A stretch of 64,000 nucleotides of DNA from Carya illinoinensis (Eukaryota > Streptophyta > Magnoliopsida > Fagales > Juglandaceae): positions 9,350,001-9,414,000 of the forward strand of contig NC_056760.1 of the NCBI RefSeq assembly GCF_018687715.1. The letters run 5' to 3'. A program made the position numbers and the translations under genes. The notes below the pieces were generated by a model, which saw nothing but the letters and a program-made list of their open reading frames with translations, did not search any database and was not told the DNA's origin. Below are positions 1 to 64,000 of the stretch, piece after piece (the stretch's first letter is position 1; each line of letters starts with the position of its first letter).

Positions 1-214
1 TTTTGGGCACTTGTTAGGATGGCTCTTTCTTATCTATACATAGTAAGGTTTTCTGCACATATTGTGTTTGGGTTGTTCTCAACGTTCAAGCTTATAAAAA
101 CAAAAAAAAAAAACACCAACCCACCTTTTAATATCACATTTTTGTTTTATATATTCTTATCCTCTATAAGGTTTGAGAATTATCTTTCTAAACTTGATTC
201 TTGTACTATGTCAG

Positions 215-1386
215 ATGAGATTCAAAGAAAGGGCAAAACGCAAAAAGTTCACTACTCCGGTGCCATCCGAGCACTCTTCAAGTGAGGATGTCCCATCACT
301 TGAACCCTTGCAATTAGGCGACACTTCTGCCCCTCCTCCATCTCCATCACCATCGGTGCCTGTGCCCACAGAAGCACCTATTGATCGCTTCACCTCCATT
401 GAAGCCGAAAATGCCTATAGAAATACCTTTTCCAAGAGACCCGTCTTGGGTGAGCGGGAGGTAAGCATCCATGACTTTCCTTCGGATGACTTCCAAATTA
501 TCCGCCAAATATTCATTGAAAGAGGTTGGGAGAAGCTCACTCATGCCCTTCCTACACCTTGTGTTGAGGTGGTCCGGGAATTTTATTCAAATATAGCCCA
601 CTTCAATTTAGATGATCATAGCATCATCTCTACTATTCGTGGGATTCAGATTGAGGTATCTCCTGCTATTCTCCGTAATCTATTTACTCTTCCTGAGGTT
701 GAATCCCCTCTATATCCATATAAGGGCATGGGAGCCCCAACCAAGACTGCAATGCGCAATCTATTTGTTGGTGTCACTGGCCCCAAATGGACTGCCAAGA
801 CACACAGACTGCCCCTTCACAATATGCTTCCTCCGTATCGGCTTCTGGCCAAAATTGTCTTGACCAATCTCTGGCCCATTAGTCGTCACACTGAAATTTC
901 TCTAGAAAGAGCTTATTTTATGTATGCTCTTGCTACTGGTGTGTCTATTGATTTTCCACGACATGTCATTGATATTATTCATCGCTCACATGTGGAAAAA
1001 GAGTTAAATCTCCCCTTTGGAAGTCTAATTACAAAATTGGCCATGATTGCAAAAGTGCCCCTTCGAGCGAATGAACCCACCATGAAGCTGCCAGGGCCTA
1101 TTTCTGCCTTAACCGTGGTTAAATCAGCAGCTGTCATCACCAAGAAGCGCCCCCTCACTACTGAGTCAGCATCCTCTCCACCTCTCAACTTCTTGAGCAA
1201 ATCTCCTTGTTATCTCAGAAGATGGATAGCTTCACAGCTAAGTGGGAAGCCAGTCAGTCCAAGTTGGAGCAACAATTGGCTGCAGTACGCTCTGATTGTG
1301 TACAAGCAAATGATCGACTAGTTCAACTGTCCTTGGATGTCCAACACATTATGGCAAGCGTAGCAGATTCTGACGAGGATGTATAG
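215..1386 (+). pseudogene. Plant transposon-domain protein (Transposase_32/PMD-like) with a late frameshift
   Basis: A long ORF is open from 173. The Met at 215, followed by a basic RFKERAKRKK stretch, is the more plausible start. A Pro/Ser-rich linker (about residues 25-65) precedes a globular region containing FTSIEAENAYRN and ISLERAYFMYALATG. This resembles the 'putative plant transposon protein' domain common in retroelement-associated ORFs (family recognised by eye; function not established). The open frame stops at 1321, but from about 1185 another frame encodes a heptad-rich tail (LEQISLLSQKMDSFTAKWEA...) ending at TAG 1384-1386. A one-step frameshift has therefore replaced a coiled-coil C-terminus of about 65 residues. 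It was probably a nucleic-acid-binding or gag-like protein of the surrounding element. Confidence 0.6.
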
Positions 1387-1410
1387 CCCTCCATGGCTGA
1401 TTGTTGACAA

Positions 1411-1463
1411 AAAGGGGGAGAAACGTTTGAGGGGGAGCAACAACATCTAAGGGGGAGTACATT
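1411..1463 (+). other. Repeated G-rich polypurine tracts
   Basis: Three AGGGGGAG-type tracts (1413-1421, 1430-1438, 1450-1458) follow the ORF stop within 80 bp. Such tracts typically lie between the last ORF and the 3' LTR of plant LTR elements. The tract that directly abuts the LTR is the separate AAAGGGAGAGAT at 1661-1672. Confidence 0.5.
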
Positions 1464-1672
1464 TGAAAAACTTATCATGTTATTTTTTTTTAGGACTGTA
1501 ATGCAGATACAATTGGGCATGTATTTTGATTAAGCTAACTGACCATTCTGGTTTTATTAAATCACAACTCTTTATAATATTCTATACTTTTTGTGATTTG
1601 ATAGTTGACATATTTTCAGGAAATCTACATTCATCAAACTGGTTTCGTCATCAATCCGCCAAAGGGAGAGAT

Positions 1673-2545
1673 TGTAAAGGAAAAAAAGTTGGCTAGGATT
1701 AGATGAGTAAATGATAAGGCTTATCTTATCATTTTATTTATTATTGTTGGATGAATGTAAAAATAATTATTGATTTATGTTTAAACAATGTTGAGTCTAT
1801 CTAGAAATATTAGGAGTTGTTTAGATAAGTTCCTGAAGTCAAAATCGAGTTCTGTTAGCAGTACACTTATCCAGAAGAAATCGGAACAGAATTCAATCTA
1901 TATCAGAAGAAGTTATCCCGAAGTGTTAGCAGTCCGTCGGGACGCGTTTTCGCGTCTGTTGCTAACCGTCAGCAGAGTCCTACTGCAACTAGAATTTTTT
2001 TCAGATCTTCTATTTAAAGGGGACTCGGTTTTGTATCTCCTCAAGGACTTCAAGCCACGAATTTTACAGAGGATATTCTGTGTGTTTATGAGAGAAAATT
2101 CACTTGAGAATTTTCATGGGATTTTACATATCTTCTTGAGTGTGATCGTGCTTTGAGTGGGAAACAACATCGATTGAGTTTCAGCCTTTGGAGTTCCAGA
2201 AGGGAGGTCAACATTTGAAGATCGCCAGAGGTTCTGGCTGCTACTGTGGTAGAAGACAAACGGGTCGTTTGTCTAGGCAAGTAAGAGAGTCGAATTGCAA
2301 AGGTTTTGTAATTGATTATTACTTGTAATTGTTCTTCAAATAATGAGATTGACTTTCCTGGATTTGGCTGCCCCGTAGGGTTTTTCCTTTAAAGAGTTCT
2401 TTAAAGGGTTTCCCTTCGTAACCAATCGTTGTGTCTTGCAAGTTTGATTATTTATTTTAAAGTATTTGATTCATTTCATAATCTTTATAATTGAGATCTA
2501 ACTAATTTGTTCAAGGAAATTGGTAGACAATTTCGTGGTTTTACA
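1673..2545 (+). repeat. 3' LTR (about 873 bp) of the left-edge element
   Basis: The segment starts TG directly after a purine tract and ends ...TTTTACA. A TATA-like TATTTAAAGG lies near 2010 within a U3-like region, with T-rich termination-type sequence near 2300-2480. No coding sequence is seen. The alternative 3' limit is 2565. Confidence 0.55.
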
Positions 2546-3244
2546 GGGGTACATTGGGAATTTCAAGCTTGTACGGACTCGTCGTATTTCTACCTTCACT
2601 ATACAGTCATTTCATTCCCTTTCTCTTTGTATTTTTTTTTTTATAAATATTATGTATTTATACTCAATCAAATTACGTTATTTACTCACAATTAATTGCT
2701 AAACATTGTTGCAAATGACAAGGGAAAATAATTCGTATGCAATTGCCAAAACCCAACCCCAATTGGCAATTAGTTCGTCTACACATGATATGTGATTAAT
2801 TACCATGGAAGTTCATCAATGGAATATGTAAAATTATTCAACGAATGCAGGTACTGACAGATCCTTTTCTTTCTCTCTTCCTATTGGCATCATGTTGAAA
2901 GTCTCATTTCTATTGGAGAACACCAACTTCATTTTGAAATAAGAACTACCATTGTTTATTTTACATAGATACATGAATATCATGTTAGAAATTCCTCCAC
3001 ATGATACGCAAACTTTTGCACCCATTTCCTATTTCGCAGAAATTATGAAAACTTTTTCAGTTAGACGTACGGAAAAAGGGAAAAGGAAATCTTGCCAGTG
3101 TTCAACGAGGAGAAAGACTGGAAACATTAAGCCCATTTACATAAGAATTCTAACGGGAAAAGGATCAACCTGCTGAACGATTCTACCCATAGCGTGCAAG
3201 TGCAGGCTCATGTACTACAACGTATAGAACAGCTAAAACTGAGA

Positions 3245-3412
3245 GTGGTATCCAAATATAATCGCATATTAATCTGCATATCAATACTGATATATTTATA
3301 TTTAAAATTTAAAATGATATTATTTTTAATAAAATTTATTTTTTGACTAATCATATTAGATTGTTGTACATATTAATACACAATTATACTTACAATTACA
3401 TTTTTTCAATAT
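3245..3412. mobile_element. MULE-type MITE, copy 1 (degenerate)
   Basis: The sequence matches the two clearer copies at 44471-44640 and 62218-62373: a TTAATCTGCATATCAATACTGAT-like left arm, a shared AAAATTTAAA core with a run of TTTTTAATAAAAT, and a right arm ending in an ACAATTACATTTTTTC-like sequence. Ends and TSD are too decayed here to fix exactly. It lies between the last-exon and TM-exon remnants of CRK-A. Confidence 0.6.
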
Positions 3413-3780
3413 AAAAAGTCTTCCATCTAGCCCCTGGTTATGGACAAAAAGATCAACTGCCTTAAAACTTCATTTAGTTTAATCATTAATTTTTCAGATG
3501 ATCAGCTCTGATAGACTATAACGTCCTGGCTATCAAGTCTCAAGTCAAGTTCTTTCTGAGACATGATGGTTATATGATTACGGACAAAATTTAGGTTAGA
3601 ATATGAATTATTCAAGTCTCCCCTCTGGTTATATAATAATTAGTTAGTAATAATTAAAGTGATCGTTGATATAATTAACATAATTCGGACTATACTATAA
3701 GATTTAATTTTGGATTAGTGTGGTGTCCTCAACTATACAAACAACTGAAAAAAAAAATAGAAATGATAGATACATATTAA

Positions 3781-3973
3781 TGTAATAAACTAACTTGTAT
3801 TATATGACCATATTTAACCGTCATAATTGACTAGATCTTAATCGTCAATTATGACTTTTGTACTCTATATATATGGGGATATTTTTAGGTTCATGAATCA
3901 ATAACAAGAACCTCTCTCTCATTCTCTCTCTGTCTTAAGCTTTTCTTCTCTCTCTTTCAATTAGTTTACAATA
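3781..3973 (+). repeat. Copia-1 5' LTR (193 bp)
   Basis: It starts TGTAATAAAC and ends TTTACAATA; the mate at 8311-8503 has the same length. A TATA-like TATATATATGG lies near 3866-3876, and the 3' third is CT-rich. Both Copia LTR families here end in AATA rather than CA. Confidence 0.9.
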
Positions 3974-3974
3974 A

Positions 3975-3988
3975 GTTATCAGCATGAA
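3975..3988 (+). promoter_or_regulatory. Probable primer-binding site of Copia-1
   Basis: GTTATCAGCATGA begins just after the 5' LTR. The same motif, GTTATCAGCACGA, occupies the same position in Copia-2 (50475-50487). The shared position suggests a tRNA primer-binding site; the tRNA is not identified. Confidence 0.5.
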
Positions 3989-4228
3989 GGTTCTGACGAT
4001 TTTGAAGTTAGTAGTCTTATACTTCAAGTAAGTTTTTCAATATATTATTTGCAATCTCCAAGGTGAGTATTAAAGATTATATTCATTATTATTACTTGAT
4101 AAAATTTTATATTTATTCACATAGTTTACATCTCAGTTATATCTGTGGTAAATTTTTATTCACATAGTTTATATACAAGTTCTATTTACTTTTTATACTT
4201 GTTATGAATTATTGATAATAAGATTCAT

Positions 4229-4626
4229 CTTGGAATAGAAATTGAGCATCCCTGAAAGATCGCCCTAAACCAATAATTTTATTGGGTATCTCATATTAAG
4301 TTTAATCTTGGAATAGAAATTGAGCATCCGAGCATCCCTGAAAGATTGCCCTAAACCAATAATTTTATTGGGTATCTCATATTAAGTTTAATTTTGGAAT
4401 AGAAATTGAGCATCCCTGAAGGATCGCTCTAAACCAATAATTTTATTGGATATCTCATATTAAGTTTTATCTTTGAATAAAAATAGAGCATCCTTGAAGG
4501 ATCGATCTAAACCAATAATTTTATTGAGTATCTCATATTAAGATTTATCTTGGAATAGAAATTGAGTATTCCTGAAGGATCTCTTTAAACCAATAATTTT
4601 ATTGAGTATCTCATAATAAAAGATCT
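4229..4626 (+). repeat. 78-bp tandem repeat array in Copia-1 (5 units)
   Basis: Unit starts at 4229, 4307, 4393, 4471 and 4549 give a 78-bp period, with one 86-bp unit caused by an 8-bp duplication of GAGCATCC. Each unit contains CCAATAATTTTATTG and TATCTCATATTAAG. It lies where the leader/gag region should be and has no counterpart in Copia-2. Confidence 0.85.
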
Positions 4627-6799
4627 ATTGATTTTGTGAGATAGTTTAAATGAGTGATACGTGTACCAAAAGCTCATTATGATTAATGCACCTGAAGTTG
4701 CATAATTGAAATTGTGTAGAGAAAAGTCACTAAAAAATATATGTTTAAAATGAATGCCTCGAATGTGTTCCTGAAGTAGCAATATCGAGTGTAAAAGTTC
4801 ATAATATATTCTAAATTTATATCTGGCATTCTAGTGGCTAAGCAAAATAATGAGTTTTTATTAAGAAATCATTAGTCATGTCCTAATAGTTCCATATCAT
4901 TCCCTGAAGTGAATGATATTGGATTTATATCATTTTATTCCCTGAAGTGAAGAGAATGATACATTTTATTCAAAGAAACTAAGAGATTGAATGTGTTAAT
5001 AAATATCTTTATAGTAATTCTATGATTTCAGGCCAGAAGCTCGCATTGAAAAAACTACCAGCTTTCTCTTTGAGAAGATATTATACAACTATTGAATCAA
5101 ATATTATGATGCATCAAAAGTGATATGATTCAAAATATTTGTATATTTTTCATGATTATCTTGATTATCCGAAATCAATTACGATAAGTCGAATAAATTT
5201 TCATATGGACGTCCATAAAAGAACCAGAAGATTCTTTTACTATAAAGTCTTCCCACCAGGAGTGGAAAGAAAAATTTGCTAAAAGCAAATAAAATGAAAT
5301 AATTCGACGTTATCTTGATTATTATAGATGAACTGGAAGTTCAAATGATAATTAAATTATGGATGCAATAAGATAAAAATGTCTTATATTCTAGCTGCTA
5401 AAATTCCAGCAAGAATTGAAGTCCCTGTAGGACAATTAAGAAATTTAATAGTCTAATGAACATAAGACATGTCTAAAAACATGTGAGACCTATTGATACA
5501 AAAGATAAACCATCTTGAAAGAGAAAAGCACAAATAATTTGGTGCTCCTGAAGAGGCTGTACCCACAAAATAAGGAATAAGATCCATCCAAGTTTTCTAT
5601 ATAAAATTCTCCCATATAAACTCCTGAAGAGTATAAACCTCCTGAAGAGTACCTCCTGAAGAGATTTTTCATGAAATGTCTTCCCTTGAAGAGAGACAGA
5701 TACCTGAAAATAACGAGATCTCGATGCATTTCATGAATATTGGAGAAATTCTGGATAGAAATAAAACTGTTGTCGACAACGTATTTTCATATAAGATGGC
5801 AATTGACATTACTAGAAGTAATGAAGAAAGTGAATCAAGAACCGTCGAAGAATACCGACGTAAAAATATTGGCCAAAATTTGAAAGAAACAATTCCTGCA
5901 GAATTGATATCACTAGTAAAATATGATGCATAGAGACTTGTAGTCCAAACATATAAAAAGGTGATGTTTGCTGAATATCAGTGGGTATTTATATAAAAGA
6001 AATGAAAATATGATATATAAATCACGAGTCAGTTTCTCGCAGACAATTCCTGCAGAATTGATATCATTAGTAAAATGTGATACATATGGATTCGTAGTCC
6101 AAACACTTAAAGAAGTGATGCTTGTTGAATATTAGTATATATTTATATAAATGATATAAAATGCCTGAAATTTCTAATTTGAAAATGTGATATATAAATC
6201 ACAAGTCGATTTCTCGCAGAAACAATATTGATATGCTTTTAAAGTGGTTGAAATTATATTGAGATTTTTATTAACTTGAAAGTTACCAAAAGTTTGGATA
6301 TGCATGATTAACTGCATATTTATATGGATCATTGGAGCATGGCATATATATGAAAATCCCTGAAGGATATAAAATGCCTGAAACTTCTAATCTGAATACA
6401 TCCAGAAATATGTATTATAGCAAATTTCAAAAATCCTTATATGATCTAAAACAATCCAAACACACGTGGAACAAGCTATTTTCAATATCTATATTAACTT
6501 ATTGCAGTTTATATAAATGATTTAAATGTCATTAAGGCTCCAGAAGAGCTCATGAAAACTGTACATATTTGAAATATAAATCTGAAACCCTTGCGTCTTC
6601 AAGGGGGAGATGAATGAAATTATTAGTTCTGAAATACCATTTCTTAAATACAATTTGTAAGACGGATTCATATTATGATTTTGTAAGAAGTATGCATTAT
6701 TAAAAGAGAAATAAAATGGAGCACACAGAATATCTACCAGAAGATAAAAATACAAATATAAATATTTGTGAAATATTAGTTCATTATTTCGAAACAAAA

Positions 6800-7227
6800 T
6801 TACAGAAATTTAAGGCTCTTCGCCTCATTCTTTAAACGCTTTTGTTCTTCAAGAATTTGCATAGCATCCTTATTTAAAGGAGTGGGCAATCGAAAAGAAA
6901 ATTTAAGCAAAAATTTTAAATTCATATTCTCTTACTTGTTACTTCTATCTTCATGTTGGACTCCAGAAGAAGTCGTTGAAGGATAGAAATATTCTCGTAG
7001 AGTTTGTCAACCTCACAAGTTTTGGATTGTAGTCGCTGAGAAAATGCGACAATGCTTGATGAGTATCGGGTACTGAGACTCACAAGCTCGTAGATAGCTT
7101 CATTATCTGACTTATTAATCAGATCATTATTGTATTGCATTATAGCACCTACGGAAGAAGCAGAAATAACTGCTGAACGAGGTGCAGAATACCTGATATA
7201 TTGGTCATGAGAAGATTGCTTAGCCAT
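6800..7227 (-). pseudogene. Antisense small coiled-coil ORF carried inside Copia-1
   Basis: On the strand opposite to pol, an ORF starts at ATG 7227 (MAKQSSHDQYIRYSAP...) and is open for 101 codons to 6922. After a single frameshift near 6925 it continues to TAA at 6800-6802, giving about 142 residues in all. The middle and C-terminus are heptad-rich (LQSKTCEVDKLYENISILQ; ILEEQKRLKNEAKSLKFL), suggesting a coiled coil. Upstream on its own strand are a TATA-like CTCTATAAAAG near 7358-7368 and a 26-bp repeat in three copies (about 7228-7305). I do not recognise the family. Additional antisense ORFs are known in some plant LTR elements; a captured host or pararetroviral gene is an alternative. 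Confidence 0.5.
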
Positions 7228-7357
7228 TGCAGAGTAAGAACGCAGAAAGAGATTGCAGAGTAAGAATGCAGAAAGAGATTGCAGAGTAAGAATACAGACT
7301 AATTACAGAAAAATGAAGAAGATGAGATGTGAATGAAGATGAGCTGAATATTTCTTT

Positions 7358-7368
7358 TATAGAGAAAA
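7358..7368 (-). promoter_or_regulatory. TATA-like box of the antisense unit
   Basis: On the minus strand the sequence reads CTCTATAAAAG, about 130-140 bp before the ATG at 7227, followed by a CT-rich leader. The position fits a core promoter for the antisense ORF; this is inferred from sequence only. Confidence 0.4.
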
Positions 7369-8310
7369 TTACAACAAAGCATCTCTATTGTTTCACTGCA
7401 TCTTTTGTGAAGCATCTTTCTACAAGAGATAAAAGATGTAGTATTATAACCCTGCAGCGCCTGACAGCTATAGAAGAGTTATAAAAACCTACGGTGCTTG
7501 TCTGGTCTAAAAAGATGGCCACTGTTTTTGTTGAAAAATGAGGTTAGCGGCTTAATTTTGATGAATTCTCCACTAACTATATTATTTACAAGAACTCCAG
7601 AAGAGCACAACTCCAGAAGAGTAGTGAATTTAATGATCTTGAGTCAATATGGTGAATTTCACTATAAAGTCTTGAAACACTTTTATATAGACAAAGCTCA
7701 TCCCCTGAGTACTCTAATGGTTGCTCGATCATTTGATGAGCTGAAAGATCCATTTCGTCATTATAAAGATAATGAAGAAATTCTTGGTCCTAAAGTACCT
7801 TATCTCAGTGCAATTGAAGCCCTGAATATGTGATAATTTTATTAACATGGATCAAGTCCACAATTAGTTAGATATACGGATACAGGTTATTTTTCAGATC
7901 CACATAAAAAGATCATTGCAATTCATGATGAAAAATATGAAATTGATGTCAAGCAGATACGGTCAAGTGATAATTTGGTAAATTTATTCACTAAAATATT
8001 ACCAACTGCAACATTTAAAAAGATTATGCAGAACATTGGAATGTGAAGACTTGAAGACCTATTATCATGCACTTTTCAGGAGAAGTAATGTCTTAAAGAC
8101 TTGTGCTGATTGTACTCTTTTTCCTTCGTTAAGGTTTTATCCCACTGGGTTTTCCTTTGTAAGGTTTTAATGAGATAATCCTAAAGCACTTGGCGGTACA
8201 CATGAATACTGTACTCTTTTTCCTTCGCCACTAGTTTTTTCCCACAGGGTTGTTCTTTGGCAAGATTTTAACGAGGCATATTATTTAAATATGGTCATCT
8301 AAATGAGGAG

Positions 8311-8503
8311 TGTTATAAACCAACTTGTATTATATGACCAAATTTAGCCGTCATAATTGACTAGATCTTAGTCATCAATAAGACTTTTGTACTCCTATAT
8401 ATATAGGGATATTTCTAGGTTCATGAATCAATAACAAGAACCTCTCTCATTCTCTCTCTTTGTCTTGAGCTTTTCTTCTCTCTCTTTCAATTAGTTTACA
8501 ATA
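8311..8503 (+). repeat. Copia-1 3' LTR (193 bp)
   Basis: It starts TGTTATAAAC after a degraded purine tract (AAATGAGGAG) and ends TTTACAATA, followed by TSD ATTAA. It differs from the 5' LTR by scattered substitutions and small indels, consistent with an old insertion. Confidence 0.9.
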
Positions 8504-8700
8504 ATTAACTAATTTTACCATTATATTTTAAATGAATAGTATTTAGGTAATATTTAAAATTTAAATCAGATTAAAATTTTTAGAAAATATTGATTTTGAT
8601 AAGACAATGCTATCAAATTGATTGATTATAAATTATACTGAGAAAGAACTATATATATATATTTTAAATAGTCGTGTTAAGCTAAGGTTACATCTCAACA

Positions 8701-9441
8701 CTGGCCTTATAACAATCGTGGCGGACCTACATGTATCTAAGGGGTCATGGCCTCCCCAAAAATTTAAAAAAAAAAAAAAAAATCAAAATATACCCTAATT
8801 ATGATTTTATAAATATAGAAAATGACCCTCTCAAAAAAATTGATAATCTCCATATGCTCTACAAAATTTTAGAAAATTTCAATATACATAGAAATGTCTC
8901 TCCAATTTTTTTACTATAATCACAAAATTTTGTATAATTTCTATTTATTATTTATTTTCAAGAGTGTGGTTTCACTAAAATTAAATTAAAACTAAGTTTA
9001 GGAAAAATAATAAACTTATTAATATGGATCCCAAAATTTTTTATTATATAATATTAGGCTTTTTAATATATAATCCAAAGTAAAAGTACAACAAAAATCA
9101 TTTAAAATAGATGATCTCTATAGAAAATAGTGAAGATGTTTTATCCTCTAGACTTTATTGAACAAGAAAAAATTTATTTAAAGTCTATATTATAGTATTA
9201 TATGATTAATGTGATATAAAAATATCTAGAGTTTACATAAAACTTAATAAACTAGCTTATATAAGGTTTACACAAGTAATTTGGCAAAAATGCTCAATAG
9301 TATTTCCATTACTACTTGTCCTAATATAATACAAAGCTGTAGCTAATTAAGGAATATACAGCTATGAATGGAAGGTGCAATACAGATTGATTATATTGAG
9401 GGAAATTCGTAACTAACAAGATTCATGGGAATTCCCTTATA
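8701..9441. other. AT-rich non-coding stretch
   Basis: No gene is visible. The left part (GTGGCGGACCTACATGTATC near 8718) resembles terminal regions of ZMYM/DUF4371-type hAT elements, so it may be the left arm of the transposon whose ORF is at 10700-12197. This is a weak inference. The rest is A/T-rich with homopolymer runs. Confidence 0.3.
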
Positions 9442-10695
9442 TCATGCAGATTCCCTTATATGACCCCTCGAAATTAAGGTTTCATCAATAACATTGATTT
9501 TGATACGTAACGGTTGGAAACAAGACCTTGCGAGGGGCTTGGTGAGTAAATCTACAAATTGATCATCTGTGTGAACATGAGCTATGCGCAATTGACCACA
9601 ACGAACAAAGTCACATACAAAGTGAAGGTCAATGGCAGTATGTTTCATCCTAGAATGCATAACTGGATTGAGACTGAGTTAAGTGGCCCCAACATTATCA
9701 CAAAGAAGCAATGGAGTTTCATAGAGCTTAAGATCAAGTTCATCAAGAAGTGATTGAATCCAAGCAATATCCGAAGCTACAGTAGCTAGTGTCCGATACT
9801 CTGCTTCTGTGGAGGAACGAGCGACTGCCTTTTACTTCCTAGTTCTCCAGCTGATGGGATTATTGCCTAGAAAAATTATGTAAGTAGTAGTGGATTTTTT
9901 ATCATCAAAATCACCCCCCAGTCAACATCAGAGAAGCACAAAGAACTATATTTGTTTAGCGTCATAGTAAAATACCAAAATGAATGGTCTGTTTGACATA
10001 TCAAAAGAGTTGTTTAACATGCTGCCAATGAGAGACAGTAGGTTTGTGCATGAACTAAGCAAAACGGTTGACGACAAAACCTATGTCTGGATGAGTAAGG
10101 GATAGGTATTGAAGAGAGCCAATGGTGCGTCTATATTTAATTTAGTGGCATCACAGCTTGGAGTGCACTAGTTAAGAAGGAGCTTGGCAGACACTGACAT
10201 AGGTGTTTGCACCTCCTTGGCACCAGTCATCTTCAACCTGGTAAGAAGATCATGAACATACCGAATCTAAGAAAGGAACAAGCCTTACTGGACTAGAATG
10301 AATTTTACCCTGAGAAAGTAATGCACTTCAATCATTTCCTTCAAAGAAAATTTATCACCCAAAGATTTGACAACATGCTGCAAAAACTGACTATTCTTGC
10401 ACGTGAAGATTGAATCATCAACATACACAGGACATAGAAAAGGATCCCATCCCTATTGTAGATGAACAAGGAGTTATAAGAATTGAAACTAAAGAACCCC
10501 AACTCTAACAAACCAAACCTCAGAGCATTGTGCCAGGTTCTAGGAGCCTGCTTGAGACCGTAGATTGATTTTTGGATAGCACAAACATGATGAGAATTAG
10601 ATTGATCAACAAAGCCAACTGGTTATTGCAAGAAGACTTGCTTGGTGAGATGACCATGAAGAAACACGTTATTGACATCAATTTGGTGTAGTGGA
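9442..10695 (-). pseudogene. Ty1/copia pol fragment (RT to RNase H), minus strand
   Basis: Reading the minus strand from 10695 down: PLHQIDVNNVFLHG-like RT motifs, IQKSIYGLKQAPRTWHN near 10560, the catalytic VYVDDSIF near 10410, KSLGDKFSLKEM, then RNase H and its tail (RMKHTAIDLHFVCDF; DDQFVDLLTKPLA) ending at 9442. Several stops and frame breaks occur. No LTRs are seen next to it, so this is a truncated relic. It belongs to a different copia lineage from Copia-1/2 (QAPRTW versus QSGRMW type). Its 5' end abuts the hAT transposase fragment. Confidence 0.8.
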
Positions 10696-11768
10696 AAGGA
10701 TCAACCGAATGGTTGTGGGAAACACGTTGATATATCTGATTATATTCTTTCAAATATTTATGATCCTGGTCAATGGAAACACGTTGATACAAAATTAAGA
10801 GATTTATTAGTACAAAATGGTCCAATTAGATATAGCGATATAATTCTTCCTAAGGATGAAAACTCTAGACATTTTTCTACTACAATTATATACGAAACTT
10901 GTCAAATGGGGAGAAACATGATAGAAAATGGTTAGTGTATTCAAAAGACTTGAATAGAGTATACTACTTTTGTTGCAAGTTGTTTAATTCAAAACCTAGT
11001 ATATAGTCAACTAGTTAGTGAAGGAACTGATGACTGGAAAAATCTTAGTGCTAAGCTTAAAATCCATGAAACAACCAATGAGCATATTACTAATATGACT
11101 GATTGGCTTGATTTAGATATTAGATTGTTAAGAAATGAAACAATTGACAAAAAAGCTTAAGAACAAATTAACAAAGAAAAAGATCATTGGAAAAAAGTAT
11201 TACTGAGAATTGTTGTTGTAGTAAAAACCCTTGGTAAAAATAATTTATCATTTCAAGAAAAAAATGAAAAGATCTACCAAGAAAATAACAGAAATTTTTT
11301 AAGTTTGATTGAAATGATTTCTAAGCTTGATCCAGTAATGCAAGAACACATTCGACGTATTCAATATGGTGAAATCCATAATCATTATCTTGGGCATAAT
11401 ATACAAAATGAATTAATACACTTGCGAGCAACTGAACTTAAAAATCATATTATTAAAAAAATCAAGGATGTAAAATATTTTTCATTCTGTTTTGGTATCC
11501 AAAGTCCAAACAAATGAACCATTTAACATTTGCTAGTTGGTTTTGATTATTGTTCTAACCAGAAAAGAGGTCCTCATTGGTTGATTGGTTGCCAAGAAAA
11601 GAATGTAGTCTCATGGGTATGGTTTTGCCGACATAAATGTAGTCCCTTTATGGGTTGAGATGATTTTGGTTATTGTTCTAGCTAGATTCTAAGTGCATGG
11701 TAATTGTCTTCCATAATCTTGGTATCAACTTTGGAAATATTCTAATACCTTGCATCAAGGGTTGCTAT

Positions 11769-11788
11769 ATATATATATATATATATTG
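11769..11788. repeat. (AT)n microsatellite
   Basis: A perfect run of alternating A and T about 20 bp long lies in the non-coding middle of the broken hAT gene. Confidence 0.9.
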
Positions 11789-11824
11789 ACTCCAAAGAAA
11801 AGGCCTTGTACTCTAATAAAACAT

Positions 11825-12062
11825 ATATATTTTTTAAAATCAGTTGTTTATTTTTTAAAACAGATTTTTTTTAATGACAAATTTATATTTTATTAAAACT
11901 GAAAAATAGAACCGAACTGGATAAAAAACTGGTAAAATTGGAGTATCGGTTTAGGAGGGTAACCAGTGCGTAATCGGTTTTGAAAAATGTAAAATCGGTG
12001 CTTACTGGTTCGGTCTTAGATTTTGTCCAAAACCGGACCGAATCGGACTAGTTACACCCCTA
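11825..12062. mobile_element. Right end of a hAT-like non-autonomous element
   Basis: T-rich sequence (TTTTTTAAAACAG motifs) leads into ACCGG/CGGTTT-rich subterminal repeats and ends TTACACCCCTA, i.e. TAGGGGTGTAA on the other strand. Similar sequence ends near 42735, and a matching left end TAGGGGTGTTA is at 40110. The left end here is not identifiable. It interrupts the DUF4371 transposase relic. Confidence 0.5.
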
Positions 12063-12274
12063 TTAACATTGTTTTAGGAAAGATTAAATAGACTAGCCAT
12101 ATTATCAATTGATAGCGAGATATTAGAAAAACTTGAATATAAAAACTTAATTAGCAATTTTTCATCTCAAAAAGTAAGAAGAATAACTTTTAAATAAAAA
12201 TATAATTAGGTATAACTTAATTTAGTTTGATACAAGAAAAGACACCATTTTAACTGAACCTATGATTGATAAAA

Positions 12275-15200
12275 TTATGGTGTGGAACATTAGGGGTTAG
12301 GCACATTGAAAAGAAGACTAAGGAAATTGGTGAGGAAATATGAGGTATCGATTTTGGTTGTTTCGAAGCCATTCCAGGAGGTTTCAAAACTTCACAAGTG
12401 AGCTGTTAGTTTGCAGTTCCCAAATTATTGCTCTAATGCAGAATCATGTGGAAAAATATGGGTTTGCTGGAAGGATGAAATAAAAATGGAAATAGTGGAT
12501 GTAAATAAGCAATCGCTGACGACAGTAGTTACAGAACGGGGGGGTACTTTGTTGACTACTTTTGTATATGCAAAGTGTTCCCAAGCTGAACGCATGGAAC
12601 TTTGGGACCATCTGAAAGGAATTTCGAATACCACAGAGGCCTAGGTGGTGATGGGGGATTTTAATATAATATGATACAGTATGGAAAGAGTGGGGGGCAG
12701 GTCTAGACCTCCATCAACAATGGAAGAATTTAATGAGTATATCAACTACTTCAGATTAATGGATCTACCACTAGTAGGGAGACAATTATCATGGTGCAAT
12801 GGGCAGTAAGGATTAGCCAGAAGCTTGGCTAAGCTTGATAGAATTTTAATCAATTATGAGTTTGGGCGTATGCACGGGCAAGTCACTACAAGACTACTAA
12901 GCAGAAGAATGTCGGATCACTCACTGATTTTATTAAACTTTACATTTGAGGGTGGAAGGTACAGGCCGACGCCTTTCCATGTGGCTTTCACATGACGGAT
13001 TCTTAGAAATGGTTCATAAATCATGGAATGAACCGATGAGTTGGGAGTTAGGACTACTCAAACTGGCTAGGAAATTAAAAAGGCTGAAATAGAAACTGAG
13101 GTAGTGGAATAGAGAGGTTTTTGGCAGGGTGGATGTAATAATCAAGGAGTTGGAAGAGAGGTTAGAAATCTATGAGGAGGCACTGCAGGCGAATTACTCG
13201 GAAGAAATTGAGGAAGAGTTTCTTATCACTAAGGCAGAACTAAAGGTTTAGTATAAAAGGGAAGACATAAGACTGGCCTAACAAGGAAAAAAACTCTAGT
13301 TAGAAAAAGGTGATAAGAACACAATATATTTTCATGCAGTCATCTCCCAACATAGAAGGAACGCATGTGTAAAAAGCATGAACCTGCTAGACGTGTCAAT
13401 GTTGGGATCAATGGAATTAGTACATGAGGGGGCAGTCAGGTATTTTGAAGATTTCCTATCCCAAGAAGAAGAAGGAGAACTACTGTGCTTGAATGATTTG
13501 ATTCAACCTGCTGTGTCGGAAAGCATGAAACAAAAAACTGAGAATAGAGCCATTATAGAAGGAAATCTTCGAGCCATTTGCATCTATAAGTGCTGATAAC
13601 AGTCCAAACCCCGATGGTTTTGGCTCTGCTTTCTGTGTCGTGCTGGAGTATTATCAAGGAAGATGTAAAGGATGCAGTGAAAGAATTTTATGTAGGTTAG
13701 ATTCTCCCAAGATTTTATTCCTCCTCTTTTTTTAGTTCTCATCCCGAAAACTAAAAATCCTTAGAGTTATGACAGTTTCCGTCCCATAAGCTTGTGTAAT
13801 GTGATTTACAAAGTGTTCTCCAAAACATTAGTGGATAAGCTGTCCTTGGTACTCAGTAATGTAATCTCGTCAGAACAAGGGGCTTTTGTGAAAGGAAGAA
13901 ATATTTTGGAAAACATCACACTTACGCAGGAGATGGTAAAGCTACTACACCGAAAGACTAGAGGAGGAAATATTATGGTTAAAATAGACATGAGCAAGGT
14001 GTACGACAGGGTGGATTGGAGATTCTTGGATCATACTCTAAGAACCTTTGGATTACCAAAGTTCTTTTGTAGGTTGGTCAAAAATTGATATTGCCGTGGT
14101 TCTCAATCATGGTGCATGGCACTTATAAAGGTTATTTCAAGGAAAAAATGGGGCTATGTCAGGGGGACCCTCTATCCCCGTACTTATTTATTATCATGGA
14201 AGAGGTATTCTCAAGATTGCTCAAGAGGAAGTTGTCGGAGAAGAGGATCTTGCCTTTTTCTCAGCTGAGTGGGACCCCACCAATTAGCCATCTATTATAC
14301 GCTGATGACATTATGGTTTTTGCCAAGGCTAGTGAGGGTTTCATATAGGCCCTAATGGAGGTGGTTAAGACTTACTAAAGGTGGACTGGACAAAGGTTTA
14401 ATCATGAAAAATTAGCAGTTTATTTCTCGAAACAGTTGAAAAGAAGAAGGAGGGGAGAGATCTTAACAGAAACTAGGTTTAAGGAGGGCCTCCCCTTCCC
14501 TTATTTTGGGGTTCCAATTGTGGAGGGCAAATTGAAGGCCAGAAATTTTGATTCGTTGATTTTAGAATATTGGGAAGAAACTTTCAGGACGGAAAAGTAG
14601 GCTTATCTCTCAAGGGGGACGATTAATTCTAATGAGACATGTGCTTTCTAGCATGCCACTTTATCTACTTTTGGCACTGCATATGCCAAAAATTGTGATC
14701 CGAAAGATTCATAGCCTTTTTGCAAATTTCTTTTGGGGTGAATAGGGTGGTAAGGGTAAAAGAAAGTGAAGGGCTTGGAGGAAGTTTTGTGCCCCAGTGG
14801 AAGAGGGAGGTATAGGTATGTGAGATGTCTCGGAAGTGTAAAAATACTTATTCATGAAATTTGGATGGCAGATTTTAACCCAAGAGACCCTGTGGGCTAA
14901 TGTTTTCAGAGCCAAATATATGAAAAATGGACATATCGAACGTAGACCAGAGAACAGGTTGGGGTCGATGTTCTAGAAAAAAGTTGTGGAGGGACTTAAG
15001 GAAATTTTGGCTAAATCAAGGTGGAAGGTGCGGGAAGGCAACATATCATTATGGTTTGATAATTTCCTAAGCGGGGGCCCTCTATCTGAATTGGTGTTAT
15101 AGGTGGAAGAGCCAAACACTAGACTAAAAGAACTAGTAGACAAGGATAGATGAAAAGATGAGCGGGTATAGAGACTAATGGGTAGACAGGCATCAAATGA

Positions 15201-15714
15201 AGTAATAGAGCTGGTTGGAAACTTAAAAAATGATAAGAATATACTAGTATGGTTACTGGAGAAGAGTGGAATTTTTTCCACAAAGTTTGCTTGGGAAGAA
15301 GTGAGAGTGAAGAGGCTGAAGTTTGAATGGGTTAAATGGGTTTGGCACAAGCTACTTCCTAAAAAGATAGCTATTTTCTTGTGGAAGGCAATCTTTAACT
15401 GTCTAAGCGTAGACAAACAAATACGTAAACTTGGAATACCATTTGTTTCGGGATGCAATTGCTACAAGGAAAGAAAGAGTGAAGACTTAGAACATCTTTT
15501 CGGCGAAGGGGAGTTTGCAGTCAGTGTCTGGAAAAAATTTTCGGCTGAGATGGAAGTCTCTTTCCTTATCCAATAGAGTTGGAAAGAAAGAATGCAACTC
15601 TGGTTTAACAGGGCATCTCGCAAATCTCAGCTTGGTCTTTTGCTAGGATTGATTCCATGCATAGTAATTTGGAAGCTTTGGAGTAGGCACTGTGTAGCTA
15701 GGATGGAGGGGAAG
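12275..15714 (+). pseudogene. LINE-A ORF2 remnant, upstream part (EN, RT, zf-RVT)
   Basis: The endonuclease region carries multiple stops (for example after NIRG and near 12640). The RT core is readable as two overlapping frames: PISLCNVIYKVFSKTL and IDMSKVYDRVDW (13792-14088), then CQGDPLSPYLF and HLLYADDIMVFAKA (14085-14348). The YADD catalytic motif is still intact. The zf-RVT-like segment is open at 15178-15576 (WHKLLPKKIAIFLWKAIFNC). These proteins normally perform target-primed reverse transcription; this copy cannot. Confidence 0.8.
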
Positions 15715-15732
15715 ATAGAAAGTAGGCTTGAA

Positions 15733-15870
15733 AACCGACATCCTTGGTTCGGTACTGCGCCAAACCGACTGCCGACCGACCACCATTTCCCCCTAATTTT
15801 GCCGATCGAGAACCGACCGTTCAAGGGGCTGGAACTGGCCGGAACCGATTCCGGTCGGTTCATGGTCGGA
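15733..15870. repeat. hAT left subterminal repeats
   Basis: Dense ACCGAC/CCGACC and GGTCGG motifs occur in both orientations just inside the left terminus, matching those at the right end. Confidence 0.75.
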
Positions 15871-15952
15871 ATGTTTGGGCCAATGTTTTGGGCCCCTTTT
15901 CAGAAGGCTTTTTTTGCTCAATAAATAAATGAAATTAACTTATAAAAATAAA

Positions 15953-18041
15953 TTAATATTGAATGAATACATTACCAGATTCTATTACAAAACTCTCCAC
16001 ATTATCCATGGCCTCTCGAAGATCAATTGGCGCCGACGGATGTCGTAACCAATTCTGAGTACAAATAAGTGCCTCAACTGTTTTCGGAGCGAATGAACTC
16101 CGAAACTTATCAAGTACACGCCCTCCTGTACTAAATGCTGACTCTGAAGCAACAGTGGAAACATGCATGGCTAACAAATCTCGTGCAATCCTTGCAAGTA
16201 TAGGATAATTAACCTCATTCTGTCTCCACCAGATCAACAAATCAAAAGATGAACTGAGTGCCTCACAACCATCTGATAAATATCGATCCACCTCTGTTTT
16301 AGCAGCAGCTGATTCAATCTCATTATCTGGCTCATACCAATCCATATACAATTGTGACTCTTCTTCACTTTCTACTGAGGGTATAGATGTCGAAGCGGGC
16401 ACATGTTCTCGACTACTCGAAGTAGAACCAAATGTAGCATTATACTCATCGTATAAGTCGAATAGTAACTGCCTCACACTAGACACCAAATGTAATCCTC
16501 GAGTCTCATCATAAATTTTTCTCAAGTTGCGGGTTAGAAGGCCTAACTTATTTCGAGGATCAAGCACAACGGCAACCAATAACAACAAGTTCAGCTTATC
16601 CAGTGAACCCCAATATTTATCATATTTCGTTCTCATGCTTATGGCCATGTTCATCGAACAACTATTAGAACTCTGACTCAGCCTAACCAATTCTTTTTGG
16701 AGCATGCAAATCTCCACAAAACTTGTATTTGCTGTGACATGAAGGGACCCAGAAAAGCGACAAGTGGCATCATAGAACATCTTCAAAAATTTCACAAAAA
16801 CTTGCACTGTCTCCCACTCATCAGCTCTAGGAGGCCCTATGTGTCCCTCATTAAAGTAAGATAGAAAATTGTAATTCTCACTCTCCATCTGCCTAAAAGC
16901 CTTTTCAAATTTCTCAGCCGCATCCAACATCATGTAAGTTGAATTCCATCGGGTTTGCACATCAAGACACAACAATTTTTTACAATCAATTTTTTCTTTT
17001 TCTGCACACTTCTTAAACTTGTCTAATCTAGTAGGGGAGGAGCGCACATATCTAACTGCATTTCTAACCATTGTGATGGCGTCATTACACTCCTTCAAAC
17101 CCTCATTCACGCCAAGATTTAAAATGTGAGCACAACATCTCAAGTGCATGTACTTCCCATCCAACACATTCCCCGTCAAAAAATGCTTCAAGTAAGAAAT
17201 TGCAGTATCATTTGAGCTAGCATTATCAACAGTCACAGTAAATATCTTATCAATGCCCCAATCAAGGAGGCACGATTCAATATATTTTCCAATTGTATCC
17301 CCTCGATGATTAGGGATCAAACAAAAATTAATGATTTTTTTTCTTCAACTTCCAATCATTATCAATGAAATGGGCAGTTAGACACATATAATTCAAATTT
17401 TGTATCGATGTCCATGTATCAGTAGTCAATGAAACTCTCATCTTCCCGTATTTAAACAACTTTCTAAGCTTGGCCTTTTCAGATGTAAACAATTTCATAC
17501 AGTCTCTTGCAACTGTAACACGGCATGGCCTTTAAATTTTGGTTCAAGTAACCAAACCAACTTCTTAAATCCTTGTCCTTCAACAATTCTAAATGGCAAT
17601 TCATCAATAATTACCATTTCCGCAATGGCCAACCTCACTGCATCTTCACTATATTTGTGGGTTACAAGATTTCTTACCACGCTACTATCACTCTCTCCAA
17701 CTTCCTCACCCGCCAATGTTTGTTGATATCTATCTAGAGGCTTTATGAGGATTTCTTGGACATGCAGATAAGTGGTTTTTCATAGTTGAAGTCTCATTTC
17801 TCTTTGAGTGGCAAGCATAAATCTTGCCACAATAGTTACACTTAGCCTTCGGATCATCTACGGGACAACCCTCAACTTTCGTAAAATGATTCCAAACAAC
17901 TGACGGGTCCTTCCCCTTCCGTTTCCTAGGAAGTGGACAAGTACTACTAGGGGCACTTGAAGGTTTTGGTGTTTGGGTCTTTCCCAAATTTACGGTTTGT
18001 TCATCATTATCAAGATCAATTGGAGTTGATGAGGAATCCAT
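15953..18041 (-). pseudogene. hAT transposase (BED zinc finger, RICESLEEPER-like), three frameshifts
   Basis: It starts at ATG 18041 (MDSSSTPIDLDND) and ends at 15953. A BED-type zinc finger occupies about residues 45-98 (VVWNHFTKV, CNYCGKIY, HLSAC). The central hAT RNase-H-like fold and the C-terminal dimerisation domain (LLAMHVSTVASESAFS, near 16140) are well preserved; the last 455 codons (17320-15953) form one open frame. Frame breaks occur near 17735 (after NPHK), near 17525 (after EPKFK) and in the A-run near 17335-17341. Neighbouring frames continue the family sequence through each break, so the gene was complete until recently. A domesticated protein is unlikely given the breaks. Confidence 0.88.
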
Positions 18042-18942
18042 CTAACATATGAAACATTAATTTCAAAATTAATTAAGAAACATATATATCATTCACGGCA
18101 CCAACAAAATAATATATACAGGTTCATGCAATTAGAGATAACTGAGAGAAACTAATTATTTAGTTTTCTTGATCTGCATCATATAGTTTTTCTTTTCCTT
18201 TTATCCATCTTTTTGTTTTGTTTTTATCAATGTTAAAAAATTTGTCTACAGCGCACACTTTTGTTAATTGTTTCATTTTAATTATGCTTCATGATTATTT
18301 GGTAGGATGAGTATGTCAAGGCTTAGTGGCTTACTAATTACTATGCTGCTTTACTCAAGAAACAACAAGATCCTAGCATGTCCAATGCAAAATAAACACT
18401 AATTGATCTTCGAGATTGAACAAAAGTTGGAACACTAAAAATATATATTAATGTCCGATGCAAAATAAACACTAAAAATAAACATTAATCTAAACATTAA
18501 TCCAACATTCCAACTTAGTAAAATGTAAATAGCAAGATCCTATCAAAAAAAAAAAAAAGAAACTCACATTACTTACACCGATAGAGGAAGCCGGAAGGTG
18601 CGTCGCGCCGTCGAGCAGAGGCTGGGAAACCGAGAGAGGGCCAGACGCAGGGAGCTGAGCAGTGACTGGGAGAGGGCCAGACGTAGGGAGAACGGGAGAA
18701 GCCGAGAAGCGATTGGCGGCCGTATGGAGGATGGGGGTTTCTGTTTTCAGAAACTGGGAAGGCCAGACGGAAATGGAAAGCTAAAGGGGAAGGGGGGTAT
18801 TTTACCCTAATACCAAACGGCGCCGTTTGGCTTAAATTTAAACGTAATAATTTAAGAAGTTAGAAAGCGATGCCGTTTCAATTATTTAAGTGAAACGGCA
18901 TCGTTTTATATGTATAAAAATGAAAAAAAAAATATAACTGAA

Positions 18943-19097
18943 ACGGTCGGTCGGTTTATCGGTTTATTTAGCCCTGAACCGTATGCCGAACCGACCGATG
19001 TCGGTTCATGATAATTTCCCTCGACCGCCGACCGGTTCTTGGCCGGTTCCAGCGTCCTGAGGTCGGTTCCGGTCGGTATGGGTCGGTTTATCGGTTT
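18943..19097. repeat. hAT right subterminal repeats
   Basis: Multiple TCGGT/ACCGA motifs (for example GGTCGGTCGG, GACCGCCGACCGG) lie just inside the right terminus, mirroring 15733-15870. A pair of inverted copies around the AAACGGCATCG motif (18868-18905) lies next to them. Confidence 0.75.
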
Positions 19098-19119
19098 TCT
19101 GTACACCCCTAATAGAAAG

Positions 19120-19760
19120 TACTTTGGAGGTATGAGGCTCGATTAAGTACTGGATAGGATCTATTGCCAATAGAATCAACAGAGTCTGAAACTTATCCAG
19201 CTGGGATGCTTGCCTGCTGAGAAATATAGGGGATCGAACAGTGGTTGTAAAGAAGAAAAAAGTGATAGTTATCATATGGGGAAGCCGAATCTTGGTAGAT
19301 TAAAGCTAAATGTGGAAGGAAGCAATCTCGGCAACCCAGGACCCGCTGGAAGGGGGGAATTCTAAAGGATAATGGGGGAAAATTAGTATTTGGCTTCTCA
19401 AAATACTTTGGGACTGTTTCAAGCATGGAAGCAGAGCTAAGGGGAGTCCTTGAAGGAGTTAAGCATTGTCAATAATTGGGGTACACGGCATTAGACATGG
19501 AGTGCGATTCACTAGTAGTTGTAAATTGGTTCCGCAATCACAAATGTACAGCTTGGTACCTTTGGGACTACTGGGAATGGCTACATAGTATTTAACAGGG
19601 TTTTAATGTTTCCATTACACATCATTACAAAGAAGGTAACCAAGTGATAGACTCATTGACTAGAAGGGGTGCTTTGGGCGAGACCAAATTCTTCTCGGAT
19701 TGGTCGCAACTCCCAAGGATGACTAGAGGGTTAGTGACATTAGATATAATGGGGACAACA
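19120..19760 (+). pseudogene. LINE-A ORF2 remnant, downstream part (RNase H)
   Basis: After the hAT the LINE resumes: KPNLGRLKLNVEGS, GGILKDNGGKLV, AELRGVLEGVKHC and DMECDSLVVVNW form a plant LINE RNase H (RVT_3) domain with a few stops (near 19472 and 19590). The A-rich tail follows at 19898-19943. Confidence 0.75.
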
Positions 19761-19943
19761 TACTTTATATGCAAATAATAGTGTATACTTTTTGGTTAGT
19801 TTTTTTGGTAGGACCTGTAGGTATACTTTAAGGGTTTTCTTATGCCATAAATAAGGGTTTTAATATAGTGGTTGGAGGTTCCACCCTCCTTTTACTCTTA
19901 AAATAAAAAAAAAATAAAAAAAATAAAAAATAAAAAAAAAAAC

Positions 19944-21883
19944 TCTTTTTAACTTATCGCCTTAGGTATCAAAATCTATAAGCTATAGAGGTGGCCCAAC
20001 TTTATGATAGAACTGTTGAGCATTCCTCTTAAACTTCCCCACTGGACGTTGATACTGACTCGAAATATTTAGGACTGACTTCTTGGAATGGTGACGATGG
20101 GGACAAGTTTTCCCTTTCAAAAAATAGTATATTTTTTTGTTCTAAGCTTAAAATATTTGTAATTTACTGTTAATGTTTGAAGCTTGCACATATAAATTAA
20201 CATCATTAATTTGATTCCATTCTTTACTATAGTAACCAATAGTTGATACGTGCTTTCTAAGAACGAGCTATTCACTGAAAAAATTTTAGACATAAACCTA
20301 AACATTACATACTAATTTTTTTTTATTTTTTTATCAAATATTTAGTATATAAATAATGAGTAGAAAAATTTAATTAATTTAAAAAAAATTAAATTAAATT
20401 ATAAAAAATAATTATAAAAATAAAAAATAAATATAATATATAATGTGCGAATAGACTCATTAATTAGTTGAAAGTTTCAAATGACGGAGCCTACTTGTTT
20501 GACAATTCTACTTGAAGATAAAAGATTAGACGAAAAGGATGACTCATTCATTAAGAATGAATGAAATGCAATATTTCTTTGTTTCTTTTTAGCAGAGATG
20601 AATGGCAAAGACTGGCATGCACCTTGTGAACAACCTGGATCACATGTATATTTTTTTCCCCAAAACCAGCCTAACGAAGCATGAATGAGTACTAAGCCAA
20701 GAGGTATTATTTCTAAATTATTATAATCAGTACGTACTCGATCCACACGGAATATTAGGACTTTCTTATTGGTCATCATTTGGGCAATTCCAATGGATTA
20801 AATTTCAAAGTCATTAATTAATTAATACTACCTAACCACTAGCTAGCACCCTTCTGACATTCTTTTCTTAGATCTCATACATATCAAAATGCAAGAGGAT
20901 TATACTTTAATTATTCATTAAACCAATAATGTAGCAGCTGTCATGACTCATGCCCACAGTGATAAACAAAACGATGCTATTCAATGAACCATGATTAGTT
21001 GACTTCTTTATTGTTTTACATAATGACCCTGATCTTCTTTGTTAGATTTGTCATTTTTTTTTTAATTATTGATTTTCTTACTGATTTGCGCCCCCTGGAT
21101 ATGATTTTAGAAAACGATATATAGTCGATAAAATTGCTGGTTCTTATTTTATTTTATTTTTTATATTTTTTTTACTTAATTACTAAGAAATTATTTTTAA
21201 ATGAGTTTTGTAAATTTTTTTAATATTTAAAAAGATTTAAAAAATAATTAAAAATATAAAATAAAAAAATATATTTTATGCTTTTTTATTGAAATTCTTA
21301 AATCACTCTGGCTCTAGTAGGACCCTGAAGTATGGATAGAGTAGCAACTCTCTACCGTAAATTCTGACAGATAAGATTTTATTTTCTTTTAACCTCTACT
21401 ATTTTCTCATTTCCTAGATTCTCGTTTCTTTATTTTTTCAAGCTCTCCGGCAGTCCGGCTGGCTGAAGAGCTCTCTCTCTCTCCTCGACTAAGGCTAGTA
21501 ATAAAAATTCAGAAAATCGAAAATCCATCCGGTCTGAATCGGTCGAATCAATCATGTCTGAAACCCGTTTTTGTAATGAGAAAATTGATTGGAATGGGTT
21601 AGATTTCGGTTCTAGATTTTTTAAGATTGGGCTAGGTTCTATTTAATATGTATTTTAAATTATTTTTTAAAATATTATATATAATAATTTTTTGTTATAT
21701 ATTAATAGTATTACTGTATACTAATTACTAGCATTAATAATATATATTTATATATGTTAATATATATATATATATATAAAGTATACTATATAAATATCAT
21801 AGTATAATATATAGTATATATTATGTATGTATATATAATATATTTAGTAATATATGCATGACAGAGTGCATTACTCATTACTA
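19944..21883. repeat. CRK upstream-region duplicate (unit A), non-coding
   Basis: No gene is visible. The sequence is duplicated with 38230-40490, 41160-41790 and 60060-62150. Shared landmarks include CATCATTTGGGCAATTCC and TAGCTAGCACCCTTCTGAC. It corresponds to DNA upstream of minus-strand CRK genes. AT-rich tracts and short hAT-like CGGT-rich pieces (21520-21640) are present. Homology continues at 27560 after the young LINE. Confidence 0.8.
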
Positions 21884-21901
21884 GAAATCATCAAATTATC
21901 A
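21884..21901. repeat. LINE-B target-site duplication, 5' copy
   Basis: The 18-bp sequence GAAATCATCAAATTATCA is identical to the copy at 27560-27577. Single copies at the paralogous positions near 40472 and 41769 are the unoccupied sites. Confidence 0.95.
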
Positions 21902-21987
21902 AAGGTCCTCTCCTTCCAGGGTGAGGTTTGGTCTCTCTAGGAAGAGTAGTGTCCCTTAAGCTAGCTTGGCTGGTTTGAAGTGGAGCC

Positions 21988-23421
21988 ATGGATGCAGATC
22001 TTGCAAGACAATGGGAGGATTTCAGCCTAACTGAGAAGGAGAAAGGTGTGGTAATCCCTCCATCCAAAGCAACACAGAAAATCATGCAACAAGGCAAGGT
22101 TTGCCTACTGGCCATGATAGTAGCAGAAAGACCAGTCAACCGAGAGGCTTTCAAAACAACTATGTCCAAAGTATGGAAATGCAAGAGCTGGATTCAGTTT
22201 TCAGAAGTAGGAACCAATAAGTTCCTGATAGAGTTTAACCATAAGCAAGACCTGCAACAGGTTATCAGTGGCAGACCATGGTCTTTCGACAGATGGTTAG
22301 TATGTCTACAGCCTTTTGAAGGCCACAGGTCGATTAATGAAGTCCTATTCCATACAGAGGTGTTTTGGGTACAAGTTTTTAACATGCCATTTGCTAGCAT
22401 GACACAGGAGGTAGGGACTCAGATTGCTGAACACCTTGGGAGAGTCTTAACTGTCCAAACAGATGAGAGGGGAATAGGTTGGGGGAAATGCATGAGGATG
22501 AGGGTGGAAGTTGACATCTCCAAGGCACTCCAAAGGGGGATCTTCCTGACCTTTGAAGGGAAAAAAACCTGGGTTTTTTTCAAGTATGAACGACTTCCCA
22601 ACTTTTGTTTCAAGTGTGGTGTTATCAAACATGACCAGAAGGGGTGCAATGAGGCATCCACAAGCAAGGATAAGCTGCAGTATGGTTCATGGATGCGTGC
22701 ACCAGCTGTTAATGAGCATGAGGTAACAAGGAAGAGGTATGGCAATGAAACCTGCCACCAACCTGAGGAAGAGCAACCACGGATGGAGGAGGGGAAGGTC
22801 AGGGATGAAGGGCAAAACTGTCAAGAGAAACCAACCAAGGAAAACCAACACTCCAAGTTACCTGATGTTGACAAAGCAGAAACAAAAACAGAAAATGCAG
22901 ACATGCTTTCCAAATTTCAGACTGTAGAGTCCTTTCAATTTCCTATTCAGGAAACTGGGAGGGTTCCACTTATGGACATACCAGAAAGTAACTTTAATGT
23001 TGTAAGGAACGGTCTGTTACAACCCTCTGACAACACTATGGCCTCAGTCCTCAATGCAGACACAGCAAGGCACTCAAGGGACCAAGTGGGCTCCAAGGGC
23101 CTCGAGAGAAATGATGATCTGAGGGCACAGGCCTCATCTCTAGCCCATTTTGTCTCAAATCAGGTCCAGGTCTTGGAGACTATGCAGAAAAGGGCTACCT
23201 GGAAAAGGAAGGCAAGGGATAAACATATGGAATGTCAACTAGCTGGCCCGGGGGAGGACAAAGAAAACAGGCCTAAAGGGATTAAAAGAGAGGGGCCTCT
23301 CTGGATGACAGAAACAGAACACAAAGCACTCAAGAAACCAAAAATTGAGCAGGTATGCATCTCACTAGCTCATAACATAACTGAGGTGGAGGCTGACTTT
23401 CAGCCCCACCCAATTAAATGA
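21988..23421 (+). CDS. LINE-B ORF1: gag-like nucleic-acid-binding protein (477 aa)
   Basis: It starts at ATG 21988 in the favourable context GCCATGG. Residues about 20-165 match the DUF4283 domain of plant LINE ORF1 proteins (MQQGKVCLLAMIVAERPVN; ISGRPWSFDRW). Around residue 206 is a canonical CCHC zinc knuckle CFKCGVIKHDQKGC, with all four ligands present. The C-terminal half is hydrophilic, rich in K/E/Q and low-complexity. The protein should bind LINE RNA to form the ribonucleoprotein needed for retrotransposition. Its TGA overlaps the ORF2 ATG (ATGA, 23418-23421), suggesting coupled re-initiation. Confidence 0.92.
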   Translation: MDADLARQWEDFSLTEKEKGVVIPPSKATQKIMQQGKVCLLAMIVAERPVNREAFKTTMSKVWKCKSWIQFSEVGTNKFLIEFNHKQDLQQVISGRPWSFDRWLVCLQPFEGHRSINEVLFHTEVFWVQVFNMPFASMTQEVGTQIAEHLGRVLTVQTDERGIGWGKCMRMRVEVDISKALQRGIFLTFEGKKTWVFFKYERLPNFCFKCGVIKHDQKGCNEASTSKDKLQYGSWMRAPAVNEHEVTRKRYGNETCHQPEEEQPRMEEGKVRDEGQNCQEKPTKENQHSKLPDVDKAETKTENADMLSKFQTVESFQFPIQETGRVPLMDIPESNFNVVRNGLLQPSDNTMASVLNADTARHSRDQVGSKGLERNDDLRAQASSLAHFVSNQVQVLETMQKRATWKRKARDKHMECQLAGPGEDKENRPKGIKREGPLWMTETEHKALKKPKIEQVCISLAHNITEVEADFQPHPIK

Positions 23422-26400
23422 GTTGTTTAAGCTGGAACTGCCGAGGGCTTGGGAACCCTCGGACAGTGAATAATTTGTGCCTTATGGTGCAAAATAAGTC
23501 CCCATCTTTTGTTTTCTTAATGGAAACAAAATGTACAAGACCAAAAATGGAATCAATTAAGAAACTGCTGAGATATGAACACAGTTTTATAGTAAACTCA
23601 ATAGGGGCCAGTGGAGGCCTTGCTTTCTTCTGGAAAGAGGGAATAGAGGCAGAAATTTTATCCTACACTCAGTCCCACATCTCCCTCCTTGTTAAGGAGG
23701 TGAAGGAAAATGTGACATGGCATCTAACTGGTTTCTATGGAAACCCAGTCACATCAAAAAGACATGAGAGTTGGCAAATCCTACAAGCCCTGACACCTAC
23801 TACAGCTGCTGGTTGGCTGTGTGTGGGTGACTTTAATGAGATCCTGAATTATGGAGAAAAAAGGGGAGGGCATCTGAGACCTTATAACCAAATGGAACTC
23901 TTTCGAGAAGCTGTGTACAAGAGTGGCCTCAGTGACATGGGCTTCTCAGGAAACAAATTCACATGGTCAAATGGCAGAACAGGAGAGGCTTTCACCAAGG
24001 AAAGACTTGATAGAGCTTTCTGTAATGCAGCATGGTCAGACCTCTTCAATGACTCAAGGGTACACACACTCCCTGCCACGAACTCAGACCATAGTCCCAT
24101 TTGGGTTACTTTTGATAAATTGCAGACCATGGACAACAGGAAACTCAAACCTTTCAGGTTTGAAGCTAGGTGGTTACTACATGAAGAGTGTGCTAAGAAG
24201 GTAGAGGAAGCTTGGCATGCACCCAGGTTAAATGGAAGCATCATGCAACGTATGTCAGAGGGTCTGAACTCTTGTAAACAAAGACTACAAGTGTGGAGCA
24301 AGCAGGTTTTTGGCCATCAAAACAGAATGATTAAAGAACAGATGGCACTTCTCTCCTCTTTGCAAGAGAGGAACACCGGGCAACTAAATGGGGAGATTAA
24401 ACAAGTACAAAGAAAGGTGGATGGGATCCTAAATGAAGAAAACCTCAAATGGAAGCAAAGGGCCAAACAAAAATGGTTGGTGGAGGGAGATAGAAATACA
24501 AAATTCTTCCACCAAACTGCCTCTAACAGGAAGAAAACCAACACCATTAAAAAATTGGTGGATTGCAGTGGACAAATTATAACCTCAAAGAGGGGGATCA
24601 GTACCCTACTCAATGATCATTTTTCTGAACTCTTTTCCTCATCAAATCCCAACAACCCCACAGAATGCCTCTCTTCCTTGCAGACTCGTGTGACTGACTT
24701 CCATAATGAGTTGCTCAACAAACCATATTGCAAGCAAGAGGTTGAAGAAGCCCTTTTCCATATGAATGGCCTCAGCTCTCCAGGACCAGATGGTTTTCCT
24801 GCAATTTTCTACCAAAAGAACTGGTCAATCGTGGGTCCTCAAGTGTGCAAAGCTGTTCTGGATGTTCTGAACTCAAAATGCAGTATGGAAGCAATTAACA
24901 GCACCTACATAGCACTCATCCCAAAGAAGAAGGTACCTACTAAGGTGACTGAATTCAGACCTATATCCCTTTGCAATGTTACTTACAAGCTTATCTCTAA
25001 AGTTATTGCAAACAGGCTGAAAAAAGTGTTGCCTAGTATAATATCCCCCTCTCAATCTGCTTTTGTTCCTAATAGATTAATTTCTGACAACATAATTGTG
25101 GCTTTTGAGACTTTGCATACAATGAAGTGTAAAATGGCAGGCAAAGAAGGGTACATGGCTCTTAAATTAGATATGAGCAAAGCCTATGATAGGGTGGAAT
25201 GGTGCTTCCTAAGAACTGTCCTCTACAAGCTAGGCTTCAGCAAAACATGGGTAGAGTTAGTGATGAACTGTATTGAAACTGTATCATATGCCATCCTTGT
25301 AAATGGAGAACCTCAAGCTACCTTTCAACCCTCTAGAGGTATTAGACAAGGAGACCCCTTGTCACCATACCTATTTATACTGTGTGCAGAAGCCTTGAGC
25401 AATTTGATTCAAAAGGCTGAGGAAGGAAGGCTCATACATGGGGTCCCAGTTGCAAGAAGTCAAATGAGAATCTCACACCTGTTTTTTGCAGACGACAGTC
25501 TCCTGTTTTGTAAGGCAAATGCAGAGGAGTGGAGTAGGTTGATTGGTCTACTAAGGGTTTATGAAATGGCATCGGGCCAAAGACTAAACCTGGACAAGAC
25601 ATCAATCATTTTCAGTAAGAACACAGCAAGACCAACCCAAGACTACATTCTCTCTATTGCAGGGATGAGATCAGCCATGGCATATGAAAGGTATCTTGGC
25701 CTGCCCTCTGTAGTGGGCCGTAGCAAGCTTAAGTCTTTCAATAGCATCTTGGACAGTATAAGAACAAGATTGAGTAACCAGAGAGTCAAGGCACTATCTC
25801 AGGCAGGAAAGGAAGTTTACCTAAAAGCAGTTATACAAGCACTTCCAACCTACACAATGAGTGTTTTCAAGCTCCCCATCACTCTACTACAGTCTATTAA
25901 TAAGGCCATTCAGAGGTTTTGGTGGGGCCAGCAAGACAAGGAACGCAAGATACACTGGATTTCTCTGGAAAAAATGGGGCAAGCAAAGTCAGCAGGAGGC
26001 ATGGGATTTAGGGACCTTGAAGACTTCAACAAGGCAATGCTTTCTAAGCAATGCTGGCGCCTAATTCAAGATCCTAACTCACTGGCCTCAAAAGTCCTCA
26101 AGGCCAAGTATTTCCCAACAGCAACCTTCTATACAGCTAAGGTAGGATCAAAGCCATCATTTGTGTGGAGAAGTCTTCTGGCAGCTAGGCATGTTGTAGA
26201 GGCAGGTTCAGGGTGGAGAGTAGGGACAGGAACCAACATTAAGATTTGGGAAGACAAATGGTTAGGCCATCCCAAACAAAACAAGCTCAAAAGCCCAGTT
26301 AAGATCCTAGAGGCCAAGGCTACAGTAGCAGAATTAATTGACTCAGCAACAAAAAGATGGAAGACAGACCTAGTGCAAGAAATTTTTGAGGAACAAGAAG

Positions 26401-27521
26401 CCAAATTGATCCTGCAAACCCCTATTAGTTCTAGAGAATCAAAGGATAAAATAATATGGCAAGGGACTAAGGAAGGTTTATTCTCTGTCAGGAGTGCGTA
26501 TCATTTGGAGAAAACAAGGGTATTGCAAGATGCAGGTCAAGCCTCAACAAGCAACAGATTCCAAGCAGTTTGGAACACCATTTGGCAGACCCATGTCACC
26601 CCGGCAGACAAAGTTTTCCTATGGAGAGCTTGCCATGAAGCTCTTCCTACTCAATCCAATCTCTTCAAAAGGAAAATAGTGAGGGACCCTCTATGCCCCA
26701 TATGCCAAAGAGAGGAAGAAACTGTGATCCATGCTCTGTGGAGCTGTGAAGCAGCAGTGGATGTGTGGGGCCAATGCTCCAAGAAACTCCAGAAGTGCAC
26801 TTCCTCTCAAGCTCCCATGCTGCTGTTTTTTGAAACTGTGTCTAAGGCCTTTTCTGAAACTGAACTGCAAGAATTTATTCTAATTGCTAGGAAGCTGTGG
26901 TGGAGAAGGAACTCTTTCATTTTCAATAAGGAATTCTCTCACCCTAGTGTAATTGTTAGAGAAACCAGGATCATGATGGAAATGATGGCTGAAAGGGAGG
27001 AGACTCACCAGAGTAGCAGGAGAGACAGTCAAGTATGTACCTCAGAAGATGCATGGAATGCTCCCCCATCGACATGGTTCAAAGCTAATTGGGATGGGGC
27101 TGTGGATAAGGCTAAGGGCCAAATTGGAATAGGTGTCATCATCAGGGACTGCAATGGCCAAGTAATTGCTACCATGCGTGATAAGAAGCAGATGTTCCCT
27201 GACCCTTTGCTAGCAGAATCGTATGGAGCACTAGCAGCTGCTCAACTAGCACTGGATTTAGGACTACAAAGAATTGTACTAGAGGGGGACTCATTGCAAG
27301 TGACCAAGACCTTACAAGAAGAGAGAGAAGCTTGGAGCTGTGCTAGCATGATCATGTCTGAAACTAGAACTTGTCTTAAATATTTTGCTAAGTGGGATGT
27401 TTCTCATGTTAGGAGAAATGGCAACAAAATTGCCCACTTACTTGCAAAAAATGCTTTGACCATTTCTGAACTTATTGTAACCATGGAGGACTCTCCTTCT
27501 TGGATTTATCCACTACTATAA
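23418..27521 (+). CDS. LINE-B ORF2: endonuclease / reverse transcriptase / RNase H (1367 aa)
   Basis: A single uninterrupted frame. The N-terminal apurinic-type endonuclease (about residues 1-230) has LSWNCRGLG, GDFNEIL and the catalytic NSDHSPIW. The RT domain (about 480-760) has FRPISLCNVTYKLISK, LDMSKAYDRVEW, RQGDPLSPYLF and intact FADD near residue 690. A zf-RVT region follows (about 1080-1170, including CPICQREEETVIHALWSC). A C-terminal RNase H (about 1220-1350) starts at ANWDGAV and includes EGDSLQVT. No catalytic motif looks damaged. It would nick genomic DNA and copy its own RNA by target-primed reverse transcription in the nucleus. Confidence 0.95.
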   Translation: MSCLSWNCRGLGNPRTVNNLCLMVQNKSPSFVFLMETKCTRPKMESIKKLLRYEHSFIVNSIGASGGLAFFWKEGIEAEILSYTQSHISLLVKEVKENVTWHLTGFYGNPVTSKRHESWQILQALTPTTAAGWLCVGDFNEILNYGEKRGGHLRPYNQMELFREAVYKSGLSDMGFSGNKFTWSNGRTGEAFTKERLDRAFCNAAWSDLFNDSRVHTLPATNSDHSPIWVTFDKLQTMDNRKLKPFRFEARWLLHEECAKKVEEAWHAPRLNGSIMQRMSEGLNSCKQRLQVWSKQVFGHQNRMIKEQMALLSSLQERNTGQLNGEIKQVQRKVDGILNEENLKWKQRAKQKWLVEGDRNTKFFHQTASNRKKTNTIKKLVDCSGQIITSKRGISTLLNDHFSELFSSSNPNNPTECLSSLQTRVTDFHNELLNKPYCKQEVEEALFHMNGLSSPGPDGFPAIFYQKNWSIVGPQVCKAVLDVLNSKCSMEAINSTYIALIPKKKVPTKVTEFRPISLCNVTYKLISKVIANRLKKVLPSIISPSQSAFVPNRLISDNIIVAFETLHTMKCKMAGKEGYMALKLDMSKAYDRVEWCFLRTVLYKLGFSKTWVELVMNCIETVSYAILVNGEPQATFQPSRGIRQGDPLSPYLFILCAEALSNLIQKAEEGRLIHGVPVARSQMRISHLFFADDSLLFCKANAEEWSRLIGLLRVYEMASGQRLNLDKTSIIFSKNTARPTQDYILSIAGMRSAMAYERYLGLPSVVGRSKLKSFNSILDSIRTRLSNQRVKALSQAGKEVYLKAVIQALPTYTMSVFKLPITLLQSINKAIQRFWWGQQDKERKIHWISLEKMGQAKSAGGMGFRDLEDFNKAMLSKQCWRLIQDPNSLASKVLKAKYFPTATFYTAKVGSKPSFVWRSLLAARHVVEAGSGWRVGTGTNIKIWEDKWLGHPKQNKLKSPVKILEAKATVAELIDSATKRWKTDLVQEIFEEQEAKLILQTPISSRESKDKIIWQGTKEGLFSVRSAYHLEKTRVLQDAGQASTSNRFQAVWNTIWQTHVTPADKVFLWRACHEALPTQSNLFKRKIVRDPLCPICQREEETVIHALWSCEAAVDVWGQCSKKLQKCTSSQAPMLLFFETVSKAFSETELQEFILIARKLWWRRNSFIFNKEFSHPSVIVRETRIMMEMMAEREETHQSSRRDSQVCTSEDAWNAPPSTWFKANWDGAVDKAKGQIGIGVIIRDCNGQVIATMRDKKQMFPDPLLAESYGALAAAQLALDLGLQRIVLEGDSLQVTKTLQEEREAWSCASMIMSETRTCLKYFAKWDVSHVRRNGNKIAHLLAKNALTISELIVTMEDSPSWIYPLL

Positions 27522-27559
27522 TGAAATGGCATAAGGGTATTCCCCTTTTCAAAAAAAAA

Positions 27560-27577
27560 GAAATCATCAAATTATCA
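27560..27577. repeat. LINE-B target-site duplication, 3' copy
   Basis: An 18-bp direct repeat directly after the A9 tail, identical to 21884-21901. Confidence 0.95.
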
Positions 27578-29246
27578 GATTATTTCGACCATAAGAAAGA
27601 GAACTCTAAACAGAAGACAATGATGTATGCATTGTTATATATATATATATAAAGCTCAAGAACAAATATATGATAGCTTAGTTTAATTGCACGATCTAAT
27701 TAATACATGTAGATTAAGTATAGTTGGCTCCAATTATTCCTATAGTTAGCTAGCTACTTTAGTGTTTTAATTCCACCCAACGCATGATAGTCAAGATAAT
27801 AGACCAGTTGTAAAATCAGGAAAGAAAACTCGATTCAAACGAGAAATAAATCATCTTAAGGGCAGGTTTGGAAATTCAAAAATTTCAACTCAAACTTAAA
27901 ATTTACATCTCATTATTATAACTTTTTTAAATTTTCACACAAAGTATAATAAATAATTCAACTTTTTCAAATCCCAATACAACTTTTTCAAATCTCAATA
28001 TAATAATAACACTAAAAACTAATATTTTAAACTTTCATCTCAACTCAAATTTCTTATCTCAACTCAAATTTATCATCTCTACTCCCAAACCTCCACAAAT
28101 TTCCAACATGAAATCACTCCTTAATATAACGAAAAGATTACTAACATGCAGTCAGCCGACCTTGATTGCATGGACGTGTGTAACTAACCTTGACTAAGGT
28201 GTAGTTTGGTTAGTCAACCCATCTCAATTAACTCAACTCATCTCATCTAATCATTACAACTTTCTAACTTCCAACACAAAATATAATAAATAATTCAATA
28301 TTTTCAAATCCCAATTCAAATTTTTTAAATTCCAAAATAATAATAATAATAATAAATAATATTTTAAACTTTCATCTCAATTCAACCTACTATTTAAACC
28401 GGGCCTAAGATTTGTTGATGGACGGAACATTCATTTTCTGGACTGGACCAAACTTAACACTTATAGGGACCGGTTTGGTTTGATTCGTTCGGTCTAGTTT
28501 AATTATTATTATTATTTTCTACGCAATAACATGCGGATTAATGCCTCTTTGTTTTACAATTCATCTAATCTAATTATTATAATTTTTTAAAATTTTCATA
28601 CAAAATAAAATAAATAATTTAATTTTTTCAAAACCTAAAACAAAATAATATTAAAAATATATTTTTTAATAATATTTTATTTAAATTTTAACTTTAATCT
28701 CAACTCAACTTCTCTCATCTCATATGCGAAAACAAACAATTAGTTTCTCACTTCAATTTGATAGTTTATATAATTTTTTTAATTTAATAATTAGGAAAAT
28801 AATTATTAGTATCTTAATATTTTTTATTTTTTAAAAAATATTTAAATATATTTAAAAAATAATATTTTTAAAAATATAATTTGTACTAAAAGCAAACAAA
28901 ATAGATAAACTTAAATAGCATAATAGCACTACCCTGAGCATATATATGATTAAAAATTCGACGAAAGTCAAATATTTAATAACTTAATTGTAATTAGATT
29001 AATTTGTGTAGTACGGACTCTTCCAATAATTTCCACCTTCATTATAAAGTCCTTTATTCCCTTTCTTTCTCCTTGTATTTTTCCATAAATATTATGTACT
29101 ATTTTTACTCAATTACGTTATTTACTCAAAAAGGTTAAACCTTGATCCACGTGACAAGGGAAAATAATTCTTATGCAATTGCCAAAACCCAACCCCAATT
29201 AGCAATTACTTCATCTGCACATGATGATGATTTCCATGAAAGTTCA
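27578..29246. other. CRK intergenic DNA with three AT-rich MITE-like insertions
   Basis: 27578-27858 matches 41778-42085, the next array unit. Three copies of an AT-rich repeat follow: 27860-28094, about 28200-28407 and about 28532-28745. They share TTTTTAAATTTTCA and CATCTCAACTCAA motifs and GGTTTGG/CCAAACC ends. From about 29012 the sequence matches the CRK-A 3' flank at 2571-2810. No genes are seen. Confidence 0.75.
27860..28094. mobile_element. AT-rich MITE-like element (family with many copies here)
   Basis: The ends are GGGCAGGTTTGG and, inverted, GGAGGTTTGGG. The paralogous site near 42086 lacks the insert (CATCTTAAAACAAATTTCC), so this is a real insertion. Related copies lie near 28200, 28532, 39823, 42950, 47225, 48465, 49402 and 59872. 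There is no coding capacity. Confidence 0.7.
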
Positions 29247-29661
29247 TGTTGAAAGCCACCTGCAGTGTGAAACCAAATCCATAGCAATTCATTCACCAAC
29301 CCCCAGAACGTCTGCACCGTTTCCTTTCTTGGAATATTAGGCCACCCACCGTCTCCCAAGTCAGGAATTGCTGCACCGAAATACACCTACCTCTTGGTCA
29401 AGAAACGTGGGAGTTTTGTCTCCCATGGCTCTCCTATAAAAGGAGATGAATTGTGAAGAGAAAATCATCCTCACTGAGGTGAGAGATCGGGCAGAGGGCT
29501 TAGCGCGAAAATGGGTTATGGGGAAACCCAGAACGGAGGCCATTTGAGAGAGATGGTGTGAGTATTTGTAAAATTGTACAAACATATTGAAAAAATCGAA
29601 TTTCCGCTTCAGTGGACGTAGGCAAGTTGCCGAACCACTTAAATATTGTCTCTATCTATTG
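29247..29661 (+). repeat. 5' LTR of the non-autonomous element, missing its last about 34 bp
   Basis: It starts TGTTGAAAGCC. A TATA box CTATAAAAGG is near 29434. It aligns with 32583-33005 with a few percent differences and a small indel. Homology stops at CTATCTATTG, where the 3' LTR goes on for 34 bp to ...GCGCAACA. No primer-binding site follows. Confidence 0.88.
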
Positions 29662-30017
29662 AGATTCGCTATCGGTACTGTCGATCTGAACTGACGAGGT
29701 GTTGCAGATCATTTTGGGCTAGATCTACGTCGGTTGGAGTTCAATTGTGATGATCAAATAGTGCTGACAAACTATTTGGATCATTCCGGACTCATCCATA
29801 CGGTGGAAATATTGAGATTCACCATCGGTACTGTCGATCTGAACTGTCGAGGTGTTGCAGATCATTTTGGGCTAGATCTACGCCGGTTGGAGTTCAATTG
29901 TGATGATCAAATAGTGCTGATAAACTATTTGGATCATTCCGGACTCATCCGTACGGTGGGAATGTTGAGATTCGCCATCGGTACATTTGATCTGAACCGT
30001 CCACGTATTACAGATCA
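29659..30017 (+). repeat. 153-bp tandem repeat (just over two units)
   Basis: TTGAGATTCGCTATCGGTA-like unit starts lie at 29659, 29812 and 29965, exactly 153 bp (51 codons) apart. The third unit is partial. The frame stays open from 29734 to 30030 only because the period is a multiple of three. Confidence 0.9.
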
Positions 30018-30019
30018 GT

Positions 30020-30243
30020 TGTGGGCTTGATCGTAGCCAGTTGGAGTCGTGACGGACTCATTTGCTGTGGGCTTGATGGTAGCCAGTTAGAGTCATGACG
30101 GACTCATTTGCTGTGGGCTTGATCATAGCCAGTTGGAATCGTGACGGACTCATTTGTTTTGGGCTTGATCGTAGCAAGTTGGAGTCGTGACGGACTCATT
30201 GGTTTTGGGCTTGATTTAAGCCAGTTGGGATCGTGAAATTTGA
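30020..30243 (+). repeat. 46-bp tandem repeat (5 units)
   Basis: Units with TGGGCTTGATCGTAGCCAG and GACGGACTCATT start at 30020, 30066, 30112, 30158 and 30204, a perfect 46-bp period. The array follows the 153-bp array directly. Confidence 0.92.
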
Positions 30244-32582
30244 TGGAGCAAATTTCAGATCATTGGACGATGCTGATTAACTTGTTATATCAGCAGTTTT
30301 TTTGCAGTCGTACAACTCATGGAGCATATTGTTATTAAGAGGAGAACCGCATCGGATCTCATTATGGCTTTCTTTGAAAAGCCAGTTGCAAATAACAAAG
30401 TGCAGATGAAGCTTCGGTGTGGTAGTGTGGATACGTACAGTATAAGGAAGTTCTGTCTAGGAGATTGGAAATTTTAAGTGTATCCATTGTGACCCTCCAA
30501 TCTTTCCTGGGAACTGACTTAGTGAGGTACTATTCATTTCTACGGTAAATTCATTAAAGCAATGTCAGGAAGTAAGGCTTCAAATCTTGTCAGATTTGAG
30601 GTGGAGAAACGGTTCAATTTCAGATAAGGCAGAAGGTACTATTGTTGTCCAATAGCATTTGGCGTTGTGGTCAAAAGGTTGGGAGGTCATGAGAATGGCT
30701 ATGAGTAATTCTGCATAGAAGTCGAAGTCGAAGTTTCTTAATGTAAGAGATCTTATCCTAGATGAGGAGGTGCGCAGAAGAGATTCTGGCAAGATCTCGA
30801 GTTGTTGGTCCTGAAAGTTGATTGTAAAGAAGAGGCAAGTCAAGATCTGGACAACAGATGACTCGCTAGAAATTGTGGCAAGACAGGCCATAAGAGACTG
30901 CTAAAATCAGGAGAAAATTGAGAATGATGCTGTGAATATGGTGACCGAAGAAATACATGGCGTTGCATTTCTTACAGTGCACAATGCTGTTAAAGACAGT
31001 TTGAAGACAACAGTCATTCAATAGTGTTTTCTCAAAGGCGTTGAAGGGCAAATCAATCCCTGAAATCAACAGTGATAATAGCGACTGGTGAAACGGCTAG
31101 TACAAGGAGCAGTTTCGGCAAGTGGCTCCAAGTCAGTAAATGGAGATACTGGTATTGATGCTAATGTTGTGTCTCTCTCCATGAAAAAAGAGACATGTAT
31201 ATCCTCATGGCATGCCACTAATTCCCAGAGTTGCCATGATAGATGATGTGTTAATGTTAGCAGGTCCACAAGTTTACACACAAGCATTGGTTTGGCATTA
31301 ATGCAGGGTATGTGGTGGAAATTCATGTCGATGGCTGATGAACTTCCAGGAGAGCTAAACGTGGAAGTTACACCATAGTTTTCAGCAAGGTTATTTTCGA
31401 CATGGGCCGAATTGAAATGCTTGGAATTGGTTTATTCTGAGTGGATATGCTTTTATGGTGAAGCATAATAGCGGGAGCTATGAAGATCTTCATTAAGGTG
31501 GAGATTGTTGCTATTGTTACCAAATAACATTTAGTGTTGGAAGGTCACGAAAGATTAATTGATCTTGGCTCGTGGTAATGGTCGTGTGAATTAGATGAGA
31601 AAGTAAAAGGAACTCAGTTTTACTTTTCTAAAGAAATCTCCCTAGACCACGACATGAAGCAAAGCTGTGAGAGATGAGAACAAAATGTCAGATGTTCTAT
31701 GGATATCTACACCTAAAGTTGATGATCACATAACTGCCAAGACGATCAGACTTCCATGGTGGTTACTACCTTAAACTATATCCTGCTGAATGAAGGTAGT
31801 GAACTACGGTATGAAGAAAAATCTTGCAAGAAGGGAGATTATGCAAGTCAGAGACTGCACACAAGATGAGCATATGTGACTGAAGATAGCAGCAGGATGA
31901 AAGGTAAGTCACCCAGATCAGAGATGGAAACCTTGGCAACAGGTTCTCTGATATGTGTCAAGGTCCGTGCGAGACCATTGATTCCCAGTGCAGTGGGAGA
32001 TGTATTGCCCTATATATAGATGTGTTGATTAAGGGCACTGTACGTGATAAACTAAAGTTATGCATCACTTTAGTTAATCTTCTGACTTGAAGACATGAGC
32101 TGTGAAATTGTGTAGATAATAAGAGATCATGCTGGAGATAGAGCTCGGCATGTTGAGAACCAGTCTCCAAGTTGGAGATTGGTGTGATTGTAGGATTATG
32201 GAGCCTGGTTTGAAAGCTGTAAAGGCATCAGGCAGATTATTCGCTCGGATGTGGCTAGAGCGAAGCTTAGTTTGCTCAAGGTGTACATGAGTGCGGACTC
32301 ATGGACTCAAGCAAAAGAAAGAATCCTAGAGAGTTGAGATTGTGCAGTTAAGCACTGGTAAATCTCCTCTGAAGAAAATCCTTTACAAGCTCCGTGGATG
32401 TAGACGATGCTAATGCATTTGAAGATGCATTTGGAGAGGCATCTGGATATCCATTTGAAGACGTACCTACAGATGCATTTGATAGCGGAAATCTCTCATG
32501 TCAAAGAAATAGGTGAATTCATTTGAAGAATGAATCAGTTTGCAAGCAGCTTGGTATGGCACACTTTGGTGGAGGGGGTGAT
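30244..32582 (+). other. Interior of the non-autonomous LTR element, no intact ORF
   Basis: Short frames only, the longest about 100 codons and on the opposite strand. Direct low-order repetition of GATGCATTTG motifs occurs at 32410-32480. The purine tract before the 3' LTR is at 32569-32580. No protein family was recognised. Confidence 0.6.
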
Positions 32583-33039
32583 TGTTGAAAGCCACCTGCA
32601 GTGTGAAACCAAACCCATAGCAATTCATTCACCAACCCCCAGAACGTCTGCACCGTTTCCTTTCTTGGAATATTAGGCCACCCACCGTCTCCCAAGTCAG
32701 GAATTGCTGCACCGAAATACACCTCCCTCTTGGTCAAGAAACGTGGGAGTTTTGTCCTCCATGGCTCTCCTATAAAAGGAGATGAGTTGTGAAGAGAAAA
32801 TCATCCTCATTGAGGTGAGAGATCGGGCAGAGGGCTGAGCGCGAAAATGGGTTCTGGGGAAATCCAAAACGGAGGCCATTTGAGAGAGATAGAGAGATGT
32901 TGTGAGTGTTTGTAAAATTGTACAAACATATTGAAAAAATTGGATTTCTGCTTCAGTGGACGTAGGCAAGTTGCCAAACCACTTAAATATTGTCTCTATC
33001 TATTGTGAGTGTGATTTCTGGGCGGCCGAAGGCGCAACA
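32583..33039 (+). repeat. 3' LTR (457 bp) of the non-autonomous element
   Basis: TGTTGAAAGCC...GCGCAACA, followed by TSD GTTCA. A TATA box CTATAAAAGG lies near 32770. This is the complete LTR and defines the true LTR length. Confidence 0.92.
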
Positions 33040-33398
33040 GTTCATCAATTGAATATGTGTAAAATTATTCAACGAATGCAGGTACTGAAAGTTCCTTTTC
33101 TTGCTCTCTTCCTATTTATTATTTTTTGGCATCATGCAGATCGAAGCCTCATTTCCATTCGAGAACACCAGCTTTATTTTGAAATATAAACTACCATTGT
33201 TTTTCCTACACATATACAATATCATTGTAGAAATTAATTCCTCCACATGATACGCAAACCTTTGCACCCATTTCCTATTTGCAGAAATTATGAAAACTTT
33301 CTCAGTTACAAACATGTCCCTTTTTTTTTTTTTTTTTTTGAGTTAGTTTACAAATTACATGAGATCGATTGCACGGAAAAAGAAAATCTTGCCGGTGT

Positions 33399-38039
<4,641 letters not shown>

Positions 38040-38109
38040 AGAATGAGTACTTTGGCCAAAAGTTAGTGGAGAAGGAAGGTAATTAACCTGACATCTGATC
38101 AAGCACAAC

Positions 38110-40990
38110 TTGTGTCGGTCAGAATACTCTCTTCAAGACATACATGTCAGCCTTTGACAACACGATTTACCCTCAAACCTGTATGATACATTAGATAGAA
38201 ACTTCCGCCCAAAAAGATTTTGGTCCGACTCTTTCTGATAGAACCGTTGAGCATTCCTCTGAAACTTCCCCGCTGGACGTTGATACTGAGTCGAAATATT
38301 TAGGACTGCTTCTCCGAATGGTGACGATGGGGACAAGTTTTCCCTTTCAAAAAATAGTGTTCTAAGCTTAAAATATTTGTAGTTTACTGCGATTGTTTGA
38401 AGCGTGCACGTATAAATTAACATCATTAATTAGATTCCTTTCTTTACTATAGTAACCGATAGTCGATACGTGCTTTCTAAGGACGAGCTAAACAAGCAGC
38501 TCATTGGAAAAATTCTAAACAATAGTCTATATATTATACACTATACCTTTTTTTTTTTTTTTTAATTTTACTTTTTACTAAATATTTAATATATAGATAA
38601 TGAGTAGAAAAATTCAATTAATTTAAAAAAAAATTTAAAAATAAAAAAATATATAATATGTGATGTGTGAAAATAATAAATATTAAAAAACTTAATTGAA
38701 AGTTTGACAATTCTACTTGAAGATAAAAGATTTGACGAAAACGATGACTCATTCATTACGAATGAATGAAATGGCAATATTTCTTTGATCTTTTTAGCCA
38801 AGATGAATGGCAAAGACTCTAATGCACCTTGTTGACCAACCTGGATCACATTATTTTTTTCCCCAAAACCAGCCCAACGAAGCATGAAGGAACAGAATGA
38901 GTACTAAGCCAAGAGTTATTATTTCTAAATTATTATAATCAGTACGTACTCCACACGGAATATTAGGACTTTCTTATTGGTCATCATTTGGGCAATTCCA
39001 AAGGATTAAATTTCAAAGTTATTAATTAATTAATACTACCAAACCACTAGCTAGCACCCTTCTGACATATTTTTCTTAGATCATACATATCAAAATGCAA
39101 GAGGATTATATTTTAATTATTCATTAAACTAGTAATGAAGTAGCTGTCATGACTGATGCCCATAGTGTTAAACAAAACAATGCTATTCAATAAATCATGA
39201 TTAGTTGAATTCTTTCTTGTCTTATTTGTTATATTTTTCTTAGATCATACATATCAAATCAATAAACCTGATCTTCTACTTTGTTATATTTGTCAATTCT
39301 TTTTTTTATTGATTTTCTTACTGATTTGCGCTTCCTGATTTTAGAAACAGTAATACTATATATCACATTTTTTTATATGATTTTTTTAAAATAATTATTT
39401 AATAATGATAAATGTGTTACATCTTACTTAATAGGATAAAAATATGATAATAGTATGGTGTATAGAATTTTCCTTTTAAAAAACGATATGCATCCGATAA
39501 AAGTTGCTAATTCTTATTTTATTTTATTTTATATATTTGTTTACTTAATTATCAAGAAATTATTTTTAAATGAGTTTTGTGATTTTTTTAATATTTAAAA
39601 AGATTTAAAAAATAATTAAAAAATGCAAAATAAAAATATATATTTTATACTTTTCGATAGAAATTCTCAGATCACTCTGGCCTTGGCCCTAGTAGGATCC
39701 TAATTTTAGACAGAATAGCGGCTCTCTATTCTAAATTCTTACATATCAGATTTTATTTTCTTCTAACCTCAGCTATTTTCTCATTTCCTTATATTCTCAT
39801 TTCTTCAAATCTTAGAGGTTTGGAAGTAAGATAAGATATAAGATTTTTATCTCATCTTATTTTTTAATTATAATTTTTTAAAATTCTCATTTAAAATATA
39901 ATAAACAATTAAACTTTTTTAAATTTTAAAATAATAATAATACTAAAAAATAATATTTTAAACTTTTATTTAAAATTAAAAATTCTCTTCTCACTATCCA
40001 AACTTACCCAAAGCTCTCAACGTATCTCTCTTCTCAAGCTCTTTGCTCTGTGAAGAGCTCTCTCTCTCCTCGAGAATTGCCTAAGGTGAGGGTGGAAACA
40101 GAACTCAACTAGGGGTGTTAAAAAAAAATCAGAAAATCAGAAAATCGTTCTAAACCGGTCAAACCGATCCGATCTGGAACCGATTTTCATAATGGAAAAA
40201 CTGGCCAGAGTCGGTCTAAAATCTGTTCTAGGCTTTTTAGAACCGGACCGAGTCAATTCCATTTAATATGTATTTTAAATTATTTTTTTAAATATTATAT
40301 ATAATATTTTTTATTATGTACTAATAGTATTACTATATACTAACTACTAGTACTAATATTTAAATATATTAATATATATATAAAGTATACTATATAAATA
40401 TCATAGTAGAATATATATTCATTTATATTTAGTAATATATGAATGACAGAGTGCATTCCTCATTATTAGAAATCATCAAATTATCAGATTATTTCGACCA
40501 TAAAAAAGAGAACTCTAAACGGAAGACAATGATGTATGCATTGTTTTTCATATATATATATATATATATATATAAGCTCAAGAAAAAATATCTGATTGCT
40601 TAGCTTAATTGCACGTCAGATCACGTCAAATTAATTGACAAGCGTAAGACTCAAATAACATGAAAACCCATTAGCTTTAGTACTGGCAGATTTTTCTTTT
40701 TATTTCAGATTTTTTTTTTTCAATTTTTGTAGCAGTTATATTTATAGGTTTGTAGCAGATGTTTTTAGTAAAGCAGGTTTTTTTTAGTAAAGCAAATTCT
40801 TATAACAGTAACAGATTTTGGAATAAAAGTATAAAACAGATTTTTTTTCTTTTTTATAAATTTGTATTTTATTAAAACAAAAAAGCTAGATTGAACTAGA
40901 CTGGAATTAGTAAAACTAAACGTTTCAGTTTAGAAAGGTAATCGATATGTAATTAGTTTTTGAAAATGCAAACTGATAGATACCGATTTA
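38110..40990. repeat. CRK upstream-region duplicate (unit B), non-coding
   Basis: 38230-38500 matches 19997-20270, and 38690-39220 matches 20460-21010, 41160-41640 and 61263-61770. The promoter side of CRK-B lies at the left end; no convincing TATA box was seen. An AT-rich MITE-like repeat is at 39823-40012. At 40110 a hAT-like left end TAGGGGTGTTA is followed by ACCGG-type repeats. The unoccupied LINE-B site is near 40472. Confidence 0.75.
40110..40265. mobile_element. hAT-like left end with ACCGG/CGGTC repeats
   Basis: TAGGGGTGTTA is followed by AAACCGGTC, AACCGATCCGATC, AGTCGGTC and GAACCGGACCG motifs, like other hAT-type termini in the window. A related, more decayed copy lies at 21500-21640 in unit A. 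The other end was not paired with confidence. Confidence 0.45.
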
Positions 40991-43539
40991 GTTCTATATA
41001 TTATATATTATATTTTAAAAAAAAAATTTACTAAATATTTAGTATATAGATAATGAGTAGAAAAATTTAATTAATTTAAAAAAAATTAAAAAATTAAAAA
41101 AATTAAAAAATTAAAAAAATATATAATATATAATGTGTAAAAATAATAAGTACAAACCTAAATTAAAAGTTTCAAATCACGTGACCGAGTTTACTTGTTT
41201 GACAGTTCTACTAGAAGATAAAAGATTAGACGAAAACGATGACTCATTCATTAAGAATGAATGAGATGGCAATATTTCTTTGTTCTTTTTAGCAGAGATG
41301 AATGGCAAAGACTGGCATGCACCTTGTGAACAACCTGGATCACATGTATATTTTTTTCCCCAAAACCAGCCTAACGAAGCATTAAGGAACAGCATGAGTA
41401 CTAAGCCAAGAGGTATTATTAATTCTAAATTATTATAATGAGTACGTAGTCCACACGGAACATTAGGACTTTCTTATTGGTCATCATTCTGGGCAATTCC
41501 AATGGATTAAATTTCAAAGTCATTAATTAATTAATACTACCAAACCACTAGCTAGCACCCTTCTGACATATTTTTCTTAGATCATACATATCAAAATGCA
41601 AGAGGATTATAATTTAATCATTCATGTCGATGACTCGTTGGTGATAAAGAAAACAATGCTCTTCAATGAACCATAAATTAAATTATATTTACATAGATAA
41701 TACTAAATTATCTATGTAAATATAATATATTTAGTAATATATGTATGACAGTGCATTACTCATTACTAGAAATCATCAAATTATCAGATTATTTAGACCA
41801 TAAAAAAGAGAACTCTAAACAGAAGACAATGATGTATGCATTGTTTTTCATATATATATATATATAAAAGCTAAAGAAAAAATATCTGATTGCTTAGCTT
41901 AATTGCACGATCTAATTAATACATGTAGATTAAGTATAATTGGCTCCAATTATTCCTACAGTTAGCTAGCTACCTTACTGTTTTAATTCCACCAGGCCAA
42001 CGCATAATCAAGATAATAGACCAGTTGTAAAATCAGACAAAGAAAACTCAAAAGAGCTTAATTCAAACGAGAAATAAATCATCTTAAAACAAATTTCCAA
42101 CAGGAAATCACTCCTTAATAAAACGAAAAGATGTCAAACACATGCACATGCAATGAATTATACATATATACCACAAGAAAAATCAAGCGAATATATATAC
42201 GCGTGTTTCCACAACAGATGTTAAATTAATTGATAAGCATAAGACTCAAATAACATGAAAACCCACTAGCTCCTATACTGGCTAGATTTTTCTTTTTATT
42301 TCAGATTTTTATTTTTCAGTTTTTGTAGTAGTTATATTTATAGGCTTGTAGCAGTTTTTTTTTTTTTTATTTTATTTTTGAGTAAAACAGATTTTTAGAA
42401 GCAATTTTTAATAAAGCATATTTCAGTAAATCAGATTTTTTTTAGTAAGGCCTGTTTTTTTAAGTAAAGCAGATTTTTATAATAGTAACAGATTTTGGAA
42501 TAAAAGTATAAAACATATTTTTTAAAAGCTGTTTTTTTTAATAAATAGATTTTTTTTTCTACAAATTTACATTTGATTAAAACTGAAAAGCCGGACCGGA
42601 ACCTATAAAATTAGACGTACCGGTTTAGGGAGGTAATCGGTGCGTAATCCATTTTTAAAAATGCAAAACCAGTATATATTGATTCAGTCCTAAATTTAAT
42701 CTAAAACCTGACCAGACTGAACCTGTTAGACTCCTAAAAACAACTGGAGGGGTAGTGCAAAATTAACTGATGGAGCGAACTTATCTTCTGACCGGTTTTG
42801 CCACATCAATAGGTGTGCGGTTTCAAACCGGACTAGTAATATAATTTTCTTTTTAGATAGCCAATGTGGTTTCTCAGCCAGCCATTTTAGTTAACTGTCG
42901 CTTTCATATTTTCTATCATTTGAAATTTCTCAAAAACAATTAGGTTTTATAATTCAAAATTCTCATCTCAAAAACAAAATTCTCATGTCATCATTATAAC
43001 TTTCTCAAATTTTTATACAAAATATAATAAACAATTCAACTTTTTCAAATCCAAATTTAATTTTCTTAAATTCTAAAATAATAATAATATTAAAATATAA
43101 TATTTTATATTTTCGTATAAGACCAAAAATTCTCATCCCAATTTTCAAATCCCAATTAGTATATGATCCCCGGTTCTAATTAGGACATAGCTAGGATACT
43201 TTTCGTGTGTATTTTGTCTTCGATCGGAGTTACTTATTTACTGAAATGGACAGTTAGAAATGGATATTTAGAGAATCTTATTACGCAACTCGAGATGAAT
43301 ATAAAATCATAAGTTTTTAAGAATAGCCATAGGGCATGGCCTGGCAAATGAAACATCTGCCACATTTACATTGAAGGGTGGGTCAATTACAAGAAGCATT
43401 ACTATTATTATGATCCCTAACTATATAAATATTAAATAATATTATACATTTTAAGTGTTTTTTTATTGCTGTGCACTACGTCCACATGCACAAGACAAGG
43501 CATTAATGAAGTACAAATCCACTTGTAGCGCTTCATCGA
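40991..43539. repeat. CRK upstream/downstream duplicate between CRK-B and CRK-C, non-coding
   Basis: 41160-41640 repeats the upstream module again. 41760-42110 matches 27555-27858 plus 28095 onward. 42210-42300 repeats 40630-40690. The hAT-like right end is near 42735. 42750-43460 matches 62380-62457 plus 63562-63975. An AT-rich MITE-like copy lies at about 42950-43165. The stretch therefore consists of CRK array spacer in two partial copies. Confidence 0.75.
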
Positions 43540-47101
<3,562 letters not shown>

Positions 47102-47177
47102 ATTTTCCTGAGTACTTCAACTCTGATATATAGTGGCTGAATCTCTCTCTATATTGTGGCTGAAGGTGCTTTTGCTT

Positions 47178-47185
47178 CTTTTATA
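47178..47185 (-). promoter_or_regulatory. TATA box of CRK-C
   Basis: TATAAAAG on the minus strand, 77 bp before the ATG at 47101, in GC-richer DNA than its surroundings. The position is right for a plant core promoter. Confidence 0.65.
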
Positions 47186-47189
47186 CCTT

Positions 47190-48736
47190 AGCGGCCATAA
47201 CCAAAAGACCCCATTCTTGGAGCAAGTATTAAAAAATACAATAAATAATTTAATTTTTATTTTATTTTATCACATTTAAACATTATAATTTTTTAAAATT
47301 TTCACACAAAATAAAATAAATAATTTAACATTTTAAAATTTTAAAATAAAAATAATATTTTAAAAAATTCTATTTAACGTTTAACTTTTATCTCATTATT
47401 CAAAGCTCTCAAACTAACGGGAAATTGCTTCAAACGATTCTTAGGCTAAAATACTAAAATTGTCAACCCATCATTCTTTTAAAGTGAAAAAATCAACAGT
47501 TTTGTCACGTACAATCGCAGTGTGAAACCGCAAAAGAATCAACTGCAACGTCAACTGATAACAAAAAATTAACAAAAACGCTAAATACAGTTATGGAGAA
47601 TGCAAACGTCATATAATCGATTTAAAAAAGATTAGGATTTACGATTAAAAAAATTAATTTTATTTTATGTGAATTCTGTATTAATTCATTTTTTTTAAAA
47701 AGATTGTACGATACTTACACAACTATAACTATAAATATCATTTCTCAAAAATTAAAACGACATGACGTTGTCTTCGTGGTAGAGATCCACTCGGTTTGCT
47801 CTTTGCTTTTGTTCACAAAGTGGGTATTTGTGGATAAATTTCTTCCCAGACTGCGTTATTTGTCTATTTCCCCATTACACTGTATTCTCTCCTTCCTATT
47901 TTCCCGTCATCTCTGCTATTCAAAATTTTTTTCTTCTACTTCTTCTCAATCTCTTATTTTGATTTTTCTTTCATTTATATTTGTAACTTATTTCTCGGGT
48001 GATTCGTATGTTTTTTACTCTATGCTATTACTCCTTCACCTAGAAATAAGAAAGAAAACAAAGACTTATTTAAGTTGTTCCGGAGATAAGAGGCTTTCAT
48101 ATATGATAGAAGAAATGGGACCTAAAGAGTTTTGGGGAGAAGCAAGAAAGTAGAAACGAGATGGAGAGAGATAAGAAAGCAGGAAAAAATGATTTTTTTT
48201 TTTTTTAATCAAAAGTCATGCCCGATTACACGGGATTTGCAGAGCCGGTTGCAAGAAAAGTCTCCTTAGACTATTCTACAGCCGGTTTTCCGGCTTTGTG
48301 TCTTGCGTAACTTCCTGGATGCAGTTGATGTCGCATCATCCTCAAACATTCATTTAAGAAGATCAGACTAACGGGCAAGTCAAAGTTTTCTGGCGGTTTT
48401 CCAGCCATGTTTTTCTTGCATAACGAGATATAAACAAAATATGGTTTTCCAGTCATAACTTAAAATGAAAGGAGATAAAAATTGAAATTTAAAAAGTTAA
48501 AATTAATTATTTATTATATTTTATTTTAAAATTTAATAAAATTATAATAATTAGATGAGATGAATTAAATTGTTAAAATATTTCTATTTGAAATATTAAT
48601 TATTAAGGGTCCCATCTACGTGGGTTCATTGATCGCCTGAACTCTAAATACTTTTCTTGTTTGAAGGGAACTCTAAATAATTGTGTATTGGAGTTCTTTA
48701 TTTTGTTGTGATTTTATGAATGTAAATTTTGACGAA
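47190..48736. other. Spacer between CRK-C and CRK-D
   Basis: AT-rich MITE-like copies lie at about 47225-47415 and 48465-48585. A 149-codon frame at 47704-48153 has no recognisable family and is judged spurious. 48230-48450 contains scattered GCCGGTTTTCCGGC-type repeats of unknown origin. No supported gene is present. Confidence 0.5.
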
Positions 48737-49246
48737 TTAATAAATCAAGAACATATTTGAACTGTTCTGGTGGGAAATATTCTGCTTGTTATCTAAGCCG
48801 ATGTTTCCTGTGAGATTCACTTGGCCAAAGAAATTTTGGTTCGAGTAGCGCAGCTGGCATAGCTCTTCCCATACAACGGCTTCCCTTGTGTATGGACAGA
48901 GCTTCAAAATGTCTTTTGTAGCAGATGCTATGCACTTCCCGCAGTTTTCATTTGTGACATAGTCGAGGCACATGTGTACCCCGTAAACTCTATCTGTATC
49001 ATTTCTTGTGGAGGTATTATAGAATTTGGAAGAAGAAGTACTTAAGGATAAAGAGAGGAGTTCGTCAAGGTTATTTTTAAATGGACTGCCGTCTATATAA
49101 TCAGCACTTGTGTTAGGACAAAAGCTATAAGGAGGGTCGGCATAGGCCAGCTCCCATAGGAGAAGATGGGAAGATGGAAGCTGGCCTAGAAAAGCAGAAA
49201 ACATAGGCAATCGAATGAATCTTGGACTGATATGGGGACGATTCAT
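48737..49246 (-). pseudogene. CRK-D: 5' fragment of a CRK gene (signal peptide plus one Gnk2 domain)
   Basis: It starts at ATG 49246 (MNRPHISPRFIRLPMF). A signal peptide runs to about residue 36 (AYA|DPP). The first Gnk2 domain is complete, with CLDYVTNENCGKC (C-x8-C-x2-C). It is very like CRK-C exon 1 through NISHQ. There a one-base deletion relative to CRK-C shifts the frame (about 48768), and homology ends about 20 bp later at 48750. The second Gnk2 domain, TM and kinase are absent. If transcribed, it would give a secreted single-Gnk2 protein of 169 residues. More likely it is a duplication-truncated relic. Confidence 0.85.
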
Positions 49247-49317
49247 GCTTCACCTCCCAGTAGCTGATTAATAATGGGAAAATCTCTCTTTGGAATAGCT
49301 GTTAAACATAAGGCCGA

Positions 49318-49328
49318 AGTCAAGTCAA
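49318..49328 (-). promoter_or_regulatory. Overlapping W-box pair upstream of CRK-D
   Basis: On the minus strand the sequence reads TTGACTTGACT, two WRKY-type W-box cores (TTGACT) about 72 bp before the CRK-D ATG. W-boxes are common in promoters of defence-induced CRK genes; function here is inferred. Confidence 0.4.
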
Positions 49329-49330
49329 CA

Positions 49331-50071
49331 ATTGTACCATTCCACTTCAAATCACTTTGTGGAAAGTATGTATTACCACGTATAAGGAAAAAAAATGCGT
49401 TAGGCCATGTTTGGTAAGTAAGATAAAAATTTTGAGTTAAAGATAAAAATTTAAAATATTATTTTTGAGTATTATTATTATTTTAAAATTTAAAAAAGTT
49501 GTATTAGAATTTGAAATAATTAAATTATATTTTTGTAAAAATTTAAAAAAATTATAATAATAATATGAGAATTTTAAATTGAAATAAAAATTTTAAATTG
49601 AAATGTATCTTCCAAACCTACCATTATTGCGATAAGCAGAAGTTTATAGGATCTCGATCGATGGCAATATGATTTTGAGGCTACAATTGTATTAATTACA
49701 AGGGGACCATGCATTCTGTCTTTAATTCAACGGTACGCTTTTTTGTATTATATATGTAATTTCCTGGATGTTTGATATCTCATTATACTTTAAGGCAAAT
49801 TCCAGCATATATCTCATTTTTCTTGGACGGCTTGCGGTCAATATAGAATACTGATTACTGGCAGCTTGTAACGCCCAACACCTACTCTCATACGGAATAT
49901 CACAATAATCAATTTTAAATTTCTACATCCACGTTTAGTCAGTTTGTCATGAGTTACCTGAGTCAAATCGTATATTTCTTCGTTGATATCATTTATAACC
50001 TTTTAATGAGGCCAAAATCACACGTAGACATATTTTAAAAAGATTAATAAATGATACAATTAAAATTTATT
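49331..50071. other. Non-coding spacer with an AT-rich MITE-like copy
   Basis: An AT-rich repeat (49402-49625, GGCCATGTTTGGTAAG...TCCAAACCTACC) belongs to the family seen at 27860. The rest holds no recognisable gene. The Copia-2 TSD TTATT is at 50067-50071. Confidence 0.6.
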
Positions 50072-50405
50072 TATTGTAAAATAACATTATTATAAAATAA
50101 ATTATATGACCACTTTGAGCTAATCGTCAAATGCATAGTACATAGTGCTAGCATAGTACTAGCACTATGAGTTGGCCGACATATGTATAGTGCATAGTGC
50201 TAGCATAGTACTAGCATAGTGAGTTGGCCGACATATGCATAGTGTATAGTGCTAGTATAGTACTAGCATAGTGAATTGGCCGACATATGCATAGTGCATA
50301 GTGCTAGCATAGTGCAGCATAGTAAGCTAGCATAGTTCCCTTTGTACGCCTATATATATCGTTGAATTCTTTAAGAAATTCATAAGTTTCATAACTTCTC
50401 TGAAT

Positions 50406-50458
<53 letters not shown>

Positions 50459-50473
50459 GATAGTTTTATAATA
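50072..50473 (+). repeat. Copia-2 5' LTR (402 bp)
   Basis: It starts TATTGTAAAATAAC (the 3' copy has TGTTGTAAAATAAC) and ends TTTTATAATA. It contains about three 52-bp units of GCATAGTGCTAGCATAGTAC-type sequence (50130-50330), a TATATATATC near 50352 and a (CT)n tract at 50412-50453. Confidence 0.92.
50412..50453 (+). repeat. (CT)n microsatellite in the Copia-2 5' LTR
   Basis: About 20 CT units, against about 10 in the 3' LTR (55904-55924). The LTRs were identical at insertion, so the difference arose afterwards. Confidence 0.9.
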
Positions 50474-50613
50474 CGTTATCAGCACGAAAGTTCTGACGAT
50501 TTTGAAGCTAGTAGTCCCCTACTTCAAGTAAGTCTTTCAATATATTTTTGTAGTTTTCAAAATGAATATGAAATATTAAACATACTTATGTTCCTGATTT
50601 ATATATGTAGAAA

Positions 50614-51663
50614 ATGTCAAATCTTACAAAATTGGAATTCGTTGCTCTTGACATTTCTGGAAAAAATTATTTATCTTGGATCCTTGATGCTGAGATCCAT
50701 CTGGATGCAATGAACCTGAGAGATACAATTAAAGAAGGAAATCAAGGGTCCCTGCAGGACCGTGCTAAGGCAATGATTTTTCTTCGGCACCATCTTTATG
50801 AAGAATTAAAAACTGAGTATCTAACGGTGAAAGATCCACTTATTTTGTGGAATGATTTAAGGGAGAGATATGAACACCAGAAAACTGTAATCCTCCCAAA
50901 AGCTCGTCATGATTGGATGCACCTGAGGTTGCAAGACTTCAAGAGTGTTAGTGAGTATAACTCTGCACTTTTTAAAATTAGCTCGCTATTGAAATTATGT
51001 GGTGAAAAAGTCACTGATGATGACTTGTTAGAGAAGACATATACTACTTTTCATGCCTCGAATGTGCTCTTGCAGCAGCAGTATCGAGAGCGAAAGTTCA
51101 AGAAATATTCTGAACTTATATCTTGTCTTCTATTAGCTGAGCAAAATAATGAGGTTTTATTAAGGAATCACCAGTCACGTCCTACTGGTTCTATATCATT
51201 CCCTGAAATGAATGGTACTAGATTTACATCATTCCCAGAAGCGAATGGTGCATCTTTTCAAAGGAAAAGGAGGCGTGGATGTGGTAAGAAAAACTATAGA
51301 AGTGGAGGTCCTAGAAGTGACCACACTAAAAGGGAAAATAATAGATATACACCGTACCGCCAGAAGTGGTTCAACTCAGAGAAGGGCAAAGGTCCTCAAA
51401 ATAAATTTGTAAAGAAATATGAAGATGAATGCCATAGATGTGGTATGACTGGAAATTGGTCTCATACCTGTCGTACAGCTAAGCACTTGGTTGACTTATA
51501 CCAATCTTCCATAAAAGAAAAAACAAAGAAATTTGAAACAAATTTTGCTGAACCATCATATGCTTTAGATTCTATAGATGGAGAAGATATTACAAGCCTT
51601 GATGTTTCTGATTTCTTTGAGGATTCTAGTGGTAGAGTTAATCATGGAAGTGTTCTTTTTTAA
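50614..51663 (+). CDS. Copia-2 gag (349 aa), zinc knuckle altered
   Basis: The ORF begins MSNLTKLEFVALDISG; the N-terminal DUF4219/UBN2-type gag fold spans about residues 1-190 (NYLSWILDAEIHL, LLLAEQNNEVLLRNH). A basic linker (KRRRGCGKKNYRSGG) precedes a CCHC knuckle near residue 273 reading CHRCGMTGNWSHTC. The ligand His expected after GMTG is Asn, so zinc binding is probably impaired. Gag packages the element RNA into virus-like particles. The stop at 51661 lies before pol, which is in another frame. Confidence 0.88.
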   Translation: MSNLTKLEFVALDISGKNYLSWILDAEIHLDAMNLRDTIKEGNQGSLQDRAKAMIFLRHHLYEELKTEYLTVKDPLILWNDLRERYEHQKTVILPKARHDWMHLRLQDFKSVSEYNSALFKISSLLKLCGEKVTDDDLLEKTYTTFHASNVLLQQQYRERKFKKYSELISCLLLAEQNNEVLLRNHQSRPTGSISFPEMNGTRFTSFPEANGASFQRKRRRGCGKKNYRSGGPRSDHTKRENNRYTPYRQKWFNSEKGKGPQNKFVKKYEDECHRCGMTGNWSHTCRTAKHLVDLYQSSIKEKTKKFETNFAEPSYALDSIDGEDITSLDVSDFFEDSSGRVNHGSVLF

Positions 51664-51782
51664 TTAATGTATTTCCTTCATATTATTGTAAAATATTTTT
51701 ATTCTGCAATGTTTTGTAGTAATGAAAGTTTTATATATTTTGTAGAATCATAAGTCTTATTGATGAACTTTCTATATCCGAG

Positions 51783-54700
51783 ATGAATAATAAAGATGTA
51801 TATCTGGCTGACAGTGCTACAACTCACACAATTCTTAAGGATAAAAAATATTTTCAAAATCTAACATTGAGTAAAGCCTATGTTCATACCATTTCTGGTT
51901 CATCGAATCTAATTGAAGGCTCCGGAAGAGCTTATATTGTGTTGCCTAATGGCACCAAATTTTGTATTTATGATGCTCTATTTTTTTCACAATCCAAAAG
52001 AAATTTATTGAATTTTAAAGATATACGTCGTAATGGTTGTCATATTGAAACCATTAACGAAGACAAGAAAGAGCATCTTCTCATTACTAAAATAATTTCG
52101 AGTCAGAAGCTCGTATTAGAAAAACTGTCTGCCCTCTCATCTGGATTGTATTATACAAAAATGAGAACAATTGAATCACATGTTGTAATGCACCAGAAGT
52201 GCATTGATCCCAAAATATTTATGACTTGGCATGATCGCCTTGGACATCCGGGATCAATAATGATGAGACGAATAATTGATAATTCGTATGGGCATCCCCT
52301 AAAGAATCAGAAGATTATCTTACCCAATGAATATCCATGCTCTGCAGGTTCTCAAGGTAAATTGATTATCAAACCATCTATCTCAAAGGTTGTTTTTGAA
52401 TCTTCATCTTTTTTATAAAGGATTCATGGAGATATATGTGGGCCTATTCAACCATCAAGTGGACCGTTCAGATATTTTATGGTTTTAATTGATGCATCAA
52501 GTCGATGGTCACATGTTTGTCTACTTTCCACTAGAAATGCTGCATTTGCTAAACTTCTTGCACAAATAATTAAGCTACGAGCACAATTCCCTGACTATCC
52601 AATTAAAACTATTCGATTGGATAATGCAGGAGAATTTACATCTCAAGCTTTTGATAATTATTGCATGTCAATAGGAATAGATGTTGAACATCCAGTTGCC
52701 CACACACACACTCAAAATGGTTTAGCTGAATCATTGATTAAAAGGCTTCAGCTAATCGCTAGACCTTTACTCATGAAATCAAATCTTCCTATTTCTGCTT
52801 GGGGACATGCTATAATTCATGCAGCATCATTAATTCGAGTTAGACTATCAGCATATCACAAATATTCACCATTACAGCTTGCATTTGGTCAGCAACCAAA
52901 TATTTCTCATCTTCGTATTTTTGGATGTACTGTATATGTTCCAATTGCACCTCCACAACGTACAAAGATGGGCCCTCAACGTAGACTTGGGATATATGTT
53001 GGGTTTGATTCTCCATCTATTATCAGATACCTTGAGCCTCTTACAGGGGATATGTTTAAGGCACGTTTTGAGGATTGTCATTTTGACGAATCCATTTTTC
53101 TAATATTGGGTAATGAAAAGTCGGTGCCTGAAACATGACAGGAAATTACTTGGGAAAATAAAGCTCTTTCCCAATTTGATCCTCGTACAAAATAATGTAA
53201 TCTAGAGGTTCAAAAGATTATTCATTTGCAAAGTGTTGCAAACCAATTACCGGATGTATTTACTGACACTAAAGGTGTGGTAAAATCATATATTCCTGTT
53301 GTTAATGTTCTAACAAGGATTGCAGTCCCTGAAGGACAAGTTGCCAAAATAGCAATAGGCGAATCTAAGATACGCCTGGAGTGTGGACGGCCTATTGGTG
53401 CTAATGACAAAATTCCTCGGAAGAAGAAAATACAAAATGAATTTGGTACTCCTGAAGAGTTCATACCAACACAGGCCATAAGAGTAATTGATGCTCCTGA
53501 AAAGAGTAAATCTCCTGAGAAAGAACCTCCTGAAGAGGTATTTCATGAAATGTCTTCCCTTGAAGAGGGACAGGTACCTGAAAATAACGAGATCTCGATA
53601 CATTTCATGAGTACAGGAGAAATTTTGAATAGAAATAAAACTGTTGTCGACAATATATTTTCATATAAAATGGCTCTTGACATTACCAGAATTAATGAAG
53701 AAATTGAGCCAAGAACTGTCGAAAAATGTCGACGTAGAGATGACTGGCCAAAATGGAAATCAGCTATTGAAGCTGAATTAAACTCGCTAGCAAAGCGAGA
53801 GGTCTTTGGACCAATTATACAAACACCAAAGGGTGTAATGCCCGTTGGATATAAATGGGTATTTATACGTAAGCGTAATGAAAGAAATGAAATTGTGCAA
53901 TATAAAGCACGACTTGTTGCACAAGGTTTCCTGCAGAAACTGGGGATTGATTATGAGGAAACATACTCTCTTGTTATGGATGCAATCACATTCAGATATT
54001 TGATAAGTCTGGTAGTTATAAAAAGATTGAATATGCAATTGATGGATGTGGTCACTGCATATTTATATAGATCATTAGATCATGACATATATATGAAAAT
54101 CCCTGAAGGATATAAAATGCCTGAAGCTTCTAATCTGAGTACATCCAGAAGTATATATTCTATTAAACTTCAAAGATCTTTATATGGGTTAAAGCAATCC
54201 GGACGCATGTGGTATAAATTCCTTAGCGAATATCTATTGAAAGAAGGATTTAAGAATAATCCAATATGCCCATGTGTTTTTATTAAGAAATCAGACTCTG
54301 GATTTGTTATTATTGCGGTTTATGTTGATAATCTAAATCTTGTTGGAACTCCTGAAGAGATCAGAAGAACCGCTACATATTTAAAGAATGAATTTGAAAT
54401 GAAGGATCTTGGCAAAACGAAATTTTGTCTCGACCTGCAGCTCGAGCATTTGCCAAATGGAATTCTCATTCATCAGTCAAATTATACAGAGAAAGTCTTG
54501 AAACACTTTTACATGGACAAAACTCATCCCCTGAGTACTCCAATGGTTGTTCGATCACTTGATGTGCAGAAAGATCCATTTCGTCCTTGTGAAGACAATG
54601 AAGAAATTCTTGGTTCTGAAATACCTTATCTCATTGCAATTGGAGCCCTGATGTATCTTGCAAATTGCACTCGGCCTGATATTGCATTTTCAGTTAATTT

Positions 54701-55343
54701 ACTTTCAAGATATAGTTCCGCATCAACTCGAAGACATTGGAATGGCATTAAACATATCCTTCGATACCTTCGAGGTACGGTTGATATGAGATTATTTTAT
54801 CAACATGGTTCAAGTCCACAATTAGTTGGATATGCAGATGCAGGTTATCTTTCAGATCCACATAGAGGTAGATCTCAAACTGGATATGTATTTACTTATG
54901 GAAATTCTGCCATATCATGGAGATCTATCAAACAAACACTATCTGCTACATCTTCAAATCACTCAGAGATCATTGCAATTCATGAAGCAAGTCGAGAATG
55001 TATTTGGGTAAGATCAATGATCCAACATATTCAAGAAAAGTGTGGCCTTCCATTGATTAATGATAGTCCAACAACTTTATACGAAGATAATGCTGCTTGT
55101 ATTACTCAAATTAGAGGAGGATATATGAAAGGTGATAGAACCAAACATATTTCACCTAAATTCTTTTATACTCATGAACTTCAAGAGAAAGGTGAAATTA
55201 AAATCAAGCAGATACGATCAAGTGATAATCTGGCAGATTTATTCACAAAAGCATTACCAATTGCAAAATTTAAGAAGATTGTGCAGAACATTGGAATGTG
55301 GAGACTTGAAGACCTTTTATCATGCACTTTTCAGGGGGAGTAA
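51783..55343 (+). pseudogene. Copia-2 pol (protease, integrase, RT, RNase H), three in-frame stops
   Basis: One frame runs the whole way, broken only by TAA 52416, TGA 53136 and TAA 53193. Domains in order: protease edge with ADSATTHTIL (51810); GAG-pre-integrase with HDRLGHPGS (52226); integrase core (RLDNAGEF, 52615; GLAESLIKR, 52725); RT (GYKWVFIRKRN, 53850; SLYGLKQSGRMWY, 54178; YVDN at 54318); RNase H (YADAGYLSDPH, 54830; DNLADLFTKALP, 55222). The second catalytic Asp of the RT motif is Asn, which alone would abolish activity. There is no frameshift, so decay is by point mutation. Confidence 0.92.
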
Positions 55344-55566
55344 TGTCTTGAAGACTTATACTGATTGTACTCTTTTTCCTTCGCTAAGGTTTTATCCCAC
55401 TGGGTTTTCCTTTGCAAGGTTTTAATGAGGCAATCTTAAAGCATTTTACGGTACACATGAATATTGTACTCTTTTTCCTTCGCCATTGATTTTTTTCCCA
55501 CAGGGTTTTTCCTTGGCAAGGTTTTAACGAGGCATATTCATTATATATGGTCATCTAAAGGGGGAG

Positions 55567-55944
55567 TGTTGTAAAATAACATTATTGCAAAATAAATTGT
55601 ATGACCACCTTGAGCTAGCCGTCAAATGCATAGTGCATAGTGCTAGCATAGTACTAGCATAGTGAGTTAGCCGACATATGCATAGTGCATAGTGCTAGCA
55701 TAGTACTAGCATAGTGAGTTGGCCGACATATGCATAGTGCATAGTGCTAGCATAGTACTAGCATAGTGAATTGGCCGACATATGCATAGTGCATAGTGCT
55801 AGCATAGTGCAGCATAGTAAGCTAGCATAGTTCCCTTTGTACGCCTATATATATCGTTGAATTCTTTAAGAAATTCATAAGTTTCATAACTTCTCTGAAC
55901 TCTATCTCTCTCTCTCTCTCTCTCATTTTGATAGTTTTATAATA
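55567..55944 (+). repeat. Copia-2 3' LTR (378 bp)
   Basis: TGTTGTAAAATAAC...TTTTATAATA followed by TSD TTATT. It is shorter than the 5' LTR mainly because its (CT)n tract (55904-55924) is about 24 bp shorter. Confidence 0.93.
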
Positions 55945-56179
55945 TTATTAAAATTATTATATAAAATAAAATAAAATAATAGGATGCATCCACCGACACT
56001 TTATTACTCAGTATGGAGAGAAGGGCCGTAAATATAGAATTCAGGCCGCCCAGCTTCACAATCACAACTCAGATTAGGCCCAATACAATTTTATATATTA
56101 TTCCATATGTGATGATAATACCCTTAGATATATGTGATAATAACTGGAGTGTCCCTTTATAGCCAACCCGGGATCTATT

Positions 56180-56277
56180 TTAGACAGCTTCAGAAGCAGG
56201 CATCCGAGGTAAGCTTCACTCCCACTGCTCAAAGTGAAACCTTTTCCTACTCTTCTGAAGCCTAATGTCGCAATCAT

Positions 56278-56323
<46 letters not shown>

Positions 56324-56456
56324 GGCACAGGTTGTTCAAAAACTATACAACTTGGGCTCCTCCTCCTCTCCAATATCTCACCGCATTTACAACAAGCACA
56401 AGGCGAATAGTCAAGGCCTATATACGTTATCTCTATGTGGAAAAAGTATACGTTAG
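56180..56456 (+). pseudogene. 5' fragment of an unidentified gene (Ser-rich N-terminus)
   Basis: A leader-like stretch with CCCTTTATAGCC (56153-56164) precedes a (CT)n tract and ACCATGGCACAG (ATG 56322). The frame reads MAQVVQKLYNLGSSSSPISH and continues to 56456; an in-frame upstream ATG at 56265 would translate the CT tract as Ser/Leu. The Ser-rich, acid-poor N-terminus resembles an organellar transit peptide. Homology-like coding stops where gypsy sequence begins (about 56433). I do not recognise the gene; the rest is not in the window. Confidence 0.4.
56281..56318 (+). repeat. (CT)n microsatellite
   Basis: A CT run of about 38 bp just before the ATG at 56322. Confidence 0.9.
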
Positions 56457-57000
56457 CTCCATCATGGTGTGCACCCTTACACCCCTACCAACACAGTAGG
56501 ATGACCTGTCTACATAGACCTGCCAAGACTTTCCCAAGGGTGCGATCAAAACTTCCTCCAAGAAGCTAGTGATTTCCATGACGAAGTCTGCCAATACTTG
56601 TCCTTTGATTGCGACATGAGGGCAGTATTCAATATCAAACTCGCTGAGTTCAATTGCCCACTTAGCAAGCCGGCCTAAGGTGTCTGGCTTCTGCAAAATT
56701 TTCTTGAGGAGGAGCTTGGTGAGTACCTTTAAGGGGTGGGCTTGGACTGAGGGGCCATAGCCTTCTTGCCGCGACAACCAGTGCGAACACCAACATTTCC
56801 ATCTGTGGATACCTTGCTTCGGCTCCCTAGAAGGCCCAGCTCATATAGTAGATGGGTCTTTGCCCTTCCTCCCCGTCCTGGACCAGTACTATCGATACTA
56901 GTCTATGAACTCAGGAGCGAGGGATGGGCCAGGTACTTCTTGAGTTAGGAGAAGGCTTCTTCTTAGGTCGCATACCAGTCCTAGGCCTTCCTTAAGACTT
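56433..57000 (-). pseudogene. Gypsy RT end and RNase H start
   Basis: Minus-strand LKKYLAHPS-like and HRWKC/RYPQMEM-like RT-end residues (about 56980-56780, mixed frames) lead into an open 114-codon frame with QAHPLKVLTK, ILQKPDTLGRLAKWAIELSE and GQVLADFVMEI, the hallmark gypsy RT/RNase H junction. It stops at the host gene fragment. Confidence 0.8.
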
Positions 57001-57153
57001 TGAAGCACAGGTGGCATTGGTTAGTTGATCAAGTGGTTGCCACCCTGCCCGCCAGCCTCTAGACCTTGTGGTGGTTACAAGGGGAGAGCATCCCTCTAGA
57101 CTTCTCCATCCCACTCGATCAGGTTCGGAGGTGATGGTGGTTTGGTGGCCTCT

Positions 57154-57492
57154 TCAACATTCGCAACTACCTTGACCTCGTGCCGCAATTCCCGAGCGTC
57201 GCACTCCCAGGCTAGAATCTGCTCGCCATAGACTTCCCCCCACACTCGAGTCGATGGGAAACTTCATTTTAAGGTGGTAGGTAGAGGTCACAGCCCTCAG
57301 ACTGTTTAGGATCAGGCACCCGAGTATCGCATTGTATGAGGAAGGAGCTTTGACCACCAAGAAATCAGCCATGGTGGCCGCAGTCTTGGGCGCCCTCCTC
57401 GCTAGAATGGACAAGGTGATGACTCCCATTGGTTGCACATTGTCTCCCATGAAGACCTTGAGCGGCATGAGAGCCGGGTGTAACTGATTCAA
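57154..57492 (-). pseudogene. Gypsy aspartic protease region
   Basis: GDNVQPMGVITLSILA, ADFLVVKAPSSYNAILGC and STYHLKMKFPI match the protease/pre-RT segment of plant gypsy elements (YNAILGRP type, here GCL). The catalytic DSG part lies upstream in another frame. Confidence 0.75.
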
Positions 57493-58151
57493 GTCTGATC
57501 CCTAGTTGGACAAAGGCTTCCTAGAACAAGATGTTTGCCAAACTTCTGTTGTAGATTAGGATCCTTTGGGTAATGAAGTTCGCCACCTACATCGTTACCA
57601 CCAATGCATCTTCATATGGGTGGAGAATTCCTTCTTCCACTGAAAGTTATCGCACCCCTCCAGCTAGGTGTCTGGTCCAAATAGATGCTCTTCCTGTGTT
57701 GAACACTTCTTCATAATGCGCCCTTCGCACATGTGCTCTCCTAGCTAACGAAGTAGTCTCTCCTTTGGTGTATCCTCCCGTAATCGTGCGGATCTCACCT
57801 ACTGGGGGTCTCGACAAATGGGGCTCATCCTCCAGTCTTCTCCCCTCATCTTGTACCCTCTCAGGCTTATTTCTCGCCTAGGACCTTGATGCCCTTTCTC
57901 ATGCCGCTCTTGCTGGTCCTTTGACAGATGCCCCTGGCCGCGCAATTCCTCATCTTGTCTTCTTTTCAATGTGTAGTAGTCAGCAGTGTTGTGCCAATCG
58001 GTCATCTGGTACTCACGATATTGGCGACTGGTGGTGCCTTGACCTACTTCCTTCTGTGGGCCTGGCCCTCTTTCCCCTTCAACAGCTAGATTGGAGTGAG
58101 CCCAAGGCCTGACGCACGGCCAGGTCAAGGCTTCTCTTTTCTTCTTTGTCT

Positions 58152-59137
58152 TCAGCGTTCCTTTCTTTTCTTCCTCACGCCTGTGGCTTCCTTTCTTTTT
58201 TCGGCCACTTTCATATATGCCTGCTCTATTTCTGTCCACTGCGGGGTGGTCAGGGCCTCAAGAGTGTCTTCCGCGTTAATCAACCCGTTTGCTCGATCCA
58301 TGAACTCCCTCAAGGTGGTGGGGGTTCGGCATGCTATCTCTGCCATGAATGGATTCCTTGGCCAGACCCCTCGCAACAGGGCTATTAGTGTGATCTTCTC
58401 ATCTTGACTGTCCGTGTACATGCGTTTCCTGTTGAAGCATGCCAGGTACAACTTCAGGCTTTTGCCGTCATTCTACTTCACTATCAGGAGGTACGCAGTC
58501 GGCCGCCTACTCTTCTAACTTGCCATGAACTATGTCATGAAAAGCCACGCTAGGTCGTCGAAACTCCCCATTGTCCTGAGCGACAGCGCCCCAAATTAGG
58601 TTCAAGCAGCTCCCTTCAGGGCCAAGGGGAAAGCTCGGTAAGCAACCTCCCTGGGGAAGCCATGTAAGGTCATGTGGGCCTTAAATGTGTCCAGGTGTTC
58701 CAAGGGATCTTTAAAACATTGTACACCTCCATCTGAGGCACTTTAAATTTTGGTGGGAAGGGCATTGCCATGACTCCGGCACTGTAGCTGGGTGCTGACG
58801 AGCAGTTGGTCCACCGTGGATGGCGCGCCTACTTGCTTGGCTATCTCTACGACTTATCTCCCTACTCTCGGAGCTCATTGTGCATCCTTCATCGCTCCTC
58901 GTCCACTGCGGCGCTAGTAGGGTCATGTCGCGAGTCAACGTGCTCATTGCTGCTAGGCTCGCCTCTTCCAACCAATTTTTCGTTGGTTCTCCATAGCGCC
59001 GCATTCTCTTGGTGTAGCCCTCCCATCTTTTCTGAGAGCCTCTTTATCGTCTCCTCCATCTCCTCAAATCTTTCCTTGATCGCTTCATTCCGATTCTCCT
59101 CCTGCCATGTATTTTGGGACCACGTTGCTGTTGGCAT
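58152..59137 (-). pseudogene. Gypsy gag region
   Basis: The N-terminal part (59137-58889) is a charged coiled coil (AIKERFEEMEETIKRLSEKM). The retrotransposon gag core appears at 58451-58152 (DEKITLIALLRGVWPRNPFM, TTLREFMDRANGLINAEDT). Frames are broken between them. Confidence 0.7.
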
Positions 59138-59379
59138 ACGAAGTACAAACTTCTATAGAAAAGAAAATCTCACAGATGATGTCACTGTTGATGTCATGTT
59201 TCACGGCCTAAGCAGTTTCGAGGTGGCCCAAGCTATCACCTACAAGAGGAAGAGAAATGTGGGCTCCTGAGGAGTCCGTGAATCCTTCTATGTCTAAGTC
59301 AGTTGGGAACTCTCTTGATGAAGCAAGTAAATATGGGAGAAATAAAAGATCAGACCTCTCTCCATGGACAAGATCGGGG

Positions 59380-59387
59380 TATTTATA
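59380..59387 (-). promoter_or_regulatory. TATA box in the gypsy LTR
   Basis: TATAAATA on the minus strand, about 490 bp inside the TGTTACGGG terminus, as expected at a U3/R border. Confidence 0.5.
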
Positions 59388-59871
59388 CCCGGCTTGGGCT
59401 CAGCTAGTGAGGGTGTCAAGTCGTACCATGGGTCAGACCTGCTGCACTCTTGCTGCCGCGACGAAGTGTTAGGCCGAGATCGTGTCGTCCCCTGAGTGCA
59501 CTGTTGCGCCTTTGTGCCCCTGCCCTGTCAGGCATTAAATGTCGCATGTCTATGGCCTGGTGTGCCCGCAACTGAGCATGCCCCACTGCTTGGGCCCTGC
59601 GGTAGTTACCTATCAGTGTACTCCCATGGCAAGATTCGATTCCTTCCCAAGCTCTTCAGGGAACTCCTTGCGTGCCACGAGCTTCTCAACCACCCTAGGC
59701 TCCTTTAGAAGGGCAGGTGTGCTTCAGTGGCCCTAGTCCTTTCCCACTTTGGGGCACCCACCTTCCATCTGTGGGTCTTGATCTCGGGCCGTGGGTCCCT
59801 TAGCGTCCTTGGCTCTGGAGTTCTTGGATCCTGGGTTCGGGCCACTGGGCTCGGGCTTTTTTCCCGTAACA

Positions 59872-60145
59872 TATCTCATTTTATTTAATTATTATAACTT
59901 TTTAAAATTTTCATATAAAATATAATAGACAATTCAATTTTTTTAAATTTTAAAATAAAAATTTAAAAAAAGATATTCTAATAATATTTCATTCAATTTT
60001 TAACTTTAATCTCAACTCAATTTATCTCATCTGCAAAAACAAACTAAGCTAATTGTTTGAGAGTTTCAAATCACCTAACGGAGCTTACTTGTTTGACAAT
60101 TCTACTTGAAGATACATATACTTCATCGAAAGATTCGAAGAAAAC
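59872..60145. other. AT-rich MITE-like copy, then start of CRK upstream module
   Basis: 59872-60045 belongs to the AT-rich family (TATAACTTTTTAAAATTTTCA; CTCAACTCAATTTATCTC). 60056-60145 matches 20466-20535 (TACTTGTTTGACAATTC), followed by TSD AAGAAAAC at 60138-60145. Confidence 0.65.
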
Positions 60146-60824
60146 TAGCATTGCAAACCAATGTTAAATAAATGGGCGTGAACTAATGTTATATGTCATA
60201 TTTGTTTTATAGTCAAGTGTATGAAACTAGAATTTGTCGGTATGTAAGTTCTTTTGTGTTAAATATATTAATGGATGAAGCAGTTCTTAAGTTTTTTATA
60301 TAGATGTGGAAGACACGTTATCTACACTATTTACGAGATTTAAATTTGAGTGATTTTACTTGCAACCAAGTTAACCATTTGGATGGCGTGTCTATGGTAC
60401 ATCTCAAACTTTGACAATTTCCAAACTTTTTTGTGCAGTCTTTTTTGTAGACTAAAATTTATCAAGATTTTTATATTAGTGTGGAGAATATACTATCCAT
60501 GCCGTCACACCTTTTACACTATTTACATAGGATATTTAATTTGTTATTTTTTTAAAATTAAATTATATCATATTAGTGGCGTGAAAGACTTCTATACTTA
60601 TTAGAAAATAACATTTTAAAAAAAGCTTACAAATCAAATTATACTATATTAATAATAAAAAAGTATATCATCCGTATATAAATAAAACTTTTTTTAATAA
60701 TATTTTTTAATATTGAAATAGATAGACCCATCCAAATCCAAGTGAAACCAACCAATAGGAAAGATTTTGAGAGGAAGGTCAACCAAACCGGCCGTTGGGT
60801 AGGAGGAATACCAGTGATGCATCG

Positions 60825-60876
<52 letters not shown>

Positions 60877-61262
60877 AGATGGGAGAGGGAAGAAGATGGG
60901 CTCAAATCGAAATTCACCTATGTTTTTTTAATATGTTACGTATAAAATAAACCTTTTGATTTAATGTTTAGCTTATATTCTTTTATATACATTAGGTCTG
61001 AAATGACGTCGTTTCATTTAAATTTAAGTAAAACAATATCGTTTTATTTAAGATATATAAAAAATATATATATTTATTTAATTGGCCAATTCAATGGTTT
61101 GAACCAAGTTCAAAAAACCGGTACTAAATCTGTCGATATCAATTTTAAGAAATTTTTATTGCTGTCTAACTGGTTCTCTATCAATTTCGACCAATTTTGT
61201 GCTCCGACAACCTATTCATGTCAATGCCGGCCAATTTCGCCGGTTGATGTTGTACAGCCATA
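60146..61262. mobile_element. hAT-derived non-autonomous element (1117 bp)
   Basis: The 8-bp TSD AAGAAAAC (60138-60145 and 61263-61270) flanks it; paralogous modules at 20530, 38735 and 41230 lack the insert. The right end, read inward, is TATGGCTGTACAACATC, akin to TAGGGGTGTACA of the full hAT. The right third shares the AAATGACGTCGTTTC/TCGTTTTAT motif region and CCGGCCAATT repeats with 18800-19100. The left half is unrelated AT-rich DNA. It contains a (GA)n run at 60829-60872. Confidence 0.82.
60829..60872. repeat. (GA)n microsatellite
   Basis: About 22 GA units inside the hAT-derived element. Confidence 0.9.
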
Positions 61263-61270
61263 AAGAAAAC

Positions 61271-62208
61271 GATGATTCATTCATTAAGAATGAATGAAAT
61301 GGCAATATTTCTTTGTTCATTTTTGCCGAGATGGAATGTTGCACCTTGTGAACGACCTGGATCACATGTATATTTTATTTCCCAAAACCAGCCCAACGAA
61401 GCATGAAGGAATTAACAACATTAGTACTAAGCCCAGAGGTATTATTTCTAAATTATCATAATCAGTACTTATCTGGGAATTAAGAGGATAAATCTAGTAC
61501 GCAAATTATTCTTTTTTTTACTTAATAATTAGAATTTTCTTATTGGTCATCACTCGGTCAATTTCAATGGATTAAATTTCAAAGTTATCAGTTAACACTA
61601 CCTAACCACTAGTTCCCTTCTGACATATTTTTCTTAGATCATACGTATCAAAATGCAAGAGGATTATATTTTAATTATTCATTAAACTAATAATGAAGTA
61701 GCTGTCATGACTGATGCCGATAGTGATAAATAAAACAATGCTATTCAATGAACATGATTAGTTGACTTCTTTCTTGTTTTACATGATGACCAAATCTTCT
61801 TCTTTTTTCTATTTGTGAAATTCTTTTTTATTGATTTTCGTACTGATTTGCGCTCCCTGGTTATGATTTTGGAAAACGATATGCATCCTATAAAAGCTGC
61901 TTATTCTTATTTTATTTTATTTAATTTTTTCAAAAAAAAAAATTTAAAATACAAAATAAAAAAATAATTTTTATACTTTTCCATAGAAATTATCATATCA
62001 CTGTAGTCCTAGTAGGAGCCTGATTTTTATACAGAGTGATGTTTTACAGCACTTTGTTTCTGACGGATCAGATTTTATTTTCACCTAACTTCTACTATTT
62101 TCCCATTTCCTTAGATTCTCATTTCTTTATTTTTGAAGCTCTCCATGTCTCTCTCTCTCGAATTGCACATGGTGGGAGTGGAAAATGGAGGAAAGCAACC
62201 GGCGGGAT
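61271..62208. repeat. CRK upstream-region duplicate (right-hand unit), non-coding
   Basis: Matches 20545-21480, 38745-39810 and 41245-41640 (GAATGAATGAAATGGCAAT, CAAAATGCAAGAGGATTATA and other landmarks). No gene is seen. Confidence 0.75.
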
Positions 62209-62217
62209 AGTGCAAAA

Positions 62218-62373
62218 GAGTTTTGTTGCATATAAATACAGTTGTATATTAATCTATGTATCAATATTGATTTATTCATATTTAAAATTTAAATTAATAC
62301 TGTTTTTAATAAAATCTACTTTTTAACCAATCATATCATATTTGTGAATTATGCTTGTAACTATATTTTTTCT
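62218..62373. mobile_element. MULE-type MITE, copy 3
   Basis: The 9-bp TSD is AGTGCAAAA / AGTGCAGAA (62209-62217 and 62374-62382, one mismatch). The paralogous site near 42755 (AGTGCAAAATTAACTG) is empty. It starts GAGTTTTGTTGC and ends CTATATTTTTTCT. 156 bp, no ORF. Confidence 0.87.
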
Positions 62374-62457
62374 AGTGCAGAATTAACTGATTGAGAGAAC
62401 TTATCTTCAGACCGGTTTTGCCACATCAGTAGGTGTGCGGCTCGAGACTGGAGTAGG

Positions 62458-63556
62458 TGAAAAAGCATTGGTTCTACCCAACACTACACCTAGAGGGGGG
62501 TGAATAGGTGTAATTCAATTTTTATAGCCTTTTGAAAATTAGACAAACAAGCAGTTAATAAATGAATCAAATAACACAAATAATCAACACATGATTTTGA
62601 TCACGGAGTGGAAACTCATTTGAAGAATATCTTCAAAATCTAAAACCACTCCGGGTGTAAGACACCACCTCAAATCCACTATAGAAATTTTAGTTTATTA
62701 CAATCAATTTAGAGACACTCACAAAACCTTTGTAGTAGCTTAACTTGGCTTGCAACACCACGAGTGACCCACTCGATCTCTACACGCATGTAGTGTCGAA
62801 ACTCCGACCTTCGTATAGTTTCCCACGAGAACCTCTCGATCTCTGCATCAACGGCAGCTCCAGACTCTCCTGGCCAACAAAAATGTCCACTTCAATGGAC
62901 TCAATTAAGAGTTGATTTTGAATGTGTTGTGGTGGAGAAATGTTTATCCAAGAGAGAATCAACCAAATGGGGGAGAGTTTGATCTAAGAAGTTCTTGGAG
63001 GCCCTTAGGGTTTTCGCTCTGATTCTCCACACCAAAAACAGAAGTTAAGTTGTTCTATTTATAGTTCCCATCAAATGAGGCACTTCAAAACCCTACATTG
63101 TAAGTGATCTGGAACATTGGCTCGAGCGAAGTATCGAGCGAAGGTCGAGCGCCACAATCTGCCTAAGTTCGCTCGAGCGCCCTGTCGAGCAAGTATCGAA
63201 CGGTTGACTCTGTTTGAGTTCGCTTGAGCTTACTGTCGAGCGAGGGTCGAGCGACACACTCTGCCTGGGTTCGCTCGAGCTCAGTGTCAAGCGTTGAATC
63301 TGCCTGAGTTTGCTCGAGCTGTATGTCGAGCGAGGGTCGAGCGGTGCAATCTGCCCAAGTTCGCTCGAGTGCCCTGTTAAGCGAGTATCGAGCGGTTCAA
63401 TCTGCCTGAGTTCGCTCGAGCGCTCTGTCGAGCGAGGATTGAGCGAAGTCACATTCTTTTGACCAATAATGAGCACACTTCAAGCCTTTCCGCAACAACA
63501 CTATTTTACACAGATTTTCATAAGAATATGTCAATACGCTCATTTTTCCCTCAACA
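62458..63556. mobile_element. Probable solo LTR (1099 bp)
   Basis: It starts TGAAAAAGC and ends CCCTCAACA. Flanks are GTAGG (62453-62457) and CTAGG (63557-63561), a 5-bp TSD with one difference. The unoccupied paralogous site is at about 42836 (GGACTAGTAATATAATTTTC). It contains the AGAGGGGGGTGAATAGG motif near 62493 and a CTATTTATAG TATA-like box near 63055. No internal coding region is present, so it is best read as an LTR left after recombination. Confidence 0.72.
63120..63455. repeat. 51-bp CTCGAG-rich tandem array inside the solo LTR
   Basis: GTTCGCTCGAGC-type unit starts occur at 63167, 63218, 63269, 63308, 63359 and 63410: a 51-bp period with one 39-bp unit. Each unit carries palindromic GCTCGAGC and TGTCGAGCGAGG-like motifs. 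The minus strand is open for 127 codons because 51 and 39 are multiples of three. Confidence 0.9.
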
Positions 63557-63561
63557 CTAGG

Positions 63562-64000
63562 AATACAATTTTCCTTTTACCTAGATAGCTGGAGTGGTTT
63601 CTCAACTTTGCCATTTCAATTAACAGTTGCTTTCATATTTTCTATCATTTGAAATTTCTTAAAAACAATAAGGGATTAATTAAGTCTATGATCACCTGTT
63701 CTAATTAGGACCTAGGATATTCTTTTCCTGTGTACTTGGTCTTCAATCGGAGTTACTTAATTACTGAAATGGACAGTTAAAAATGGATATATAGAGAATC
63801 TTCTTATGCAATTCGAGGTGAATATAAAATCATAAATATTTAAGAATAGGGCATGGCAAATGAAACATTTGCCACATTTTACATTGAAGAGTCAATTAGA
63901 AGAAGCTATACTATTATTATGATCCCTAACTATATAAATATTAAATAACAGTATACATTTTTAGTGGTTTATTAAAATAGGAGAACACAATGTTTAATTT
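63562..64000. repeat. CRK-C-type 3' flank duplicate at the right edge
   Basis: Matches about 42845-43460, ending about 80 bp before the equivalent of the CRK-C stop codon (CATTTGAAATTTCT, GGAGTTACTTA, ATGATCCCTAACTATATAAAT). No coding sequence lies inside the window. Confidence 0.8.

What the first reader, a model, noticed from the sequence alone, without database searches (positions are those of the whole stretch)
21902..27559. A LINE with both ORFs intact and a perfect 18-bp TSD: possibly still active
ORF1 (477 aa, canonical CCHC) and ORF2 (1367 aa, with SDH, FADD and RNase H motifs) are fully open and overlap by ATGA. The TSD is identical on both sides. Two paralogous spacers (near 40472 and 41769) preserve the unoccupied target. 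Among so many dead elements this one stands out as recent.
Basis: partly seen in the sequence, partly recalled or inferred. Interest (0 to 1): 0.75.

Follow-up and report, generated by a model that had tools for sequence, protein, structure and literature searches.

The report
Intact, recently copied pecan LINE retrotransposon
This is a complete, very young copy of an ordinary plant "copy-and-paste" jumping gene (an L1-type LINE with an RNase H domain) in what looks like the pecan genome, with one almost identical intact sister copy on another chromosome, so the family jumped recently and may still be able to.

Summary
At 21902-27559 lies a full-length L1-clade LINE: ORF1 477 aa (DUF4283, CCHC knuckle), ORF2 1367 aa (EN, RT, zf-RVT, RNase H), ATGA overlap, A9 tail, identical 18-bp TSDs; the uninterrupted target survives in two paralogous spacers (40469, 41769). 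New: the genome (674.4 Mb, inferred pecan 'Pawnee') holds a sister copy on C10 with 3 differences in 5658 bp, both ORFs open, unrelated flanks and another TSD, so the two are independent insertions. In the ten other loci fetched no copy has both ORFs intact. Substitutions on the lineage leading to the intact pair show purifying selection (N/S 8/15 and 11/29; neutral about 2.4-3.0); two side branches show 24/20 and 41/26 plus stops. So the lineage retrotransposed recently. Present activity and polymorphism could not be tested. It is not unique: 10 of the 34 ORF2 protein matches scored lack stops. Side observation: 14 of 18 copies with secure TSDs carry 8-32 copy-specific bases between TSD and conserved 5' start; the window copy has 3. 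A new member of a known kind (plant Ta11-type L1 with RNase H); interest is modest.

The parts
21884..21901 (+). 5' target-site duplication (18 bp)
   Evidence: exact 18-mer repeated at 27560; score 19 vs control maximum 9
21902..21987 (+). short 5' UTR; conserved family start (R)GTCCTCTCC with R at 21904, so 3 bases (AAG) lie between TSD and GTCC
   Evidence: alignment of 9 copies; junction table
21988..23421 (+). ORF1, 477 aa
   Evidence: DUF4283 + zf-CCHC_4
22144..22506 (+). ORF1 DUF4283 domain
   Evidence: residues 53-173
22606..22647 (+). ORF1 CX2CX4HX4C zinc knuckle
23418..27521 (+). ORF2, 1367 aa, overlapping ORF1 by ATGA
23427..24050 (+). ORF2 APE-type endonuclease (WNCRG, METK, GDFNE, RLDR, SDH)
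   Evidence: Exo_endo_phos 2.7e-12; aligned to human L1 ORF2p 8sxt; motifs
24918..25613 (+). ORF2 reverse transcriptase (FADD)
   Evidence: RVT_1 3e-33; L1 ORF2p structures E about 1e-46
26481..26768 (+). ORF2 zf-RVT cysteine region, upstream of RNase H
27087..27455 (+). ORF2 C-terminal RNase H (RVT_3)
   Evidence: RVT_3 5.1e-23; RNase H1 entry 4e19 E 0.0019
27522..27559 (+). 3' UTR and A9 tail (27551-27559)
   Evidence: sequence
27560..27577 (+). 3' target-site duplication (18 bp)
40469..40486 (+). paralogous unoccupied target 1
   Evidence: exact 18-mer; alignment unbroken across it
41769..41786 (+). paralogous unoccupied target 2
   Evidence: exact 18-mer; alignment unbroken across it

Best explanation
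A full-length, coding-competent L1-clade LINE of the plant RNase H-bearing (Ta11-type) group that inserted very recently by target-primed reverse transcription. Inferred cycle: the bicistronic RNA starts at (R)GTCCTCTCC; ORF1 protein binds it; ORF2 is made by stop/restart at ATGA; the endonuclease nicks the target at the TSD; the poly(A) end primes; RT copies the RNA; RNase H helps to remove it; host end-joining closes the 5' side. Shown here: anatomy, TSD, empty paralogous sites, an intact near-identical sister copy at an unrelated site, and selection on the mobile lineage. Inferred: every biochemical step. Not shown: transcription or movement today.
For: Both ORFs open with all expected domains. 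Exact TSDs plus tail. Empty sites. Sister copy C10:36205870-36211527(-): 3 differences in 5658, ORFs 477/1367 aa, TSD AAAGTAAAGAAGGCTAC; its 1.7-1.9 kb flanks give no match to the window copy's flanks, so an independent insertion. Against seven other copies, one change is private to the window copy; of two adjacent changes in the C10 copy, T->A is private and A->G is shared with the distant copy L019. Stem branches N/S 8/15 and 11/29 with no stops, against a neutral 2.4-3.0; side branches 24/20 with 1 stop and 41/26 with 5; pairwise dN/dS against seven copies 0.09-0.24. Age from 3 differences: about 38-129 thousand years, 95% Poisson spans together about 8-376 thousand, for recalled rates of 7e-9 and 2.06e-9 per site per year.
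Against: Only two near-identical copies appear in the 3' and 5' searches of the assembled haplotype (40 scored candidates each), so no large current burst. The three differences between the intact copies make two amino-acid differences (residues 116 H/R and 993 Q/E), so full function of either protein is not assured. The side branches are also below the neutral N/S, presumably because part of each predates the copy's death. C-to-T decay at methylated sites was not modelled. No RNA, methylation or population data. Rates are recalled, not measured in this tree.
Confidence: 0.93

Rival explanations
1. Recently inserted but no longer mobile: the lineage is young, yet now silenced or impaired; the open ORFs reflect lack of time to decay. 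This rivals 'still active', not the recency.
For: Only two near-identical copies seen; the differences between them change two amino acids; the other close copies are broken.
Against: No inactivating change in either copy; neither changed residue (116, 993) lies in the catalytic motifs listed.
Confidence: 0.45
2. The sister copy is a segmental or assembly duplicate, so there is no evidence of a recent jump beyond the window copy itself.
For: None found.
Against: No match between the flanks, a different TSD and a 28-nt 5' extra stretch at C10.
Confidence: 0.02
3. An old element preserved by host selection (domesticated).
For: Open ORFs over 5.6 kb.
Against: Perfect TSDs and tail, a 99.95% sister copy, and selection along the transposing lineage while side copies decay; UTRs and tail intact.
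Confidence: 0.02

Closest known systems
Plant Ta11-type L1 LINEs with archaeal-like RNase H (described in PMC5348765, passages seen)
   Same: ORF2 with a cysteine motif upstream of a C-terminal RNase H, on an L1-type EN-RT.
   Different: No departure seen, but placement here rests on domain order, not on a tree.
Celine LINE of poplar (PMC11288735, abstract and passages seen)
   Same: ORF1 with DUF4283, overlapping ORFs, TSDs (average 15 bp), recent amplification with a minority of intact copies (14 of 58).
   Different: Celine is centromeric and abundant, with a 635-bp 5' UTR and a 189-bp 3' UTR; 'RNase H' occurs 0 times in its text. Its authors found no two identical full-length copies; here a 3-difference pair exists. 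The window element has an 86-bp 5' UTR and few close copies.
Human LINE-1 (L1 clade)
   Same: ORF2 aligns to L1 ORF2p over residues 3-885. TSD and poly(A) of L1 are recalled.
   Different: C-terminal RNase H and overlapping ORFs here; a different kind of ORF1 and a much longer 5' UTR in human L1 (recalled, not tested).

Membership tests
L1-clade non-LTR retrotransposon (LINE) | ORF2 with APE-type endonuclease and L1-like RT | tested here: met
   Exo_endo_phos, RVT_1; the named L1 ORF2p structures are among the top solved-structure relatives, well above R2 proteins
L1-clade non-LTR retrotransposon (LINE) | 3' poly(A) and TSD from target-primed insertion, no long terminal repeats | tested here: met
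   the element matches nothing else in the window and only itself end to end
Plant Ta11-type L1 with RNase H | ORF1 with DUF4283 and CCHC knuckle | tested here: met
   (criterion: general knowledge, plus PMC11288735 for DUF4283 in plant LINEs)
Plant Ta11-type L1 with RNase H | cysteine motif upstream of a C-terminal RNase H in ORF2 | tested here: met
   zf-RVT 1022-1117, RVT_3 1224-1346; criterion from PMC5348765
Plant Ta11-type L1 with RNase H | RT and RNase H cluster with Ta11/aRNH in a tree | not tested
   no tree with reference Ta11 sequences was built; 4e19 match only E 0.0019
Currently active element | transcripts, or new or polymorphic insertions | not testable with these tools
   one haplotype, no RNA; the tool reports no relatives of this genome

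The most novel reading that the evidence does not exclude
Full-length copies of this plant L1 lineage are joined to the target through a short stretch of new DNA made at each insertion: 14 of 18 copies with secure TSDs have 8-32 copy-specific bases between TSD and conserved start. These are not inherited between copies 97-99% alike, and in the two cases searched genome-wide they were found nowhere else. This would point to a filler-making 5' joining step (host end-joining such as polymerase theta, or RT adding bases or jumping templates) as the usual route in this lineage.
Probability: 0.3. Interest if true: 0.45.

Novelty: new member of a known kind. Interest (0 to 1): 0.33.

Why it matters
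Plant LINEs shown to have moved recently are few, as far as I recall. An intact pair with distinct TSDs gives two concrete sites to genotype and a defined element whose transcripts can be looked for. The copy-specific 5' stretches, if confirmed, would show how the poorly understood second half of LINE insertion ends in plants.

Tried and rejected
Self-cleaving ribozyme or other known RNA at the 5' end: Rfam gave only 3 matches, all below their gathering scores, and the 5' UTR folds no better than shuffles (z 0.07).

5' stretches copied from the source's upstream flank: rejected as the general rule. Four copies 97-99.9% identical (L009, L010, L011, L012) end, just before GTCC, in ATCAAAG, AGCAAAG, GGATTTG and AATCTCG: all share the last G, and L009/L010 share CAAAG, of which CA belongs to the TSD in L009. 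An RNA that began upstream would carry these bases along. The L010 (24 nt, up to 2 mismatches) and L051 (25 nt, up to 3) stretches match only themselves in the assembly. A source on the other haplotype cannot be excluded.

5' stretches templated locally: a longest-match test of 13 of the 14 stretches (L020 left out; flanks for 7 of them, element for all 13, both strands, 54 tests by my count) gave three nominal hits at p 0.03, 0.035 and 0.005, the last a 12-base match of L054's stretch to the element's reverse strand; not convincing after correction, but against a purely untemplated reading. Genome-wide checks for L057, L054 and L019 did not complete.

An earlier hand tally of 16 of 21 (notebook) was replaced by 14 of 18. 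There 28 five-prime ends were read, 26 with a fetched 3' end (L066, L067 had none). Kept: 18 whose TSD score exceeds 12, the highest score reached against other copies' 3' ends. Dropped: L058 (score 14, but a low-complexity repeat) and seven with 12 or less (L053, L055, L060, L063, L064, L065, L069). Not in the table: L014 (lacks the first ~10 bases), L018 and L070 (conserved start not found). The start of L020 was set by hand. The four short ones are L009, L056, L059, L061.

Papers: searches were answered (one found none); 19, 21, 67 and the look-up 52 were turned back for term format. By title, none of the listings was about 5' filler in plant LINEs. PMC2666801 (passages) reports extra 5' nucleotides in about 40% of zebrafish ZfL2-2 copies, so extra bases as such are known.

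Full report
What is there. The window carries a complete LINE on the + strand at 21902-27559. ORF1 is 477 aa and ORF2 1367 aa, overlapping by ATGA. ORF1 has DUF4283 and a CCHC_4 knuckle; ORF2 has an APE-type endonuclease, RT, zf-RVT and a C-terminal RNase H-like domain. By sequence ORF2 aligns to human L1 ORF2p over residues 3-885. The endonuclease motifs (WNCRG, METK, GDFNE, SDH), RT FADD and RNase H D/E/D stretches are in place. Motif roles are recalled; the domain order that marks the 'Ta11 L1' group comes from passages of PMC5348765.

Insertion marks. The 18-bp TSD is exact, the tail is A9, and the same 18-mer stands uninterrupted at 40469 and 41769 in duplicated spacers. The joined flanks align through both. 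Against 3' flanks of other fetched copies the 5' flank scores at most 9, against 19 for its own.

Host. G000 has 674,387,116 bp in 17 contigs. PMC8257795 (passages) gives pecan 'Pawnee' as 674.27 Mb in 16 scaffolds with scaffold N50 44.7 Mb; the window's contig is 44,705,000 bp. An ORF1 homologue on a contig of 44,211,509 bp, the length of G000:C7, is named Carya illinoinensis by its source. The species is thus well supported, the cultivar inferred.

Copies. ORF2 DNA against the genome listed 40 matches, a lower bound (38 of 3137 first-look candidates scored); 8 are at 87% or more. One, on C10, differs from the window element at 3 of 5658 positions, has both ORFs open, its own TSD and flanks without a match to the window's. 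The 3' and 5' searches (40 rows each) list no third copy above 99%, except that the first 699 bp of the C12 copy are 99% identical. In the 12 loci L009-L020 only the window copy (L009) and the C10 copy (L010) have both ORFs intact; L014, L015 and L018 hold incomplete copies. Of 34 scored ORF2 protein matches (29,770 first-look candidates) 10 lack stops, the other eight being 61-69% identical relatives whose ORF1 was not looked at. So other LINE lineages with open ORF2 coexist in this genome.

Age and selection. The pair's K2P distance is 0.0005; the next copies lie at 0.014, 0.029 and 0.058. With recalled rates the pair coalesces within roughly 10^4 to 4x10^5 years. One change is private to the window copy; the two adjacent changes lie in the C10 copy, one of them shared with the distant copy L019. 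They make two amino-acid differences. On the two stem branches N/S is 8/15 and 11/29, against a neutral expectation of 2.4-3.0, while side branches L011 and L012 show 24/20 and 41/26 plus 6 stops. The side branches are also below the neutral figure, as expected if part of each was still functional. A low N/S on the stems means the lineage had to work to be copied; this is stronger evidence of recent function than the open frames alone.

5' junctions. Between the 5' TSD and the conserved start (R)GTCCTCTCC, 14 of 18 copies with secure TSDs hold 8-32 bases that differ in every copy; four, the window included, hold 2-5. Close relatives do not share them, and the two tested stretches occur once in the assembly. 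I read them as filler made at insertion; polymerase theta or template jumping are guesses. Extra 5' nucleotides are known for another LINE (PMC2666801, passages), so their size and frequency, not their existence, would be the news. Whether this is in print for plants was checked only by searches.

Verdict. Observation confirmed; interpretation supported as 'recent and coding-competent'. 'Still active' remains open. A new member of a known kind.

Noticed in passing
5' junctions of full-length copies: L010, L011, L012, L013, L016, L017, L019, L020, L051, L052, L054, L057, L062, L068: 8-32 copy-specific bases lie between the 5' TSD and the conserved element start; not inherited between close copies.
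   Followed up: partly
G000 genome, ORF2 protein search: Eight further stop-free LINE ORF2s (61-69% identical) on C14 (2), C6 (2), C3, C2, C16 and C1 suggest several coding-competent LINE lineages; their ORF1s were not examined.
   Followed up: no
[quoted passage not shown]
   Followed up: no
window 37194-38129(-), 46244-47113(-), 48737-49246(-): Stress-antifung (DUF26) gene pieces, a tandem cluster; the LINE's target spacer is part of a repeated stretch with copies near 38-43 kb.
   Followed up: partly
window 50611-55340(+): Copia-type LTR retrotransposon domains spread over several separate open stretches.
   Followed up: no
window 15953-17341(-) and 170-1318(+): hAT transposase C-terminal part and a Transposase_32 open stretch.
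   Followed up: no
window 21905-21987: The 5' UTR is more alike than the ORFs in distant copies: 87% vs 75/78% (L017), 80% vs 63/72% (L019), 95% vs 86/87% (L016), as a compact internal promoter might be; no significant fold.
   Followed up: partly
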